DNA of 64,000 nucleotides from Pseudarthrobacter cellobiosi. Its GTDB lineage: Bacteria > Actinomycetota > Actinomycetes > Actinomycetales > Micrococcaceae. Below the pieces are notes generated by a model, which did not search any database, had not been told where the DNA came from, and saw nothing but the letters and a program-made list of their open reading frames with translations. Both the position numbers and the translations under genes were made by a program. The DNA lies in the NCBI RefSeq assembly GCF_023913755.1, contig NZ_JAMXBJ010000047.1, positions 62,001 to 126,000 of the forward strand. Reading direction: 5' to 3'. Below, piece after piece: positions 1 to 64,000 of the stretch (its first letter is position 1; every line of letters begins with the position of its first letter).

Positions 1-54
1 GCGGACCGCCTGCGTCTCGGCGCTCCAGCCGCCGGCGTCTGCGTTGAAGGTCAC
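1..54 (-). CDS. metZ: O-succinylhomoserine sulfhydrylase, N-terminal fragment (cut by window edge)
   Basis: Only the first 18 codons lie in the window. The GTG at 54-52 reads VTFNADAGGWSAETQAVR and overlaps the stop of the upstream rhodanese gene in a GTGA junction, so the two are translationally coupled. This N-terminus resembles actinobacterial MetZ, a PLP-dependent enzyme that makes homocysteine from O-succinylhomoserine and sulfide. A rhodanese just upstream fits sulfur metabolism. The call rests on 18 residues plus context, so another Cys/Met-metabolism PLP enzyme is possible. Confidence 0.55.
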   Translation of the reverse strand, partial: MTFNADAGGWSAETQAVR

Positions 55-464
55 TTGGCTATTCCCAGGTTGGTGGGCAGGCCGCGGTTCTTCCAGCCGT
101 TGACGGTGCGCTCGCCGTAGCGGTCCGGCTCGCCTTCGAAACCCTCCAGGACGTTGTAGGAGGTGAAGCCGGCCTGCGTCGCGGCGATAGCGGCGGCGAT
201 GGAGCGCTGGCCCGAGCGGCAGAGGAATACCAGCTCCGCACTGTCGTCGTCCGGGGCCTGCTGTGTCAGGTCGGTGATGAAATCTGGGTTCGGGATGCCA
301 CCCGGGAACGTCCACGGGATGAACAGGGGATCGTTATCAGTGGCCTTCGTGTCCGGGATGCCGATGTGGGCCCATTCGCCTTCGGTCCGGACATCCACCA
401 GGATGGCGCCCTGCTCCAGCTTGGCCCAGGCTTCCTGCGGGGTGAGGTCTCCGGCGTAGCTCAT
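51..464 (-). CDS. Rhodanese-like domain protein
   Basis: 137-residue single-domain rhodanese, a sulfur-transferase fold that carries sulfane sulfur on a cysteine. The active-site loop is CRSGQRS at residues 82-88 with Cys82 as the persulfide carrier, preceded by the usual VDVR strand near residue 25. It lacks a signal peptide and should be cytoplasmic. It overlaps the DUF1737 gene upstream by 4 bases and the metZ-like gene downstream by 4 bases, so the three form one operon. The context suggests sulfur supply or detoxification linked to homocysteine synthesis, but the acceptor cannot be read from sequence. Confidence 0.9.
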   Translation of the reverse strand: MSYAGDLTPQEAWAKLEQGAILVDVRTEGEWAHIGIPDTKATDNDPLFIPWTFPGGIPNPDFITDLTQQAPDDDSAELVFLCRSGQRSIAAAIAATQAGFTSYNVLEGFEGEPDRYGERTVNGWKNRGLPTNLGIAK

Positions 465-718
465 GCGTGGCCCTCGCCGTCGAAATCGAGGTCATCCACG
501 GCGGTGGCGACGGCGGCATCAGCGGTGGCGATGGCCGACGGGAGGATGAGTGCCTGCGCAACTATCACCTTGCCGCCGTTGGACGTTGCGGCCGGGCTGC
601 CGTGCAGGACATACCCTTCGGCCAGGGCAGTGGAAATCCGTTCACAGAAAGACCTGTCATCCGGCCCGGTGACAAGCCGGTACGACAGTTTCTCTTCAGG
701 GGCGGGTGCGTCAGACAC
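461..718 (-). CDS. DUF1737 domain protein
   Basis: 85-residue protein matching DUF1737: the segment YRLVTGPDDRSFCERI is followed by GYVLHGSPA and VIVAQAL. The family is small, cytoplasmic and functionally uncharacterised. It is the first gene of the run DUF1737-rhodanese-metZ and overlaps the rhodanese start by 4 bases. Its promoter should lie in 719-973, shared with the divergent lipoprotein gene. No catalytic residues are evident, so a sulfur-related role is only a guess from position. Confidence 0.8.
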   Translation of the reverse strand: MSDAPAPEEKLSYRLVTGPDDRSFCERISTALAEGYVLHGSPAATSNGGKVIVAQALILPSAIATADAAVATAVDDLDFDGEGHA

Positions 719-898
719 GACGGAACTCCTTCTTTCACGCTTGCAGCTCGAATGGGTCGATATGCCGAGTATTCACCTGAGGCACCCCGCCGCGAAAGGG
801 AGGGTTGCCGACCGGCCAGTCAGGGCTTGGCGCCGGTTCTCATTACTCCCCAAAAACGTAACACTCGCCCCGCCCCGCCGCACCGCCGCCGTCGTCAT

Positions 899-947
899 CT
901 TCCGTAACCAACGCGTGCTTCCGTAACCCCAACCGTGCTTCCGTAAC
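899..947. repeat. Triple direct repeat CTTCCGTAAC in a divergent intergenic region
   Basis: CTTCCGTAAC occurs at 899-908, 918-927 and 938-947, with 19 and 20 base spacing; the last two copies extend to CGTGCTTCCGTAAC. A partial CGTAAC lies at 857-862. The array sits 27 bases before the lipoprotein start and upstream of the divergent DUF1737 operon. Two-turn spacing on one DNA face suggests a regulator binding array, which is inferred. Confidence 0.5.
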
Positions 948-973
948 ACCGGCGCCGACGGGACAATCGGGTC

Positions 974-1552
974 ATGGGGAACTTTCGGGGGCGTTCAGTG
1001 ACCGGCGCCTGGGCACGCGGTTTGGCCGTGGGGCTGTGCGCCGTGCCGGTGCTGGTGGGGGTGACAAGCTGCCGGAACATTTTCGCGCCGCCGCCCTGCA
1101 TGCCGCCGGAGTTTTCCGTCTCGCCTGCCGCCGCTAAACCCGGCGACCAGGTCACCGTCAGCGCCCCTGACGCCACCTGCGACGCCCGCTACGGCACCGA
1201 CGCACGGGTCCAGGTGACGGTCAGGGATGCGGCCGGCATCACCGTGCTGGAGGATCTCGCTCCCATGTCCGACGACGGCGCATTCACTTTTGTGTTCACC
1301 GTCCCGGCTGGCGTGGCTCCCGGGAAGGCCGGGGTCACCGCTTACCCGTATGGCGTGGACTGGTGCGACGATACCGGAGTGAACAACCGGGCGGCGCAGG
1401 GGCCGACGGAACTGGTCCGGGTTTCGTGTGCGGAACGCCTGGTGCCCTTGATAATCCTGGGGGCTGATCCGCCTGGTCAACGCAGTTCATGGGTCAGGAG
1501 CTCCTGGAAAGCCGTATTGGGTTCGCTGGGTTTGCCGGAGCCGCTCAGGTAG
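974..1552 (+). CDS. Putative secreted lipoprotein
   Basis: 192 residues with a basic N-terminus, a hydrophobic stretch from about residue 17 to 31 and a lipobox-like GVTSC ending at Cys33, so probably a lipid-anchored extracytoplasmic protein. Residues 40-150 have the alternating pattern of an Ig-like beta domain (FSVSPAAAKPGDQVTVSAP, a Gly/Pro opening typical of such folds). The last about 35 residues, after AERLVPL, look unlike the rest and overlap a protein-like minus-strand frame at 1477-1638. The natural C-terminus may therefore have been replaced by adjoining DNA. No function recognised. Confidence 0.65.
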   Translation: MGNFRGRSVTGAWARGLAVGLCAVPVLVGVTSCRNIFAPPPCMPPEFSVSPAAAKPGDQVTVSAPDATCDARYGTDARVQVTVRDAAGITVLEDLAPMSDDGAFTFVFTVPAGVAPGKAGVTAYPYGVDWCDDTGVNNRAAQGPTELVRVSCAERLVPLIILGADPPGQRSSWVRSSWKAVLGSLGLPEPLR

Positions 1553-1638
1553 AGCCCCATCTGCATGCCGTGGTACTCCCAATAGGCGAAGCCTATTAGC
1601 TCAGACAGCGCCTGTCTTGACCGTTCCCATGACGATTC
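1477..1638 (-). pseudogene. Fragment of an unidentified protein C-terminus
   Basis: On the minus strand an open frame of 53 codons ends at a TGA (1479-1477) and is bounded upstream by an in-frame TAG (1641-1639). It has no start codon at its head. It reads SWERSRQALSELIGFAYWEY and continues through HGMQMGLYLSGSG to QELLTHELR, a composition like a real globular protein rather than a shadow frame. It overlaps the odd tail of the lipoprotein gene. I read it as the truncated 3' end of a lost gene. A 7-base hairpin AATAGGC-GAA-GCCTATT lies within it at 1581-1597. Confidence 0.35.
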
Positions 1639-1711
1639 CTAATTCAGGTATCGGGCCCCGGAGAAGTCGACTAAATGCCACGCTGGCGCCGGCGCTGCTC
1701 TCCCGGTCGCC

Positions 1712-2914
1712 CTAGCCGCGGGCTTTGAGGATCAGGGCGTCGCCCTGGCCACCGCCGCCGCACAAGGCAACCACGCCTGTTCCGCCGCCGCGCCGTTTCA
1801 GCGCGAGTGCCTGATGCAGCACAAGGCGCGCCCCGGAGGCGCCCACCGGGTGGCCCAGGGCGATGGCGCCGCCGTCGGCGTTGATCTTGTCCGCGTCGAT
1901 CCCCAGGTCGGTGGCGGACTGCAGCACCACCGATGCGAAGGCTTCGTTGATCTCAATGAGGTCCACGTCGTCAATGGTCAGCCCTTCAAGTTTCAGGGCT
2001 CGCTCAATGGCGCGGGACGGCTGGGAATGCAGGGACCCGTCCGGTCCGGCGGTCTGGCCGTGGCTGCCGATCTCCGCGATCCAGCTGAGGCCGGCCGCTT
2101 CCGCTGCTGCCTTGCTGGCCACCACGACGGCGGCGGCGCCGTCGGACAGCGGGGAGGCCGAGCCGGCGGTGATGGTGGCGGCCGGGTCCTTGGAGAAGGC
2201 GGGTTTCAGCGCCGCGAGCGTCTCGATGGTGGTGCCGGCGCGGATGCCCTCGTCGGCATCAATCACGACGGCGGGTCCCCGGCGCTGCGGGACCTCCACC
2301 GGAGCGATCTCCTCAGCCAGGATGCCGGCCGCCCGGGCGGCCTCCGCCCGCTGGTGTGAAAGGGCGGCCACGGCGTCCTGGTCCTCGCGGCTGATGCCCA
2401 GGCGGACGTTCCCGGCGTCGGTGGCGGAGCCCATCAGTTCACCTGAGACGGGATCCTGCAGGCCGTCAAAGTTCAGGGAATCCAGCAGTGGTGCATCGCC
2501 GATCGCCACACCCCCGCGAAGCCGGGGCAGCAGGTGCGGGGCGTTGGTCATGGATTCCTGGCCTGCCGCCACAATGAAATCAGCCTCGCCGGCGCGGATC
2601 ATCCGGGCGGCATCGATCACGGCAGTCAGGCCGGACAGGCACAGTTTGTTGATGGTCACGGTGGGCACATCCCAGCCGATGCCAGCGGCAAGGCTGGCCT
2701 GCCGGGCGGGTCCCTGGCCGGCGCCCGCCTGGATAACCTGGCCCACGATGACGGCCTGGATCTGTTCCGGCGCCACCCCGGACCGTTCCAGTGCGTTCCG
2801 GATGGCGTGGGCACCCAGTTCGCTGGAGGTGAGCCCGGAGAGGCCGCCGCGGAACTTGCCGAAGGGGGTGCGTGCGCCGCCCAGGATGACGGGGACGTGA
2901 GCGTCGTTGCCCAT
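1712..2914 (-). CDS. Acetyl-CoA C-acetyltransferase (thiolase)
   Basis: 400-residue thiolase, the usual family length. It shows the acylated cysteine in NKLCLSG (Cys92), the GHPVGASG block with His355, and the second catalytic cysteine in CGGGGQGDA (Cys385). The enzyme condenses two acetyl-CoA or cleaves 3-ketoacyl-CoA in the cytoplasm. It stands alone here, with no beta-oxidation or PHB partners adjacent, so direction and chain length cannot be decided; overall similarity suggests the biosynthetic acetoacetyl-CoA type. The ATG at 2914 is the natural start. Confidence 0.92.
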   Translation of the reverse strand: MGNDAHVPVILGGARTPFGKFRGGLSGLTSSELGAHAIRNALERSGVAPEQIQAVIVGQVIQAGAGQGPARQASLAAGIGWDVPTVTINKLCLSGLTAVIDAARMIRAGEADFIVAAGQESMTNAPHLLPRLRGGVAIGDAPLLDSLNFDGLQDPVSGELMGSATDAGNVRLGISREDQDAVAALSHQRAEAARAAGILAEEIAPVEVPQRRGPAVVIDADEGIRAGTTIETLAALKPAFSKDPAATITAGSASPLSDGAAAVVVASKAAAEAAGLSWIAEIGSHGQTAGPDGSLHSQPSRAIERALKLEGLTIDDVDLIEINEAFASVVLQSATDLGIDADKINADGGAIALGHPVGASGARLVLHQALALKRRGGGTGVVALCGGGGQGDALILKARG

Positions 2915-3017
2915 GGGGTGCCTTTCGATTGCGGATTCAAGAGTGCTTGGGGCCAGCTTAGGCGAACCCCGAGGGCGGTGAGGTGGCGCAGGCGCTGTGG
3001 ATTCGCCCGCGATGGCG

Positions 3018-3605
3018 TCAGCCGTGGAGGAGCAGTTGGTGGAGCAGGTGGTCCTGCCAGCGGCCGGCGATCTTCAGGTACTGCGGCGCCACGCCGATTT
3101 CCCGAAACCCGGCGCGTTTGAGGATCTTGCGTGAGCGCTCATTGTCGAGCAGCGTTGCCGCCTGGACCCGGTGGAGGCCCAGTTCTGTCCGGGCATGGTC
3201 CGTGGCGAAGCGGACCGCCGCAGATCCGATGCCTCGCCGGTTGAGGGTGGAATCAACCCAGTACCCGAGGTTGGCGTTGAGGAACGGCCCGCGGACGATG
3301 CCGGTGAGGGTGACGGCGCCGACGATGCAAGCGGGATCGTTGTGGTCCACCAGCACCCACGGAACCTCCTGGCCCACGGAATGCTGGGCGAGCTTGGCCC
3401 GGATGATGTCCAGTTGATGCCTGGGAGCGAAGAAGGCTTCGTCCCGCTCCGGTTCCCAAGCCTCGAGGTGCTGGCGGTTCCGTAGGTAGGCCTCGCTCAG
3501 GCCGGCTGCGTCGCTCCGCCGCAGCAGCCGGATCCGGACCCCCGGGACGAGAAAGGCCGGCGCATCGCTAAGCAAGAACTCTCCCGCGCTATTCGAAGGA
3601 AGCAC
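3018..3605 (-). CDS. GNAT N-acetyltransferase, RimJ/RimL-like
   Basis: 195-residue GNAT protein. Features are the opening VRIRLLRRSDAAGL strand-helix, the acetyl-CoA loop RRGIGSAA near residue 135 and the late motif NERSRKILKRAGFREIG. This layout is that of ribosomal-protein N-terminal acetyltransferases (RimJ/RimL) and many small-molecule acetylases, so the substrate is unknown. It starts at a GTG (3605) inside the end of the upstream flavin-binding protein gene, overlapping it by 17 bases, which implies coupled translation. Confidence 0.85.
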   Translation of the reverse strand: MLPSNSAGEFLLSDAPAFLVPGVRIRLLRRSDAAGLSEAYLRNRQHLEAWEPERDEAFFAPRHQLDIIRAKLAQHSVGQEVPWVLVDHNDPACIVGAVTLTGIVRGPFLNANLGYWVDSTLNRRGIGSAAVRFATDHARTELGLHRVQAATLLDNERSRKILKRAGFREIGVAPQYLKIAGRWQDHLLHQLLLHG

Positions 3606-4053
3606 GACGGCGGTCCGACAACCGGGTGTTCCAGACGTCCGGTTTGGTGACCTGGAAGCGGCGGCCGGTCAGTGCAAGTGGGGTTAGCCGGATGTAGTAA
3701 TTCTTGGGTCCAGACTGCCAGGGCTCCAGATGCAGGGCGTCGACGGCGTCCTTGTCAGCCTGGGCCTCGATCACTTCGGTGTCTCCGCGCGCCACCACAC
3801 TCCAGGCCACCTCCGTGCGGGGATCGTATCCATCGATCTCCAGCGCCGCGGGACGGTCCGCCTGGGCGCCCCACAGTTTGGAGCCACCGGCGCTGCGGAA
3901 GACGATGCTCCTGCGGTCCAGGACGTAGTTGACCGGAAAGATCTCCGGATGGCCGTCCACTACAAGGGCCAGCCGCCCCAAGGTGTCGTCGGCCAGTAAT
4001 TCCCAGCATTCGTCAAATGTCAATTTGTTGATCGGCTGCGCGTAAGAGTTCAT
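3589..4053 (-). CDS. Pyridoxamine 5'-phosphate oxidase family (FMN-binding) protein
   Basis: About 154 residues from the ATG at 4053 (an in-frame ATG at 4065 would add four). It has the PNPOx-like split barrel: LLADDTLGRLALVVDGHPEIFPVNYVLD, then a VAWSVVARGDTEVI strand. Members bind FMN, haem or F420 and act as small oxidoreductases; this one resembles the stand-alone Rv1155-like group, but the cofactor cannot be settled by eye. It is not the biosynthetic PdxH. It is first in a two-gene unit with the overlapping GNAT gene. Confidence 0.8.
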   Translation of the reverse strand: MNSYAQPINKLTFDECWELLADDTLGRLALVVDGHPEIFPVNYVLDRRSIVFRSAGGSKLWGAQADRPAALEIDGYDPRTEVAWSVVARGDTEVIEAQADKDAVDALHLEPWQSGPKNYYIRLTPLALTGRRFQVTKPDVWNTRLSDRRRASFE

Positions 4054-4135
4054 GCACCAAACCATACGGACCTATGCGACGGACCAACAGGGCAGTGCCA
4101 CCGCAATCCCCGGGCCCGGGCTTCGGTAGTTCAAC

Positions 4136-4603
4136 TTAGGGCAGCTCAACATGCTCCCTGAGGGCGTCCAGGACCGGAAGCTGGCCCTTGACCAGCTTGC
4201 CGCGGGCCTCGGCTTCCGTGACCCACCGGGCATCGTCCACCTCGGGAAAGTCCTTGATGGTGCCGGATCCTTTGGGCCATTCCAGCGGAAACGTGTTGCT
4301 CACAATCCGTTCGGGCTGGAAGTCAGACTCCGCTGCGAACACCGTGATGATCTTTCCCGACGGTTGCCTGAAGACACCCAGCTCAAAGTAGTCAACGGCT
4401 GGCGGCGGCGTGCCGATCTCTTCGGCAAACTCACGCCGGGCGGCTACCAGGGGTTCCTCGTCGGGAAGGTGCTCGCCCTTGGGAACTGACCAGGACTGGG
4501 TTTGTTTGCGAGCCCAGAACGGTCCGCCCATGTGCGCTATCCACACTTCCAGCCCGCCTGCTCCCCGCCGGTACAGCAGGATCCCTGCACTGCGAACCAC
4601 CAT
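4136..4603 (-). CDS. NUDIX hydrolase
   Basis: 155-residue NUDIX protein. The Nudix box is intact: GEHLPDEEPLVAARREFAEE followed by IGT, matching GX5EX7REUXEEXGU, with the metal-binding glutamates in REFAEEIG. It hydrolyses a nucleoside diphosphate linked to another moiety; the segment YRRGAGGLEVWIAHMGGPFW resembles ADP-ribose/diadenosine-polyphosphate hydrolases. It lies 32 bases downstream of pabC on the same strand. In folate synthesis a NUDIX enzyme removes pyrophosphate from dihydroneopterin triphosphate, so a folate role is conceivable but unproven. Confidence 0.88.
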   Translation of the reverse strand: MVVRSAGILLYRRGAGGLEVWIAHMGGPFWARKQTQSWSVPKGEHLPDEEPLVAARREFAEEIGTPPPAVDYFELGVFRQPSGKIITVFAAESDFQPERIVSNTFPLEWPKGSGTIKDFPEVDDARWVTEAEARGKLVKGQLPVLDALREHVELP

Positions 4604-4635
4604 GGCGTAAGGCCTCCCTGCTGAATCCTGGAGAA

Positions 4636-5577
4636 CTACTGAATTCCGGCAAACAATGCATTGAGTTCGGCCGTCAGCTGCTTCTGCACGGCAGGCGTCC
4701 CGACTTCCTTGCCGTCAATGTGGTTCACCGGCGCGAGCAGCCTGATGCTGGATATCAGCCACACGGCGTCGGCGTCCAGCAGGTCCTGCGGTTCCAGCGG
4801 CCCATAGCCGAGCTCCCAGCCGGCTGCCTTGGCCGCCGCGAACAGGGCACCCTGGGAGGTCCCGGGGAGGATCCCGCTGTCCAGCTGCGGCGTGATGAGC
4901 CGGCGCACCGTGCTGGTGGCGCCGGCGCCGTCGTCGGAGGTTTCCAGATGTGCCAGCAGTACCGTGGACGTGGGGCCTTCCAGGACCCGGCCGTCGGAGG
5001 ATGTGAAGATGACGTCGTCGGCGCCCTGTTTGTGGGCGTACCGCAGGGCGGCCATGTTCGTGGCGTAGGACAGGGTCTTGGCGCCGAGCAGCAGCCACGG
5101 GGCACGCTCGGCCACGTCGCTGTCGTAGCCGCGGTCCAGGAGGATGACGTCGATCCCTGTTTCGCGCTGGCGGCGTCCGAGGGCGCCGACCGGGGAGACC
5201 TGAACCCAGCACGTGGGGGACTCTGCGCCTTCCGGGCCGCGGGTGACCACGAGTTTCACCACCAGCTCGTCCTCGGCGGGCGACGGAGCGGGATGCTGGT
5301 TGCGGTGCTCCGCGACGCCTGCTGCGATGGCCGCCCGCCACGCATCCTGCGCCGGGATCACCAGGTCAAGGGCCTGGGCCGACCCGACCAGCCGGTCCAG
5401 ATGCGCCTGCAGTTTCCGGACTGCGCCGCCCACCGCGAGCATGGATTCGAACACTCCGTCGCCGCGGGTGGCGCCCTGGTCCGTGGCCATCAGCTGGGGC
5501 CGCGAAGCGTCGGCCGGCCGGCCGTCCGGGAACGCGGGGTCAAGGAAAACGAGCACCACGGGCGCAGGAGAAGTCAT
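4636..5577 (-). CDS. pabC: Aminodeoxychorismate lyase, class IV PLP aminotransferase fold
   Basis: 313-residue class-IV aminotransferase-fold protein. The N-terminus has the typical DQGATRGDGVFESMLAVGG block and the PLP lysine is in GAKTLSYATNMAALRYA. The length and TRGDGVFE signature favour 4-amino-4-deoxychorismate lyase, which releases pyruvate to give p-aminobenzoate for folate. A branched-chain or D-amino-acid transaminase is the alternative. An aminodeoxychorismate synthase I fusion (7583-9760) lies close by, beyond the divergent cls gene, and supports the PabC reading. Confidence 0.8.
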   Translation of the reverse strand: MTSPAPVVLVFLDPAFPDGRPADASRPQLMATDQGATRGDGVFESMLAVGGAVRKLQAHLDRLVGSAQALDLVIPAQDAWRAAIAAGVAEHRNQHPAPSPAEDELVVKLVVTRGPEGAESPTCWVQVSPVGALGRRQRETGIDVILLDRGYDSDVAERAPWLLLGAKTLSYATNMAALRYAHKQGADDVIFTSSDGRVLEGPTSTVLLAHLETSDDGAGATSTVRRLITPQLDSGILPGTSQGALFAAAKAAGWELGYGPLEPQDLLDADAVWLISSIRLLAPVNHIDGKEVGTPAVQKQLTAELNALFAGIQ

Positions 5578-5669
5578 GGCTCCAGCTTAGTAGGGCCCGC
5601 CGCGGCTAAGCTGTGGTCATTGCCCCGCCGGAACCGGTCCGCGGGTGCGCGCAATCCGGGGGTATTCCA

Positions 5670-7145
5670 GTGCTGTGGCCAATTTCGCTTGCCGGTACCG
5701 CGCCGACGTGGGTGGTGGTGGTGCTTAGCATTGCAGACCTGGTGATCCGGGTTCTGGCCATCGGTATCATCCCCGGCAACAGGCGCCCCACCACGGCCAT
5801 GGCCTGGCTGCTGGGCATCTTCTTTGTGCCGTTCCTGGGCCTGATCCTGTTCCTGCTGTTCGGAAATTTCAAGCTCTCCAGCCGCCGCCGGCAGCAGCAG
5901 GAGGTCATCAACACCCGGGTGCGGTCCGGCATCTCGGCGCTCGCCGACGTCGTCAGTGAATACACAGGGCCCGAATGGGTGAAGTCCGCGGGCGAACTGA
6001 ACCAGCGGCTCGGCTCCCTCCCCATGGTGGACGGCAATTCAGTGGACCTCATTCCCGGCTATCCGGACTCGATCCTGGCCATGACCGAGGCCGTGCGCAA
6101 AGCCAAGAAGTTCGTTAACGCCGAGTTCTATATCATGAGCACGGACCACATCACCGATGACCTGTTGACCGCCCTGGAGGAGGCGGCCGAGCGCGGAGTG
6201 GAAGTCAGGGTGCTGTTCGACCACATCGGCACACTCCGGGTCAAGGGTTACCGCAACCTCCTCAAGCGGCTCCAGGCCGGGAAGATGCAGTGGCGGCGTA
6301 TGCTCCCGCTGCTGCCCACCCAAGGCCAGTGGCGCCGCCCGGACCTCCGGAACCACCGCAAGATCATGGTGATCGACGGCGAAATGGCCTTCACGGGCTC
6401 GCAGAACCTGATCGAGCCCTCCTACAACAACCCCAAACACCGCAAAGCCGGCCGCGAATGGGTGGAGCTGATGGCCTGCCTCCGCGGACCGATCGTCACT
6501 ACCCTCAACGTGGTGTTCGCCACGGACTGGCTGAGCGAAACCGACGAGTCCCTGGAACACCAGCTGCAGCTCCCGGCCAACCCTCACCCGGGCAATGTCA
6601 CGGCCCAGGTGGTGCCCAGCGGTCCCGGGTTCATCACGGAAAACAACCTGCGGCTCTTCAACACCCTGATCTACTCTGCCCAGCACCGGATCTCCATCTG
6701 CAGCCCGTATTTCGTGCCCGATGACTCCCTGCTCTACGCCATCACCACCGCGGCCCAGCGGGGCGTCGACGTGGAGCTGTTCGTCTCCGAAAAAGGCGAT
6801 CAGTTCCTGGTCCACCACGCCCAGCGATCCTATTACGAGGCGCTGCTGGAGGCCGGCGTCCGGATCTACCTCTACAAAGCGCCCCTTGTGCTCCACGCCA
6901 AGCACTTCACCATCGACGACGAAGTGGCCGTCCTGGGCTCCAGCAACATGGACATGCGCTCCTTCTCGCTGAACATGGAGGTCTCGGTGATGCTGCTCGG
7001 CGCGGAAATCGTGAACAACATGCGCGCGGTCGAAGACACGTACCGCGACATTTCCAACGAACTCATACTTGAGGACTGGCTGCAGCGCCCGCTCGCTGCC
7101 CGCTATGTCGATAACGTGGCCAGGCTGACGGCTACCGTCCAGTAA
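5670..7145 (+). CDS. cls: Cardiolipin synthase, phospholipase D family
   Basis: About 491 residues. Two N-terminal membrane helices (roughly residues 10-30 and 40-60 after the GTG at 5670) precede two PLD domains. The HKD motifs are NHRKIMVIDGEMAFTGSQN and HAKHFTIDDEVAVLGSSNMD. It condenses two phosphatidylglycerols, or PG with CDP-diacylglycerol, to cardiolipin at the membrane. I chose the GTG at 5670 because a GGGGG ribosome site lies 7 bases upstream; the frame is open back to a GTG at 5613. It is transcribed divergently from pabC. Confidence 0.92.
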   Translation: MLWPISLAGTAPTWVVVVLSIADLVIRVLAIGIIPGNRRPTTAMAWLLGIFFVPFLGLILFLLFGNFKLSSRRRQQQEVINTRVRSGISALADVVSEYTGPEWVKSAGELNQRLGSLPMVDGNSVDLIPGYPDSILAMTEAVRKAKKFVNAEFYIMSTDHITDDLLTALEEAAERGVEVRVLFDHIGTLRVKGYRNLLKRLQAGKMQWRRMLPLLPTQGQWRRPDLRNHRKIMVIDGEMAFTGSQNLIEPSYNNPKHRKAGREWVELMACLRGPIVTTLNVVFATDWLSETDESLEHQLQLPANPHPGNVTAQVVPSGPGFITENNLRLFNTLIYSAQHRISICSPYFVPDDSLLYAITTAAQRGVDVELFVSEKGDQFLVHHAQRSYYEALLEAGVRIYLYKAPLVLHAKHFTIDDEVAVLGSSNMDMRSFSLNMEVSVMLLGAEIVNNMRAVEDTYRDISNELILEDWLQRPLAARYVDNVARLTATVQ

Positions 7146-7290
7146 GGCCGCCAATCCCGGCGCATGCAGCTGATTGCGCAGACCAGTCTGTGCCGCCGCG
7201 ATCGAGCCTCACACCGATCTTGCCCAAAATTAAGCCGATCCGGACTGGAGCGCCGCAGAGAGGGCGACTACTCAGGGAACACTGACCGTA

Positions 7291-7680
7291 GTGTCCTTTA
7301 CCCCTGCTGACCACCGTCACCCTCATCCAGGCCTCCGCTTTTGCCCAGGCCCTCGATGGAACATGTGCGGTCGCCGGCCGGAGCTGGACATCAACTACCG
7401 CCTTCGACATGAGCGCGACGGGACCCTGTACTTCCCGTTGCATAACAGATGCAACCACCTGTATGACACGGTTCCGGACTGGGTCAATCCTGTCCTGGCC
7501 ATCCTCGCAGCAGCGCTGGCCATTGCCCTGACCGGTGCGCTGGTCACCTACGGCGGGAAGCCGTCGCCGTCATCGGGCCTGCCTAGCCGCCAGGAAAGTC
7601 CGCACCCAGCGCGGAAAGCACACCGTGCGCCTTCACGCGGATTTCGTCGTACTCCTCGTCAGGTACCGAGTCGGCAGTGA
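7291..7680 (+). CDS. Possible small membrane protein (doubtful)
   Basis: The 437 bases between cls and the pabB fusion hold one protein-like stretch. From about 7350 the frame reads CGRRPELDINYRLRHERDG and NRCNHLYDTVPDWVNPVLAI, then a hydrophobic helix of about 20 residues (roughly 7488-7550) followed by a basic tail. Codon third positions are GC-rich there. The GTG at 7291 is the only plausible start. The frame runs about 98 bases into the convergent pabB fusion, so its 3' end may be frameshifted. It may be a small membrane protein or the remains of one. Confidence 0.3.
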   Translation: MSFTPADHRHPHPGLRFCPGPRWNMCGRRPELDINYRLRHERDGTLYFPLHNRCNHLYDTVPDWVNPVLAILAAALAIALTGALVTYGGKPSPSSGLPSRQESPHPARKAHRAPSRGFRRTPRQVPSRQ

Positions 7681-9760
7681 TGGCGCCGCCGACGCCGAGC
7701 GTGAGTTCCGCCGTCGCCGCTTGTTCGCTGCCGTCCCCGGCCTCCGCCGTGGTTACCAGGGTGCGAATCGCCACCGCCAGGTCCGTGGCCCCGTTGAGGG
7801 AAAAATAGCCGATCGCGCCTGAATACAGGCCACGCGGGCCTTCCTCCAGTCGGTCCAGGATTGCCATGGTGCTGATTTTCGGGGCGCCGGTCATGGAACC
7901 GGCTGGGAAACATGCGGCCACCGCCTCGGCCCGCGGCGAGCCGGGCAGGAGCCGCGCGTCGATGGTGCTGACCATCTGGTGCACCGTGGCGTAGCTTTCG
8001 ATCTCGCACAGCCTGCTGACCGTCACCGACCCGGGCTCCGCGAAGTGGCTGAGATCGTTCCGCAGCAGGTCCACAATCATGATATTCTCCGCCCGGTCCT
8101 TCAGCGAGGCCGCCAAGTCCTCCCGCAGCTGCCTGTCACGCTCCGGATCAGCACCCCGGCGGCGGGTCCCCTTGATCGGTTCGGCGCGCATGCCGCCGTC
8201 GGACGTTATCCTCAGGAACCGCTCCGGCGACGTGCTGGCCACCGTCAGCCCGCCAAACCGCAGGTAGCTGGCGAACGGTGCCGGATTCTTCCGCCGCAGC
8301 GCGAGGTACGTGGGCCAGGGGGCCGCCTCGGCGGCAGACAGGCGGGCCGTGAGCGTGGTGGTCAGGCACACCTCGTACGAGTTCCCCTCACGGATTTCGT
8401 GCTGGGCGGCCGCGATTTTGGCCAGGTAGGAGGGCTCCGTGTCGCGGCTGCTGAACGCGGGCCCAACGGGACGTACGACGCCGTTGCTAGCGCCGGCGTG
8501 CGTGGTTGTCTCACCGATGGTTTGTGAGCCGAAGCTTGGCGTGCTGTGGGTTGTCGCGGCGACGGCGGCACGGGCGTCGGTCAGCCAACTGTCGGCGTCG
8601 GGCGCTTCCAGGGCAAGGAGCCAGGCCGTTCCTTCAACGTGGTCCAAAACGACGGCTCGGCCCGCGAAGATCAGGGCCGCGTCGGGAGTCGGCGCCGCCA
8701 CGTCCGTTCCGCCGGTTTCGCGTTTGAGCTCATAGCCCAGGCAGCCCAGCCAGCCCAGGGTGAAGTCGCCCGGGTAGCCGTCCGGCGTGCGGACAGCCCT
8801 GCGTCCCCAGACTGTGTCCAGCCAGCGGAAAAACGGTCCCGGCACGCGCGCCGTGGCGGAGCCTGCCGTGATGACGCTTTCGCCGGACCGGTGCGTGACC
8901 GCCTGGCCGTACGTCCCGCCGTCGTCCGCGAGGATGCTGAAGCGGCTGCGCTCGGTGGCGGGCGACGGCGCGAGCGACTGCTCCGCGGGCGGCCCGGCGG
9001 GTGTGTTGGCGAGTGCGCCGGTGGACGCGCTGGAGGAGTCCGAGTTGGTGATGTCTGCGTTGGAGGAGTCCAGCCAGACGGTGTTCGCTGATCCGCCGTA
9101 GAGGTTCTCGAAGAGGGCGGCGGCGTCCGGCCTGGCGTCCAGCCGTTCTGCGCGTAGCCTGATGCCGCGGCGGGCGGCAAGCTCGGGAACAAGCGCCGGT
9201 CCGAGCGCGGGCAGGTACGCGAGGGCCTGCAGCACGTCCGCGGGCGCGGAACCGTCGGCATTGTTGAGTACGCGGATATCGGCTTCGTGGGGGACGTCGT
9301 CGGCTGCGAGCCACGCGTCTTCCTGCTCAGCCCACTGGTCCCAAAACGGTTCATAGGTGCCGCCGTCGCGGTCCAAGGCCCGCTTCCGTCGGATGTCGTC
9401 TGGCGAGTCGGCCCAGATGACAGCGCTGAGCAGGGGCCTGGCGTCGGCGGCGGCCGCCCCCACTCCCTCAATGACCACGATCTCGGCGGGCAGCGTGACC
9501 CGGGTGTCGCCGTCGTAATGCCTGTCCCAGTCCCAGCTGGTCCAGGTGGCGGGCTCGGCGCGGCTCAACGGCGTGAGCACGGTGGAAACGTAGCGTTCGA
9601 TGCCCGCGGTGAGGCCGTTCCAGCCCGGGTAGATGTCCTCAAGGTGGAAGAGCGCGACTTTGTGATGGTTCCGTAGCCGCGCGGCGAGTTCGATGGCCAG
9701 AGTGGTCTTGCCTGCGCCGGATCGCCCGTCAATGGCGATGATCACAGGTGCGGGGGTCAT
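7583..9760 (-). CDS. pabB: P-loop kinase fused to aminodeoxychorismate synthase component I
   Basis: 725 residues from the ATG at 9760. Residues 1 to about 210 are a uridine-kinase-like P-loop NTPase: Walker A GRSGAGKTT at residues 12-20, then FHLEDIYPGWNG and EIVVIEGVG. The rest is a full chorismate-binding enzyme: an N-terminal GWLGCLGYELKRETGG block, then YEVCLTTTL, PIKGTRRRGADPERD, KDRAENIMIVDLLRNDL, FPAGSMTGAPK and YSGAIGYFS. The PIKGT lysine marks aminodeoxychorismate synthase rather than anthranilate synthase. It uses chorismate and ammonia to make aminodeoxychorismate for PABA. No glutamine amidotransferase domain is fused; PabA must be elsewhere. The role of the kinase domain is unknown. 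Confidence 0.85.
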   Translation of the reverse strand: MTPAPVIIAIDGRSGAGKTTLAIELAARLRNHHKVALFHLEDIYPGWNGLTAGIERYVSTVLTPLSRAEPATWTSWDWDRHYDGDTRVTLPAEIVVIEGVGAAAADARPLLSAVIWADSPDDIRRKRALDRDGGTYEPFWDQWAEQEDAWLAADDVPHEADIRVLNNADGSAPADVLQALAYLPALGPALVPELAARRGIRLRAERLDARPDAAALFENLYGGSANTVWLDSSNADITNSDSSSASTGALANTPAGPPAEQSLAPSPATERSRFSILADDGGTYGQAVTHRSGESVITAGSATARVPGPFFRWLDTVWGRRAVRTPDGYPGDFTLGWLGCLGYELKRETGGTDVAAPTPDAALIFAGRAVVLDHVEGTAWLLALEAPDADSWLTDARAAVAATTHSTPSFGSQTIGETTTHAGASNGVVRPVGPAFSSRDTEPSYLAKIAAAQHEIREGNSYEVCLTTTLTARLSAAEAAPWPTYLALRRKNPAPFASYLRFGGLTVASTSPERFLRITSDGGMRAEPIKGTRRRGADPERDRQLREDLAASLKDRAENIMIVDLLRNDLSHFAEPGSVTVSRLCEIESYATVHQMVSTIDARLLPGSPRAEAVAACFPAGSMTGAPKISTMAILDRLEEGPRGLYSGAIGYFSLNGATDLAVAIRTLVTTAEAGDGSEQAATAELTLGVGGAITADSVPDEEYDEIRVKAHGVLSALGADFPGG

Positions 9761-9858
9761 GAAATAGAGCGTACCTGCTGCTGCGTCAGCTGCTGTCGCG
9801 GCGCAGCCTGGCCGAGGACGGTGCGGACATGCGCGACGATGCCTCAAGGCAGTCCTTG

Positions 9859-10867
9859 CTAGGAGTCCCGCAGCGGGCGCCGCGCCAGCCACGCTGCCAC
9901 GATCGCGCCGGAGATGTTGTGCCAGAGTGAGAAAACGGCGGACGGCAATGCGGCAAGCGGGGTGAAGTGCGCGGTGGCCAGCTTGGCTGCCAGGCCGGAG
10001 TTCTGCATGCCGACCTCAAAGGCGAGGGCCCGGCGTGCCTTATCGTCCAGCCGGCCCAGTTTGCCGGCCGGGTAGCCCAGGCCCAGGCCGAAGCCGTTGT
10101 GGAGAGCCACTGCGAGGAACACAATGCCGCCCGCGGCCACGATCTTGGAGGCGCTGCCCGCCACAACAATCGCAACAATGAAGGAAATTACGACGGCGGA
10201 TGCCCACGGCAGTGGAGGCAGCAGCTTGGCGATGAGGTTCTTGAAGAACAGCCGCGCCAGCAGCCCCGCGATGACGGGCAGGAGAACCGTCTTGACGATG
10301 TCCAGAACCATGCTCCCGGCGTCGATTTCCAGGAACGATCCGGCCAGGAAGAGGACCAGCAGCGGCGTAACCCCGGTGCGATCAAGGTGGATACCGAGGC
10401 CACGGCTACGGACAGCGCCACGTCCCCCTTGGCCAGGAATGCCATCACGTTGGAGGCTGTGCCGGATGGTGCGCAGCCCACCAGGATCAGGCCTACGGCA
10501 AGCTCCGGCGAAAGCTGGAGCGCCACGGCAATCAGCCATCCAGCGCCGGGCATGATCACGTAGTGCGCCACGATGCCCAGAACCACTGCCCATGGGCGCT
10601 TCGCCACCGAGGCAAAATCCGGCGGGGTCAGGGTCAGGCCCATGCAGAACATGATGATGCCCAGCAGGTAGGGGACGCTGGGCCCCAGCGGCTGGAACGC
10701 TGCCGGCATAAGGAAGCCGGCGACGCCTGCCACAACCACCAGCGCCGGGAAGATCGTGACGGCAAGCCGCGCGATTTTCGCTTCGGCGGCCAGCGCCGGG
10801 TTGGTGGTACCGGGGCGTGATCAGTGCCGGATTCTGTCGATGTGGGGGATTTGGTTGCCTCAAGCAT
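9859..10867 (-). pseudogene. Bile acid:sodium symporter (BASS) family transporter, two frameshifts
   Basis: Three frames together encode one BASS-family membrane transporter of about 336 residues. Frame one starts at an ATG at 10867 (MLEATKSPTSTESGTDHAPV). Frame two carries LGIIMFCMGLTLTPPDF and VGCAPSGTASNVMAFLAKGD. Frame three carries VTPLLVLFLAGSFLEIDAG to the TAG at 9859. Each junction falls in a four-base run, GGGG at 10812-10815 and CCCC at 10371-10374, and restoring one base to each run rejoins the frames. Either the gene is dead or both runs were under-called. An intact copy would move organic anions or keto acids with sodium. Confidence 0.8.
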
Positions 10868-10962
10868 TTATTGATCGAGGCATTTATGTCCGGCAGGTGG
10901 CCACTTCGTGACCATGTGCCGGGCAAAATGTCAGACAGGTGAGGTGAGTGGGGCTTTCTGGC

Positions 10963-11015
10963 GGATCAGGCCCAGTAGGTCAGGCCCGGTGGATCAGGCC
11001 TAGTGGATCAGGGCG
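10963..11015. repeat. Short imperfect tandem repeat downstream of lysE
   Basis: Four tandem units of 11-15 bases built on GGATCAGGCCTAGT lie at 10963-10977, 10978-10990, 10991-11004 and 11005-11015. They run over the stop codon of the LysE gene. This is a minor slippage array with no evident function. Confidence 0.6.
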
Positions 11016-11623
11016 AGGAGAATTCCCACCGCCACAAAGAGCACTCCGAAGATCCGGCTAAGAATCTTTTGGCCGCGGGCGTTGTGCGTGAAGCGCTGGA
11101 AGGACTTGGCGGCAAAGGCGAAGAAGAACCACATGACCAGGATGTCGATGACCACCACGGTAGCTGTGAGCACAAGGTACTGCGGCAGGAGCGGCTGTTC
11201 CGGGCGGATGAACTGTGGCATAAACGCGAGGAAGAAAACGATCGCCTTCGGATTGAGCAGGTTGACCCACAGGCCGCGCCGGAACATTGACCAGGCAGGC
11301 TCGTTCCGGAGGGCGGCGGCCTGTTCCTGGTCCTGCTTCGGTTTGCTCAGGAACTGGCGGATGCCCAGGTACACCAGGTAGGCGGCTCCGGCATAGCGGA
11401 TCACGTTGAAGGCCGCCGGAGAGCTTGCCACCAGGACGCCAACGCCCAACGCCACGATCACTACGTGGACAACCAGGGCTGCCTGCTGGCCAAGGATGCC
11501 CCAGATGGAGCGGCGGAACCCGGACGTCAGCGAGTTGCTCATGGTGTTGATGGCACCGGCGCCCGGCGTGAAACTGATCAGGACACCGGCGCCCGCGAGG
11601 GCGAGCCAAAGGGAGAATTGCAC
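11000..11623 (-). CDS. LysE/RhtB family amino-acid exporter
   Basis: 207-residue inner-membrane protein with about six hydrophobic helices. The family signature is at the N-terminus: LISFTPGAGAINTMSNSLTSG with the helix-1/2 loop, then GILGQQAALVVHVVIVALGVG. LysE/RhtB proteins export amino acids such as lysine, threonine or homoserine lactone; the substrate cannot be told. The ATG at 11623 is the natural start. It stands alone, downstream of no regulator I can recognise. Confidence 0.9.
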   Translation of the reverse strand: MQFSLWLALAGAGVLISFTPGAGAINTMSNSLTSGFRRSIWGILGQQAALVVHVVIVALGVGVLVASSPAAFNVIRYAGAAYLVYLGIRQFLSKPKQDQEQAAALRNEPAWSMFRRGLWVNLLNPKAIVFFLAFMPQFIRPEQPLLPQYLVLTATVVVIDILVMWFFFAFAAKSFQRFTHNARGQKILSRIFGVLFVAVGILLALIH

Positions 11624-11732
11624 CTGCCAAGTTTAGTGCCGTCATCAAGGTGGTCGCTGGAATGGCCACGCGGTGGGTGGGACCAGCAAATACTTCAGTT
11701 CGCATCTCAACCTCGTCTTCAAACTAAAGGTC

Positions 11733-12212
11733 TCATTGAGTTTCGGGCATGTTGGCACACTTGCCGTACTTTGAATTCACCCAGTGGGACCTGGTGGGTG
11801 GGAGATCCTCGCTGAGTCCGTACTGGTCGAAGTACGAGTGTGGCCCGTCAGACATATACCCGGTTTCGTTGAGGCCAAAATGCCCGATCATTCGGAGTCC
11901 GCGCTGAGCCGCAGCTGCCTTCAATGTTTTGGCCTCTTGGAGGATCGGAGACTCGGAGTAGTAGTCGTTTTCAGGCCAGATTCCTGCATGGGCAATAGCA
12001 AAATATCTGGTCCAGTCGAGATCCATCCAGTCCAGAATCGCATCGTGATGCGGTTCCAATGATCCTGCAAACTCGTCACTGACGACGTTGATGCCGTCCA
12101 GCTGCATGTCGGCATCGAGGCCGATCACCACAAGTTTGGGGAGGACCCTTCCCTCCTGAATAATGAGCGGGCGGACAAGAATCTGGAGGTCGAAGCCTGC
12201 TTGAATGATCAT
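11733..12212 (-). CDS. Hypothetical protein with a JAB/RadC-like layout lacking metal ligands
   Basis: 159 residues, no signal or membrane helix. The order VVIGLDADMQLDGINVVSDE, a helix ending in LDW, then RYFAIAHAGI, a helical LQEAKTLKAAAAQRGLRMIGHF and finally ETGYMSDG follows the strand-helix order of the RadC/JAB fold, where AHNHPSG and DH supply zinc ligands. Here AHAG and GHFG replace them, so metal catalysis is unlikely. This fold match is my inference from pattern only. Its base composition is less GC-rich than its neighbours, which may indicate transfer. No function assigned. Confidence 0.55.
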   Translation of the reverse strand: MIIQAGFDLQILVRPLIIQEGRVLPKLVVIGLDADMQLDGINVVSDEFAGSLEPHHDAILDWMDLDWTRYFAIAHAGIWPENDYYSESPILQEAKTLKAAAAQRGLRMIGHFGLNETGYMSDGPHSYFDQYGLSEDLPPTRSHWVNSKYGKCANMPETQ

Positions 12213-12288
12213 GGTTCGAGGCTATTTGCGGCTTGCTGCCGGCCGGAACAGGGCAATTGCCGTGTGTGGACAACGGCGGCCCATGCTC

Positions 12289-13110
12289 CTACGCCCGGGC
12301 GATGACCTCACCGTTCGGGATCAGGAACCAGCCGTCGTCTGTGGATCCCCAGCGGTGCCAGCCAGCCGAAATCCGGGCCAAGTCTGCTGGATTTGCGAAG
12401 CCGTATTCAAGGGCCTGCTCCGCGAAGGCCGAGTGCAGCACCCGCTCACCCCAGACCCGGGCCTGCCATCTCCGTTGCTGCCCGGTGGCATACAGCCAGT
12501 TGCTGCTGGTGGGGGCCACGTCGCCGAAGCCTGCGGATTGGACCCAGGACACGAGCCGGCGGCCGGCGTCGGGCTCGGCTCCGTTGCGGCGGGCGATCCG
12601 CTGGTACAGGTCCATCCATTCGTCCAGCTCAGGGATGGCGGGGTACCAGCTCATGCCGTGGAAATCAGCATCGCGCACTGCCACAATGCCGCCCGGCTTC
12701 GCCACCCGGCGCATCTCGCGCAACGCTTCCACCGGGTCGGTGAGGTGCTGGAGCACCTGGTGGGCATGGACGACGTCGAACGTTTCGTCCTCGAAGTCGA
12801 GGTCGTAGATGTTGCCGGCCAGGAACTCGGCATTGGCCACGCCGCGCTCGGCGGCCAGTGCCGTGGCCTGGGCGATGATGTCCGGTGACCGGTCCAGGCC
12901 GGTGACCTTTCCGGGCGACACCAGCCCCGCGAAATCGCAGGTGATGCTCCCAGGGCCGCAGCCGACGTCGAGCACTGAAACCCCGGGCGTGAGGTGGGGA
13001 ATGACAAAGGCCGCGGAGTTCTCCGCGGTCCTGGAGGCGTGGGCGCGGACCACCGACTCGTGGTGGCCGTGGGTGTACACATCGTCGTCGTCAGGCTGCT
13101 GCGTACTCAT
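12289..13110 (-). CDS. Class I SAM-dependent methyltransferase
   Basis: 273-residue Rossmann methyltransferase. Motif I is LDVGCGPGSIT near residue 47, followed by GLDRSPDII, the acidic motif FDVVHAHQVLQHLTDPVEAL and GGIVAVRDADF, the usual UbiE/arsenite-methyltransferase-like order. It is cytoplasmic and transfers a methyl group to an unknown small molecule. The ATG at 13110 gives an Asp-rich start (MSTQQPDDDDVYTHGHHES). It lies 45 bases downstream of the MarR gene on the same strand and could share its transcript. Confidence 0.88.
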   Translation of the reverse strand: MSTQQPDDDDVYTHGHHESVVRAHASRTAENSAAFVIPHLTPGVSVLDVGCGPGSITCDFAGLVSPGKVTGLDRSPDIIAQATALAAERGVANAEFLAGNIYDLDFEDETFDVVHAHQVLQHLTDPVEALREMRRVAKPGGIVAVRDADFHGMSWYPAIPELDEWMDLYQRIARRNGAEPDAGRRLVSWVQSAGFGDVAPTSSNWLYATGQQRRWQARVWGERVLHSAFAEQALEYGFANPADLARISAGWHRWGSTDDGWFLIPNGEVIARA

Positions 13111-13155
13111 AATGAGACGCTACCCCTCCGCAGTGAAAAACGGACGGAACCCGAC

Positions 13156-13671
13156 CTACTTGGGCGGGGGAGGGGAGGCGGGGCCGTCGTCGGCGGCTTC
13201 CTCGCGGGCCGCGACGGTGGCGTCCACCATGGCGGTCATAAACCGGCTGACGAGCTCCAGCTCTTCGGGGGAGAAGCCCGCCATTGCAGAACCCATGTGG
13301 AGGGAAAGTGGCATGAACATGGCTCTGCCGTCCTGGAAGGCCTTGGGTGTCATGCGCAGCTGGACCTGTCGCCGGTCCGCGCCGAGGCGTTCCCTGACCA
13401 CGTGCCCTGAACTGTCCAGCCGGTCGATGAGGGCGGTGGTGGCGGGCGAGCTGAGGTTGAGTTCCTTGCGCAGGATGCCCGGCGTGACCACCAGGCCCTT
13501 GGCGGTGTGCCGCATGATCACCGCGAGCGCATTGAGGTCCGTGCGGTGCATGTCGTTGCGGCCGCCGGCGGTGTCCACGTAGCGGTTGGCCTCCAGTGTG
13601 AAGTCCTGCAGCAGGCGGACCAGGGCGAAGGGTGCGGAGTCCGGTGGGCGCTGGAACGCTTCGTCCGTCAT
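13156..13671 (-). CDS. MarR family transcriptional regulator
   Basis: 171 residues from the ATG at 13671. A winged-helix domain spans about residues 35-110: LRKELNLSSPATTALIDRLD is the recognition helix region and RERLGADRRQVQLRMTPKA the wing with the MarR-typical ADRR. The C-terminus is Pro-rich. It is transcribed divergently from the MMPL exporter at 13858, and the TATCTC-N7-GAGATA palindrome between them is its likely operator. The expected role is ligand-relieved repression of itself and the exporter; the ligand is unknown. Confidence 0.88.
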   Translation of the reverse strand: MTDEAFQRPPDSAPFALVRLLQDFTLEANRYVDTAGGRNDMHRTDLNALAVIMRHTAKGLVVTPGILRKELNLSSPATTALIDRLDSSGHVVRERLGADRRQVQLRMTPKAFQDGRAMFMPLSLHMGSAMAGFSPEELELVSRFMTAMVDATVAAREEAADDGPASPPPPK

Positions 13672-13779
13672 GTCCGACCTCCTCCACTCGCTTGCCTGGT
13701 GCCCGTGATCGGGCCTGGTGCCCTGACGGATATTACGGCAGCGATGCCTGAAACGGAGTCCCGAACAGGAATCTCGGTC

Positions 13780-13810
13780 AGAGTATTTATCTCCATGGTA
13801 GAGATACTCT
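13780..13810. promoter_or_regulatory. Candidate MarR operator, TATCTC-N7-GAGATA
   Basis: The core is TATCTC at 13788-13793 and GAGATA at 13801-13806, with spacer CATGGTA. An outer pair, AGAGTAT at 13780-13786 and ATACTCT at 13804-13810, overlaps it. It lies in the 186-base divergent region between the MarR gene and the MMPL exporter, 48 bases before the exporter start. Binding by the adjacent MarR is inferred from position. Confidence 0.65.
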
Positions 13811-13857
13811 AGGATGGAATAAAGTCTACCGCGGCCACCCCGAGCGAAGCAGGAATC

Positions 13858-16080
13858 ATGAAATCCCGTCCCCAACACAGTGCGAGGGTTCCGTTCTGGC
13901 TTCGCTGGCTCCTTCCCGTTTTGTTGGTGCTCATTTGGCTGGCCATCGCCGGGGTGGGCGGACCCACGTTCGGCCGGCTCGACGAGGTCTCCTCGAATGA
14001 CCAGGCTTCCTTCCTTCCGGCCAGCGCCGAAGCCACCGCTGCGCAGGACTGGCAGACGAAGTTCCGCGATTCAGGCGAAGTGCCGGCGGTCATCGTCGTC
14101 GAGAACCACGCTGCCATCAGCCCCGCGGAGCTTGGCGAACTGGCATCCCTGAAGAGTGGGCTGGAGGGCCTGGAGCTGGGCAGCGCGGTGATCGGCCCCA
14201 TCCCGTCCGAGGACGGGAAAGCGGTCCAGTTCATCGCCCCGATCGGGTCCTCCGACGAGCTGAAGGAATCCGTCCAGGAGTTGCGGGACTTCCTGGCTAA
14301 TTCCGCACCTGAACATATGCAGAGTTTCGTCACCGGACCTGCTGGCCTGACCGCAGACCTGGTCAGCGCCTTCGCCGGCATAGACGGCATCCTGCTCCTG
14401 GTGGCACTCGGTGCGGTCTTCCTTATCCTGCTGATCGTCTACCGCTCACTCCTCCTGCCCATCGCCGTGCTGCTGACATCGGTCTTTGCGTTGTGCGCCG
14501 CCATCCTGCTGGTGTTCGGCATGGCCAAGCTCGGCTGGATCCAGCTGAGCGGGCAGAGCCAGGGCATCCTGTCCATCCTGGTGATCGGCGCGGCCACGGA
14601 CTATGCCCTGCTGTACGTGGCGCGGTTCCGCGAGGCCCTGACCCACACCCGCAACCGGACCGAAGCCGTGCTGACTGCGTGGAAAGCGTCGTTCGAACCC
14701 ATCCTGGCTTCCGGCGCCACCGTCATCATCGCCTTGCTCTGCCTGCTGTTCTCCGACCTGAACTCCAACAAGGCGTTGGGCCCTGTTGCGGCTGCTGGCA
14801 TTCTCTGCGCGCTTTTCGCCGCGCTGACGCTGTTGCCCGCTCTGATGGCGCTCTTGGGCCGGGCCGCGTTCTGGCCGTTCCGCCCCAGGCTGGTTCTGGC
14901 AGGCGAGCGTGAGCCCGAGCTGGTCACCGGCCTGGAGGGGCAGAAGGGCATCTGGCGGGCCACGGGTTCGCTGGTCTCCCGCCGCCCGCGCACGGTCTGG
15001 GTCGCGTCGGTCCTCCTCTTGCTGGTGGCTTCGGCCGGGGTGCTTCAGCTGAAGGCCAACGGCGTGCCGCAGACCGACGTCATCCTCACCGCGTCCAATG
15101 CGGTGGACGGACAGGACGCGCTGGCGCGGCATTTCGACGCCGGCAGCGGCAGCCCCGCCGTCGTAATTGCGGACGAAAGCAAAGCCGATGAAGTGCTGGC
15201 AAAAGTCAAAGCGGCCGACGGGGTGGGGGACGCCTATCTCCTGGCTGAAGGCGGGGTACCGATTATTTCCAGCGAACCAGCAGCCCCCGGCGCTCCAAGC
15301 ACTCCCGGCGCACCGGACGTCCACGACGGCAAGGTGCTGATCAACGCCACGCTTAACTACGCCGCGGATTCCATTGAGGCAGAGGATGCAGTCAAGGCGC
15401 TGCGCGAGGAGGTAAAAACGGTCGACGCCGGCGCGCTGGTTGGCGGCGTGACCGCCACTGCGCTGGACACCAACACCACCGCCCAGCGCGACCTGGCGAT
15501 CATCATCCCCATCGTGCTGGCGGTCATCCTGCTCATCCTGATGCTGCTGCTGCGATCTGTCTTGGCGCCGGTCCTGTTGGTGCTTTCGGTGGTGCTGTCC
15601 TACGGGGCGGCCATGGGCGTCTCGGCGCTGGTCTTCAACAACATCCTCGGCTTCCCGGGTGCCGACGCCACCGTCCCGTTGTTCGGGTTTGTGTTCCTGG
15701 TGGCCCTGGGCGTGGACTACAACATCTTCCTAATGAGCCGTGTGCGGGAAGAGTCGCTGAAACACGGGACCCGGCCGGGCATCCTGCGCGGACTCGGCGT
15801 GACCGGCGGAGTGATTACCTCGGCCGGCGTGGTGCTGGCTGCCACGTTCGCAGCACTGGGCGTCATCCCCATCATGTTCCTGGTGCAGCTGGCCTTCATT
15901 GTGGCGTTCGGCGTCCTGCTGGACACCGTGCTGGTCCGCTCGCTGCTGGTCCCCGCCCTGGCGCACGACATCGGCCCGCGCATCTGGTGGCCGGGCAAGC
16001 TCGGCAGGCCGGAGCTGGATGTTGCGGTGCGGCGGGCTTCCCCTTCAGGATTCGCAATTGAGAGCACTGCTCTCCAATAG
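13858..16080 (+). CDS. MMPL/RND family exporter
   Basis: 740 residues with the two-fold MMPL plan. A first helix lies near residues 14-33, an extracytoplasmic domain follows to about residue 175, then five helices (LLLVALGAVFLILLIVYRSL onward). The second half repeats this, with helix 7 near residue 380, a second outer domain, and five more helices containing GVDYNIFLMSRVREE. The matching GAATDYALLYVARFREAL in repeat one carries the Asp-Tyr pair used for proton coupling. MMPL proteins export lipids or drugs by proton antiport. It is flanked by MarR (divergent) and TetR (downstream) regulators, which points to inducible efflux. Confidence 0.92.
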   Translation: MKSRPQHSARVPFWLRWLLPVLLVLIWLAIAGVGGPTFGRLDEVSSNDQASFLPASAEATAAQDWQTKFRDSGEVPAVIVVENHAAISPAELGELASLKSGLEGLELGSAVIGPIPSEDGKAVQFIAPIGSSDELKESVQELRDFLANSAPEHMQSFVTGPAGLTADLVSAFAGIDGILLLVALGAVFLILLIVYRSLLLPIAVLLTSVFALCAAILLVFGMAKLGWIQLSGQSQGILSILVIGAATDYALLYVARFREALTHTRNRTEAVLTAWKASFEPILASGATVIIALLCLLFSDLNSNKALGPVAAAGILCALFAALTLLPALMALLGRAAFWPFRPRLVLAGEREPELVTGLEGQKGIWRATGSLVSRRPRTVWVASVLLLLVASAGVLQLKANGVPQTDVILTASNAVDGQDALARHFDAGSGSPAVVIADESKADEVLAKVKAADGVGDAYLLAEGGVPIISSEPAAPGAPSTPGAPDVHDGKVLINATLNYAADSIEAEDAVKALREEVKTVDAGALVGGVTATALDTNTTAQRDLAIIIPIVLAVILLILMLLLRSVLAPVLLVLSVVLSYGAAMGVSALVFNNILGFPGADATVPLFGFVFLVALGVDYNIFLMSRVREESLKHGTRPGILRGLGVTGGVITSAGVVLAATFAALGVIPIMFLVQLAFIVAFGVLLDTVLVRSLLVPALAHDIGPRIWWPGKLGRPELDVAVRRASPSGFAIESTALQ
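16057..16078. promoter_or_regulatory. Palindrome GAGAGCA-C-TGCTCTC at the exporter 3' end (TetR-type site 1)
   Basis: ATTGAGAGCACTGCTCTCCA spans the last codons of the exporter. It resembles the inverted repeat 30 bases downstream (AGAGCAGTGT/ACACTGCTCT). Both probably bind the TetR encoded at 16160, so repression could involve looping or a second operator. This is inferred from sequence likeness. Confidence 0.55.
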
Positions 16081-16106
16081 CGTGCACCCCCGGCTGACAG
16101 TTGTCA

Positions 16107-16138
16107 AGAGCAGTGTTCTCAATTGTTGACACTGCTCT
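16107..16138. promoter_or_regulatory. TetR operator over a TTGACA promoter element (site 2)
   Basis: A perfect 10-base inverted repeat, AGAGCAGTGT (16107-16116) and ACACTGCTCT (16129-16138), has a 12-base spacer. It covers a TTGACA -35-like hexamer at 16127-16132, 33 bases before the TetR start. The arrangement is that of an autorepressed tetR gene. Confidence 0.7.
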
Positions 16139-16159
16139 GCTTTGTGCGATGCTGGACCA

Positions 16160-16939
16160 ATGAATGACCCTGCCGCGGACGCGGAAACCATCCTTCGGAC
16201 GCCGCGGGAGCGCGCCCGGGCCCAGACCATTGCTGACATCGTCAGGCTGGGCAGGGGCCACCTGGCAACGCACGGCGCGGCAGCCCTGTCCCTCCGTGCC
16301 GTTGCAAGGGATCTTGGCGTGGTCTCCTCCGCGGTCTACCGGTACGTGGCCAACCGCGACGAGCTTCTCACGCTGCTTCTGGTGGACGCCTACAGCGAGC
16401 TCGGCGACGCCGTGGATGCCGCGGTGAACGCGTTGCCGGAGCGCGACTTCGATGGCAGGTTCAAGGCGCTCGGCCGGGCTGTCAGGACATGGGCGCTACG
16501 GGAACCGGCCCGGTACGGTCTCCTTTTCGGGAGTCCGGTCCCCGGCTACCAGGCTCCCTCGGTCCAGACCACACCCCCGGGAACGCGCGTGATCTACCGC
16601 CTGATCGGCATTCTCGACGGCGCCTACCGGGCAGGTGCCCTGACCGTGACGACGGCGCGCACCGCCGTCGTACCTTCTGCCCTGTCCGCCGACCTGGAAG
16701 CGATCCGCAGCGAACTTGGGCTCGCCATGCCGGAAGAACTCCAGGCGAACGGTGCCCTCGTGTGGACGTCGCTCTTCGGGGCCGTGAGTTTCGAGGTCTT
16801 TGGCCAATATGGGGCGGATACGTTCCGTGCCCGGGACGAACTCTTTGAACACCACCTCACCGTCCTCGCGGGGATGGCCGGGCTCGTGCCTGACAGAAAC
16901 CCGCGGGACGCCCTGAAGTCTGCGGCCACCCCTGTTTAG
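16160..16939 (+). CDS. TetR/AcrR family transcriptional regulator
   Basis: 259 residues from the ATG at 16160, which sits only about 20 bases past the operator. The N-terminal DNA-binding domain (about residues 15-65) contains LSLRAVARDLGVVSSAVYRYVANRDELL, a clear TetR helix-turn-helix. The C-terminal ligand domain includes WALREPARYGLLFGSPVPGY, as in the TetR_C_13 (WHG) group. It likely represses itself and perhaps the upstream MMPL exporter through the two related palindromes at 16057 and 16107. The inducer is unknown. Confidence 0.92.
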   Translation: MNDPAADAETILRTPRERARAQTIADIVRLGRGHLATHGAAALSLRAVARDLGVVSSAVYRYVANRDELLTLLLVDAYSELGDAVDAAVNALPERDFDGRFKALGRAVRTWALREPARYGLLFGSPVPGYQAPSVQTTPPGTRVIYRLIGILDGAYRAGALTVTTARTAVVPSALSADLEAIRSELGLAMPEELQANGALVWTSLFGAVSFEVFGQYGADTFRARDELFEHHLTVLAGMAGLVPDRNPRDALKSAATPV

Positions 16940-17008
16940 CCCGCCTCCGGATGGGTAGACTCCAAATGCGCCCGGATGGACGCGGAAACTCAAAGGAGAG
17001 ATCACGTC

Positions 17009-17236
17009 ATGAGTGAGAACACCGCACCTGAAGAAGATCGCCGCAAGGGCAGCACCGAGCCCGGGTTGGAGGGTGAGGGTGGCCAGTATGAGGAAGGCGA
17101 CTACGGCGAGGCCGGCGTCGTAGGCGGCGCGGAGAACCAGCCCGAGGAGGGCGACTATCCCGAAGGCGACTACGGCGAGGCCGGCTCTGTTGACAGCGCC
17201 CGCGAGGTGGAAGTGGACGAGGACAAGAACCGGTAG
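17009..17236 (+). CDS. Small acidic repeat protein
   Basis: 75 residues from the ATG at 17009, preceded by an AAAGGAGAG ribosome site. It is strongly acidic and Gly/Glu/Tyr-rich with internal repeats: EEGDYGEAG, EEGDYPEGDYGEAG. No membrane helix or known domain; probably disordered. It lies between the TetR gene and the heat-shock operon with its own hairpin terminator (17292-17307). Function unknown; the good ribosome site and repeated reading frame support a real gene. Confidence 0.7.
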   Translation: MSENTAPEEDRRKGSTEPGLEGEGGQYEEGDYGEAGVVGGAENQPEEGDYPEGDYGEAGSVDSAREVEVDEDKNR

Positions 17237-17291
17237 CGGCCGTTCACGCACAGCGAACTACTGCCAGGGAAGCGGATTTCCCGCCTGAAAA

Positions 17292-17307
17292 CCCCGGGAT
17301 TCCGGGG
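17292..17307. terminator. Short GC hairpin after the acidic protein gene
   Basis: CCCCGG (17292-17297), loop GATT, CCGGGG (17302-17307), 55 bases after the stop at 17236. There is no T-tract, so it is a weak intrinsic terminator at best. Confidence 0.4.
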
Positions 17308-17334
17308 GCTCGCTGAAGATGCCGTGACCCAAAA

Positions 17335-17415
17335 ATCCAAAGTTGAGCGCACTCCGCTCAACTTTGGATTGACATCGCTTGTGCCTTGAGTAAAGTTGAG
17401 TGCAGAACGCTCAAC
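17335..17415 (+). promoter_or_regulatory. dnaK promoter bracketed by two HspR HAIR boxes
   Basis: HAIR box 1 is GTTGAGC-N7-GCTCAAC at 17342-17362, inside a perfect 15-base inverted repeat (17335-17349/17355-17369). HAIR box 2 is GTTGAGT-N7-GCTCAAC at 17395-17415. Both match the actinobacterial consensus CTTGAGT-N7-ACTCAAG closely. A TTGACA at 17369-17374 and a TAAAGT at 17391-17396, 16 bases apart, form a sigma-A-type promoter between and into the boxes. An extra CTTGAGT half-site lies at 17385-17391. Repression is expected by HspR, encoded at the operon end. Confidence 0.88.
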
Positions 17416-17456
17416 ACGAGCGCCAGCAAGTTTCCAAGGAAAGAAGGAAGCAACAC

Positions 17457-19337
17457 ATGTCACGTGCAGTAGGTATCGACCTCGGAACCACCAACTCCGT
17501 CGTCTCCGTTCTCGAAGGTGGCGAGCCCACCGTTATTGCCAACGCCGAGGGCGGCCGCACCACGCCGTCCGTCGTTGCATTCTCCAAGTCCGGCGAAGTC
17601 CTGGTTGGCGAGATCGCCAAGCGCCAGGCCGTCAACAACATCGACCGCACCATTCATTCCGTCAAGCGCCACATGGGCACTGACTGGAACGTCGCCATCG
17701 ATGACAAAAAGTACACGGCGCAGGAAATCTCCGCACGCATCCTGATGAAGCTGAAGAACGACGCCGAGTCCTACCTCGGCGAAAAGGTCACCGACGCCGT
17801 CGTCACCGTTCCCGCGTACTTCAACGACGCCCAGCGCCAGGCCACCAAGGAGGCCGGCGAAATCGCAGGCCTCAACGTCCTGCGCATCGTCAACGAGCCC
17901 ACCGCGGCCGCTCTGGCGTACGGCCTGGACAAGGGCAAGGAAGACGAGCTCATCCTGGTCTTCGACCTCGGCGGCGGAACCTTCGATGTCTCCCTGCTGG
18001 AAGTCGGCAAGGATGAAGACAACTTCTCCACCATCCAGGTCCGCTCCACCGCCGGTGACAACCACCTTGGCGGCGACGACTGGGACCAGCGCGTTGTTGA
18101 TTACCTGCTGAACCAGCTCAAGGTCAAGGGCATTGACCTGTCCAAGGACAAGATCGCCCTGCAGCGCCTGCGTGAAGCCTCGGAGCAGGCCAAGAAGGAA
18201 CTCTCTTCTTCCAGCAGCACCAACGTTTCGCTCCAGTACCTCTCCGTCACCCCCGATGGCCCGGTCCACCTGGACGAGCAGCTGACCCGCGCCAAGTTCC
18301 AGGACCTCACCAAGGACCTGCTGGACCGCACCAAGAAGCCGTTCCAGGACGTCATCAAGGAAGCCGGCATCAAGCTCTCCGAGATCGACCACATCGTCCT
18401 CGTGGGCGGTTCCACCCGTATGCCCGCTGTCTACGACCTGGTCAAGGAACTGGCCGGCGGCAAGGAACCGAACAAGGGCGTCAACCCGGATGAAGTTGTA
18501 GCCGTTGGCGCAGCACTCCAGGCCGGCGTTCTGAAGGGTGAGCGCAAGGACGTCCTGCTGATCGACGTCACCCCGCTGTCCCTGGGCATCGAAACCAAGG
18601 GTGGCGTGATGACGCACCTGATCGAGCGCAACACCGCCATCCCCACGAAGCGGTCCGAGACCTTCACCACGGCTGATGACAACCAGCCGTCCGTGGCCAT
18701 CCAGGTCTTCCAGGGCGAGCGCGAGTTCACCCGCGACAACAAGCCGCTGGGCACGTTTGAGCTGACCGGCATCGCGCCGGCTCCGCGCGGCGTCCCGCAG
18801 GTCGAGGTCACGTTCGACATCGACGCCAACGGCATCGTCCACGTCTCCGCGAAGGACAAGGGCACCGGCAAGGAACAGTCCATGACCATCACCGGTGGCA
18901 CCGCGCTCTCCAAGGAAGACATTGAGCGCATGGTCAAGGACGCCGAGGAGCACGCAGCCGAGGACAAGGCCCGCCGTGAGGCGACCGACACCCGCAACAC
19001 CGCCGAGCAGCTCGCCTACTCCGTGGACAAGCTGATCGCCGACAACGCCGACAAGCTGCCCGAAGAGGTCAAGACCGAGGTCCAGGCCGACGTCGACGAG
19101 CTCAAGAAGGCCCTCGAAGGCACCGATGACGCAGCCGTGAAGACCGCGTTCGAGAAGCTCCAGGCTTCCCAGTCGAAGCTCGGCGAAGCCATCTACGCCC
19201 AGGCCGGTTCGCCGGACGGTGCCACCGGTGCCGCCGGTGCCGAAGGCACCGCTGGTGGCGCCCCCGCCGGCGACAAGGCTGCTGATGAGGACATCGTCGA
19301 CGCCGAGATCATCGACGAAGACGAAGCGAAGAAGTAG
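17457..19337 (+). CDS. dnaK: Molecular chaperone DnaK (Hsp70)
   Basis: 626 residues, standard for actinobacterial DnaK. The ATPase domain opens with [20 protein letters not shown] and contains [26 protein letters not shown] and [11 protein letters not shown]. The substrate-binding domain follows from about residue 385, and an Ala/Gly-rich lid ends in the acidic [16 protein letters not shown]. It refolds proteins in the cytoplasm with GrpE and DnaJ. The ATG at 17457 is preceded by AAGGAAAGAAGG. First gene of the HspR-regulated operon; in actinobacteria DnaK also serves as HspR co-repressor. Confidence 0.98.
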
Positions 19338-19339
19338 CC

Positions 19340-20026
19340 ATGCCGCACCACGGTAACGAGGACGAGCACAACTCATCCGCGAACCAGGAGCCGGTCATCC
19401 GGGACAACCGCAAGGTTGACCCGGTGACAGGGCAGGCCCGGCACCCGGAGGGCGAGCAGCCCGCTGACGCTCCGGTCGGCGAGTCTCCGGTGGGCGAGCC
19501 CCCGGTTGGCGAGCCTGTGGACAGCGACGGCGATGCACTCGCCCAGGCCGAGGAAATCCTGAACGGCATCGAGGTGCCCGCCGAGGAATCGGTGGCACAG
19601 GGTGCAGGACACGCTGAAGCTGCCGAGCTGAAGAACGATCTCCTCCGCCTCCAGGCTGAATACGTCAACTACCGCAAGCGCGTTGAGCGCGACCGGGCCG
19701 TGGCAGGGGAGATGGCCGTTATCGGCGTCCTGAACTCCCTGCTTCCGGTGCTTGACGACGTCGATGCTGCCCGCCAGCACGGTGACCTGACCGACGGCCC
19801 GTTCGCCGCGATCGCCACCAAGCTGGAGAATGCGCTGAAGACGTACGGCCTGGTCCGCATTGACGAGACCGGAGTGGAGTTCGATCCCACGATCCACGAG
19901 GCCCTCATCCAGCAGCCGGGCGAGGACATCGAGGTTGACACCGTCAGCCAGGTCCTCCGCTCCGGCTACCGGTCAGGCGAACGCGTCCTCCGCGCAGCGC
20001 AGGTCATCGTCGCAGTCCCGGCCTAG
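19340..20026 (+). CDS. grpE: Nucleotide exchange factor GrpE
   Basis: 228 residues, starting 2 bases after the dnaK stop. A disordered acidic N-terminus carries a VGESPVGEPPVGEPV repeat; a long helix follows (LKNDLLRLQAEYVNYRKRVERD), then the beta domain with EFDPTIHEALIQQP and VLRSGYRSGERVLRAAQVIV. It releases ADP from DnaK. Tightly coupled to dnaK in the operon. Confidence 0.96.
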   Translation: MPHHGNEDEHNSSANQEPVIRDNRKVDPVTGQARHPEGEQPADAPVGESPVGEPPVGEPVDSDGDALAQAEEILNGIEVPAEESVAQGAGHAEAAELKNDLLRLQAEYVNYRKRVERDRAVAGEMAVIGVLNSLLPVLDDVDAARQHGDLTDGPFAAIATKLENALKTYGLVRIDETGVEFDPTIHEALIQQPGEDIEVDTVSQVLRSGYRSGERVLRAAQVIVAVPA

Positions 20027-20039
20027 CATTACCCCATCA

Positions 20040-20092
20040 AGATGGCAGTTCGCGGCAGTGTTTCGCAAGAACATTGCCGCGAACTGCCATCT
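20040..20092. repeat. 18-base perfect inverted repeat between grpE and dnaJ
   Basis: AGATGGCAGTTCGCGGCA (20040-20057) pairs perfectly with 20075-20092 across a 17-base loop, in the 94-base grpE-dnaJ gap. There is no T-tract. It may attenuate or process the operon transcript so that dnaJ-hspR levels differ from dnaK-grpE. It resembles the larger hairpin family at 30430, 53679 and 61015. Confidence 0.7.
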
Positions 20093-20120
20093 CGGCACAG
20101 AGATTTGAAAGGAAACGCCA

Positions 20121-21101
20121 TTGGCTAGCCAGGATTGGGTGGACAAGGACTTTTACGCGATCCTTGGTATCGCCAAGGACGCTTCCGACGCCGACATCAA
20201 GAAGGCCTACCGGAAACTTGCCCGCCAGCACCACCCGGACACCAACTCGGGAGACGTTGCGTCGGAGAAGAAGTTCAAGGACATCTCCGAAGCCTATTCA
20301 GTGCTGTCTGATCCGGACGAGCGCCAGCAGTATGACGCCATCCGGGCTATGGGTGGCGGCGCGCGCTTTGCCCCCGGCGGTGCCGGTGCCGGTGCCGGTA
20401 ACGGCGGCTTCGAGGACATGTTCGGCGGCCTGTTCACCGGCGGCGCGCGGCGTCAGCCCGGCGGGTTCAACACCTCAGGCGGCATCCCGCCCGAGTTTGC
20501 TGACCTGTTTGGCGGCGGCGGCTTCGGCGGCCAGACGGGCTTCCAGCGTCCGCCTTCGAAAGGTGCCGACCGTACAGCTACCACCAGCATTTCCTTCTCC
20601 GGGTCCATCCGCGGCACCACTATCGGCCTGCGCGAACCCAGCGGTGACGTCATCGACGTCCGCGTTCCCGCCGGCATCAAGGACGGCCAGAAAGTGCGCG
20701 TCCGCGGCAAGGGCCAGCCAGGACCCGCCGGCAACGGCGACCTCATGGTGGCCGTGTCCGTCAAGCCCCACGAGTTTTACACGCGCGACGGCGACAACCT
20801 CCGCATCCATGTCCCGGTCACCTTCCCGGAAGCTGCCTTGGGCGCCGACATCCAGGTCCCCACCATCGACGGCGAGACCGTCAAGGTCCGCGTTCCGGCC
20901 GGCACGCCCTCGGGGCGTACGCTCCGGGTCAAAGGCCACGGCGTGAAGACCTCCAAGGTCACCGGCGATCTCCTGGTGACCATCGACGTCGCAGTTCCGA
21001 AGAACCTGAACAAGGAAGCCGAAGCGGCCGTGAAGGCCTTTGCCGAAGCCACCGCCGACGCCGATGTCCGTGAAGGCCTGGCCGCCAAGGCCCGGCTCTA
21101 A
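20121..21101 (+). CDS. dnaJ: Chaperone DnaJ, zinc-finger-less (CbpA-like) type
   Basis: 326 residues from a TTG at 20121 with a GAAAGGAAA ribosome site 5 bases upstream. J-domain residues 10-75 include the essential HPD (38-40). A Gly/Phe-rich region follows (GGFEDMFGGLF, GGGGFGGQTGFQ), then the two beta-barrel substrate domains (VRVPAGIKDGQKVRVRGKGQ, VRVPAGTPSGRTLRVKGHG). The CXXCXGXG zinc repeats of classical DnaJ are absent, so this is a class B J-protein. It stimulates DnaK ATPase. A zinc-bearing DnaJ probably lies elsewhere in the genome. Confidence 0.94.
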   Translation: MASQDWVDKDFYAILGIAKDASDADIKKAYRKLARQHHPDTNSGDVASEKKFKDISEAYSVLSDPDERQQYDAIRAMGGGARFAPGGAGAGAGNGGFEDMFGGLFTGGARRQPGGFNTSGGIPPEFADLFGGGGFGGQTGFQRPPSKGADRTATTSISFSGSIRGTTIGLREPSGDVIDVRVPAGIKDGQKVRVRGKGQPGPAGNGDLMVAVSVKPHEFYTRDGDNLRIHVPVTFPEAALGADIQVPTIDGETVKVRVPAGTPSGRTLRVKGHGVKTSKVTGDLLVTIDVAVPKNLNKEAEAAVKAFAEATADADVREGLAAKARL

Positions 21102-21116
21102 GCAACGGAGCAGACC

Positions 21117-21542
21117 GTGGACATCAGCGCAGACCAGCCGATCTTCGTGATCTCCGTCGCGGCTGAACTGGCGGATATGCACCCGCAGACGCTCCGGCAG
21201 TATGACCGGCTGGGCATTGTCTCGCCCAGCCGGGCGCCGGGGAAGTCGCGCCGCTATTCGCAGCGGGACATCAACATGCTGCGTGCAGTCCAGCGGCTGT
21301 CCCACGAAGGCGTCTCCCTCGAAGGCATCAAACGGATCCTTGAGCTTGAGAACCAGGTGGCCGCGCTGCAGCGCAGGGTGGGCGAGCTGACCGAGGAGCT
21401 GGGCCGCCGTCGTGATCCCCTTGATTCGCGGATCTTCGCGGCCGGTGCCGCCGGCGATGTTGTGAGCCTGGCCCGCGGCCAGCGCCCCCGCGCGCGGTCC
21501 CAGGCCGTGGTGGTCTGGAGGCCCAGGGCGCTCGGCGAATAA
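21117..21542 (+). CDS. hspR: HspR, MerR family heat-shock repressor
   Basis: 141 residues from a GTG at 21117, 15 bases after dnaJ. The MerR winged helix covers residues 8-75: FVISVAAELADMHPQTLRQYDRLGIV and SRRYSQRDINMLRAVQRLSHEGVSLEGIKRI, both diagnostic of HspR. A coiled coil follows (LELENQVAALQRRVGELTEEL). It binds the HAIR boxes upstream of dnaK, giving autoregulation; heat titrates DnaK away and derepresses the operon. Confidence 0.96.
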   Translation: MDISADQPIFVISVAAELADMHPQTLRQYDRLGIVSPSRAPGKSRRYSQRDINMLRAVQRLSHEGVSLEGIKRILELENQVAALQRRVGELTEELGRRRDPLDSRIFAAGAAGDVVSLARGQRPRARSQAVVVWRPRALGE

Positions 21543-21678
21543 GCGCCGGGGGAAGCCCCACCGGTGCCCGGACAGCCTTCCCGCTTCTGGGATCTGCGTA
21601 TAGCCACAGGTCAGGGCCGGTTATACGTGCCCAGACCGGATTGTGTCCGGCTGCCGGGCGAAAGTTACGCCGCGGCAG

Positions 21679-21793
21679 GTTTCCCGCAGGTTAACTCTCT
21701 GCCCCGTGCTTTCCCGCGGTTTTCTCCCGCCCAGCTGTCGTGCGCCTCAACTCCCGGCCGGCCCGGCGAGCCGCCCCGAAACGGTCTCGAAAC
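21679..21793. promoter_or_regulatory. urt operon leader with candidate GlnR-like half-sites
   Basis: The 367-base gap before urtA holds two 16-base motifs. At 21679-21694 the minus strand reads TTAAC-N6-GAAAC, close to the actinomycete GlnR pattern gTnAC-N6-GaAAC. At 21778-21793 the plus strand has GAAAC-N6-GAAAC, with a further GAAAC at 21810-21814. Nitrogen control of urea/amide import by GlnR is established in other actinobacteria, but these sites are weak and inferred. I saw no gene in the gap. Confidence 0.4.
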
Positions 21794-21909
21794 CAACCGG
21801 GCAGGCGCCGAAACAATTCGCTCCTACGTTCATCGCAAGGGGTCACTTCTGACGGACCTCGGAGGCGAGCCGCTGCCCAGCGCAGCGGCGGAGTGAGAAG
21901 CAGGTACAC

Positions 21910-23175
21910 ATGAGTTTTTCGGTCACCAAACGCGCTTTCCTTCCTCTGGCGGCAGCCGCCATGGCCACTGTCCTGGCAGGTTGCGGCAGCCAGATAGCCG
22001 ATCCGGCGTCCGCCGGCTCCACCGCGAGCAGCGGCAGTTCCTGTGTCAACACCTCAGGCAGCAGCATCAAGGTGGGGTTCATCAACTCGCTCTCAGGCAC
22101 CATGGCCATCAGCGAGAGCACCGTCTTCGACTCCCTGACCCTGGCCGCCGAGGAGATCAACGCTTCCGGCGGTGTCCTGGGCAAACAGCTTGAGGTCATC
22201 AGTGAGGACGGCGCCAGCGAACCGACCAAGTTCGCGGAGCGCGCCGGGAAACTGATCCAGCAGGACTGCACCGCCGCGGTGTTCGGCGGCTGGACCTCGT
22301 CAAGCCGCAAGGCGATGCTCCCCGTGTTTGAGGCCAACGACGCGCTGCTGTTCTATCCGGTGCAGTACGAGGGCCTGGAGTCGTCGAAGAACATCTTCTA
22401 CACCGGGGCCACCACCAACCAGCAGATCATTCCTGCCTTGGACTACCTGGCGGAGCAGGGAACCAAGTCCCTTTTCCTGGTTGGCAGTGACTACGTCTTC
22501 CCGCGAACAGCCAACAAAATCATCCAAGCCTACGCGGCGGCCAAGGGCATCGAAGTCCTCGGCGAAGAGTACGCCCCGCTCGGCTCCACGGAATTTTCCA
22601 CCATCGTCAACAAAGTCCGGGACTCCAAGGCCGATGCGATCTTCAACACCCTCAACGGCGACAGCAACGTGGCCTTCTTCCGCCAGTACAAGAGCGTTGG
22701 CCTGACGGCGGACAGCATGCCCGTGGTCTCTGTTTCCATCGCCGAAGAGGAAGTCCCCGGCGTCGGCCTGGACAACGTCGAAGGCCAACTGACGGCCTGG
22801 GATTACTACCAGACCCTGGACACCCCGGCCAACAAGAAGTTCGTGGCAGCGTTCAAGGCGAAGTTCGGCGCCGAGCGGGTCACGAGCGACCCCATGGAAG
22901 CTGCCTACACCTCGCTGTACCTGTGGAAAGCCATGGTGGAGAAGGCAGCTTCATTTGAAGTGGACAAGGTGCAGGCCGCCGCGGACGGTGTGACCTTCGA
23001 AGCGCCTGAAGGCCTGGTCACGGTCAACGGGGAGAACAACCACATCACCAAGACACCCCGCATCGGCAAGATCAATTCAGCGGGCCTGATCGACACGGTG
23101 TGGTCATCGCCCGCGGCCGTTGAACCGGATCCTTATCTGTCCACCTACGACTGGGCCAAGAGCCTGGCCAAGTAG
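21910..23175 (+). CDS. urtA: Urea/amide ABC transporter substrate-binding lipoprotein
   Basis: 421 residues with a lipoprotein signal; the lipobox ATVLAGC ends at Cys25. The mature part is a periplasmic-binding-like type I protein typical of Urt[69 protein letters not shown] and [19 protein letters not shown]. This set is characteristic of urea and short-chain amide receptors. It captures substrate outside the membrane for UrtBC. First gene of urtABCDE. No urease lies in the window, so an amide is an alternative substrate. Confidence 0.93.
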
Positions 23176-23210
23176 CGGCCGCGGAAAACATCGACGAAAG
23201 GCCTGCTGGA

Positions 23211-24095
23211 ATGGAACTCCTAATAGGGCAGATGTTCGCCGGACTCAGCCTCGGCTCGGTGCTGCTCCTGGCGGCACTGGGACTGTCGTTGACCTTCGGC
23301 CAGATGGGGGTCATCAACATGGCCCACGGCGAGTTCATGATGGCCGGGGCCTACACGGCCTTTGTGGTCCAGCAGGCCATCTCCGACGCCGGCGTATCGC
23401 TGCTGGTTTCCATTCCCGCAGGCTTCCTGGTGGGAGGTGTCCTGGGGCTGGTGCTCGAGGCGGTGCTGTTGCGCCGCATGTACCACCGGCCCCTGGACAC
23501 CCTCCTGGTAACTTTCGGGGTGGCCCTCATCCTGCAGCAGGCCGCACGTGACATTTTCGGCGCACCCAGCGTCGATGTCCGCGCACCGGGGTGGCTGCAG
23601 GGGAACATCGAGTTGCTGGGCGCTCCCATCCCGCTGACCCGGCTCTTTATCCTGGGGCTCTCGCTGCTGTGCCTCGCCGGCCTGGTCCTCCTCCTGAAGG
23701 CCACGCCGCTCGGGCGCCGTATCCGGGCCGTTGTGCTGAACCGGGACCTCGCGGAAACGAGTGGGGTGTCAACCCGGCGCAGCGACCAACTGACGTTCTT
23801 CATCGGTTCGGGCCTGGCCGGCATCGCCGGCGTCGCGGTCACTCTCATAGGTTCAACAAGCCCGTACCTCGGCACCAACTACATAGTGGATGCCTTCCTG
23901 GTGGTGGTGGCCGGGGGGATCGGCCAGATCAAGGGGGCCGTCATCGCTGCCTTTGCCCTGGGAGTGCTGCAGTCCGTCTTCGAGTACTCGACGACGGCCA
24001 GCATCGGCAAGGTCCTGATCCTGATCGTGATTGTGGTGTTCCTCCAGCTTCGGCCGCAGGGCATCTTCAGCCTCAAAACAAGGAGTCTGGCATGA
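23211..24095 (+). CDS. urtB: Urea ABC transporter permease UrtB
   Basis: 294-residue LivH-type permease with about eight membrane helices. Typical pieces are LSLGSVLLLAALGLSLTFGQ, GVINMAHGEFMMAGAY and the cytoplasmic RRIRAVVLNRDLAETSGVST loop that contacts the ATPases. It forms the membrane channel with UrtC. The frame ends in an ATGA overlap with urtC, so translation is coupled. Confidence 0.93.
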   Translation: MELLIGQMFAGLSLGSVLLLAALGLSLTFGQMGVINMAHGEFMMAGAYTAFVVQQAISDAGVSLLVSIPAGFLVGGVLGLVLEAVLLRRMYHRPLDTLLVTFGVALILQQAARDIFGAPSVDVRAPGWLQGNIELLGAPIPLTRLFILGLSLLCLAGLVLLLKATPLGRRIRAVVLNRDLAETSGVSTRRSDQLTFFIGSGLAGIAGVAVTLIGSTSPYLGTNYIVDAFLVVVAGGIGQIKGAVIAAFALGVLQSVFEYSTTASIGKVLILIVIVVFLQLRPQGIFSLKTRSLA

Positions 24096-25315
24096 AAATC
24101 CTGTTGCGCGGGCGGTTGGGAACCTCGGCTGGATTCACCCTTGGCGCAGTCCTGCTCCTGGGCGTTGCACCCGCGGTGCTTCCGGCGTTCAACCTGAGCC
24201 TGCTGGGGAAGTTCCTCTGCTTTGCGATCGTGGCAGTCGGCATCGGCCTGGCTTGGGGACGCGGCGGCATGCTGACCCTGGGCCAGGGCGTGTTTTTCGG
24301 GCTTGGCGCCTACATTATGGCCATGCACATGAAGCTGGCCGACGCGTCGCTCTTCGGCGGCTCCGGGGTGCCGGACTTTATGTCACTGTACGGCAGCGGC
24401 GAGGTGCCCGGCTGGTGGGAACCGTTCCGGAGCCCCGCAGTGACGCTCCTGGCCGTTGTCCTGGTTCCGGGGCTGGTGGCACTTGTCCTGGGCCTGGCGA
24501 TTTTCAAGCGCCGCGTCAAAGGTGCCTATTTCGCAATTCTCAGCCAGGCCCTGGCGGCCGCCTTCGCCGTGTTCCTGATCGGCCAGCAGGCAACAACCGG
24601 CGGTTCCAACGGACTCAACGGGTTCCGGTCTTTCTTCGGTTTTGACCTGAAGGACCCGAACAACAAGCTCATGCTGTACATGATCGCGGCGGTGGTCCTA
24701 CTGCTTTCGCTCGCCATCGCCCGGCAGCTGATGCGCAGCCGTTTCGGCGAGCTGCTGGTGGCGGTCCGGGACCAGGAGGAGCGCGTCCGTTTCCTGGGCT
24801 ACGATCCGGCGACCGTCAAAACCGTCATCTACGTTGTTGCAGCTGTCCTGGCAGGCGTTGCCGGGGCGCTGTTCGTCCCGCTGGTCGGGATAATCTCACC
24901 GGCGGATGTGGGCGTGATCCCGTCCATCGCATTCCTTATCGGCGTCGCAATCGGCGGCCGCGGCACCCTCCTGGGGCCGGTTCTCGGCGCTGTCTGCGTC
25001 GCCACCGCCCAGTCCAGCCTGTCCTCGACTTTCCCATCCTTCTGGGTGTACTTCCAGGGCCTGCTGTTTGTCCTGGTCATCGGGTTTATGCCTGGCGGGC
25101 TTGCCTCATTGCCGGCGCTGCTGGGCAGGCGGCGCAGAACGTCGCCCGACGCGCCAGATCCCCTAGCGTCGCCCGACGCGCCAGATCCCCTAGCGCCGCC
25201 CGACGCGTCAGATCCCGTAGGGCCGCCCGACGCGTCAGATCCCGTAGGGCCGCCCGACGCGCCAGATCCCGACGTTGAAGAGCGAGCCACCAAGCCTGAG
25301 GAGATCAGCAGATGA
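24092..25315 (+). CDS. urtC: Urea ABC transporter permease UrtC with a repeated C-terminal tail
   Basis: 407 residues from the ATG at 24092. LivM-type permease with about nine helices: GIGLAWGRGGMLTLGQGVFF and the ATPase-contact loop LLVAVRDQEERVRFLGYDPA. After the last helix the protein carries a hydrophilic tail of nine-residue repeats of the type SPDAPDPLA/PPDASDPVG encoded by a 27-base tandem array at 25142-25276. UrtC normally lacks such a tail. The stop overlaps the urtD start (ATGA). Confidence 0.92.
   Translation: MKILLRGRLGTSAGFTLGAVLLLGVAPAVLPAFNLSLLGKFLCFAIVAVGIGLAWGRGGMLTLGQGVFFGLGAYIMAMHMKLADASLFGGSGVPDFMSLYGSGEVPGWWEPFRSPAVTLLAVVLVPGLVALVLGLAIFKRRVKGAYFAILSQALAAAFAVFLIGQQATTGGSNGLNGFRSFFGFDLKDPNNKLMLYMIAAVVLLLSLAIARQLMRSRFGELLVAVRDQEERVRFLGYDPATVKTVIYVVAAVLAGVAGALFVPLVGIISPADVGVIPSIAFLIGVAIGGRGTLLGPVLGAVCVATAQSSLSSTFPSFWVYFQGLLFVLVIGFMPGGLASLPALLGRRRRTSPDAPDPLASPDAPDPLAPPDASDPVGPPDASDPVGPPDAPDPDVEERATKPEEISR
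25142..25276 (+). repeat. 27-base tandem repeat, five copies, inside urtC
   Basis: Units begin at 25142, 25169, 25196, 25223 and 25250. Copies 1 and 2 are identical, copies 3 and 4 are identical, and copy 5 diverges at its end. Each encodes nine residues (S/P-PDA-P/S-DP-L/V-A/G). The length is a multiple of three, so copy-number change keeps the frame. This is a likely variable-number site between strains. Confidence 0.85.
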
Positions 25316-26115
25316 CGACGCCTACGCTGCTCCCTGACGGGGAGCCGCAGGCCGGGGGACTGCGCCACGGCCGGCCTAAATACCTTGAAGTCCGTAATCT
25401 CTCGGTTTCCTTTGACGGATTCCTGGCGGTGGACAACGTCAACCTTGATGTGATCCAGGGCGACCTGCGGTTCCTGATCGGACCCAATGGTGCCGGGAAA
25501 ACGACGGTAATTGATGCCATCACCGGGCTGGTGCCGGCTACGGGATCGGTGAACCACACCGGCACGGAGATCCTCGGCCGCAAAGTGCACAAGATCGCCC
25601 GGCTGGGTGTGGGGCGCACCTTCCAGACCGCAAGCGTGTTTGAGAACCTCTCCGTACTCCAGAACCTCGACATCGCTGCGGGCTCCGGCCGCAGCCCGCT
25701 TCAGATGCTCCGCCGCCGGAAGACCGTGGACCCGGCCGTCGAAGAAGCATTGGACATCATCGGCCTGGCAGGCGCGGCGGACAAGAAGGCAGGCATCCTC
25801 GCCCACGGACAGAAGCAGTGGCTGGAAATCGGCATGCTCCTGGTGCAGAACTCGGACGTGCTCCTCCTGGACGAGCCAATCGCGGGGATGAGCCAGGATG
25901 AGCGCGGGGAAACCGGCGAGCTGCTGCGCCGCATCGCAGCCAACCGGATCACCCTGGTTATTGAGCACGATATGGACTTCGTCCGTGAGTTCGCCACATC
26001 GGTCTCTGTCCTTGCCGCGGGCAAGGTCCTCAGCGAGGGGAGCGTAGCGCAGGTGCAGGCAGACAGGAAGGTGCAGGACGTGTACCTGGGGACCTCGGGA
26101 ACGGAAGGCCACTGA
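25312..26115 (+). CDS. urtD: Urea ABC transporter ATPase UrtD
   Basis: 267-residue LivG-type ABC ATPase. Walker A GPNGAGKTT (near residue 62), the UrtD-typical signature LAHGQKQWLEIGMLLVQ, Walker B LLLDEPIAGM, and the H-loop VIEHDMDFVREFA. It powers import through UrtBC together with UrtE. ATGA overlap with urtC and TGATG overlap with urtE show strict coupling. Confidence 0.94.
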   Translation: MTTPTLLPDGEPQAGGLRHGRPKYLEVRNLSVSFDGFLAVDNVNLDVIQGDLRFLIGPNGAGKTTVIDAITGLVPATGSVNHTGTEILGRKVHKIARLGVGRTFQTASVFENLSVLQNLDIAAGSGRSPLQMLRRRKTVDPAVEEALDIIGLAGAADKKAGILAHGQKQWLEIGMLLVQNSDVLLLDEPIAGMSQDERGETGELLRRIAANRITLVIEHDMDFVREFATSVSVLAAGKVLSEGSVAQVQADRKVQDVYLGTSGTEGH

Positions 26116-26807
26116 TGCTGGAAATCGAAGATCTGCAGACCGGTTACGGCCGTACCCAGGTGGTCTCCGGAGTGAGCATGACCGTCCGGGAGGGAGCCGT
26201 CGTCTCGGTTCTGGGGCACAACGGTGCCGGCAAAACGACACTGCTGCGCGCCGTCGTCGGGCTCCTCAAACCCATGGCCGGACGCATCACCTTGGACGGG
26301 GAGGACATCTCGGCCCTCCGCCCACACCAGCGGGTGGCGCGTGGGATGGCCTATGTACCGCAGGGCCAGCAATCATTTGGGCAGCTCTCTGTCATGGAGA
26401 ATCTGCAGGTCGTCGCTGACGGGCGCAGGAACGGCACTGTACGGGTGGCGGAGGTCCTCGAGATGTTTCCCGCGCTCCGGCCACTGCTGGCACGGCGGGC
26501 CGGGCTGTTGTCGGGTGGCCAGCGGCAGCAGCTTGCCATTGCCCGGGCGTTGATCACCGAGCCGCGCCTTCTGATCCTGGACGAACCAACCGAGGGCATC
26601 CAGCCCAACGTTGTGGCCGAGATCGAAGCGACCATCGTCAAGCTGTCCCGGCGCAACGGCATGAGTATCCTCCTGGTGGAGCAGCACATCGGTTTTGCCC
26701 TCCATGCTGCGGACAGCTACTACGTCCTTTCGGCCGGAAGGGTCTCGTCCTCAGGAGCCGGCGGCGCCGGATCGGCGGCCAATGTGCGGCAGGCAATGCT
26801 CATCTGA
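26115..26807 (+). CDS. urtE: Urea ABC transporter ATPase UrtE
   Basis: 230-residue LivF-type ABC ATPase. Walker A GHNGAGKTTLLRAV, Q-loop YVPQGQQSFGQLSV, signature LSGGQRQQLAIARAL, Walker B LLILDEPTEGIQP and H-loop LLVEQHIGFAL. EPTEGIQP is the UrtE/LivF form. Second ATPase of the heterodimer with UrtD. It is the last urt gene; urease or amidase genes do not follow. Confidence 0.94.
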   Translation: MLEIEDLQTGYGRTQVVSGVSMTVREGAVVSVLGHNGAGKTTLLRAVVGLLKPMAGRITLDGEDISALRPHQRVARGMAYVPQGQQSFGQLSVMENLQVVADGRRNGTVRVAEVLEMFPALRPLLARRAGLLSGGQRQQLAIARALITEPRLLILDEPTEGIQPNVVAEIEATIVKLSRRNGMSILLVEQHIGFALHAADSYYVLSAGRVSSSGAGGAGSAANVRQAMLI

Positions 26808-26936
26808 GGCAAGAACAACGCTTGTCCGATGCCGGAAAAGCGAGTACTCACTACTCGTGACCGGACCGCCCCCACTGGCTTGAATGGAACTTCAGCTGGG
26901 TCTCACAGCGCAGGTTCGAGCCTTTGGGGGTTTCTC

Positions 26937-27329
26937 GTGTTTGGTTCTTCAGTCGTTATGTTCGCAGGGTCCAGTGTTGGGCTGATCCTGCTTGCCGTCG
27001 GTCAGGCCGTCGTGGTGGTGTGCATGTGCTTTGACATGGTGCGGGCGCTGTCCGTACCGAGGTCGCACCGGCGCTACGTGGCCAGTACGGTCTTCCGAAC
27101 GCTGGCCATTCCGTCCATCATCGCTGCCGGCATGAGCGTGCTGATCGACGCGCTGGCCTGGTCCTGGATGGAGGTTGGCATGTCGATGTTCGTGATGGTG
27201 GCGATCATCTTCCGCCTGCACCACGACAAGGACGAAGACAACTGGTGGAAGGGCAAGGGCAAAAAACTCGCCCGCTGGGCCAGGCGCCAGTTCAGCTCCG
27301 GAACGTCGGTAGCGCCGGCGATGGGGTAG
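26937..27329 (+). CDS. Small multi-pass membrane protein of unknown function
   Basis: 130 residues from a GTG at 26937 preceded by GGGGG. Three hydrophobic segments are visible: VVMFAGSSVGLILLAVGQAV, then a helix near PSIIAAGMSVLIDALAW, then MEVGMSMFVMVAIIF. The tail is basic and cytoplasmic (HHDKDEDNWWKGKGKKLARWARR). An open frame upstream to 26829 offers an alternative start. No family recognised; it is separate from the urt operon by 129 bases. Confidence 0.65.
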   Translation: MFGSSVVMFAGSSVGLILLAVGQAVVVVCMCFDMVRALSVPRSHRRYVASTVFRTLAIPSIIAAGMSVLIDALAWSWMEVGMSMFVMVAIIFRLHHDKDEDNWWKGKGKKLARWARRQFSSGTSVAPAMG

Positions 27330-27429
27330 GACCCGGCGACCCGGGCTCACGGTCGCAGGGGGCTGGTTGTGGCTTGCATCACGGCCGCGTAGAATTCCAC
27401 TTCAGGGCGTGATTCATATATGGAACGTT

Positions 27430-27448
27430 GAGTTCTATTATCGAACTC
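27430..27448. promoter_or_regulatory. Inverted repeat GAGTTC-N7-GAACTC upstream of the hydroxylase
   Basis: GAGTTC at 27430-27435 and GAACTC at 27443-27448 lie 38 bases before the FAD monooxygenase start, in AT-richer DNA. It is a plausible operator for an aromatic-responsive regulator. No regulator gene is adjacent. Confidence 0.45.
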
Positions 27449-27485
27449 GATGTCTCCCAGCCACACAACGAAGTGAGGAAAGCCC

Positions 27486-29471
27486 GTGCAGTTCCACCAC
27501 CACGGTTACGTATCCGGTGACCCTCGGGTCCAGCCAGCCGCCGGCGTCGGCATTAATCGGCCCGCCGAGCTCCCCGACGAAGTGGACGTGCTCATCGTGG
27601 GCACCGGCCCTGCGGGCATGCTCGCCGCGGCCCAGCTCTCCCGGTTCCCCGGCGTCACCACGCGCATCGTGGAGCGCCGCCCAGGGCGGCTCGTCATCGG
27701 CCAGGCGGACGGCATCCAGGCCCGCAGCGTCGAGACCTTCCAGGCTTTCGGTTTCGCCGAGCGCATCATCGCCGAGGCGTACCGCATCACCGAAATGGCG
27801 TTCTGGAAACCGGACCCCGCCGACCATTCCCGGATCGCCCGCGCCGCCCGCACGCCGGACGACCCCACGGGCATCAGCGAGTTCCCGCACCTCATCGTCA
27901 ACCAGGCCCGCGTGCTGGACTACTTCGCCGAGTACATGGCCAACGCGCCAGCGCGGATGTCGCCCGACTACGGCTATGAGTTCCGCAGCCTCGATATAGG
28001 CGACGGCGACTACCCCGTCACTGTGAGGCTCGTCCACACTTCAGGACCTGAGGAGGGCCAGGTGCGGGTGGTCCGCGCCAGGTACGTCGTCGGCGCGGAC
28101 GGCGCACGCAGCAAGGTGCGCGAATCGATCGGCTGCACCATGGCCGGCGACCAGGCCCATCACGCGTGGGGAGTCATGGACGTCCTCGCCGTCACAGACT
28201 TCCCCGACATCCGCACAAAATGCGCCATCCAGTCCGGTGCGGGCGGCAGCATCCTGCTGATCCCGCGCGAAGGCGGGCACCTCTTCCGCATGTACGTTGA
28301 CCTCGGTGAGGTCGCGCCGGAGGACCACGGGGCCGTGCGCAGCACTACCATCGAGCAAATCATCGGCCACGCGAACACCATCCTGCACCCCTACACCCTG
28401 GACGTCCGCAACGTCGCCTGGCACAGCGTGTATGAGGTTGCCCACCGCCTCACGGACAGGTTCGACGACGTCCTTCCGAACCAGCGCGGGACGCGCACAC
28501 CCCGCGTGTTCATCACCGGCGATGCCTGCCACACGCACAGCGCCAAGGCTGGCCAGGGCATGAACGTCTCGCTGCAGGACGGTTTCAATCTGGGCTGGAA
28601 GCTCGGCCATGTGCTCGAGGGCCGCAGCCCGGCAAGCCTGCTGGCCACGTACTCGGCCGAGCGCCAGGTGGTGGCGAAGAACCTGATCGACTTCGACAAA
28701 GAGTGGTCCACCATGATGGCGAAGAAGCCCGAGGAGTTTGCGAACCCCTCCGAGCTTGAGGACTTCTACGTCAGCACCGCCGAGTTCCCCGCGGGCTTCA
28801 TGACCCAGTACACGCCGTCCATGATTACCGCAGAACCGGTGCACCAGCACCTGGCCGCCGGTTTCCCCATCGGCAAACGGTTCAAGTCCGCGCCCGTGGT
28901 GCGGGTGTGCGACGGCAACCCGATGCATCTCGGCCACCACGCCACGGCGGACGGCCGGTGGCGAATCTACGTCTTCGCCGACGCGGCAGCACCCCAGACG
29001 GCGTCGCCGCCCACAGAACGGCCGACGGCGGAACAACAGGATGCCGGACAGCCGACGGCGGGACAGCACGCGTCGCCGTCGTCCGTCGCCGACTTCGCCG
29101 AGTGGATCGCGAACTCGGCGGAATCGCCGCTGGCCGCAACGCCGTCGGGCGCTGACCGGGACGCGTGGTTCGACGTGAAGGTCATCTACCAGCAGGACCA
29201 CACAAACGTTGATATCGGGTCTGTTCCGGCGGCGTTCAAGCCGTCAGTCGGGCCGTTCCAGCTGACTGACTACGAGAAGGTTTACGCCACCGATCCCGCA
29301 GCTGACATCTTCGAGCTCCGCGGCCTGGACCGCGGCGGCGTGGTGGTGGTGGTGCGGCCGGACCAGTACGTGGCCAATGTCCTGCCAGTGGGCGCGACGG
29401 CGGAACTCGCCGCGTTTTTCGCTCCCCTCCTAGTGCTCCATGAGAAGGGCAAGCTGCCCAAGGAGGCCTGA
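27486..29471 (+). CDS. FAD-dependent aromatic hydroxylase, phenol/3-hydroxybenzoate monooxygenase type
   Basis: 661-residue class A flavoprotein monooxygenase. The FAD fold opens with VDVLIVGTGPAGMLAAAQL (GXGXXG, about residue 38), the DG motif is VGADGARSKVRESIG, and the GD motif is ITGDACHTHSAKAGQGMN. A C-terminal thioredoxin-like domain (DYEKVYATDPAADIFELRGLDRGG) is typical of phenol 2-monooxygenase and 3-hydroxybenzoate 4-monooxygenase. It hydroxylates a phenolic ring with NAD(P)H and oxygen. About 60 residues near 500-560 are a low-complexity Pro/Ala/Thr insert. It stands alone, so the substrate is inferred from family only. Confidence 0.85.
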   Translation: MQFHHHGYVSGDPRVQPAAGVGINRPAELPDEVDVLIVGTGPAGMLAAAQLSRFPGVTTRIVERRPGRLVIGQADGIQARSVETFQAFGFAERIIAEAYRITEMAFWKPDPADHSRIARAARTPDDPTGISEFPHLIVNQARVLDYFAEYMANAPARMSPDYGYEFRSLDIGDGDYPVTVRLVHTSGPEEGQVRVVRARYVVGADGARSKVRESIGCTMAGDQAHHAWGVMDVLAVTDFPDIRTKCAIQSGAGGSILLIPREGGHLFRMYVDLGEVAPEDHGAVRSTTIEQIIGHANTILHPYTLDVRNVAWHSVYEVAHRLTDRFDDVLPNQRGTRTPRVFITGDACHTHSAKAGQGMNVSLQDGFNLGWKLGHVLEGRSPASLLATYSAERQVVAKNLIDFDKEWSTMMAKKPEEFANPSELEDFYVSTAEFPAGFMTQYTPSMITAEPVHQHLAAGFPIGKRFKSAPVVRVCDGNPMHLGHHATADGRWRIYVFADAAAPQTASPPTERPTAEQQDAGQPTAGQHASPSSVADFAEWIANSAESPLAATPSGADRDAWFDVKVIYQQDHTNVDIGSVPAAFKPSVGPFQLTDYEKVYATDPAADIFELRGLDRGGVVVVVRPDQYVANVLPVGATAELAAFFAPLLVLHEKGKLPKEA

Positions 29472-29536
29472 CCGGCGGGGCATCGGTCCGCGGTCCCGAC
29501 TTCGAGAATCCCCCTCCCGTTTCCAGCGGCCAGCGA

Positions 29537-30394
29537 TCAGGTAGTGACTGTCTGCGCGGTCCGGAACTCGGCAGCGGGATAGACACCCAGGATGCGGACT
29601 TCGGTGGTAAAGAAATCCAGTTCCTCAAGGGCCAGGCGCAACGGCAGGTCCTCGGGGTGTCCTTCGACGTCCACCATGAACATCGTGGCGGCGAATTCGT
29701 CGCCCACCATGTAGCTCTCCAGCCGCGTCATGTTCACGCCGTTCGTGGCAAATCCGCCCAGCGCCTTGAACAGCGCCGACGGGACGTTCCTGACGCGGAA
29801 CACAAAGCTGGTCACCGCCGGTCCGGGCAGCTCTTCGCGGGTGGGCAGTTCCTTTTCCCGCGCCAGGACCACAAAACGGGTGGTGTTGGACGGGTCGTCC
29901 TCGACCCGCGACGCCAGCACCTCAAGGCCGTAGATCTCGGCGGCGAGCGGGGGAGCGAGGGACAGTTTGGTGGGGTCGTTCCACTCGCGGACCTCCCGGG
30001 CGGAACCGGCGGTATCCCCGGCAATGACCGGACGCAGTCCGGCCTCCCGGATCAGGCGGCGGCACTGGCCGAGGGCGTGGATGTGGCTGTGGACCTCCGT
30101 GGCCGCCTCGATGGTGCTGCCCGGAATGCCCAGCAGGTCAAAGTGGATGGGCAGGAAGAACTCGCCCACGATCTGCAGGTTCGACTGGGGGAGCAGGATG
30201 TGGATGTCCGCCACCCGGCCGGCGATCGAGTTCTCAATCGGAATCATCGCCAGCTCCGCCTCGCCGCCGGAGACAAGCTCGAAGGCGTCCTCGAAGCTGG
30301 CGCAGGGAATGCTTTCCAGCTGGGGGAACATCTGCATGCACGCGATATTGGAGTTGGCGCCGGGCTCACCCTGGTACGCAATCTTCTGGGCCAT
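29537..30394 (-). CDS. pheA: Prephenate dehydratase
   Basis: 285 residues, monofunctional PheA with an ACT domain. The catalytic part opens with KIAYQGEPGANSNIACMQMF and includes IENSIAGRVADIHILLPQ and the NTTRFVVLA motif with its essential Thr-Arg-Phe. The ACT regulatory domain contains SALFKALGGFATNGVNMTRLES. It converts prephenate to phenylpyruvate for phenylalanine synthesis and is expected to be feedback-inhibited by phenylalanine. It is convergent with the hydroxylase gene; a long hairpin (30430-30491) separates it from the GntR gene upstream. Confidence 0.95.
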   Translation of the reverse strand: MAQKIAYQGEPGANSNIACMQMFPQLESIPCASFEDAFELVSGGEAELAMIPIENSIAGRVADIHILLPQSNLQIVGEFFLPIHFDLLGIPGSTIEAATEVHSHIHALGQCRRLIREAGLRPVIAGDTAGSAREVREWNDPTKLSLAPPLAAEIYGLEVLASRVEDDPSNTTRFVVLAREKELPTREELPGPAVTSFVFRVRNVPSALFKALGGFATNGVNMTRLESYMVGDEFAATMFMVDVEGHPEDLPLRLALEELDFFTTEVRILGVYPAAEFRTAQTVTT

Positions 30395-30429
30395 GGTCCG
30401 TATGGTTTCACGGCAGGTGCCCGCCCACC

Positions 30430-30491
30430 CAACTGAGTAGCGTCAAGTGCCGTTTTGAGGGTCCAAAACGGCTGATACCGCTACTCAGTTG
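30430..30491. repeat. Long hairpin element, copy 1 (GCCGTTTTG core)
   Basis: The outer arms CAACTGAGTAGCG (30430-30442) and CGCTACTCAGTTG (30479-30491) are perfect complements. The inner arms GCCGTTTTG (30449-30457) and CAAAACGGC (30464-30472) are also perfect. It lies 3' of the nag regulator gene and 5' of pheA on the same strand, so it probably terminates the regulator transcript. The core is shared with copies at 53679 and 61015. Confidence 0.8.
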
Positions 30492-30553
30492 GGGCATCAG
30501 AGGGCGGGGAGCCATGGAGCCAGAGGCATTGGTGCGACGCCAGCAGTGTTGGC

Positions 30554-31273
30554 TTAGCCCGCGCCCAGCCGCATGGACACCTGGTACCGGTCGGAGCGGT
30601 ACGTTGAGACGGCGTATTCGATGGGCGTGCCGGGGTCCTCCTGGCCGGTGAACGAACGGCGCCGGAAGAGCAGGACAGGTGCCCCCGGTTCGATGTCCAG
30701 CAGCGCGGCGGTCTCGTCAGGGGCGGCGGCGGCCTCGACGGTCTGTTCCGCATGCTGCACCGGGTGCCCTGCGGCGCCAAGGGCCCGGTAAAGGGACCCC
30801 GTCAGGTCTTCCGAGAGCAGCCCGGGGACCAGCGCGGGCGGCAGCCACGATTCGTCCACACTGACGGGAGCGCCGTTCGCGAGCCGCAGCCTGCGGACGC
30901 GATAGGCAGCTTCCCCGGGCGCCAGGCCGAGGTGATCGGCGGCCGCCGCCGGCGGCACTGCCGTGCAGGCGTTGATGACCCGTGTGCTGGGTTCGAATCC
31001 GGCTGCCCGCATGTCCTCGTTGAACGAGGCCAGGTGCAGGGTGGAACGCACCAGCCCGTGGGAGACGAACGTGCCTTTCCCCTTGATCCGCACCAATGCG
31101 CCGTCCTGGACCAGGTCCGAAATGGCACGGCGCACCGTGATCCGGGAGACTCCGAACTGCTCCTCCAGCTGGCGCTCACCCAGCAGGGCATCGCCGGGCC
31201 GCATTGTGGTGGCCACCAGTTGCTGGAGTTGCCTGCGGACCCAGACGTGTTTTAGTTCCCCTGCCGTATCCAT
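30554..31273 (-). CDS. GntR/HutC family regulator of amino-sugar genes (DasR/NagR type)
   Basis: 239 residues from the ATG at 31273. The winged helix at residues 10-75 contains LEEQFGVSRITVRRAISDLV and GKGTFVSHG; a UTRA effector domain follows (FEPSTRVINACTAVPP, YRVRRLRLANGAPVSVDESW). DasR/NagR proteins respond to glucosamine-6-phosphate or GlcNAc-6-phosphate. It ends a minus-strand unit EIIB-EIIA-GntR, which diverges from EIIC-nagA-nagB around the dre palindrome at 32127. Control of both units is expected. Confidence 0.9.
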   Translation of the reverse strand: MDTAGELKHVWVRRQLQQLVATTMRPGDALLGERQLEEQFGVSRITVRRAISDLVQDGALVRIKGKGTFVSHGLVRSTLHLASFNEDMRAAGFEPSTRVINACTAVPPAAAADHLGLAPGEAAYRVRRLRLANGAPVSVDESWLPPALVPGLLSEDLTGSLYRALGAAGHPVQHAEQTVEAAAAPDETAALLDIEPGAPVLLFRRRSFTGQEDPGTPIEYAVSTYRSDRYQVSMRLGAG

Positions 31274-31278
31274 GTCTC

Positions 31279-31794
31279 CTATTTTCCGGGAATTTTGAAC
31301 AGGTGGCCGCCTGATTCCACCCGGCCACCGGAGGCCGGAGGTTCGATGGCGTCCGCCGCGCTGTCCAGGATCACCACGGGACTGCACATGCTCAGGTCCT
31401 TTGAGCGGACCAGTGTGACGTCCACGGTGATCATGGGGTCGCCGGCGCGGACCTGGTCCCCCTTTTGCGCGAGCACGGTGAAGCCCTCGCCCTTCAGGCC
31501 GACGGTGTCGATGCCGACGTGGACCAGCACGGCGGGCCCGGACGCGTGCTGGACGATGTAGGCGTGGGGCATGACCTTGATGACCCGGCCGTCCAGCGGT
31601 GCGACGGCGGTGAGGACGCCGGCGTCGTCGTCGGGAACTACGGCGGCGCCGCCACCTACAAGCCCCTTGGCGAATACGGGGTCCGGCACCTCGTTCAGGG
31701 GAATGAGCCGGCCCGGCAGGGGGGAGACAACGCTGATGACCTGGGCTGGTGCTTCCGTGCTCACGTCAGGCGTGCTCACCTCAGGACTGCTCAC
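31279..31794 (-). CDS. crr: PTS glucose/GlcNAc family EIIA component
   Basis: 171-residue EIIA of the glucose superfamily. The phosphorylated histidine is in VLVHVGID (His92) with the partner His83 in IVQHASG. Opening AQVISVVSPLPGRLIPLNEVPDPVF is typical. It takes phosphate from HPr and passes it to the EIIB at 31791. It overlaps the EIIB stop by 4 bases and ends 6 bases before the GntR start, so the three genes are one operon. Confidence 0.93.
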   Translation of the reverse strand: MSSPEVSTPDVSTEAPAQVISVVSPLPGRLIPLNEVPDPVFAKGLVGGGAAVVPDDDAGVLTAVAPLDGRVIKVMPHAYIVQHASGPAVLVHVGIDTVGLKGEGFTVLAQKGDQVRAGDPMITVDVTLVRSKDLSMCSPVVILDSAADAIEPPASGGRVESGGHLFKIPGK

Positions 31795-32021
31795 ATCAGG
31801 TCCTGGATGTCTTCGGCGAGGCTTTCGGCTTCGGGACCCACAACCACCTGGACCACCGTGCCGGACATCATGACGCCGTGGGCACCCGCGGCCTTGAGGG
31901 CGGCCTCGTCAACCCGGGAGGAGTCCACCACCTCGGTGCGAAGGCGGGTGATGCACCCTTCGATTTCTTCGACGTTGTCGGCGCCGCCAAGGGCGGCGAG
32001 GATGATTTCTGCTTTGGACAT
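31791..32021 (-). CDS. PTS GlcNAc/glucose family EIIB component
   Basis: 76 residues from the ATG at 32021. Stand-alone EIIB with the phosphocysteine in NVEEIEGCITRLRTEV (Cys23) and VMMSGTVVQVVVGPEAESLA. It relays phosphate from EIIA to the sugar during passage through the EIIC at 32208. Separate A, B and C proteins match the actinobacterial Crr/NagF/NagE arrangement. First gene of the leftward operon, immediately beside the dre palindrome. Confidence 0.92.
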   Translation of the reverse strand: MSKAEIILAALGGADNVEEIEGCITRLRTEVVDSSRVDEAALKAAGAHGVMMSGTVVQVVVGPEAESLAEDIQDLM

Positions 32022-32126
32022 GTCCACTCCTGAGTTCGTTTCGCGGTGAATGACGCCGGGTCCGGAAGCTTTTTTACGGCTTGAGGTTGACAACTGAGGT
32101 CGGCGCCCTTCACAGTGATGGTTGTC

Positions 32127-32142
32127 ACTGGTTATAACCAGT
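32127..32142. promoter_or_regulatory. dre-like operator ACTGGTTATAACCAGT
   Basis: A perfect 16-base palindrome lies between the divergent EIIB and EIIC genes. It matches the DasR-responsive element form ACTGGTCTAGACCAGT at 13 of 16 positions. A TTGTCA at 32122-32127 and TAGACT at 32147-32152 could be rightward promoter hexamers, with the operator in the spacer. One site could switch both operons. Confidence 0.8.
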
Positions 32143-32207
32143 TAGCTAGACTCTACTGAATCAAGCATCCACGCACAAGCACCACCCTCTTCGAGACGAG
32201 GAACATC

Positions 32208-33482
32208 ATGACCACGGAAAACCCATCAGCTTCCGCCGGGGCCGGCCCGCTGGCCGCTCCGGCCCCGAGCAAGGGCAAGGGCAGCGGAAAAGCGCTGCAG
32301 AACATGCAGCGCTTCGGCCGCAGCCTTATGCTCCCCATCGCCGCCCTCCCCGCCGCGGCGCTGCTTTTGCGCCTGGGCCAAGACGACCTGCTGGGCAGGT
32401 TCGAATCCCTGACCACCGTCGCCCAGGTCATCGGCGCCGCCGGCGGCGCCCTGTTCGAGAACCTGCCGCTGCTCTTCGCCGTCGGTATCTCCTTCGGTTT
32501 CGCCAAAAAGGGTGACGGTTCCACGGCCCTTGCCGCCGTCGTCGGATACCTGGTCCTGACCAACGTCTTCAAGGTCATGGCCCCGCTAGTGCTGGGAGCC
32601 GCCCCGGAGGGCGGCAAGGATCCCGTCATCAATTACGGCGTGCTGGCCGGCATTGTGATGGGCCTGACGACGGCGTTGCTTTGGCAGCGTTTCCACCGCA
32701 CCACCCTGCCGGACTGGCTGGGCTTCTTTGCGGGCCGCCGCCTTGTGCCCATCCTGACGTCCTTCGCCGCGATCGTGATCGGCGTGGCCATGGCGCTGCT
32801 GTATCCGCTGTTCAATAACGGGCTGACAGCGGTGGGCAACACGGTTGCGGACAACACCGTGGTGGGCAGCGGGGTCTATGGCACACTCAACCGGCTGCTC
32901 ATTCCGCTGGGCCTGCACCACATCCTGAACTCCATCGTCTGGTTCATCATCGGCGACTACAACGGCGCCCACGGCGACCTGAACCGGTTCTTCGCCGGGG
33001 ACCCCACCGCTGGCGTCTTTATGACCGGATTCTTCCCCATCATGATGTTCGCCCTGCCCGCAGCCGCCCTCGCCATCTGGCAGGAAGCAAAGCCGTCGCA
33101 GAAGAAGATCGTGGGCGGCGTGATGCTCTCCACCGGTCTCACGGCCTTCCTCACCGGGATCACTGAACCGCTGGAATTCTCGTTTATGTTTGTGGCCTGG
33201 CCGCTGTACGTCGTCCACGCCTTCCTGACCGGGACGTCCATGATGCTGGTCAACTTCCTCGGCATCCATCACGGGTTCGGCTTCTCAGCAGGAGCGATCG
33301 ACTATGTCCTGAACTTCGGCATCGCACAGAATCCGCTGTGGCTGATCCCCATCGGGCTGGTCTACGCCGCGGTGTACTACGTGGTGTTCCGCTTTGTGAT
33401 CCGTCGCTGGAACCTGCGCACCATGGGCCGCGAAGATGAAAACGACGAGAACGGCTCAATGGCCAAAGCCGATGCCAGCTGA
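32208..33482 (+). CDS. nagE: PTS N-acetylglucosamine-type EIIC permease
   Basis: 424-residue integral membrane EIIC of the glucose/GlcNAc family with about ten helices. Motifs are MLPIAALPAAALLLRLGQDD, GLHHILNSIVWFIIGDYNG and the sugar-binding loop GITEPLEFSFMFVAWPLYVVH with the key ITEP(L)E. It carries no fused IIA or IIB domain. Placement before nagA and nagB favours GlcNAc as substrate. It overlaps the nagA start by 11 bases. Confidence 0.92.
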   Translation: MTTENPSASAGAGPLAAPAPSKGKGSGKALQNMQRFGRSLMLPIAALPAAALLLRLGQDDLLGRFESLTTVAQVIGAAGGALFENLPLLFAVGISFGFAKKGDGSTALAAVVGYLVLTNVFKVMAPLVLGAAPEGGKDPVINYGVLAGIVMGLTTALLWQRFHRTTLPDWLGFFAGRRLVPILTSFAAIVIGVAMALLYPLFNNGLTAVGNTVADNTVVGSGVYGTLNRLLIPLGLHHILNSIVWFIIGDYNGAHGDLNRFFAGDPTAGVFMTGFFPIMMFALPAAALAIWQEAKPSQKKIVGGVMLSTGLTAFLTGITEPLEFSFMFVAWPLYVVHAFLTGTSMMLVNFLGIHHGFGFSAGAIDYVLNFGIAQNPLWLIPIGLVYAAVYYVVFRFVIRRWNLRTMGREDENDENGSMAKADAS

Positions 33483-34752
33483 CCGGCCGGTGACCCTGGA
33501 CGCCGACGGCGGGGTGGGGCTGCGGGGCCGTCTCGTTACCGGCCGCCCGGGTGACGAAGTTATCGACGACGGCGCCGTGGTGATAGCCAGAGGGAACATC
33601 GTGTGGTGCGGCCCGACGGCGGACCTGCCGGCCGGTATGGGCGTCGCCATCCGGCAAGTGCCGCTGATCCTGCCCGGGCTCGTGGACGTGCACTGCCACG
33701 GTGCCGTGGGGCACACTTTCTCCGCGGATGCGGATGGTGCACGCCTGGCTGCCGGCCACCACGCAGCGCAGGGCACGACGTCGGTACTCGCCTCGCTCGT
33801 CTCGGCGCCGTCGCAGGTGCTACTGGAACAGATCGCTGTGCTGCGGGACCTGGTGCAGGACGGCACCCTGGCCGGCCTGCACCTGGAAGGGCCGTTCATC
33901 ACCACAAGCATGTGTGGGGCCCAGGACCCGGCAGCCATCATCGACGGCGACCCGGCGCTCCTGCAGCAGTGGCTTGAGGCGGGACGAGGGACCGTGCGGT
34001 CACTGACTCTTGCTCCGGAAACCCCGCACTTTGCCGAGCTGGTGCAGCTCTGCCGGGATCACGGCGTCGTGCCTTCCCTGGGCCACACCGCCGCCACGGC
34101 TTCCCGCACCAGGGAAGTCCTGGGCGGCGCAAACGGTGGGGTTGGCGGCCCGTGGTCGGCCACGCATCTGTTCAACCGGATGCCCCCGCTGGGCCACCGA
34201 ACGCCCGGGCCCATTGCGGTCCTGCTGCAGGCGGCCGAACAGTCACCCGGGCAGATGGTGCTGGAACTGATTGCCGACGGCGTGCACCTGGACCCGGAGA
34301 TCGTCCGCATGGTCTTCGGGCTGGTGGGACCCCGCTCCATTGCGCTCATTACGGATGCGATGGCAGCGGCGGGCATGTCCGACGGCCACTACACTCTCGG
34401 CAGCCTGGACGTGCTGGTCCAGGACCGTGTGGCACGGCTGGCCGGCACCGCCGACGCCGGTCCCGACGCCGGTCCCGGGGCGATCGCCGGGGCGACGAGC
34501 CTGCTGCTGGAAAACGTGCGCCGCTGCGTTGAATGGGGCGTTCCCCTGGCCGATGCCGTCATGGCGGCTACCTCAACCCCGGCGCGGCTGATGGGCCTGG
34601 ATCGGCCTGGCCCCAACCGGGTGGGAGCCATTGCCCAGGGTTTCCGGGCGGACGTGCTGGTGACCACCGAAGAACTTGAACTCGTGCAGGCCTACCGCGC
34701 CGGCACACCACAAACGCAGGAAAGGAATGACCGTGCAGATAGTTCTGTGTGA
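33472..34752 (+). CDS. nagA: N-acetylglucosamine-6-phosphate deacetylase
   Basis: 426 residues from the ATG at 33472, inside the end of the EIIC gene. Amidohydrolase fold: metal site VDVHCHGAVGHTF, HLEGPF, SLGHTAAT, ATHLFNRMPPLGHR, and the catalytic aspartate in LITDAMAAAG. It removes acetate from GlcNAc-6-P to give glucosamine-6-P in the cytoplasm. A short GPDAGPG repeat near residue 330 replaces part of the usual loop. It overlaps nagB by 26 bases. Confidence 0.95.
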   Translation: MPADRPVTLDADGGVGLRGRLVTGRPGDEVIDDGAVVIARGNIVWCGPTADLPAGMGVAIRQVPLILPGLVDVHCHGAVGHTFSADADGARLAAGHHAAQGTTSVLASLVSAPSQVLLEQIAVLRDLVQDGTLAGLHLEGPFITTSMCGAQDPAAIIDGDPALLQQWLEAGRGTVRSLTLAPETPHFAELVQLCRDHGVVPSLGHTAATASRTREVLGGANGGVGGPWSATHLFNRMPPLGHRTPGPIAVLLQAAEQSPGQMVLELIADGVHLDPEIVRMVFGLVGPRSIALITDAMAAAGMSDGHYTLGSLDVLVQDRVARLAGTADAGPDAGPGAIAGATSLLLENVRRCVEWGVPLADAVMAATSTPARLMGLDRPGPNRVGAIAQGFRADVLVTTEELELVQAYRAGTPQTQERNDRADSSV

Positions 34753-35545
34753 GTCCGCCGATCACGTAGGAGCCCGGGCGGCCGACATCATCGAGGCCAG
34801 GGTCCGCCAGGGTCCTGCCGTGCTGGGGCTGGCCACCGGCGGCTCCCCGCGATCCACCTACCAGGAGCTCATCCGGCGGCACCGCGAAGAGCAACTCAGC
34901 TTCAGCCAGGTCACCGGCTTCACGCTGGACGAATACGCGGGCCTGCCGCCGGAACGCGGCCAGTCGTACTACTCCACCATCCGGCGGGAGTTCGTCGACC
35001 AGGTGGACCTGCCCCTGGAACGGCTCTTTACCCCGCAGGGGGACGCGCCGGACCTGGTGGCCGAAGCTGACCGTTATGACGCAGCCATTGCCGGCGGCGG
35101 GGGTGTGGACATTCAGATCCTGGGCATCGGCGCCAACGGCCACATAGGCTTCAACGAGCCCACGTCGTCACTGGCTTCCCGCACAAGGGTGAAGACCCTC
35201 GCCGGGGCCACGCGGGCTGACAACGCGCGGTTCTTTTCCGACGGCGATGTTCCGCGGCTGTGCCTGACGCAGGGTCTCGGGACCATCCGCGACGCCAAAC
35301 TGGCAGTGCTGGTGGCGATGGGCGAGAACAAGGCCGCCGCTGTCCGGGCCATGGTGGAAGGGCCGGTCAGCGCCCACTGCCCCGCGTCGGTGCTCCAGCT
35401 GCACCGCCGGGCAGTTGTCATCCTGGACCCGGGAGCCGCTTCCCAGCTGAGCCTGCTGGACTACTACCGGGAAGCCCAGGAATTCAACGACAGGCTGGGC
35501 CAAACACCCACGAGGCCCTGGCTTCAGCAGCCGGTCAGCCGTTGA
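34727..35545 (+). CDS. nagB: Glucosamine-6-phosphate deaminase
   Basis: 272 residues from the ATG at 34727 (AGGAAAGGA upstream). Typical NagB: GLATGGSPRSTYQELI, FTLDEYAGLP, the active-site IQILGIGANGHIGFNEPTSS and TLAGATRADNARFF. It converts glucosamine-6-P to fructose-6-P and ammonia. The released ammonia can be captured by the glutamate dehydrogenase encoded next door. Last gene of the dre-controlled rightward operon. Confidence 0.95.
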   Translation: MTVQIVLCESADHVGARAADIIEARVRQGPAVLGLATGGSPRSTYQELIRRHREEQLSFSQVTGFTLDEYAGLPPERGQSYYSTIRREFVDQVDLPLERLFTPQGDAPDLVAEADRYDAAIAGGGGVDIQILGIGANGHIGFNEPTSSLASRTRVKTLAGATRADNARFFSDGDVPRLCLTQGLGTIRDAKLAVLVAMGENKAAAVRAMVEGPVSAHCPASVLQLHRRAVVILDPGAASQLSLLDYYREAQEFNDRLGQTPTRPWLQQPVSR

Positions 35546-35574
35546 GGTGTGTGACGCTCGTCGCCCAAAATTCC

Positions 35575-35591
35575 GCAAAATGAAATTTTGC
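35575..35591. promoter_or_regulatory. Palindrome GCAAAAT-GAA-ATTTTGC before gdhA
   Basis: Perfect 7-base arms (35575-35581 and 35585-35591) lie 41 bases upstream of the gdhA start, at the expected promoter position. It is a candidate operator for a nitrogen or amino-acid-responsive regulator; no regulator is adjacent. Confidence 0.5.
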
Positions 35592-35616
35592 TATCATGAC
35601 ATGGAATAACTGCTGA

Positions 35617-36969
<1,353 letters not shown>

Positions 36970-37038
36970 CGGCATGCCGGCAGTTTCTTGACCACGCATT
37001 TGCGGCGGTCGAGACATCGCCGCCCTGCACGAGACTGG

Positions 37039-37914
37039 TCAGCTGTGTGAGTAGAGCAAGGTGCCGTCCTGCACTTCCAGCACTGCGGCCCGAATGTGGC
37101 TGAGGTGGCTCTTGGGGTCCGCTGTCAGGATGAGGCCGTCAAGGTACTCCTGTCGGGTCCAGCCACCAGAGGCATCCTCAGAACGGTAGACCGCCTGCCC
37201 GCGCCATTCGTCCACGATCATCCAAAACTGGCCTCCAAGCTTGAACACCTTGGGTCCCTCGTGGGGGCGCCCCGGAAGCGCCAGCCCTTCAAGAACCCAC
37301 GACGTCGGATCGGCAGGCGTGCTGGTTACCGCACTGTACGTGTTAGATCTGCGGGCCTCGTCCTTTTACCAGAGCCGATGCAGACCGTCTCCGCAATGGG
37401 CCACGGCCGCATCGATGACGCGAGGGGAGTCCAGATCGATAGGCCCCAGGTGTTCCCAGGTAACCAGGTCCCGGCTGGCGAGCTGGACAATGGATGCGGT
37501 GCCGGTCCAGTCCGTACGGACGCCGCCGAGTACTGTCAGGTACATGATCCACTGGTCGCCGATCCGGACGACGTCGGGCGCCCACAAGGTGGCAGGCAGT
37601 TCGGTTCTCGGCGGAACCAGTCCGTCCAGGGTTCCTTGATACGCCCAAGTGAGTCCGCCGTCGGATGAGCGGGCCACTCCAATGGCCGTGCCGTGGACCC
37701 ACTCGACGCCGGTCAGCCCGGTTTCCATGGCCCGTCGCTGCGTGTAGAAAAGCACCCACTCGCCGGTCAGGTGGTCGGGTACCAGGACGGGATCTGTGGG
37801 GCCGTCCCAGATGGGATCCCGGTAGGGAATCCTGAAGGCATCAGCGCTGAGTGGCGAGACGCTGGATGCTGCAGGTTCACGGATTGAATCTGAAGCGGCG
37901 GCTTCGGTGCGCAC
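37039..37914 (-). pseudogene. GH43-like glycoside hydrolase family protein broken by an in-frame stop
   Basis: One continuous minus-strand frame of 291 codons is interrupted only by a TAA at 37368-37366. Upstream half: YRDPIWDGPTDPVLVPDH, WVLFYTQRR, ELPATLWAPDVVRIGDQWIM, a five-bladed-propeller layout of GH43/GH32-like enzymes. Downstream half resumes in the same frame as KDEARRSNTYSAVTST to the stop at 37039. The family has WYKDEA here, so a Tyr codon (TAC or TAT) has become TAA. A LacI-type operator precedes it. It is probably a recently inactivated carbohydrate enzyme unless the stop is read through or an assembly error. Confidence 0.8.
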
Positions 37915-37961
37915 GGGAATCTCCAGGTGGATGCGAAGTCAGAATTCCCTACAGCATATGC

Positions 37962-37977
37962 GGGAAAGTGCTTTCCC
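37962..37977. promoter_or_regulatory. LacI-type operator GGGAAAG-TG-CTTTCCC
   Basis: A 16-base palindrome lies 48 bases upstream of the broken GH43-like gene start. The form matches LacI-family carbohydrate operators (GGAAAGCGCTTTCC). The regulator is not in the window. Confidence 0.6.
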
Positions 37978-38006
37978 ACAGCTGCTTCCCGGCTGCGTGA
38001 CAGGGC

Positions 38007-39593
38007 TCAGCCAGTGTTAGCGCAGGGGACTGGAGGTGCCGCACCGGCCCCAGGCTGTTGTGTCAGCCAGAGGAAGTCGGGTGCGCATGGGAAAGGTGCC
38101 GGCTCTGCTTCTTGGAGGCGGCGCAGCCATTTCCGCTCCGGCTCTGGGTCTGCCGGCAGATGGCTTTCGGGCAGGGCGGGGCCAGGTTCCTTACTGGGGA
38201 GTTGGTTCACTATCTGGTTTGGCCAGATGGGTGGTTCCCAGTCGGGGTGTTCGCTGGCGTAGTGGCGGCCTGTGGGTGAAATCCAGCCGGGTGGTTCGGA
38301 GGAACTCGCCGTGGTGGGTTTCCAGGGTGTGGTGTGTTTGAGCCGGTGGTGCTTTGGGCAAGGCTGACCGAGATTGCTGACCCCGGTGGTTCCGCCCTGG
38401 TGCCAGGCGAGGAGGTGGTCGGCTTCGTTGTCCAGGGACTGGTTGCTGCAGCCGGGGAACGGGCACTTCCCATCCCGCAATCTAAGCCATTGGCGCATCG
38501 CTTTGGGGATCCGGTAGCTGTCACGGCCGATTTCCAGCGGTGCTCCGTCGCGGGGGTCGGTCAGGACGCGGTGGAGCGAATCGGCGCCGTCGGCGACGAG
38601 GGCGCGGGCCAAGGACGGCGGGATGGGCCCGTACCCATCGAGCATCGCGGGTTCATCAGTCAGGCCCATCAGCGCAAACACCGGCACGGTCACGAGGACC
38701 TGGGCTTTGGGTGACGGGATCAGATCGGCATGCCCGCCCAGAAGCCAAGCCGCGGCGCTGTCGGCGCGGAGCTGAGCGAGGGTCCTGGACTCGGTGGGGC
38801 CCTGCAAGGCTCGGGCGGCGGTGGTGGCGCGGCCCCAGATCCCGGAGGCCTGATCGGCCGGGAGGTAGGCGGAGAGCCAGGCCATGCCGCCCCGGTCCGG
38901 AGAGTACTCAAGCCGCCGGTCCGCCGCGCTGCGGGTGTGGCGTTTTTCGATGCTGTCCGGGTGGTGGCGTTCGCGCCAGGTCCGGGCTTTGGCGCGGAAC
39001 CGGGACGGGATCATCTCCCCGGCCGGGCCACCCCTCGCCGTGCTGGGCGCGTCCGGGTCCAGGAAATGCGCTTCCAACGCCCGGGCACCCACGGGGTCCA
39101 GGTTGAGGGTTTCGTCGGCCATGATCCGGGCGTGCTGCCACGAAATGGTCCCTGCTTCCAGGGCGGCGAGGGTCAATGGCAGAGCGGTGGTCAGGCGGTG
39201 TGCTTCGCCCAGCAGCGCGTCACCCGTGCGTTCACTGACGGTCAGGGCGCAGGCGACCTCGGCCACGATGCCCATGTCCTGGGCGGTCTGCTCCTGAGGG
39301 GAAGTGATGGGCGCCGCGATGGTCTGGGCGGCCTCGTCGTAACCGCTGGCGGCATGGACCTTCACGGCAGCGAACATGGCTTCCATCCCCACGGTCCCCG
39401 ACAAGACGGTCAGGCAAAGCTCAGCCTGCCAGCGAGCCTGGTCCCCACCCGTCGCGGACGGACCAGTCACTGAAGGGGCATCAGCGGGACCAGATGCAGC
39501 TGGGCAGGCGGCCGTCCCACGAAGCATGCCGGCCATCTGCAGAGCAGAGGCCGCGATGGTCTCCAGAATCTCTGCCGCTGCGGTGTTGTCCAT
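38007..39593 (-). CDS. DUF222 / HNH endonuclease domain protein
   Basis: 528 residues. An N-terminal helical DUF222 (13E12-like) region spans about residues 60-330, followed by an HNH nuclease motif near residues 385-435: CPFPGCSNQSLDNEADHLLAWHQGG then NLGQPCPKHHRLKH. The zinc Cys pairs and catalytic ADH are intact, so nuclease activity is possible. Such genes are multicopy in Arthrobacter and relatives and are often associated with mobile DNA, though no element ends are visible here. True role unknown. The ATG at 39593 is preceded by AGG. Confidence 0.9.
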   Translation of the reverse strand: MDNTAAAEILETIAASALQMAGMLRGTAACPAASGPADAPSVTGPSATGGDQARWQAELCLTVLSGTVGMEAMFAAVKVHAASGYDEAAQTIAAPITSPQEQTAQDMGIVAEVACALTVSERTGDALLGEAHRLTTALPLTLAALEAGTISWQHARIMADETLNLDPVGARALEAHFLDPDAPSTARGGPAGEMIPSRFRAKARTWRERHHPDSIEKRHTRSAADRRLEYSPDRGGMAWLSAYLPADQASGIWGRATTAARALQGPTESRTLAQLRADSAAAWLLGGHADLIPSPKAQVLVTVPVFALMGLTDEPAMLDGYGPIPPSLARALVADGADSLHRVLTDPRDGAPLEIGRDSYRIPKAMRQWLRLRDGKCPFPGCSNQSLDNEADHLLAWHQGGTTGVSNLGQPCPKHHRLKHTTPWKPTTASSSEPPGWISPTGRHYASEHPDWEPPIWPNQIVNQLPSKEPGPALPESHLPADPEPERKWLRRLQEAEPAPFPCAPDFLWLTQQPGAGAAPPVPCANTG

Positions 39594-39787
39594 ACCTCCA
39601 TCATGTCGAGGGGGTACGACATTTTAGGTTGGCAGCGTGACCACCCGAAAGGAATTTCGGAATCTTCCCCAAACGCAGGGCCTTCCGGCTCTCAAGCGCC
39701 CCGGCGAGGCTTCCGAGTCCCAGCCGGCCCAGGCATGCGGGCCAGCGTGACGGGTCGGGTGACAGACTCCACACCCCGGCATGAGAG

Positions 39788-40588
39788 GTGAGAACGTCCC
39801 GCGCCAGTAGCGTGTTCACCTCCGCCGCACTCCTGAAGGACATAACCATCAACCGCTCCGCCGCCACCAAGGCACTGACGCTGTTCACCACTCTGCTTCT
39901 CTCCAGCGCCCTCACCGGTTGTGACGCCGCAGCCCAGGCCGCAACGCAGGCCGCAAACAAGGCGGCCGAAGCTGTCAGGGAAGCACCGCCGTCGGGCAAC
40001 GCCGGCGAATTATCTGTGAGCCCAGCCGACGTGGCAACGGCCCTCGCCCAGCTGGAGACTATCCCGGTGAAGGGGCGCGCACCCAAGACCGGCTACACCC
40101 GCGAGGAATTCGGCCCCCCGTGGGCGGACGTCGACCGGAACGGCTGCGATACCCGAAACGACATCCTCGCCAGGGACCTCGACGGCGAGACGTTCAAGCC
40201 CGGTACACAGAACTGCGTCGTTGCCACCGGTACGCTGGCCGACAAGTACACCGGCACAACCATCAACTTCGTCCGCGGCAACACCACCAGCTCCGCCGTC
40301 CAGATCGACCACCTCATCGCCCTCAGCGACGCCTGGCAAAAGGGCGCCCAGCAGCTCAGCGCCGAACAGCGCAGGCAGCTGGCCAACGATCCCCTGAACC
40401 TCCTGGCTGCCAACGGGGCAACCAACAGCGCCAAGGGCGACAAGGATGCGGCCACCTGGCTCCCGCCAAACAAGGCGTTCCGGTGCGAATACGTAGCCCG
40501 CCAGACCGCCGTGAAGGCCAACTACAGCCTGTGGGTCACCCAGGCCGAGCACGACGCGATCGCCGGTATCCTGACAGCCTGCAGTTAG
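39788..40588 (+). CDS. Secreted lipoprotein with DUF1524/HNH nuclease-like domain
   Basis: 266 residues from a GTG at 39788. A signal with lipobox SSALTGC (Cys near 45) predicts export and lipid anchoring. The C-terminal domain has the DUF1524 pattern: WADVDRNGCDTRNDILARDL, the catalytic VQIDHLIALSDAWQKGA (Asp-His) and NDPLNLLAANGATNSAKGDK with NPxN-like and K-GD-K residues, then WLPPN. This matches extracellular actinobacterial nucleases of the GmrSD/HNH fold. It probably degrades DNA outside the cell for nutrient use. It converges on the SNF2 gene with 13 bases between them. Confidence 0.88.
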   Translation: MRTSRASSVFTSAALLKDITINRSAATKALTLFTTLLLSSALTGCDAAAQAATQAANKAAEAVREAPPSGNAGELSVSPADVATALAQLETIPVKGRAPKTGYTREEFGPPWADVDRNGCDTRNDILARDLDGETFKPGTQNCVVATGTLADKYTGTTINFVRGNTTSSAVQIDHLIALSDAWQKGAQQLSAEQRRQLANDPLNLLAANGATNSAKGDKDAATWLPPNKAFRCEYVARQTAVKANYSLWVTQAEHDAIAGILTACS

Positions 40589-40601
40589 GCCTTGATCGCG
40601 C

Positions 40602-43600
40602 TCAGTCCTTGAACAGCCCCGCGAGGTCCTCGGCCGTGATCGACCCGCTGGACAGGGCGTCGCCCTCCATCACATCCGCGAACAGCTGCGACTTCCGGGC
40701 CTTCAGCGCCATGACCTTTTCCTCGATCGTGTCCTTGGCCACCAGCCGGTAGACCATGACATTCCGAGCTTGCCCGATCCGGTGCGTCCGGTCCACGGCC
40801 TGCGCCTCGGACGCGGGGTTCCACCAGGGATCGAGTAGGAAAACGTAGTCGGCCTCGGTCAGGTTGAGCCCAAATCCGCCGGCCTTCAAAGAAATCAGGA
40901 ACACCGGCGCGCTGCCGTTCTTGAATTCGTTGACGACGTCGGTTCGGTTCCGGGTGCCGCCGTCGAGATAGCAGAACTCGATCTTCTCCTCCACAAGCCG
41001 CTCGCGGACCTTGCCCAGGAACCCGGTGAACTGGCTGAAGATCAGCGCCCGGTGGCCCTCGGCCACCAGGTCCTCCAGCTGCTCGAACAGCACGTCCAGT
41101 TTGCTGGAGCGGACGCCGGACAGCGACGGATCCACCAGCGACGCGTCCAGGCTGAGCTGGCGGAGCAGGGTCAGGGACTGGAAGATGGTGAACCGGTTCT
41201 TGTTCACGTCCTCGATCAGGCCCAGGATCTTCTGCCGTTCCCTCTGCAGATGCGTCTGGTAGACCTTCTGGTGGCGCGGGTTCAGCACCACCTCCAGGAT
41301 CTGCTCCTGCTTGGGCGGCAGGTCCTTGATGACCTGGTCCTTGGTGCGGCGCATCATCAGCGGGCGGACCCGACGGCGGAGCTTGTCCAGCTGCCCCTTG
41401 TCGCCGTTCTTTTCCACCGGCTTCTGGTAGTACTCAGCGAACCGCTTGGGGCTTGAAAACAGGCCCGGCGCCACGATGGAGGTCAGCGCCCAGAACTCCA
41501 TGAGGTTGTTCTCCAACGGCGTGCCGGTGATGGCCAGCTTGAACGCCGCGGGCAGCTTCCGCGCGCATTGGTAGGCCTTGGACTGGTGGTTCTTCACGAA
41601 CTGGGCTTCGTCGAGCACCAGACCCGCCCAGGTCTTGGAGGCATAGGAATCGTAGTCGATCCGGAACAGCGCGTAGGACGTGATCACGATGTCCGCGCCG
41701 GCGAGTTCAACGGCCGCGTCCTGGCTGTTTTTGGCGAACGTTTCGCTCACGATACGGACCGTGAGGCCGGGAGCGAAGCGTGCGGCTTCCGCCGCCCAGT
41801 TGCCCACGACGCTGGTGGGGGCAACCACCAAAAAGGGAGTCCCGCCGTCGGACGCCGGAACGTCGGACGCTGCTACTTGAGCCGGCGCGCCCGCTGCTGA
41901 ACCCGGAGCCGTGCCAGCCGCCGCAAGCTCAGCAGCCTGTTCCTTCGCGGCGCACATCAGGGCGAGTGCCTGCACGGTCTTGCCCAGGCCCATGTCGTCG
42001 GCGAGGATCCCGCCCAGGCTGTGCCGATACAGGAAGCTGAGCCAGTTGTAGCCTTCCAGCTGGTACGGCCGGAGCTCCGCATTGAGCGAGGCAGGCAGCG
42101 GCAGCCCGTTGATCCCGCCTTCAAGCAGCCCGCCCACGGCCTCACGCCAGGCTGCTGCCTGCTCGTCCACGATGCCCAGCTGCGCGAGCTCGTCCCAGAG
42201 CCCGGCCTGGAAACGGCTGATCTGCAGCGGGGCATCCTTGTTGTCCTGCAGCGAGCGGGCCTCCTCGATCAGGGCGCGCAGCTGGTGCAGTTCGGGGAGG
42301 TCCAGCGAGAAGTAGGCGCCGCTGGGCAGCAGCATCTTGGTCTGGCCTGCGGCAAGCGCGGAGAATACGGCGGCAAAAGAAACCGGCTGCCCCTCCAAAG
42401 AGATCTGGATGCCAAGGTCGAACCAGTCGCGCTGTTCGGTGGCCTTCGTGGAGATGGAAACGACCGGCGCTTCCTCGGCCTCGCGGTAGTCGGCGATGTC
42501 GCCGGCAGTGTCCACCGATACGTCCGGCGCGTTGCGGAGCTCGGGCAGGACGTCCTCGGTGAACGCCAGCGTGTCCAGGCCGTTCAGTTCGGCGGACGCG
42601 GACAGGCGGGGCGTGCCCCAGCCGCCGGTGGCCGATTCGCCCAGGGCTGGAACAACGTTCCACGGCTGGCCGATGCCCTCCAGGATGCGGGCCTCGGCGG
42701 TGTCGTCGCGGTAGCCGTGGTCGCCGGGGTGCCGCCACAGCGGTTGGGCCGTGACCAGGTTTCCGGACTTGTAGTGCCATTCCCAGTGCAGCCGGACCCG
42801 GTGGTCCGCGCCGTAGTTGGCCAGCAGGGAAAGGGTCGGGAGGGCCAGGGCGGGCAGAGCCACCGACTCGTCCGTCGCCGTGACCCGGGCTGCCTGCTTG
42901 AGCTTCGGGTAGAAGCCGGTGAGGAAGCGCGTCTCGTCCTTCGCCGGAATGTGCAGCGTGCTGCCGGCCGTGACGAAGGTCAGCAGCTCCTCGCTCAGCC
43001 CGCTCTCCAGCGGGGCCAGCGTGATCACATTCTCCGCGGACACACCGGGCAAAGCCTCCCCGCCCGTGGTCAGGAAAATGCCGTGCGCGGGGCGGCCAAT
43101 GGTCCCCACCGACGCCGGATCAACGTCTTCCCCCTCAACGGTGATGGTGGGCGCGAGCTCCAGCCCGCCGTCGTCGGCCCCTGTGCCGGGAGCTACTGTG
43201 CCGGGAGCGACCTCCGGGGTGGCAGTGGCGGGATTGCCGGCGTCACTGGAAGGCGAGCCGTATCGGCTCAAATTAAGCCCGACGGCGGCGGGAGACTCCG
43301 CGAGCCGCACGGGCTCAGTGCCGCGGCTGTGAACCAAGGCGAGGCCGATCTTTTTGGCGTCGACGAGCAGGCCCCACATGTTCTTCCCGGCGAACGTGTT
43401 CAGGCCCAGCCACAGCGCGGAGGAGTTATGAACCCGGTTGGCGGCGGCGGTGTGTGCGGCCAGGAATGCCTGCATCCACTCGATGTGCGCCTCGTTGCAT
43501 TCGCGGCGGAAGTTCAGGTAGCTCAGGGTGTTCCAGGAGACGTCGCCGCGGATCCACTTGCCCTTGGCGCCCATGATCACGGGCCGGGCCTTGAGCTGGC

Positions 43601-44189
43601 GGACGCTGCGGAGCGGGTCGCGGCGGCCTGTGTAGGAGAAGTGCGGCGCCGGTTCCTCGATCTCGAACTGGAGGGCCAGCGGGATGCCGCTGATGGACTG
43701 GGTGATGCCCGGCTGCGAAATGAGCGGGCTGAGGGCCTGCTCCCAGTCGGCCAGGTCCAGGTTGGCGGGTTGGCGGGAAAGCCGGGAAACTTCAGCCGGG
43801 GCCAGGAGCTGGACGCGGATGGCCGGGTTGTCCTCGGCGGCGAACAGCAGCGCGGCCACGTGCTTGCAGTCCTTGCGGACGGGGCAGCTGCAGACACCCA
43901 CGGTGCAGCTCCAGCCGCCCGATTTCCGCACCAGCTTGGCCGTGGTGGAGTAGGGGACATCGGCACCTCCCCGGACCTTGCCCAGCATCAGCCCGGTGGC
44001 GGCGTCGAACGACATTCCGGCAACCCGGCTGCCCATGGCATACGCCAACCCGGCCGCGAGGGAGCGGTCGTTAATGGCGGGGGTCTGTATTGCCAGTGCC
44101 GCACTCTCGTCCGGTTGGGATGGCATGGTGCGCGCTACTTTCAGCTGGCCACGGGGGTGCCGTGTCCGATCGGAGGTTATCTGCTTCAT
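40602..44189 (-). CDS. SWIM zinc-finger SNF2 family helicase
   Basis: 1195 residues. A SWIM zinc finger near residues 95-115 (CSCPVRKDCKHVAALLF) is followed by a long bacterial SNF2 accessory region, then the ATPase: Walker A ADDMGLGKTVQALALM (about residue 730), DEAQ box VLDEAQFVKN, TGTPLENNLMEFWAL, and helicase-C GFGLNLTEADYVFLLDPWWNPA with AVDRTHRIGQ. A Gln/Ala-rich insert containing PGSAAGAPAQVAASDVPASD splits the helicase N-lobe. It is a cytoplasmic DNA translocase of the HepA/RapA kind with unknown target. A second ATG at 44126 is an alternative start; neither has a strong ribosome site. Confidence 0.93.
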   Translation of the reverse strand: MKQITSDRTRHPRGQLKVARTMPSQPDESAALAIQTPAINDRSLAAGLAYAMGSRVAGMSFDAATGLMLGKVRGGADVPYSTTAKLVRKSGGWSCTVGVCSCPVRKDCKHVAALLFAAEDNPAIRVQLLAPAEVSRLSRQPANLDLADWEQALSPLISQPGITQSISGIPLALQFEIEEPAPHFSYTGRRDPLRSVRQLKARPVIMGAKGKWIRGDVSWNTLSYLNFRRECNEAHIEWMQAFLAAHTAAANRVHNSSALWLGLNTFAGKNMWGLLVDAKKIGLALVHSRGTEPVRLAESPAAVGLNLSRYGSPSSDAGNPATATPEVAPGTVAPGTGADDGGLELAPTITVEGEDVDPASVGTIGRPAHGIFLTTGGEALPGVSAENVITLAPLESGLSEELLTFVTAGSTLHIPAKDETRFLTGFYPKLKQAARVTATDESVALPALALPTLSLLANYGADHRVRLHWEWHYKSGNLVTAQPLWRHPGDHGYRDDTAEARILEGIGQPWNVVPALGESATGGWGTPRLSASAELNGLDTLAFTEDVLPELRNAPDVSVDTAGDIADYREAEEAPVVSISTKATEQRDWFDLGIQISLEGQPVSFAAVFSALAAGQTKMLLPSGAYFSLDLPELHQLRALIEEARSLQDNKDAPLQISRFQAGLWDELAQLGIVDEQAAAWREAVGGLLEGGINGLPLPASLNAELRPYQLEGYNWLSFLYRHSLGGILADDMGLGKTVQALALMCAAKEQAAELAAAGTAPGSAAGAPAQVAASDVPASDGGTPFLVVAPTSVVGNWAAEAARFAPGLTVRIVSETFAKNSQDAAVELAGADIVITSYALFRIDYDSYASKTWAGLVLDEAQFVKNHQSKAYQCARKLPAAFKLAITGTPLENNLMEFWALTSIVAPGLFSSPKRFAEYYQKPVEKNGDKGQLDKLRRRVRPLMMRRTKDQVIKDLPPKQEQILEVVLNPRHQKVYQTHLQRERQKILGLIEDVNKNRFTIFQSLTLLRQLSLDASLVDPSLSGVRSSKLDVLFEQLEDLVAEGHRALIFSQFTGFLGKVRERLVEEKIEFCYLDGGTRNRTDVVNEFKNGSAPVFLISLKAGGFGLNLTEADYVFLLDPWWNPASEAQAVDRTHRIGQARNVMVYRLVAKDTIEEKVMALKARKSQLFADVMEGDALSSGSITAEDLAGLFKD

Positions 44190-44317
44190 CTTAGTTCGCC
44201 CGGCGGGAGCCTGAAACTTCGCCTGACGTTCACTTCCGCCTCAACACGGCGCCGCCCCCGCCGACGTAGCGTGAAAGTGTCCCTAGCAGCACCCGGCATT
44301 CAGCAGTGAGGAATCCC

Positions 44318-45169
44318 ATGACCATGAGCCAGAACCCCGTCGTCCTGACGAAGGCCAGCATCGATGCAGGCAGCGAGGAGGTTGTAGATGCCAACGTTCA
44401 CGTGGTGAACGCCATGTACGGGAAACTGCTCGACGCCGGCGAGATCGCGCCCGCGGCGCTCGGCAGCTACTACGTTGACTTCTACGTCACGCAGTCCTTG
44501 GAGGGCGGTTTCGCCCAGTACGTGTTCACCGCGGACCGGGACGAAGTGGACCCGCTCATCCGCGAGGGCCTCGCCGGGATGGGCGCAACCGCCCACCTGG
44601 AGCTCTTCAACCGGACCGTTGCGGCGTTTGATGCCTTGTCCGAGGAAGACGAAGAGCGCTACCTCGACGGCGACCTGGACACCGAGGAAGAGTCCACCGA
44701 CGCCGTGCGCACCATTGAAGAGCTCGACGGCGAGTTCGAGGAGGCGTTCGAAACCGAAAACATCACGGCCCTCAACGCCGCCTGGCTACTGTCCCAGGAG
44801 GGCCTGCTGGTGCTCGACGACGAGGAGCTCGACGCCTACATCGAGCGTCAGGTTGCGCTCATCCCCAACCTCGAGGAGCGCCAGGCCGCGGCCGATGAGG
44901 AAGCACTGGAGGACGCCCCGGATTTCGAGGTCATCATCCGCGAACTGTGCGACATCGCCGGCTACACGCTGCAGAAAATCACCATGGGTGACCCCAACTA
45001 CATGCACGACGGCGAGAAGACGCTGGCCTGGCACTTCACCACGGACCACGGCGACTTCATCATGGTGGAGGACGACGAAGAGGCGTTCATGATCAACCCG
45101 GAGACCCAGGAAATCGTCGCCGCCGTTGAGTTCGAGGAAGCGGACGACGACGAGATGATCGACGCGTAG
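44318..45169 (+). CDS. DMP19-like / DUF4375-type acidic protein
   Basis: 283 residues from the ATG at 44318, with GTGAGGA upstream. The first 160 residues match the DMP19 family: NAMYGKLLDAGEIAPAALGSYYVDFYVTQSLEGGFAQYV and GLAGMGATAHLELFNRTVAAFD. The rest is very acidic with EEDEERYLDGDLDTEEES and a C-terminal WHFTTDHGDFIMVEDDEEAFM segment. DMP19 proteins are DNA-mimic-like, but family function in bacteria is not firm. Two domains separated by an acidic linker are visible. It has its own transcription unit, ending at the hairpin at 45188. Confidence 0.72.
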   Translation: MTMSQNPVVLTKASIDAGSEEVVDANVHVVNAMYGKLLDAGEIAPAALGSYYVDFYVTQSLEGGFAQYVFTADRDEVDPLIREGLAGMGATAHLELFNRTVAAFDALSEEDEERYLDGDLDTEEESTDAVRTIEELDGEFEEAFETENITALNAAWLLSQEGLLVLDDEELDAYIERQVALIPNLEERQAAADEEALEDAPDFEVIIRELCDIAGYTLQKITMGDPNYMHDGEKTLAWHFTTDHGDFIMVEDDEEAFMINPETQEIVAAVEFEEADDDEMIDA

Positions 45170-45187
45170 GACCCTCACCACGGTCCC

Positions 45188-45225
45188 GGGCCGGGTTCGT
45201 CGGAAGTTTTCCGGCGACCCGGCCC
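45188..45225. terminator. Hairpin between convergent genes
   Basis: GGGCCGGGT...TCGGAA pairs with TTCCG...ACCCGGCCC across a GTT loop. It lies 18 bases after the DMP19 gene stop and 16 before the stop of the convergent DUF5655 gene, so it can serve both strands. Confidence 0.65.
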
Positions 45226-45241
45226 GCCGTCGTTCCAGCTG

Positions 45242-45648
45242 TCAGGTGTTCTGGTCCAGCGCCCTGGCGAGGACTTCCAGCAGTTCCTCATCCACCTGGT
45301 CCACAGACGTGAGCCGGACGCGGCGGTCGAAGCGATCATCGGTCCGGGCCTTCAAGGCTTCCAAACGCCCTCCGGCGGCTGCGTCGAGGCGGAGCGCGAC
45401 GTCCACGGCGGTGTTGGTGGTCCGGGTGACCTGGGCGAACTTCCGGCGCGGGCTGTGCAGCGAGACGTAGCCCTTCCGCATCTGGATCTCCACGCCCTCG
45501 GGGGCCGCCGCCCACGCCAGGAGCGCATCGCGATGGGCCGCAGCTCCGGGTGGTTGATGTACTGGCCATCGATAAGCTCGTCGGCGTGGCGCAGCATGAA
45601 TTCCGGATTCCGGAGTGATCGCCATGCCTCGATGCTAGTGCGGTCCAT
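45242..45648 (-). pseudogene. DUF5655 domain protein with a frameshift
   Basis: The C-terminal frame (stop at 45242) encodes a clean DUF5655 domain: GVEIQMRKGYVSLHSPRRKF, FDRRVRLTSVDQVDEELLEVL. Its own N-terminal codons read as Arg/Pro-rich nonsense. A neighbouring frame starting at ATG 45648 reads sensible protein, MDRTSIEAWRSLRNPEFMLR to HPELRPIA. Joining the two near 45525-45540 would give an about 135-residue protein, as expected for the family. I infer a one-base deletion, for example one C in GC(C)GATGCG. It could also be a sequencing slip. Confidence 0.6.
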
Positions 45649-45778
45649 GGGTCCGCAGCCGGGCCACGAAAGAAGATTGGGAGGCGCCGTAACTTTCCCG
45701 GTCCGGCCAGCGATGTAGGGGGTGAAGGGCTCCTCACGGAGCCGGATCTGAATTGTTCTCTAGGTTTTGGAGTGTCAT

Positions 45779-46414
45779 ATGTCGTTGTTCACTGTTCTCG
45801 CCACCAGCAAAATCGCCGCCGGAGTACTCGCCGCGGGCACCCTGGCCGTCGGTGGAACCGGCGTCGCAGCTGCTTCCGGTGCCCTCCCGGCCGACGCACA
45901 GCAGACCGCCCACGAACTGCTCGGCGCCCCGGCCCCGAAGCTGGCCGCTGACTCTGCTGAGTCAGCCTCCGCAAGCGCCTCCGGTGATGCAGCAGTAACC
46001 GGCGAAGCAGCCGTCTCCGACGATGAGGTCGCAGCCGAGGCCAACGCCTCCGCCGCCGCCGGCACCGCAGTGGACGCTGCAGGTGCCGCAGCCTTTGGCC
46101 TCTGCACCGCCTTCGCCAACGGTGGACTGAACGAAGCCTCCGAGGGCTTCTCGTCGCTGGTCATTGCCGCCGAGGGCGAAGGCAACGTTGACGCTTTCTG
46201 CACGGACGTCGTTGCACAGGGTGCCGCCTCGGCCGACGCCGACGCTGCTGGCGAGGGTTCTGCCGCCGCCAAGGCTGAGCGCCCCGAGCTGCCCGCTGTT
46301 CCTGCCGTGCCGGCAGTTCCGGGTGTCGACGGCGAGCCTTCCGTTCCCGCCGTTCCTGCTGTTCCCGCCGTGCCGGGCGAGGTTGTAGACGTTCCGGCCG
46401 TTTCGGGCCACTAG
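45779..46414 (+). CDS. Secreted or surface Ala/Val/Pro-rich protein
   Basis: 211 residues from the ATG at 45779. The signal-like N-terminus (VLATSKIAAGVLAAGTLAVG) ends in GVAAASGALPADAQQTAHEL with LLGAPAP, a motif common in actinobacterial exported proteins near sigma-factor genes. Two cysteines (FGLCTAF, VDAFCTDVV) may form a disulfide. The tail is a PAVPAVP repeat. It lies 155 bases upstream of an ECF sigma gene and is separated from it by a strong hairpin. The downstream anti-sigma-like protein also carries Pro/Val/Ala repeats, so a shared envelope system is plausible. Confidence 0.7.
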   Translation: MSLFTVLATSKIAAGVLAAGTLAVGGTGVAAASGALPADAQQTAHELLGAPAPKLAADSAESASASASGDAAVTGEAAVSDDEVAAEANASAAAGTAVDAAGAAAFGLCTAFANGGLNEASEGFSSLVIAAEGEGNVDAFCTDVVAQGAASADADAAGEGSAAAKAERPELPAVPAVPAVPGVDGEPSVPAVPAVPAVPGEVVDVPAVSGH

Positions 46415-46429
46415 GACCTGCTCAGCTAG

Positions 46430-46479
46430 TGTGGACTGCGGGAACCGGCTCCGGACGGACCGGATTCCCGCAGTCCACA
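46430..46479. terminator. 15-base perfect stem hairpin
   Basis: TGTGGACTGCGGGAA (46430-46444) and TTCCCGCAGTCCACA (46465-46479) are perfect complements with a 20-base GC-rich loop, just after the secreted protein gene. No T-tract. It probably ends that transcript before the sigma gene at 46570. Confidence 0.65.
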
Positions 46480-46569
46480 TGGCAGCCAGATAGCTGACCG
46501 ACCGCAGCTGACCGACAGCAGCGGAGCACGCCGCGCCGAATACCGGGATGAGCGACTACGCTGCCCGGG

Positions 46570-47148
46570 ATGGAGGAGCCACTGGTGCTAGACACTTTGG
46601 CCGAAGAAGACATAGATACATTTGCAGACACGGCCTGTGCTGATCCGGCTGTGCTCTTTGGCGCTGTCTATCGAACCTTGTCCGGAGCGGTCCTGGGTTA
46701 TCTCAAGGCCCGTGGCGTGGATGATCCCGAAGCTGTCACCCAGGATGTGTTCCTGGCGTTTTTCCCCAAGATTGGTGAGTTGACCGGCGGCCTTCAGGGC
46801 GCCAAGTCGTTGGTTTTTTCCATCGCCCACGCCCGGATGGTGGACTACTACCGGCGGGTTGAACGCCGGCCGGACTTCACTCCGTACGACCCTCTGCAGG
46901 ACGGGCGGAGCACGGCGTCCGCGGAGGACCACGCCTTGGGCCACAGCGGCGGCGCGGCTGCCCTGCTTGAAGGCCTCGCCGATGAACACCGCGAGGTTCT
47001 GGCCCTGCGGGTGGTGGCGGACTTATCCATCGAACAGGTGGCCGGCATCATGGGCAAGTCCCAGGGTGCCATCAAGCAGCTCCAACGCAGGGCGCTGCAA
47101 AACCTCAAGGACCAGACTCTTAGAAGAAACCAGGCAGATCATGAGTGA
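46570..47148 (+). CDS. ECF-type RNA polymerase sigma factor
   Basis: 192 residues. Region 2 reads DPEAVTQDVFLAFFPKIGEL and LVFSIAHARMVDYYRRVERR; region 4 reads EHREVLALRVVADLSIEQVAGIMGKSQGAIKQLQRRALQNL. No C-terminal extension. It directs RNA polymerase to stress or envelope promoters. The next gene, overlapping it by 8 bases, encodes a one-helix membrane protein that is its likely anti-sigma factor. The ATG at 46570 is used. Confidence 0.9.
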   Translation: MEEPLVLDTLAEEDIDTFADTACADPAVLFGAVYRTLSGAVLGYLKARGVDDPEAVTQDVFLAFFPKIGELTGGLQGAKSLVFSIAHARMVDYYRRVERRPDFTPYDPLQDGRSTASAEDHALGHSGGAAALLEGLADEHREVLALRVVADLSIEQVAGIMGKSQGAIKQLQRRALQNLKDQTLRRNQADHE

Positions 47149-47956
47149 CACCGCAGGCTCACGCAAAGGTTTCCGCGACGACGCGTCTGTTGACCGGCTG
47201 CTGCTGGAGGCAGGGCTGGACGACGACGGCGTCCTCCACCCCGTTCTGCTGGAGCTCCAGGCGCTCGCAGCCGAGCGGCCGGTACCTTCCGATGCGGTTG
47301 CCGCGCTTATGAGGCCTGCCGTGACACAGACTCCTGCCGTGACACAGACTGTTGTCCCGACGCCTGCACCGAGCCACGCGGCAGCGACCCGTCACCTGGC
47401 GGTGGCGGCTTCCCCTCAGTCAGAGCCCGCCGTAGCCCTCGCCGAGGCAACCGGCCAGCTCACAGCGGCCACCGACGAGCTTGCCGCCCGCCGTCGTGCC
47501 AAGCGCAGGATCACCCTCACCACGCTGTCCGTGGCCGTTTCGCTGGCGGCCGGCGGCGCCGTTGCCGTGGCCTCCGACCAGGGGATCCGGGATTCCATCG
47601 GCCAGGTCAACCACGCAGTAACATCCTTCGTGTCCACCGTTGGCGGCGGGTCTGCCCCCGCGCCGGTGGAGACCCCGGCTCCGGGACCGGGCCAGCCCGC
47701 CGTCCCTGCCGTAGGACCCGCCGGGACGGCTGACACTGTGCCGGTTCCGGCCGCTCCGGGATCCGGTTCCAGCCAAGCCACGCAGCCCGCTCAGGCCCCA
47801 TCGGTTTCAGCGCCGGCAGTGCCCCTGCCAGACCTTCCGCTAACTGAAAACGTCACGCCGGGTGTACCGGGGGCGCCGCTGAACGGCGAGGGACAGCCCC
47901 CGGCTCTGCCCCTGCCGCCCACGCCTCCAGTCCCGCTGCCCGGCATCCATCCGTAG
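47141..47956 (+). CDS. Putative membrane-anchored anti-sigma partner
   Basis: 271 residues from the ATG at 47141. Residues 1 to about 125 are cytoplasmic and hydrophilic (SRKGFRDDASVDRLLLEAGL); one membrane helix lies near 130-148 (TLTTLSVAVSLAAGGAVAVA) behind the basic RRRAKRR; the outside part is Pro/Ala/Val/Gly-rich ending in PLPPTPPVPLPGIHP. No zinc finger (HXXXCXXC) is present. Position, topology and overlap with the sigma gene suggest an anti-sigma or regulated surface protein, but no family signature proves it. Confidence 0.6.
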   Translation: MSDTAGSRKGFRDDASVDRLLLEAGLDDDGVLHPVLLELQALAAERPVPSDAVAALMRPAVTQTPAVTQTVVPTPAPSHAAATRHLAVAASPQSEPAVALAEATGQLTAATDELAARRRAKRRITLTTLSVAVSLAAGGAVAVASDQGIRDSIGQVNHAVTSFVSTVGGGSAPAPVETPAPGPGQPAVPAVGPAGTADTVPVPAAPGSGSSQATQPAQAPSVSAPAVPLPDLPLTENVTPGVPGAPLNGEGQPPALPLPPTPPVPLPGIHP

Positions 47957-47983
47957 GCGGTTCGTCAGTGAGCGCCTGAACTG

Positions 47984-48514
47984 TCAGTAGCCTGACGCCG
48001 CTGTCCGGATTTCCCCGGCCGGCGTGGCCAGGTACCAGACGTCGTTGACGCCCTGCCCCAGGACGTCGCCGGGATTCTTGTCCTTCGCGAAGTAGTACAG
48101 CGGCAGTCCATTCAGGGTCACCTGCTTGGCCCCGTCCGGCGTCGTGATTGTCCCGAGCGTGCCGGTGACGCCTTCTGCGGCAGGCTTGGCCGCGGTGGTG
48201 AGGAGCGGTGGCCACGCGGTCAGGCACGCTCCCGTGCAGGCGCTGGTGCCGGAATCCTTCACGTCCTTGGTGAAGAAATAGACGCTCATGCCCGCGGAAT
48301 CCACCACGATGTTGCCAGCGCTGGAGGATGCTGTCTTGAGGTCGACGGCGGCTGAGGTGGCTGATGGAGTGGCGGCGGACGTGGCGGCCGGGCTGGTGGC
48401 CGCCGGAGTGGTGGGAGCGGCGGTTGTGGTGGTGGTTCCCGGGCTGCCGCCGCAGCCTGCAAGTGCGGCTATGAGAGCCGCTGCGGCAAGTCCTGTGCCC
48501 AAATGCTGTTTCAT
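47984..48514 (-). CDS. Lipoprotein with COG4315-type repeats
   Basis: 176 residues from the ATG at 48514. The lipobox AALAGC ends at Cys21; a Thr/Ala-rich linker of about 40 residues follows. Two copies of the secreted COG4315 repeat are visible: IVVDSAGMSVYFFTKDV with CTGACLTAWPPLL, and LNGLPLYYFAKDKNPGDVLG with VWYLATPAG. This family is found in predicted exported lipoproteins of unknown function, often linked to redox or copper. A candidate ECF promoter of the adjacent sigma factor faces it (48594-48567). Confidence 0.85.
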   Translation of the reverse strand: MKQHLGTGLAAAALIAALAGCGGSPGTTTTTAAPTTPAATSPAATSAATPSATSAAVDLKTASSSAGNIVVDSAGMSVYFFTKDVKDSGTSACTGACLTAWPPLLTTAAKPAAEGVTGTLGTITTPDGAKQVTLNGLPLYYFAKDKNPGDVLGQGVNDVWYLATPAGEIRTAASGY

Positions 48515-48566
48515 GGGGATCCTCCTCGGCTGGGGCCCGGCGTCGGATCGCCGGACGCTAACCGGT

Positions 48567-48625
48567 ACGACGCACCAGGGTGAAGAATGGTTCAAAGTGA
48601 ACCGTTTTCCGTCCGCCGACGTTAT
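48567..48625. promoter_or_regulatory. Back-to-back ECF promoters sharing a palindromic -35
   Basis: GGTTCA-AAG-TGAACC (48589-48603) is a palindrome. Rightward, TGAACC (48598-48603) is followed after 16 bases by CGTTAT (48620-48625), pointing at the sigma gene at 48742. Leftward, TGAACC (48594-48589) is followed after 16 bases by CGTCGT (48572-48567), pointing at the lipoprotein. The GAAC-N16-CGT form is the usual ECF promoter pattern. Both are probably recognised by the adjacent sigma factor. Confidence 0.65.
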
Positions 48626-48741
48626 ATCGCATGTACGCGGAGCTGCAGCGTCGCTGTGGATGCACGTAATCGTGTGGACGAACAGCTGTGTGCCCGCATT
48701 TGTAACCGCAGACCAGACCGGATCAGGGACAGGAGGGCGGC

Positions 48742-49242
48742 ATGCCGCTGGACGAGGACGTGGTGGCCGCGATCTACCGCGAACACGGCTCCGCCCTGCG
48801 CCGTTTTGTGCTCAGCGCCTCCCGCGACCCGCAGCTGGCAGAGGACGTGGTCCAGGAGACCGTGCTGCGGGTCTGGCAGCAGGCCCCGGACATCACCGGA
48901 AGCCTCCGCAGCTACCTGTTCCGGACCGCGCGGAACATCATGATCGACAACTACCGCAAAGCCCAAAGGCGCCCGGCCGAAGTGATGGAACGCGAACTCG
49001 CCGATCCCTCCGAGGCCGTGGAACGCGTGGATGAACTCCTGAACCGTGTGCTGATGGAAGAGGCGCTGCTGCGGCTCAGTACCGAACACCGCGATGTCCT
49101 CGTCGCGCTCCACTACCGCCGTTTCACCGTCAACGAGGCCGCCGTGCAGCTGAACATCCCCAGCGGAACCGTGAAGTCCCGCGCCTTTTACGCAGTCCGG
49201 GCGCTGCGGACCATCCTGGACGAGATGGGGGTGGAGCCGTGA
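48742..49242 (+). CDS. ECF sigma factor (SigL/SigK-like)
   Basis: 166 residues. Region 2: YREHGSALRRFVLSASRDPQLAEDVVQETVLRVWQQ and RSYLFRTARNIMIDNYRKAQRRP; region 4: LSTEHRDVLVALHYRRFTVNEAAVQLNIPSGTVKSRAFYAVRALR. It overlaps the anti-sigma gene by 4 bases. The anti-sigma is a cytoplasm-facing zinc-binding domain protein, so the pair follows the SigK/RskA or SigL/RslA plan of actinobacteria. A likely autoregulated promoter lies 117 bases upstream. Confidence 0.94.
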   Translation: MPLDEDVVAAIYREHGSALRRFVLSASRDPQLAEDVVQETVLRVWQQAPDITGSLRSYLFRTARNIMIDNYRKAQRRPAEVMERELADPSEAVERVDELLNRVLMEEALLRLSTEHRDVLVALHYRRFTVNEAAVQLNIPSGTVKSRAFYAVRALRTILDEMGVEP

Positions 49243-49904
49243 ACGCCTCTGAGCTGCACCAGCTGCTGGGCGCCTACGTGCTCGGCGGGCTTGACCCCGC
49301 GGATTCGCAACGTTTCGAAGCCCACCTTGAGGACTGCGCGGACTGCCGGACCGAACTCGCCGAGCTTGAAAGCCTGCCGGCCCTGCTGGACGCGCTTCCC
49401 GTCCCGGACGCGGTGGCGCTCACCGGGAGCGCCCGCCCCGCGGTGGCCCCCGAGCCAGCCAGCTCCGTGCCGCGCAGGGTCCTCGACGAACTGGCCACCC
49501 GGCGTCGTAAACTACGACGGCGGTGGGCGGCCGTGGTGGGCGCCGTCGCCGCGGCGTCCCTCGCCTTGGGGGTGGCCGCGGCCCCGCTGCTGAGCCGGCC
49601 GCCGGAGCCGGACGCCAGCTACTCGGTTCAGTCCGGCAATGGCCTGCAGTTCAGCATTGACCTTGCCCGGAAAACCTGGGGCACCGAGCTGGCCGTGAAC
49701 GGCAGCAAACTGCCGCTGGACGGGACCCTCTCGCTCTGGGTCCGGGACCGCGACGGCGGCGAAGACCGGGCGTGCGCCTGGACCGCCACGCCCAGCGGGA
49801 GAGTGAAGGTCATGGGCGCCACGCCCCTACAGCTGGCCAGCATCGCCAGCCTGGAACTGCGGGACGAAACCCAGCGCGCCGTTGCTGTGATTACGGTGCC
49901 CTGA
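49239..49904 (+). CDS. Anti-sigma factor, zinc-finger zf-HC2 type
   Basis: 221 residues. The zinc-binding anti-sigma motif HLEDCADC has His29, Cys33 and Cys36 (HX3CX2C) within LGAYVLGGLDPADSQRFEAHL. One membrane helix near residues 97-115 (RRRWAAVVGAVAAASLALGVAA) follows a basic stretch; the outside domain has a RskA-like pattern ending in a short beta domain. It binds the ECF sigma at the membrane and releases it after a signal. Translationally coupled to the sigma gene. Confidence 0.93.
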   Translation: MNASELHQLLGAYVLGGLDPADSQRFEAHLEDCADCRTELAELESLPALLDALPVPDAVALTGSARPAVAPEPASSVPRRVLDELATRRRKLRRRWAAVVGAVAAASLALGVAAAPLLSRPPEPDASYSVQSGNGLQFSIDLARKTWGTELAVNGSKLPLDGTLSLWVRDRDGGEDRACAWTATPSGRVKVMGATPLQLASIASLELRDETQRAVAVITVP

Positions 49905-49947
49905 TCCCTGTGCCGGCGAACACGGTCCGGTGTTCACGGCGCTGTGG

Positions 49948-50430
49948 TTACGGCCTTTGGAGGGCGCGTAACTCGGCTACCAGAGCTGGGTTTTCGCAGG
50001 CGCGGGCAAACGCGTCGATCCTCTTAGTGATCTCACGGCCCAGGAGCCAGGCGCCCATCCGTTCAGCCACCGGCCGCAACCATGCCGGGCGGCACGAAAA
50101 GGTGTACTTCCAGACGGCGCGCGTGCCGCCGTCGTCCGCGGTGAAACGCCAGCCGCCGCCGAAATTCGTGAAGAACCACGGTCCGGACACCATGGTCATA
50201 CCCACGTTCCTGGGTGGCGCATAGGAAACGTACTCGCTCACCATCGCCAGGCCCAGGCGGGACACGGTCCGAGTCCGGACGCCCTTTCCGGCGGACGTTG
50301 CGCCGTCCAGGAAACCTTGGGCAGAGATGAACGGGTCCCACTGTAGCCGGAACGCACCCGTGGTCTGGGAGAGGGCAAAGACTGTCTCCGGATCGAGGCG
50401 GATGAGGCGTTCGGCGCGTACCTGGGGCAT
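49948..50430 (-). CDS. SRPBCC (START-like) family protein
   Basis: 160 residues with a START/Bet v1 layout: an opening RAERLIRLDPETVFALSQTT strand-helix, then alternating beta strands around GPWFFTNFGGGWRFT, and a long C-terminal helix (AERMGAWLLGREITKRIDAF). Family members bind hydrophobic ligands; none is indicated. It converges on the anti-sigma gene and lies alone on its strand. Confidence 0.85.
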   Translation of the reverse strand: MPQVRAERLIRLDPETVFALSQTTGAFRLQWDPFISAQGFLDGATSAGKGVRTRTVSRLGLAMVSEYVSYAPPRNVGMTMVSGPWFFTNFGGGWRFTADDGGTRAVWKYTFSCRPAWLRPVAERMGAWLLGREITKRIDAFARACENPALVAELRALQRP

Positions 50431-50504
50431 GGACCCACCCTAACCGGAGGCCGGGTGGGCCGGGTGGGGCGGGTAGACCGGGGCCCCGGAGATGGCGCCC
50501 CACC

Positions 50505-51383
50505 CTACATTTTGGCCAGGCGAGCCCGCACCACCATGAACACGCCGTAGCAGATGAGGCCGGCGCCCACGGCGGCCAGCAGGTACACGCCGAAGGGCTG
50601 GTCGCGGAGGGCCCTGAGTCCGCCGTCCAGGCCCGTGGATTCATCCGGATGGGCGCCCAGGGTGGCGATGGTGATGAGCATCCCGGTCAGCAGCAGGACG
50701 ATGCCCTTGGCGATGTAGCCGGTGACGCCCAGTACTGTGACGGCTGTCCGGGCGGAGGGAGAGACGGGCATCGTCAGCTGTTTCTCGAAGGTCTTCTTGA
50801 TTCCGCGGATGCCGTAGATGATCCCGGTGATGGCCATGCCGAGCCCCACGAGGACAAGCAGTGCTATGCCGCCGGGGGCTTTCATGACGGCGACGGTGAG
50901 GTCGCTCGCTGATTGCTGGTTGTCGCCTCCGGACCCTGTGCCCATGGCGAAGCTGGCCAGGGTCACGGCGAGCCCGGCAAACACCACGGTCTGCGCTGCC
51001 GCTTTGGCCTTCTTACCGACTTTGTCCTTGGTGGGCAGCCGGTTGTAATCGAAGACGGCGTCGCTGGCCTGCCAGACGGCAAGGGCGGCGCAGGCGGCAA
51101 AGCTTGCCCACAGGAGGAACGGCCCGGCGGGCTGGCTGGCCAGTTCGGAAACAGCACCGCTGAAGTCAGCATTCCCCGAACCGCCCATGGCGAGGCGGAT
51201 GGCTATGGCGCCCACCAGGAAGTGCAGTAGGCCGCTTACCGCGAAACCCACCCTCGCCAGCAACTCCAGTGCGCGTGAGTTGGTGACGTCCTCCGCCGCG
51301 TCTGCGGCGTCTTTGAGTTCTCTTTTGATGGCGCTTCCTTCGGGCCAGCGCCGCGGGGGCGCAGATTTGCGTGCCCCCCGCAC
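50505..51383 (-). CDS. DUF1206 membrane protein
   Basis: Multi-pass membrane protein with three DUF1206 repeats, each a helix pair: RVGFAVSGLLHFLVGAIAI, VVFAGLAVTLASFAMG and GVTGYIAKGIVLLLTGML. Function unknown. The start is uncertain: homologous sequence begins at IKRELKDAADAAEDVTNS, where codon ATC (51329-51327) is preceded by AAGGAAG. Canonical choices are a GTG at 51383 (used here) or TTG at 51449, neither with a good ribosome site. Without the extra residues the protein is 274 long. Confidence 0.8.
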   Translation of the reverse strand: MRGARKSAPPRRWPEGSAIKRELKDAADAAEDVTNSRALELLARVGFAVSGLLHFLVGAIAIRLAMGGSGNADFSGAVSELASQPAGPFLLWASFAACAALAVWQASDAVFDYNRLPTKDKVGKKAKAAAQTVVFAGLAVTLASFAMGTGSGGDNQQSASDLTVAVMKAPGGIALLVLVGLGMAITGIIYGIRGIKKTFEKQLTMPVSPSARTAVTVLGVTGYIAKGIVLLLTGMLITIATLGAHPDESTGLDGGLRALRDQPFGVYLLAAVGAGLICYGVFMVVRARLAKM

Positions 51384-51571
51384 AACCCCATCGTGCCACG
51401 CGAAACCGGCCGCGAATAGTACCAACTTTTGCGCACCGCGGACCGACAATAACTGCGTGTCCGCTGGTGTGCCCGGCGATGGGGAGTGTTCCCCATCGCG
51501 GGAGAATTGCCACCATGCGACGATATGTCCAGCGATAGATCTAACTCTTAATACTCTCCGGGGGAGACACC

Positions 51572-53161
51572 ATGACTTTTTACGGCGCGGACGTCAGCCA
51601 GCTGCGGGAGCTGGCGAAGGCCGTGGACAAGGCGGCCGCGCTGCTCAGCAGCCGGGCCAGCTCCCTGCAGGGCCAGATCCAGTCCGCGCCATGGAAGGGC
51701 ACCGACGGCGAGCTGTTCCGGCAGGACTGGTCCGGCAACCACCGCCCCAGCCTGGAGCGGGTGGCATCCAGCCTCCGCCACAACTCCAAGCTGCTCCTGC
51801 AGCACGCAAACGAACAGGAACAGTCCTCTGCCGCGACCGGCGGCGGCGGTGGCGGTGGCGGGACCAGTGTGCTGGACAGACTCAAGGACCTGGGCAGCCG
51901 CGCGCAGAACTGGCTGGAGGAACAGGTAGCGAAGGCGGCAGCGGCTGAGGCCCACCGCCATGAGCTGAAGGGGGACATGGATGGCATGCTCAAGGCCAGC
52001 CCGGAAGAGCAAGCCAAGTGGTGGGCCAGCCTGTCCGAGGAGGACCGGAAATACCTGATCGAAGGCGAAGACGAGAACGGCCCGTTCGCCGAGGACCTCA
52101 TGAGGATGGACGGCGGGGTTCCCCAGTCCGCCCAGGATCAGGCGAGTGCCCACCTCCGGGAACTCGCCAAGACAGAAACCCCCGTATACACGGAGTCCGG
52201 CAAGGCCTCCCTTGATGCCCGGGTTGCCTGGTTCCACGCTGGCGCGGAGGTGGGCACCGTCGTCGTAGAGAATGCAGACGGTTCGGCCACCATGAAGGTC
52301 TACGGGAACGTGGGCGTAGGAGTGAACGACACCACCGGCACCGCCGGCGTCACGTTGAACGGGGAGGCCTCGCGCGAGTACAAATTCGGCAGCCTGGAGG
52401 AGGCCATGGCCGCCCGCAACCAGATTTATACGGATCTCCCGCCGGACAGCGTCGGTGAGATCAAGGATGTGGCAGGCAACCCGCCCGGCTACATTCTGGA
52501 CACCATCAGCGATGCTGCGGACGACAACGGCTCCACCGGCCACGACGACAAAGCCAAGGGAACGCTCTCCCTCGAAGCCAAAGGTGAATCCGGCCCGGCT
52601 TCGGGCTCGGCGAAGCTGGATCTTGCCTACGAGCGGAACCTGACGGACGCCACGGCCACCGCCAGCGCCGAGGTGTCGGCCCAGGGCAAGCTGGACCTTG
52701 ACGGCAGGGTGTTCGAGGCCTCAGGCAAGGGCGGCCTGGAAGTGAACCTGGATAAGAACGGCAACATGGAATCGGTCGCCGTATCCATGGAGGGCACGGT
52801 TGCCGCGGGCGCCAGCACGGGTGCCGACCTCCAGGGCACAAAGGCTGAGTCCAGCGTGACAGTGGGCACTCAGGGCACCGTGAAGATCAATGTTGAGTAC
52901 TCGCCGGAGAACGCGCCTGTGATCGATAGCTACATGCGCAATATGGCGTTGGGAGACACGGTTGCGGCCGGCCACGACGCCGCCAAGCTCTACGCGGCAG
53001 GTTCCGCCACGGTCCAGGTGAACAGTGTGGTGACAGCATCCAACGAGTTCGGCGTTGACCTCAAGGCCGGCGAGGTGGAGGTCAAAACCGAGAACAAGGC
53101 AACCACCAACGTGTCCACGTACTATAAGGTCCCGAACGACACCAAGCTCGAGAAGCTCTGA
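51572..53161 (+). CDS. WXG100-headed, beta-rich large protein, candidate type VII secretion substrate
   Basis: 529 residues. Residues 1-85 form a WXG100-like two-helix hairpin: an Ala/Leu helix, the turn APWKGTDGELF with Trp41-Lys-Gly43, then a second helix SLERVASSLRHNSKLL. A Gly8 linker (90-97), an about 100-residue helical part, and from about residue 200 a long region of alternating strands (GTLSLEAKGESG, KLDLAYERNL, GSATVQVNSVV) follow. No Sec signal is present. WXG100 heads target proteins to ESX/type VII export. No secretion genes lie in the window. GGGGGAGA precedes the ATG. The 148-residue gene downstream may be a partner. Confidence 0.72.
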   Translation: MTFYGADVSQLRELAKAVDKAAALLSSRASSLQGQIQSAPWKGTDGELFRQDWSGNHRPSLERVASSLRHNSKLLLQHANEQEQSSAATGGGGGGGGTSVLDRLKDLGSRAQNWLEEQVAKAAAAEAHRHELKGDMDGMLKASPEEQAKWWASLSEEDRKYLIEGEDENGPFAEDLMRMDGGVPQSAQDQASAHLRELAKTETPVYTESGKASLDARVAWFHAGAEVGTVVVENADGSATMKVYGNVGVGVNDTTGTAGVTLNGEASREYKFGSLEEAMAARNQIYTDLPPDSVGEIKDVAGNPPGYILDTISDAADDNGSTGHDDKAKGTLSLEAKGESGPASGSAKLDLAYERNLTDATATASAEVSAQGKLDLDGRVFEASGKGGLEVNLDKNGNMESVAVSMEGTVAAGASTGADLQGTKAESSVTVGTQGTVKINVEYSPENAPVIDSYMRNMALGDTVAAGHDAAKLYAAGSATVQVNSVVTASNEFGVDLKAGEVEVKTENKATTNVSTYYKVPNDTKLEKL

Positions 53162-53224
53162 CGTCCCGTGCCGGATCCGCATGTGCCAGCCAGCCCAGCC
53201 AAGACTTACCGCTAAGGAGCAACC

Positions 53225-53671
53225 ATGTCAGTTCATATCGAGTCCCCGCTGGGATTCACGGCAGACTTCCCCGAGCACACCCAGGTTCTGGAGGACTCCG
53301 CCGCCGGGCCAAACACCGAGCAGTATGGCCTGCTGGGCGGTGTCCTGGTGACGGTCATCAAGGACGACACCTCCGTGACCGGCGCCGCGCAGGCCAACGG
53401 CTGGGCACACCTGATGTCAGGCTTCTACCTTGAAGACCGGGCCGGGACCATCCTCACCGAAGGCGAACTGAACGCACCCGGTAAGTCCTCGTACGCCGTC
53501 GTGGTTGGATACACGGATCCGGCGGGCGAGGCGAGGGTCGCGGCCACTGTGGGAGTCTGGGAGAACAACCGTTTCATCGGTGTTGTGGTGATCTGGCCGT
53601 ACGTGAACCCGGAGATCGAGCCGCGGCTGGGGATGCTCAAGGAGATCGTCGCCTCCATCAGCGTGAACTGA
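53225..53671 (+). CDS. Small hypothetical protein downstream of the WXG100 protein
   Basis: 148 residues, no signal or membrane helix. Beta-rich: HIESPLGFTADFPEHTQV, GVLVTVIKDDTSVTGAAQAN and AEARVAATVGVWENNRFIGV alternate charged and hydrophobic residues, with a final helix MLKEIVASISVN, a PsbP/DcrB-like impression. It starts 63 bases after the WXG100 gene on the same strand and ends at the shared hairpin, so the two are probably co-transcribed. Chaperone, immunity or co-secreted roles are all possible; none is shown. Confidence 0.6.
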   Translation: MSVHIESPLGFTADFPEHTQVLEDSAAGPNTEQYGLLGGVLVTVIKDDTSVTGAAQANGWAHLMSGFYLEDRAGTILTEGELNAPGKSSYAVVVGYTDPAGEARVAATVGVWENNRFIGVVVIWPYVNPEIEPRLGMLKEIVASISVN

Positions 53672-53678
53672 CCTCAAC

Positions 53679-53732
53679 TAAGTAGCGCTAACTGCCGTTT
53701 TGAGCCTTCAAAACGGCAGTTAGCGCTACTTA
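53679..53732. terminator. Long hairpin element, copy 2: 25-base perfect stem
   Basis: The left arm runs 53679-53703 and the right arm 53708-53732, fully complementary with a 4-base loop. The core GCCGTTTTGA/TCAAAACGGC is shared with copy 1, and AGTAGCG appears in both. It lies between convergent genes and is probably a bidirectional terminator. Confidence 0.85.
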
Positions 53733-53743
53733 CATTTCAAGGC

Positions 53744-54667
53744 TCAGCGCCGACGGTAGCAGAGGTCGAAGATCAGCCGGCCGGCCTCGTGGGCCTTCGC
53801 CTCGAAACTCGTGCGGATCCGGCCTTCAAAGCGTGGCGCCCAGCCGCCAGTTTCATCCACGCCCTCGTTGGGGCCGGTGTGCGCGGTGCTCACCGGCGCC
53901 CGGCCTTCGCGGACGGGCGCGCCGCCCACCAGGGTTTCGACGCCGGATTGCCACACTTGGGTGAGCGGACTTTCCGGGCCGTGGCGCTCGCCGGTGTGGA
54001 GATTTTCGAAGTCCGGCGATCCAGCCAGTACGTCGCGCACGTGGACAGCGTAGTTGGACCAGTCCGTGGCGACCCGCCACAGTCCGCCCTTGGTGAGTGC
54101 CCGTGCCGCCAGTTCGGCAAACTCCGGCTGGATGAGGCGGCGTTTGTGGTGCCGTGACTTGTGCCAGGGATCGGGGAAGAACACCCACAGCTCGCTGACG
54201 GAACCTGCCGGCAGCATGGTGGCGAGGACCTCGGGCGCGTTGGCTTCCACCACCCGGACGTTGTTCAGCCCGCGGCTATTGATCTTGATGATGGTGTTGG
54301 CCAGCCCCGGGGTATAAACCTCAACCGCCAGGAAGTCCGTGTCCGGGTTTTCCTCGGCCGCGTAGCAGATGGCATCGCCCAGCCCCGAACCGATTTCCAC
54401 AACCAGCGGTGCCTTGCGGCCAAACTCGGCTTCGGCGTCGAACGTGTAGTCCGGGTGGACCGACGTGTTCGCAATGTGCCGGGGGACGTCCAGCGCCCAC
54501 CGGTCCGAGTGCTCTTCCCAGGCCGTCTGGCGGCGCCCCTGGAGGCGGGTTCCGCGGCGTACAAAGCTCACCGGCCTGCCGCCGTAAGTGCCGAACGACG
54601 CCTGGGTTCCGGGCGTCACCGGGCGCGGGACATGCGGAGGCTGGGGGGATTCTGGGGATTCGCTCAT
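53744..54667 (-). CDS. trmB: tRNA (guanine-N7-)-methyltransferase
   Basis: About 307 residues from the ATG at 54667 (an earlier GTG at 54709 is possible). SAM motif LVVEIGSGLGDAICYAAEEN and the TrmB signature VFFPDPWHKSRHHKRRLIQPEF. An Arg/Pro-rich N-terminus and a WAPRFEGRIRTSFEAKAHEAGR C-terminal block are typical of actinobacterial TrmB. It makes m7G46 in tRNA. The adjacent hairpin ends its transcript against the WXG100 operon. Confidence 0.93.
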   Translation of the reverse strand: MSESPESPQPPHVPRPVTPGTQASFGTYGGRPVSFVRRGTRLQGRRQTAWEEHSDRWALDVPRHIANTSVHPDYTFDAEAEFGRKAPLVVEIGSGLGDAICYAAEENPDTDFLAVEVYTPGLANTIIKINSRGLNNVRVVEANAPEVLATMLPAGSVSELWVFFPDPWHKSRHHKRRLIQPEFAELAARALTKGGLWRVATDWSNYAVHVRDVLAGSPDFENLHTGERHGPESPLTQVWQSGVETLVGGAPVREGRAPVSTAHTGPNEGVDETGGWAPRFEGRIRTSFEAKAHEAGRLIFDLCYRRR

Positions 54668-54782
54668 CCCTTCCAGAATACCCGGGGCCCCCGCCCACGG
54701 CTTGGGCACTCACCTGAGCCACGAACGGAACGCGATGGAACGCGAAAATGGTCGCCCTGCGAGGTCGGAAGGAAATGAAATC

Positions 54783-55178
54783 TCAGAAGAGGATCATAAA
54801 GTCCCCGTCCCTGAGCACGAGCACCAGGCCCACGGCAACCTCGGCCGCCGATATCCACAACGCAGCCACGCCAGCCCGCCAACCGTTTGACCGACGCACA
54901 AAGACGCGGAGCGAAACAATGCCGAGCGTCACTGCGAGCAGGCCAAACAGCGCCGGATAGCTCCACAGCACCAACGGTGCGACCCAGTCCAGCCGGCCAG
55001 GCCCCTCCGAAGGCCTCGTAAAGAACTCCGCCAATAGGCTGAAGGGCACAGTCAGAAACATGCTCGCCGGGGCGATGAGGCTGAAAGCGAGGCTGGCTGT
55101 GCCCTCCCCACTGCCGTGGGCCTTCGGCGAGGCCGGGGCGGACGCAATGGACGGATCGTGCAATGGTGCGAGGCTCAT
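54783..55178 (-). CDS. Small membrane protein of unknown function
   Basis: 131 residues with three helices: ASLAFSLIAPASMFLTVPFSL, VAPLVLWSYPALFGLLAVTLG and AGVAALWISAAEVAVGLVLVL. No domain recognised. Start at the ATG at 55178. It lies alone, 116 bases upstream of trmB on the same strand, and diverges from the MFS gene at 55282. Confidence 0.6.
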   Translation of the reverse strand: MSLAPLHDPSIASAPASPKAHGSGEGTASLAFSLIAPASMFLTVPFSLLAEFFTRPSEGPGRLDWVAPLVLWSYPALFGLLAVTLGIVSLRVFVRRSNGWRAGVAALWISAAEVAVGLVLVLRDGDFMILF

Positions 55179-55281
55179 GGCTTCTCCCGAATGTTATGGC
55201 TGGGTACCGCATGCTGATCCCACGGTAGGGTCGCTCCAGGTGGGCAACCAGCCCTTTTCTGGTCTATGTGGATAACTCCGC

Positions 55282-56643
55282 GTGGCAACGAAGCCTGACA
55301 GAATGGGTCCCGTGACCCGTGCTGACAACGTTGATGTGCCTGGACTTCTGATCGACGCCGAAATCGACGACATCCCCCCAGCGGCCCCGACGCGCCTTCC
55401 GGGCCAGTCGGGAGGCGGTCCCGAAAGCCCTCAGGGCAGCCGGCGCGCGCTCGTGTACCTGGGCCTCTGCCTGGTGCTCATCGGGCTGAACCTCCGCACG
55501 GTTTTCTCCAGTTTCGCCGCGGTTCTTCCGGAGATCACGTCCGACGCCGGCCTGCCGGGCTGGGCCGTGGTGGTGCTCACTACCGTGCCCGTGACGCTCC
55601 TGGGTGCCTTCGCACCGCTGGCCCCTGTCCTGGCCCGCCGGTTCGGCGCCGAACGCGTGCTGCTTGGTGCCATGACAGTACTCACGGCGGGGCTGCTGCT
55701 GCGGCCCGCGGACATCGGCGGCCTGGTGCCCGGTGCCGGCCACCTCCCTACCTTGCTGGCGGGAACTGCTGCCTGCGGTGCCGCCATCGCCCTGTGCAAC
55801 GTGTTGCTGCCGGGGCTGGTGAAGCGCGATTTCCCGCACCGGCTGGGCCTCATGGGCGGCCTGTACACCACGGCGATCTGCGCGTCGGCCGCCCTCGGAG
55901 CCGGCTTTACCTACCCGGTCTTCACGGCGACGGGGGAGTGGACCTCGGCGCTGTGGTTCTGGGCCGTTCCTGCCGCCGTCGTACTTTTGCTGTTCCTTCC
56001 GGTGGCGCTGCGCCAGCACCCCGTCCGGCACCAGGCCGCCAACCTCGGCGTCAACGTGTGGCGTTCGGCGGTGGCATGGCAGGTGACCATCTTTATGGTG
56101 CTGCAGGCCATGATGTCCTTCAGCGTCTTTGCCTGGCTGGCGCCGATCCTGCGCGAACGCGGCGTGGACGGCGGCACGGCCGGCCTGATGGTCTCTGTTT
56201 CGATCGTGCTCCAGATGACGGGTTCACTGTTTGCCCCTGCACTGGCGGCGAGGTTCCGTGACCAGCGGGCCATCGCTGTAGTGGTGGCGCTGATGACCGG
56301 CGGCGGGTTTGCGCTGAGCATCTTCGGACCCCTGGAACTCATCTGGGTGTGGACCGGGCTGCTCGGCCTGGGCCAGGGAAGCCTCACCGCGGTTGCCCTG
56401 ACTATGATCATGCTGCGGACCCGGGACGGGCACACGGCGGCGCACCTGTCCGGGATGATGCAGGGCGTGGGCTACGGGCTGGGTTCCACCGGCACGCTGA
56501 TGGTGGGCCAGCTGCACCAGGCCACGGGATCGTTCACGGCCGCCGGGGTGCTGTTCCTGGTGGTCGGTTCGCTGGCCGCGGTGTTCGGTTACCGCGCGGG
56601 CCGGAACCGCTACATCGGCGACTCCAGCCGATCGGGCCATTAG
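55282..56643 (+). CDS. MFS transporter, CynX/NimT-like
   Basis: 453 residues with 12 membrane helices. The first helix is LVYLGLCLVLIGLNLRTVFSSFAAVLPEI, the CynX/NimT signature. LLPGLVKRDFPHRLGLMGGLY follows. Substrates in this group include cyanate and nitroimidazoles; the real one here is unknown. The first about 40 residues are hydrophilic; ATG at 55303 or GTG at 55312 may be the real start instead of the GTG at 55282. The next MFS gene starts 1 base after the stop. Confidence 0.88.
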   Translation: MATKPDRMGPVTRADNVDVPGLLIDAEIDDIPPAAPTRLPGQSGGGPESPQGSRRALVYLGLCLVLIGLNLRTVFSSFAAVLPEITSDAGLPGWAVVVLTTVPVTLLGAFAPLAPVLARRFGAERVLLGAMTVLTAGLLLRPADIGGLVPGAGHLPTLLAGTAACGAAIALCNVLLPGLVKRDFPHRLGLMGGLYTTAICASAALGAGFTYPVFTATGEWTSALWFWAVPAAVVLLLFLPVALRQHPVRHQAANLGVNVWRSAVAWQVTIFMVLQAMMSFSVFAWLAPILRERGVDGGTAGLMVSVSIVLQMTGSLFAPALAARFRDQRAIAVVVALMTGGGFALSIFGPLELIWVWTGLLGLGQGSLTAVALTMIMLRTRDGHTAAHLSGMMQGVGYGLGSTGTLMVGQLHQATGSFTAAGVLFLVVGSLAAVFGYRAGRNRYIGDSSRSGH

Positions 56644-56644
56644 C

Positions 56645-58027
56645 GTGCCCGATTCCGCCCTGCCGGCCACGCATTCCGCCACCACAGCCGGGATCCTGCA
56701 GCGACCGTACCTGTGGGTGACCATCGGCGCATGTGCCCTGGTGTTCCTCGCGGCCTTCGAATCGCTCGCCGTGACCACCATCATGCCTGTCGTCAGCCGC
56801 GAGCTCGACGGCGCCAGCCTGTATGCGCTGGCCTTCGCCGGTCCGCTGGCCACCGGCGTGATCGGGATGGTGGCGGCCGGAAACTGGTCGGACCGCCGCG
56901 GCCCAACAGTCCCGCTGTACGCCTCCGTGGCGTTGTTCGTGCTGGGCCTGATCATCGCGGGCACGGCCGTGTCCATGCCCATGCTGGTTGCCGGCCGCCT
57001 GGTGCAGGGACTTGGCGGCGGCGCTCTGACGGTTGCGCTCTACGTGGTGGTGGCCCGCGTCTACCCGGCCGTCCTGCACCCGGGGATCTTTGCCGCCTTC
57101 TCGGCCGCGTGGGTGATCCCGTCCCTGGTGGGCCCGTTCGCTGCCGGCATCGTGGCGGAGGTCCTGAGCTGGCATTGGGTGTTCCTGGGCGTGGTGGGGC
57201 TGGTGGTGCCCGCCCTCGTGATGATTGTTCCGGTGCTCCGCGGCATCGACCGGCCTTCTGAGCAGGGCACGGTCCCGCCCTGGGCGCTGGGCCGCCTGGC
57301 CTGGGCGGCGCTCGCCGCGCTCGCTGTGCTGGGGCTGAACCTCTCCGCCGGAGTCACTATCGCCGGCATTCCCGCAACCCCGGCACTCCTGGCCGCGGCC
57401 GCCGTCGTGATTGCCCTCGTAGCCGTGCGGCCGCTGGTACCGCGCGGAACACTGCTCGCCCGCCGCGGCCTGCCCAGCGTGATCCTGACCCGCGGCCTGG
57501 CGTCTGCCGCATTCTTCGGTGCCGAGGTCTACCTGCCGTACCTGCTGATCGAGGAGTACCAGTTCCCGCCGACGTTCGCTGGCCTGGCACTCACCGGAGG
57601 CGCGTTGTCGTGGGCAGCCGCTGCCGCCATCCAGGGCCGCCTCGGCACCCGGCTGCAGCACCGGGCGGCGGTGCGCATCGGCTCAGCGCTGGTGCTGGGA
57701 GCCATTCTCCTCACGTTGGCGACGTCGGCCCTTCACTGGCCTGCCGCCGTCGCGATTGCCGGCTGGCTCTTCGCCGGCGGCGGCATGGGGCTGCTGTATC
57801 CGCGGCTCAGCGTGATGACGCTCGCCATGTCCACCAAGGAAAACGAAGGATTCAACAGCTCGGCGATGTCCATCTCGGACTCGCTGGGCGGCGCGCTGGC
57901 GCTCGCCGCCACGGGCATCGTGTTCGCGGGATTTACGACGACGGCGGAATCGTTCGCGGGGGTCTTCGCGCTGACGGCGGTGGTGGCCGTCGCCGCGGTT
58001 GCGGTGGCGCCGCGGGTTTCCCGCTAA
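56645..58027 (+). CDS. MFS transporter, drug/proton antiporter type
   Basis: 460 residues from a GTG at 56645, one base after the first MFS gene, so coupled. About 12-14 helices: LAAFESLAVTTIMPVVSREL carries the DHA motif, GNWSDRRGPTVPL is motif A, and GRLVQGLGGGALTVALYVVV is motif C-like. It resembles export pumps such as EmrB/QacA-like MFS. The two pumps may be one efflux unit. Ends 9 bases before the stop of the convergent methyltransferase gene. Confidence 0.9.
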   Translation: MPDSALPATHSATTAGILQRPYLWVTIGACALVFLAAFESLAVTTIMPVVSRELDGASLYALAFAGPLATGVIGMVAAGNWSDRRGPTVPLYASVALFVLGLIIAGTAVSMPMLVAGRLVQGLGGGALTVALYVVVARVYPAVLHPGIFAAFSAAWVIPSLVGPFAAGIVAEVLSWHWVFLGVVGLVVPALVMIVPVLRGIDRPSEQGTVPPWALGRLAWAALAALAVLGLNLSAGVTIAGIPATPALLAAAAVVIALVAVRPLVPRGTLLARRGLPSVILTRGLASAAFFGAEVYLPYLLIEEYQFPPTFAGLALTGGALSWAAAAAIQGRLGTRLQHRAAVRIGSALVLGAILLTLATSALHWPAAVAIAGWLFAGGGMGLLYPRLSVMTLAMSTKENEGFNSSAMSISDSLGGALALAATGIVFAGFTTTAESFAGVFALTAVVAVAAVAVAPRVSR

Positions 58028-58036
58028 CCACAAAAC

Positions 58037-58762
58037 TCAAGCCAGCCGGGTGGCGCGGAGTACGGTATCGCCGATGATGGCTTCCTCGCCGTCCGGACCC
58101 GAAGCCGTCCGCTCCCGCGTGGTGTTGACCTCCAGCTGCCAGTCCGGCGAGTCCAGGCCGAGCTCCGCCACGAGCTGCGCCGGGGTGTAGAACATCTCCG
58201 GTCTGGTGTGGTTTCCCCACGGCGGCAGGTGGTCCGGATGATGGCCCACGATCAGCAGCGTGCCACCCGGCTTGACCGCCGCAGCCGCCGTCCGCAGCGG
58301 GCCCTGCCACGCCAGATGCGGGGAATGCAGGAACTGGGAGGACACCAGATCGAAGGTTGCCGTGGGCTGCCACTCCTCCAGATCACACTGCTCCCAGTGG
58401 ATGCGGCTGGGAATTTCACCCGCGCCCTCGGCATGCACACTCTCGCGGTCCAGAGCCGACTTTTCGTGGGTGGCTGCCCGTTCCAGCGCGATGGCGGAAA
58501 CGTCGACGGCGGTGACGGTCCAGCCCTGCTGGGCGAGCCAGATGGCGTCGGCACCTTCGCCGCAGCCCAAGTCCAATGCCTTGCCCGGCCGCAGTCCCGC
58601 GCCTTCGCGGACCAGTTGCGGGTTGGGCTTCCCGCTCCAGAATTTCGGCTTGCTCCGGTACCTTTCGTCCCACGCCTCCGCGGCACTGGGTTGGGGTGCA
58701 TCCCCAAGCCGGGTGTCGCCGTCGTCCGTTGTGTCGTGGTGGTTCGCACCCTGTTGAGTCAT
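58037..58762 (-). CDS. SAM-dependent methyltransferase, TehB-like
   Basis: 241 residues. Motif I ALDLGCGEGADAIWLAQQG, then TVTAVDVSAIALERAATHEK, FDLVSSQFLHSPHLAW and GGTLLIVGHHP. The Cys-Gly-Glu-Gly form and the HHP after motif III resemble TehB/thiopurine-type methyltransferases that act on small toxic compounds. Substrate not known. Convergent with the MFS pair (9 bases). Confidence 0.87.
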   Translation of the reverse strand: MTQQGANHHDTTDDGDTRLGDAPQPSAAEAWDERYRSKPKFWSGKPNPQLVREGAGLRPGKALDLGCGEGADAIWLAQQGWTVTAVDVSAIALERAATHEKSALDRESVHAEGAGEIPSRIHWEQCDLEEWQPTATFDLVSSQFLHSPHLAWQGPLRTAAAAVKPGGTLLIVGHHPDHLPPWGNHTRPEMFYTPAQLVAELGLDSPDWQLEVNTTRERTASGPDGEEAIIGDTVLRATRLA

Positions 58763-58877
58763 GCCTCAAGCCTGCGCCTGCCAGGCACCCAAAGGCAACG
58801 CCAGCACCCCCTGCACCACGTACTTGAAAGAGGCCCAGGCGCGGGGATGGTACGCTTATGGGACTTGATGTGCAGTG

Positions 58878-58915
58878 ATGCCCGCTCGTCCCTTGATTTG
58901 GGAAGCGGGTTTTTT
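58878..58915 (+). terminator. Intrinsic terminator in the DEAD-box helicase leader, with overlapping micro-ORFs
   Basis: CCCGCT...TCCC (58881-58892) pairs with GGGAAGCGGG (58900-58909) and is followed by six T, a textbook terminator, about 170 bases before the helicase start. Two micro-ORFs overlap it: MGLDVQ (58858-58878) and a 14-codon frame (58878-58922), joined in TGATG fashion. A TACGCT -10-like hexamer lies at 58851-58856. Early termination or attenuation of the helicase message is likely. The rest of 58763-59079 holds nothing else I can support. Confidence 0.6.
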
Positions 58916-59079
58916 CATGTGAGAGGCACATCCTGCGTCGATGAACGCGTTCCATTTGGTCCCAGCCGCCGCCCTGAATTGGGCAGCAGCACGGTTGATC
59001 ACCTGACTTTTCTTCGGCGAAACCCTTGAGCCAACCGGCATCGGGGGCCGATATCCGCACGGATACCGCCTGAAAGACC

Positions 59080-61008
59080 ATGAAATATATGACTACTTTT
59101 GCTGCCCTCGGCACGCCCAAAGCACTCGCCGACACCCTCACCGCACAGGGAATTGTTGAGCCGTTCCCAATCCAGGTCAAGACCCTCCCGGACACCCTGG
59201 CCGGACGCGACGTCCTGGGCCGCGGCCGCACCGGCTCCGGCAAGACCATCGCTTTCGCCATCCCGCTTGTAGCACGACTCGCTGAGCGGGAAGCCAAGCA
59301 CTTCCGCAAGCCCGGCCGCCCCATGGGCCTGGTCCTCGCACCGACCCGTGAACTGGCCACCCAGATCAACGCCACCATCGAGCCGATGGCCAAGGCCATG
59401 GGCCTGACCACCACCGTGATCTACGGCGGCATCTCCCAGGCACGCCAGGAAAAGGCACTGCGCGCCGGCGTCGACATTGTCATCGCCTGCCCGGGCCGCC
59501 TGGAGGACCTGATCCGCCAGCGCATCCTGACCCTCGAAGGCGTCGAGATCACCGTACTGGACGAGGCCGACCACATGGCCGACCTCGGCTTCCTCCCGGT
59601 GGTCAAGAAGCTCATGGACATGACCCCCAGCCAGGGCCAGCGCCTGCTGTTCTCCGCAACCCTGGATAACGGCGTGGACAAGATCGTCCAGCGCTACCTG
59701 TCCAACCCGCTGACCCACGCCGTGGACGAATCACAGGCCGCGGTGACCACCATGGAGCACCACGTCCTGGTGGTCAACGACCAGACCGTCAAGAAGCAGC
59801 TGATCGTGGAGCTCGCCTCGGGCGCTGGCCGCCGCGTACTCTTTATGCGGACCAAGCACCACGCCCGCAAGCTGGCCAAGACCCTGACCGACGCCGGGAT
59901 CCCCGCCGTCGATCTGCATGGCAACCTCTCGCAGAACGCCCGTGACCGCAACCTGGCCGAGTTTTCCTCCGGTGACGTCCGCGTACTGGTGGCCACCGAC
60001 GTCGCAGCCCGCGGCGTCCACGTGGATGACGTCGAACTGGTGATCCACGTGGATCCGCCCACAGAGCACAAGGCATATCTCCACCGCTCAGGCCGTACGG
60101 CCCGCGCAGGTTCGGATGGCACCGTTGTCACGCTGACCCTCCCGGAGCAGCAGTCCGACGTCAAGAAGCTGATGAAGGCTGCGGGCGTCGAGGTTAACTT
60201 CGAGCGCGTCACCGCCAACTCCCCGCTGGTCGCTGAGCTCGTGGGCGAAATGGCCGACAAGATCGATCCGCGCACCCGCGCCGCTCTGCTGGCCAAGAAG
60301 TCCGCGCAGGGCGGCGGCACCTCCACGGGTGCCAACGCCGAGCGCAAGCGCGCCCGCCGCAGCCAGGAAGGCCCCATCGCCGGTGGCCGTGGCGGCCGTG
60401 GTGGACGTGGACGCGTCTCCGCTGAGCCGACCCGCACCGATCTTCCCCGCGCCGAGCGCCGCGCTGTTGCCTATGAAGGCCGCACCGAGGCGCGGGCAGC
60501 ATTTGACCGGGTAGCTGAGCAGAACGAGGACCGCGCCATTGCAGCAGCTGCTGCTCGCCGCAATTCCCGCGGCCACGGCGCCACAGGCTCCACGCACCGC
60601 AACGACGTCCCCGCAGCAGGTGGCCGTGCAGCGGCCGGCCGCGGTTCAGACGGCCGTTCGGATTCACGCGTGACCCGCAGCGATGCTCCCCGTGGCGGCA
60701 CGGGCCGCCCGGCTACCACCGGCGGACAGCGCGGCGGACGTCCGGCAACGGGCCAGCGCGCAGCCGGGGCCCGCACCGCCGGCGCCGGTGCAGGTGCCCG
60801 CACGGGTGGATCCGGCCAGCGCGCCGGAGCCTCCACAGGTAACTCGGGCAACGGCGGCAATGCCGGGAACAAGGCTGTTTGGTCCTCCAATACCGGCGGC
60901 ACGTCCGGCGGCTCGTACGCCGGCAACGGTGGCGGCAATGGCCGTCCGGCACGCAGCGGTCCCCGCCGCGCGTCGGCCCCGGCCTCGAACGAACGCCGCA
61001 GCCGCTAA
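59080..61008 (+). CDS. DEAD-box RNA helicase with RGG-rich tail
   Basis: 642 residues from the ATG at 59080 (ATG at 59089 also possible). Q motif and Walker A RGRTGSGKTIAFAIP, motif Ia APTRELATQI, DEAD in VLDEADHMADLGF, SAT in LLFSATLD, motif V VLVATDVAARGVHVDDV and VI HRSGRTARAG. From about residue 430 the tail is Arg/Gly-rich (GGRGGRGGRGRV, GTGRPATTGGQRGGRPATG), typical of RNA-binding cold-shock helicases. It remodels RNA in the cytoplasm. Expression is probably set by the leader terminator at 58878. Confidence 0.95.
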   Translation: MKYMTTFAALGTPKALADTLTAQGIVEPFPIQVKTLPDTLAGRDVLGRGRTGSGKTIAFAIPLVARLAEREAKHFRKPGRPMGLVLAPTRELATQINATIEPMAKAMGLTTTVIYGGISQARQEKALRAGVDIVIACPGRLEDLIRQRILTLEGVEITVLDEADHMADLGFLPVVKKLMDMTPSQGQRLLFSATLDNGVDKIVQRYLSNPLTHAVDESQAAVTTMEHHVLVVNDQTVKKQLIVELASGAGRRVLFMRTKHHARKLAKTLTDAGIPAVDLHGNLSQNARDRNLAEFSSGDVRVLVATDVAARGVHVDDVELVIHVDPPTEHKAYLHRSGRTARAGSDGTVVTLTLPEQQSDVKKLMKAAGVEVNFERVTANSPLVAELVGEMADKIDPRTRAALLAKKSAQGGGTSTGANAERKRARRSQEGPIAGGRGGRGGRGRVSAEPTRTDLPRAERRAVAYEGRTEARAAFDRVAEQNEDRAIAAAAARRNSRGHGATGSTHRNDVPAAGGRAAAGRGSDGRSDSRVTRSDAPRGGTGRPATTGGQRGGRPATGQRAAGARTAGAGAGARTGGSGQRAGASTGNSGNGGNAGNKAVWSSNTGGTSGGSYAGNGGGNGRPARSGPRRASAPASNERRSR

Positions 61009-61014
61009 AGTCCC

Positions 61015-61090
61015 TTAACTACCATCGAGTGCTCCGTAACCGCCGTTTAGAAGGTTCATAACGGCAGGTACGGAGCACTCGATGAGTTAA
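61015..61090. terminator. Long hairpin element, copy 3
   Basis: Outer TTAACT (61015-61020) and AGTTAA (61085-61090), middle 15-base arms (61024-61038 and 61069-61083), and inner GCCGTT/AACGGC (61042-61047/61060-61065). It lies between the convergent helicase and MBL genes. The layout and the GCCGTT core match the copies at 30430 and 53679. Confidence 0.8.
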
Positions 61091-61093
61091 GCC

Positions 61094-61744
61094 CTACCAT
61101 CCGCGGGCGCGCCACTCCTCCAGGTGCGGGCGTTCCGCGCCCAGGGTGGTGGGGCTGCCGTGACCCGGGTGCACCATGGTGTCATCCGGGTAGGCCTCGA
61201 ACAGCCGCGCGGTGACATCGTCCAGCAGCGACGTGAACCGCTCAGGATCCTTCTGGGTGTTGCCCACGCCGCCCGGGAACAATGAATCCCCGCTGAAGAT
61301 GTGGGCCGGTCCTTCCGGGTCCTGGTACACAAACGCGATGGAGCCCGGGGTGTGCCCGCGCAGGTGCACGGCGGTGAGCTCGAAGCCGTCCACGGCGCAG
61401 GTATCCCCATGCTCCAGGATCCGGTCCACGGGCACTGGCAGCGCCGCGGCGTCGTCCTTTCCGGCAACGGTTGGCGCGCCGGTCCCTTCCACCAACGCCG
61501 GCAGTGCCCGGACATGGTCCCAATGCTGGTGCGTCGTTGCAATCTGCACCAGTTTGGGCGTGGCCGCGGTATCCGCAGCGGCGTCCTGCAGCATCGCCTG
61601 GATGGCCGGAAGGTCGTCTGCGGCATCAATCAGCAGCTGTGCGCCGCTGGCCTTCGCGGTCAGCAGGTACACGTTGTTGTTCATCTCGCTGACGGAGATG
61701 CTGCGGATGGTGATGTCGCGTAGGTCGTGAATGAGCGTGTCCAT
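61094..61744 (-). CDS. MBL-fold metallo-hydrolase
   Basis: About 216 residues from the ATG at 61744 (a GTG at 61762 would overlap the next gene's end). The metal site is THQHWDHV (HXHXDH), with GHTPGSIAF, FSGDSLFPGGVG and HPGHGSPTT supplying further ligands. This is the glyoxalase II-like subgroup. Substrate unknown. It follows the aldo/keto reductase by 10 bases in the same direction, so probably the same transcript. Confidence 0.9.
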   Translation of the reverse strand: MDTLIHDLRDITIRSISVSEMNNNVYLLTAKASGAQLLIDAADDLPAIQAMLQDAAADTAATPKLVQIATTHQHWDHVRALPALVEGTGAPTVAGKDDAAALPVPVDRILEHGDTCAVDGFELTAVHLRGHTPGSIAFVYQDPEGPAHIFSGDSLFPGGVGNTQKDPERFTSLLDDVTARLFEAYPDDTMVHPGHGSPTTLGAERPHLEEWRARGW

Positions 61745-61754
61745 GGGCATCAGT

Positions 61755-62750
61755 CTATTCACGGCCCTGGGACACCCAGTTGGCGTCCGCCGAGCGGGAG
61801 CCGACGACGGCGTCCGCAGCCTGGTCCAGCGCCTCCAGTTGCGCCGGGGTCAGGTCCAGGGACAGGGCGCCCAGGTTTTCGTCGATCCGGTGCGTTCTGC
61901 GCGTGCCGGGGATGGGGACCACGGCCAGTCCCAACCGTTTGCACTGCGCCAGCAGCCAGGCAAGTGCAACCTGGGCGGGCGTTGCGGACAGCTCGGCCGC
62001 GACCGACCGCACGGCCGCCACGACTCCCTGGTTCGCGTCAAAGGCGTCCGCGGCGAACCGCGGGATCCGGCGTCGGAAGTCGTTTGCTCCCAGGCTGGAA
62101 GCGTCCACCGTGCCGGTGAGGAATCCCCGGCCCAGTGGCGAATACGGCACAAAGCCCACACCCAGGCTGGCCGCGGCCGGAACTACGTTGCGTTCCACGT
62201 CGCGGCTCCAGATGGACCATTCGCTTTGGACCGCGGCGATGGGGTGCACGGAGTGGGCTTCGGCCAGCTCCTGCGCGGTCACCTCTGACAGGCCAAGGTG
62301 TTTGACCTTGCCCTGCTGCACCAGCCCCGCCATGGCCTCCACGGTTTCCACAATCGGAACGCGGAGGTCACGGCGGTGCATGTAGTAGAGGTCGATCACG
62401 TCCGTGCCAAGCCGCTTCAGGCTGGCGTCGACAGCCTGCCGGACGTAGGCGGCATCTCCTCGGACATCCGTGTAGCCATCAGCCGGCGAGCCCACCAGGG
62501 AAAACTTGGTGGCGAGCTGCACTTCACCCCGCCGGTCCTTGAGCAACTGCGCGATGAGTTGCTCGTTGCTGCCTCCGCCGTAGATGTCCGCGGTGTCAAT
62601 GAAGCTGACGCCGGCATCCACCGCATGGTGCAGGGTTTTGAGGGCCTCGTGCGAGTCAACGTCGCCGTAGACCGGGGTGAGGGCCATGCCGCCGAAGCCG
62701 AGGGGGCTGACGTTCAGGCCGTCGCCGAGGTGTACCAATGCTGCAGTCAT
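61755..62750 (-). CDS. Aldo/keto reductase
   Basis: 331 residues from the ATG at 62750. TIM-barrel AKR signature: GVSFIDTADIYGGGSNEQLI (catalytic Asp/Tyr), DVIDLYYMHRRDLRVPIVETVEAM (catalytic His near MHRRD), and VAWLLAQCKRLGLAVVPIPGTRR for the NADP end. It reduces an unknown carbonyl with NADPH. The ATGA overlap with the kinase gene shows coupling. A short degraded copy of part of this gene lies at 63488-63523. Confidence 0.93.
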   Translation of the reverse strand: MTAALVHLGDGLNVSPLGFGGMALTPVYGDVDSHEALKTLHHAVDAGVSFIDTADIYGGGSNEQLIAQLLKDRRGEVQLATKFSLVGSPADGYTDVRGDAAYVRQAVDASLKRLGTDVIDLYYMHRRDLRVPIVETVEAMAGLVQQGKVKHLGLSEVTAQELAEAHSVHPIAAVQSEWSIWSRDVERNVVPAAASLGVGFVPYSPLGRGFLTGTVDASSLGANDFRRRIPRFAADAFDANQGVVAAVRSVAAELSATPAQVALAWLLAQCKRLGLAVVPIPGTRRTHRIDENLGALSLDLTPAQLEALDQAADAVVGSRSADANWVSQGRE

Positions 62751-63454
62751 GAGCGCTCTCCATTCGTTGGGGACTCTCGTCCCAGCCAAGAACCCTTACC
62801 CCGGCCTGAGTATTCCTGGCCGGCGTCCTGGTCCCACGGGATGATCCGGTCGGCGCCCTGGCGCGTTGCCTCGATCATCACAGCGTTGGCCTCATCCGGT
62901 CCTGCCGCCCACGCCTCCGCAGCGGCCCGATCCATGCCGAACTCCACGTGCCGGTCCACCAGCCGGGCCAGCCGAAGCGCGGGAGGGGTGTCCATAAACC
63001 AGACCTCATCCAGCTGCGCCCGGACATCCTTCCACGCGGGTGTCTCCGCCAGCAGATAGTTTCCCTCGGTGATCACCAGCGGCACGGACGCGGGGACTGC
63101 GATGGACGCGGCCACCGGCTCGTCCAAAGTCCGCCGGAACTCCGGTGCGTACACCACTGCCTCGTCCCGGCGCACGAGCCGCTGCAACAGCGACAGGTAC
63201 CCGCCGGCGTCGAACGTGTCCATTGCGCCCTTACGCTGCCGCAGCGGTGTGCCCTCGATGATCGCGTTGCCCAGATGGAAGCCATCCATGGGCACTACTA
63301 CGGCGAGTTCCGGGCCGAACTCCCGCTGCAGCCGGGCCGCGAACGTGGACTTGCCGGAGCCGGGCGCGCCCGTGATGCCCAGAAGTGTACGCCGGCTGCC
63401 ATCGAGCCTGTGCCGCAGGGCGTCGAGTGCCTTCTGTACTTCGGGGGAGTCCAT
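62747..63454 (-). CDS. Nucleoside/nucleotide kinase family protein
   Basis: 235 residues. Walker A GAPGSGKSTFAARL near residue 30, PMDGFHLGNAIIEGTPLRQR, then VPLVITEGNYLL and LARLVDRHVEFGM. This is the PRK/uridine-kinase-like group (also found as fructose-transport FrcK kinases). The phosphate acceptor is unknown. First gene of kinase-AKR-MBL. The Walker A and ITEGNYLL order is similar to the N-terminal domain of the pabB fusion at 7583, but the sequences are otherwise different. Confidence 0.85.
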   Translation of the reverse strand: MDSPEVQKALDALRHRLDGSRRTLLGITGAPGSGKSTFAARLQREFGPELAVVVPMDGFHLGNAIIEGTPLRQRKGAMDTFDAGGYLSLLQRLVRRDEAVVYAPEFRRTLDEPVAASIAVPASVPLVITEGNYLLAETPAWKDVRAQLDEVWFMDTPPALRLARLVDRHVEFGMDRAAAEAWAAGPDEANAVMIEATRQGADRIIPWDQDAGQEYSGRGKGSWLGRESPTNGERS

Positions 63455-63487
63455 GGCAAAAGCCTAAACCGGCCGCTGGTTCTTCCC

Positions 63488-63523
63488 GGTTTCCACTATC
63501 GGAACGAGGAGGTCACGGCGGTG
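63488..63523 (-). pseudogene. 36-base remnant of an aldo/keto reductase gene
   Basis: This stretch matches 62343-62378 of the AKR gene at 34 of 36 bases. On the minus strand it reads HRRDLLVPIVET against HRRDLRVPIVET in the intact gene. The remainder of the 337-base gap 63455-63791 shows no other gene. It is the trace of a duplicated or deleted AKR copy. Confidence 0.65.
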
Positions 63524-63676
63524 TGGGTGCAGTCATCTTCGGACCGGACGGCAGCCATGAGAGACTTCGTGGACCCACGCTTTCACCGCTGGCTCCCTCT
63601 TTTCCGCTTGATCTGGCCCTGTGCACCCCCTACGTCGGCTCCGTAGGTTTATGGCTACACCAGGAGGAGTGATCTG

Positions 63677-63691
63677 AATCACCCAGTGATT
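63677..63691. promoter_or_regulatory. Inverted repeat AATCAC-CCA-GTGATT
   Basis: AATCAC (63677-63682) and GTGATT (63686-63691) lie 101 bases before the permease start. A CCTACG-N7-CGTAGG pair is at 63629-63647. Either could regulate the permease; no regulator is nearby. Confidence 0.35.
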
Positions 63692-63791
63692 GCAGTACGG
63701 TCCGACCCTCCGGTGGACCTGGCTTCGCGCTTCGTGGCGCGGGCACCGAAGTGCACTTCAACGGGTTTCGTCAGAGCATCTTGGAGGAAAC

Positions 63792-64000
63792 GTGTATCAA
63801 GCCGAACCCCGGCAGGCCGACAATGCCGGCCTTAGCAAGGGCCTCAAGAACAGACACATGAATTTGATCGCCATTGGGGGCGTCATTGGTGCCGGGTTGT
63901 TCGTCGGCAGTGGCGTGGTGATCAGCAGCACCGGCCCGGCGGCCATCGTCTCGTTTGCGATCGCAGGAGTCATCACTTTGCTCCTCATGCGGATGCTGGC
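63792..64000 (+). CDS. Amino-acid permease, N-terminal fragment (cut by window edge)
   Basis: 69 codons from a GTG at 63792, with TTGGAGGAAAC as ribosome site. It reads LSKGLKNRHMNLIAIGGVIG and continues AGLFVGSGVVISSTGPAAIV, the conserved helix-1 start of APC-family permeases of the GabP/AnsP/AroP group. The missing rest lies beyond the window, so substrate (for example GABA or an amino acid) is open. Confidence 0.85.
   Translation, partial: MYQAEPRQADNAGLSKGLKNRHMNLIAIGGVIGAGLFVGSGVVISSTGPAAIVSFAIAGVITLLLMRML

What the first reader, a model, noticed from the sequence alone, without database searches (positions are those of the whole stretch)
51572..53671. Orphan WXG100-headed protein with a large beta-rich body plus a small partner gene
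The first 85 residues form a WXG100 hairpin (Trp41-Lys-Gly43), followed by a glycine linker and over 300 residues of regular strand pattern with no named domain. The next gene encodes a 148-residue beta-rich protein and both end at the same hairpin. WXG100 heads direct export by type VII systems, but no ESX machinery is here. This could be an undescribed secreted surface polymer or effector with its chaperone or immunity partner.
Basis: partly seen in the sequence, partly recalled or inferred. Interest (0 to 1): 0.62.

Follow-up and report, generated by a model that had tools for sequence, protein, structure and literature searches.

The report
WXG100-headed barrel protein with chaperone-like partner
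A soil-bacterium gene pair encodes a protein that looks built for export by a type VII secretion system, with a body predicted (not confidently) to fold like a membrane pore, plus a small partner shaped like known secretion chaperones; in the genomes tested, the pair is inherited together and was intact only where that secretion machine's motor gene was found.

Summary
ORF A (51572-53161, 529 aa) has a WXG100 head, a variable linker, a conserved WW segment and a 326-residue body; ORF B (53225-53671, 148 aa) follows, and both end at one strong hairpin. "Orphan" needs correcting: no type VII machinery lies in the window, but the same genome has an FHA-EssC/kinase/PP2C/Ig-repeat (T7SSd-like) locus on another contig. 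Among 101 genus genomes A and B occur in the same 44, all with the orthologous EssC; none of the 21 genomes without it has the pair. The pair persists in three further Micrococcaceae genera (A 36-52% identical). Of 14 more pair genomes tested, 13 have EssC; the one without has a broken A. B is confidently predicted (pLDDT 91.5) as a Mog1/PsbP fold, shared with T6SS Eag chaperones and some T6SS immunity proteins. A's body is predicted, with low-to-moderate confidence, as a porin-like antiparallel barrel; its amphipathic strand pattern holds in orthologues not used for the model, but low aromatic content argues against a classic outer-membrane barrel. Best reading: a fixed, vertically inherited T7SS substrate with a dedicated cytosolic chaperone. 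Export, complex formation and membrane activity are untested.

The parts
51572..53161 (+). ORF A, 529-aa WXG100-headed protein
   Evidence: orthologues
51572..51826 (+). residues 1-85: WXG100-like head (W41-K-G43)
   Evidence: TIGR03930 E 1.6e-4, below cut-off; W41, G43 invariant; dN/dS 0.157
51827..52000 (+). residues 86-143: glycine run and variable helical linker
   Evidence: dN/dS 0.474, least constrained part; helix 100-139 in the model
52001..52180 (+). residues 144-203: conserved WW..LS segment
   Evidence: W150, W151, L154, S155 invariant in 16 diverse sequences; profile A4 found nothing convincing outside A in 39 genomes
52181..53158 (+). residues 204-529: amphipathic beta-rich body, predicted porin-like barrel of about 12 strands with two helical insertions
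   Evidence: low-to-moderate model confidence
53225..53671 (+). ORF B, 148-aa Mog1/PsbP-fold partner
   Evidence: pLDDT 91.5; fold matches; co-occurrence
53680..53731 (.). palindromic hairpin between B and the convergent Methyltransf_4 (trmB-like) gene, likely terminator in both directions
   Evidence: neighbour

Best explanation
A is a substrate of the genome's T7SSd-like type VII secretion system. The WXG100 head addresses it to the FHA-EssC ATPase; the body is an amphipathic antiparallel beta structure, probably a barrel, that works outside the cytoplasm. B is a cytosolic, dedicated chaperone/adaptor of the Mog1/PsbP fold that holds A export-competent, working like the T6SS Eag chaperones. 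The cargo is a fixed, vertically inherited envelope or extracellular component, not a swapped polymorphic toxin. Shown by computation: the pair, its strict co-occurrence, its link to EssC, B's fold (prediction), strand amphipathicity, purifying selection. Inferred: export, the A-B complex, the chaperone role of B, and whether the barrel inserts in a membrane.
For: A and B are found in the same 44 of 101 genus genomes and together in 14 of 14 further fetched loci, 13 of them from three other genera. All 44 have the EssC orthologue; 0 of 21 genomes without it have the pair (Fisher p 9e-7, not corrected for phylogeny). EssC is found in 13 of those 14 further genomes (in two pieces in G482); the exception, G534, has a broken A. 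Own T7SS locus: EssC matches nearly the whole TIGR03928 profile at E 2.7e-161 (below cut-off); FHA, kinase, PP2C, Big_9/fn3 repeats. Neither A nor B of the window has a hydrophobic segment of signal-peptide or TM strength (maximum 19-residue mean hydropathy 0.93 and 1.22; no signal-peptide predictor was available), so Sec export is unlikely. B's fold: Apa Z 13.1, CyanoP 11.9, TplEi 11.4, DcrB 10.9, Tsi3 10.8, SciW 9.7, EagT6 8.4. A-B gap is 1-5 nt in 12 of the 25 named loci measured. Body dN/dS 0.20, B 0.17. DUF1206-A-B-trmB order in 25 of 27 named loci, a 26th with A broken.
Against: No export or binding data. The head is below curated WXG100 cut-offs and lacks the YxxxD/E motif (motif recalled). 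The A-EssC link may reflect shared ancestry of clades. 36 of 80 EssC genomes lack the pair, so it is not a core part of the machine. G482 has an intact A while its EssC is in two frames (real break or sequencing error, not settled). EssC was not tested for the 27 named loci or for six same-genus genomes first met. The Mog1/PsbP fold is also used by immunity proteins. B has no sequence match to DUF1795/DcrB. B stayed intact in all four genomes where A looks broken, as immunity genes may.
Confidence: 0.55

Rival explanations
1. Effector-immunity pair: the body is an antibacterial (perhaps membrane-active) toxin and B neutralises it in the producer.
For: Order effector then small partner; T6SS immunity proteins Tsi3 and TplEi share B's fold; A broken with B intact in L060, L121, L126 and G075.
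Against: The body is not polymorphic: one architecture under purifying selection, and at one locus in the genus. B of the window has no TM or signal-like segment, so it could act only in the cytosol, odd for a membrane toxin (one distant B, L123, does reach a 19-residue hydropathy of 2.3). Four of four breaks falling in A is expected by size alone with probability about 0.37 (A is 78% of the coding length; own arithmetic), and some breaks may be sequencing errors.
Confidence: 0.25
2. A is a soluble secreted amphipathic beta protein (adhesin or lipid carrier with the hydrophobic face inside), not a membrane barrel. (This is about the body only and can be true together with the best explanation.)
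For: Aromatics 4.9% vs 13.5-17.9% in five E. coli outer-membrane proteins; small hydrophobics V/A/G dominate the hydrophobic face; the organism is taken to be monoderm (recalled); the alternation scan overlaps other proteins.
Against: The top structural matches of the model are integral barrels, CymA Z 15.3, OmpG 14.5, but the model is weak.
Confidence: 0.4
3. A is cytosolic and the WXG100-like head is incidental; A-B is a house-keeping complex unrelated to secretion.
For: Locus lies beside a trmB-like gene, on another contig than the machinery; head below cut-offs.
Against: Link to EssC; W41/G43 kept down to 36% overall identity; the same head sits on other, unrelated bodies in these and other actinobacterial genomes.
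Confidence: 0.12

Closest known systems
T7SS substrates with WXG100/LXG heads (LXG toxins such as TelE; EspB)
   Same: helical WXG100-like head in front of a larger body, small gene next door
   Different: body is beta-rich and not polymorphic; partner is Mog1/PsbP fold, not an alpha-helical Lap or EspG-like chaperone (those partners as described in PMC11217815, passages)
T6SS Eag (DUF1795) chaperones EagT6, SciW
   Same: fold (Z 8.4-9.7), size, gene adjacent to cargo
   Different: no sequence match to the family; cargo lacks PAAR and TM helices; genome with a T7SS
T7SSd of Actinomycetota (PMC11217815, passages read)
   Same: FHA-EssC, Ser/Thr kinase and large Ig-repeat protein in the own genome's locus
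   Different: locus also has PP2C and further FHA proteins; the paper's main text names neither Arthrobacter nor Micrococcaceae (supplements not seen)
Monomeric porins CymA and OmpG
   Same: predicted barrel architecture of residues 193-524 (Z 14.5-15.3)
   Different: no signal peptide seen, low aromatics, about 12 rather than 14 strands (14 recalled), two helical insertions, 8% identity in the structural alignment, confidence low

Membership tests
WXG100 | W-x-G turn | tested here: met
   W41 and G43 invariant in 16 sequences
WXG100 | score above curated cut-off | tested here: not met
   14.2 vs 27.3 bits; 21.8 vs 44.85 bits, window protein; hence 'WXG100-like head', not a member by score
WXG100 | helical hairpin | tested here: inconclusive
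   helices 8-38, 44-53, 61-87 but block-mean pLDDT 40-60
WXG100 | YxxxD/E export motif after the hairpin (recalled, mycobacterial ESX) | tested here: not met
   no Tyr between W41 and residue 160
T7SSd machinery in own genome | EssC-type ATPase with N-terminal FHA | tested here: met
   FHA 129-189, FtsK_SpoIIIE, TIGR03928 E 2.7e-161 below its cut-off
T7SSd machinery in own genome | Ser/Thr kinase TsdD | tested here: met
   Pkinase E 1.1e-39; orthology to TsdD not tested
T7SSd machinery in own genome | large Ig-like TsdI | tested here: met
   2058-aa frame, 11 Big_9 stretches and 3 fn3; orthology to TsdI not tested
T7SSd machinery in own genome | TsdA WXG100 at the locus | tested here: inconclusive
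   fragment lacking the N-terminal part near EssC; intact copy on another contig
T7SSd machinery in own genome | TsdH single-TM protein | tested here: inconclusive
   189-aa Pro-rich candidate, no Pfam match
Eag/DUF1795 chaperone (ORF B) | Mog1/PsbP-like fold | tested here: met
   SciW Z 9.7, EagT6 Z 8.4
Eag/DUF1795 chaperone (ORF B) | sequence match to DUF1795/DcrB model | tested here: not met
   none of 17 members hits it at E<=0.1; window B none at E<=1
Eag/DUF1795 chaperone (ORF B) | cargo with PAAR and N-terminal TM helices | tested here: not met
   no PAAR hit; maximum 19-residue hydropathy of A 0.93
Outer-membrane beta-barrel | closed antiparallel barrel | tested here: inconclusive
   CymA Z 15.3 but block-mean pLDDT of the body 29-83
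Outer-membrane beta-barrel | Sec signal peptide and high aromatic content | tested here: not met
   no signal-like hydrophobic segment; aromatics 4.9%
Polymorphic toxin | variable C-terminal domain on a constant head | tested here: not met
   same body in the orthologues; the head family as a whole does carry other bodies

The most novel reading that the evidence does not exclude
A T7SSd-like system of a monoderm actinobacterium exports a porin-like beta-barrel, kept soluble by a Mog1/PsbP-fold chaperone, which then inserts as a channel into its own envelope or a neighbour's membrane: a T7SS counterpart of the T6SS Eag strategy, with a beta-barrel cargo.
Probability: 0.2. Interest if true: 0.85.

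Novelty: new variant of a known kind. Interest (0 to 1): 0.57.

Why it matters
It gives a concrete candidate substrate and candidate chaperone for a T7SSd-like system in soil bacteria, and a candidate case in which type VII export uses the same chaperone fold as type VI. If the body is a membrane barrel, it would be an unusual channel or pore for a monoderm. The full-text search for 'type VII secretion' with 'Arthrobacter' returned 16 papers, 15 of them listed, none of whose titles or abstract starts describes such a system (the papers were not read).

Tried and rejected
Known enzyme or named domain for the body: none credible in Pfam, NCBIfam or PDB sequences. Known sequence family for B: none. 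Mobile-element origin: no plasmid match for B (tblastn), no phage match for the body (blastn, DNA only), and conserved synteny. Surface polymer: nothing found. The WW segment as a shared T7SS module: I recalled a similar motif in WXG100-headed actinobacterial hydrolases, but profile A4 found only A and four weak hits (E 0.025-0.055) in 39 genomes, so I make no claim. B-like partners beside other WXG100-headed proteins: none convincing in 29 loci scanned, most with only about 1.5 kb of flank (the only real hits are the window's own pair in L067). Composition scan to separate membrane from soluble beta: body 3.37 per 100 residues (five orthologues 1.75-3.85), six outer-membrane proteins 2.35-4.30, 62 other E. 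coli proteins 1.79 +/- 0.57, maximum 3.49: overlapping, not decisive. The controls were picked by hand from five fetched regions; short proteins and most integral inner-membrane proteins were left out. Indel positions: 11 insertion/deletion sites in the body of 15 orthologues against the window; 10 in loops or within three residues of a predicted strand end, one inside strand 478-497, where the model is poor. Left out of the A alignment as broken: L055, L060. G030, possibly the same strain as L055 (inference), also has its EssC in pieces, so sequencing error is likely there; it is still counted in the 44 and the 80. In one search the 25 loci include L055.

Full report
Observation. ORF A (51572-53161) and ORF B (53225-53671) are real, adjacent and co-directional, and end at a long hairpin (folding z-score -9.9) between B and a convergent Methyltransf_4 (trmB-like) gene. 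Window = G000:C30:62001-126000; the named orthologues are Arthrobacter/Pseudarthrobacter (27 loci).

Distribution. A was found in 44 of 101 genus genomes (42 as one frame, 2 split: G030, G075) and B in 44 of 101, the same ones. A match to A or to its head alone is commoner, 81 of 101; the head also sits on unrelated bodies of various sizes. A body-only profile finds 27 of 295 family genomes in 4 of 32 genera. Of the 13 from three other genera, the 10 that I aligned have A 36-52% identical to the window and B 26-44% (for A, G439, G488 and the broken G534 were left out; for B, G439 and G488 were left out, and G534, 39%, is included). A B homologue lies next to A in 14 of 14 fetched loci (those 13 plus G554). 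Class-wide, the narrow profiles find full A and B in the genus only (2 of 296 genomes each; another 13 of 296 match the head alone); a broader B profile finds 5 of 317 genomes of the order, all in the same family.

Secretion machine. The own genome carries, on contig 27, an EssC-like ATPase with FHA domain (1481 aa), Ser/Thr kinase, PP2C, RDD-FHA and FHA proteins, and a 2058-aa Ig/fn3-repeat protein. This resembles the T7SSd described for Olsenella in PMC11217815 (passages read). The EssC orthologue (74% identity or more, in pieces in G030 and G053) is in 80 of 101 genus genomes; all 44 pair genomes are among them and none of the 21 others has the pair (Fisher p 9e-7, uncorrected for phylogeny). 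Three of those 21 (G010, G050, G085) do have a distant, 31-32% identical EssC-like protein, so the link is to this EssC, not to any T7SS. Of the 14 further genomes with the pair, 13 have EssC, one of them (G482) in two frames although its A is intact; G534 has none at E<=1e-30, and there A is split by a frame change and a stop.

Structure. B: pLDDT 91.5, order E E E E E H E E E E H E, Foldseek/VIA matches to PsbP, Mog1, Apa, DcrB, Tsi3, TplEi and Eag chaperones. Zhang et al. 2012 (PMC3482391, passages read) proposed PsbP/MOG1-like proteins as adaptors between T6SS toxins and the injection apparatus; Eag chaperones bind effector transmembrane domains (PMC7773334, passages read). A: mean pLDDT 58.1, pTM 0.43; body modelled as 12 long strands with helical insertions between 275 and 318 and between 448 and 476. 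VIA puts CymA and OmpG first (Z 15.3 and 14.5; rmsd 4.7 and 4.8; 239 and 233 residues). Foldseek itself is weak (best E 5.5e-4, TM below 0.3 on the query). Check outside the model's input: with face parity fixed on six near sequences, ten distant orthologues keep the hydrophobic face in all 12 strands (mean difference 0.958, shuffles 0.003 +/- 0.115). This supports amphipathic strands, not necessarily a membrane barrel; aromatics are only 4.9%, and which face points outward could not be read because no coordinates were available.

Selection and losses. dN/dS medians over pairs of 26 sequences (269-324 of 325 pairs used, those with dS 0.1-1.5): head 0.157, linker 0.474, WW 0.181, body 0.202, B 0.173. 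Neighbours DUF1206-A-B-trmB are kept in 25 of 27 named loci (L055, with A in two frames, included); L060 has the same neighbours with A broken, and L056 showed only A and B. A looks broken with B intact in L060 (about 1.05 kb deleted, mostly body, plus a frame change), L121, L126 and G075; sequencing error is not excluded in any of them.

Mechanism. Most likely a T7SS substrate (A) plus cytosolic chaperone/adaptor (B). Head recognition by EssC, export, A-B binding and the outside function are inferred. Chaperone over immunity: fold analogy, no signal or TM segment in B, non-polymorphic conserved body. Against: immunity proteins with the same fold exist, and B outlasts A. The T7SS membrane-disrupting effector TelE is modelled as mostly alpha-helical with a glycine zipper (PMC10434224, passages read), unlike this body.

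Novelty. Searches for T7SS with beta-barrel/pore-forming terms (15 of 62 papers listed), DUF1795 with chaperone/LXG (15 of 127), PsbP/Mog1 with T7SS (12 of 54) and WXG100 with porin terms (12 of 113) listed no title or abstract start describing a Mog1/PsbP-fold partner or porin-like body for a T7SS substrate; I saw those listings plus the passages named above, so this is not proof of absence. I file it as a new variant of a known kind.

Noticed in passing
L064:238-11450 and L132:3041-14241 (G000 contig 27): T7SSd-like locus with kinase, PP2C, several FHA proteins and a 2058-aa Ig/fn3 protein beside MoxR-like, DUF58 and transglutaminase genes and an NAD-dependent DNA ligase gene; a possibly phosphorylation-linked T7SS in Arthrobacter.
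   Followed up: partly
L064:12282-12572: The WXG100 next to EssC lacks its N-terminal part; an intact stand-alone WXG100 sits on contig 45 (L066:6548-6811).
   Followed up: partly
L065:2564-4048 (G000 contig 24): Second large WXG100-headed protein (494 aa) with an unrelated body and no B-like neighbour.
   Followed up: no
L071, L084, L077, L079, L080, L088: The same head family carries bodies with long hydrophobic, glycine/alanine-rich stretches in other actinobacteria (read by eye): candidate membrane-active T7SS substrates.
   Followed up: no
at least G008, G010, G034, G048, G050, G060, G067, G078, G080, G085, G099: A second, about 31-33% identical EssC-like protein (open frame about 1430-1480 aa) occurs in some genus genomes, in G010, G050 and G085 without the first; the listing was cut, so there may be more.
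   Followed up: no
window 53680-53731: Long palindrome between B and trmB; its 12-base core was found in 5 of 135 fetched loci (L001, L060, L067, L068, L094), four of which are the window's own site.
   Followed up: partly
window 48742-49904: Sigma-70/ECF-like factor followed by a zf-HC2 protein, in the same neighbourhood in most named orthologous loci; a regulatory link to A-B is untested.
   Followed up: no
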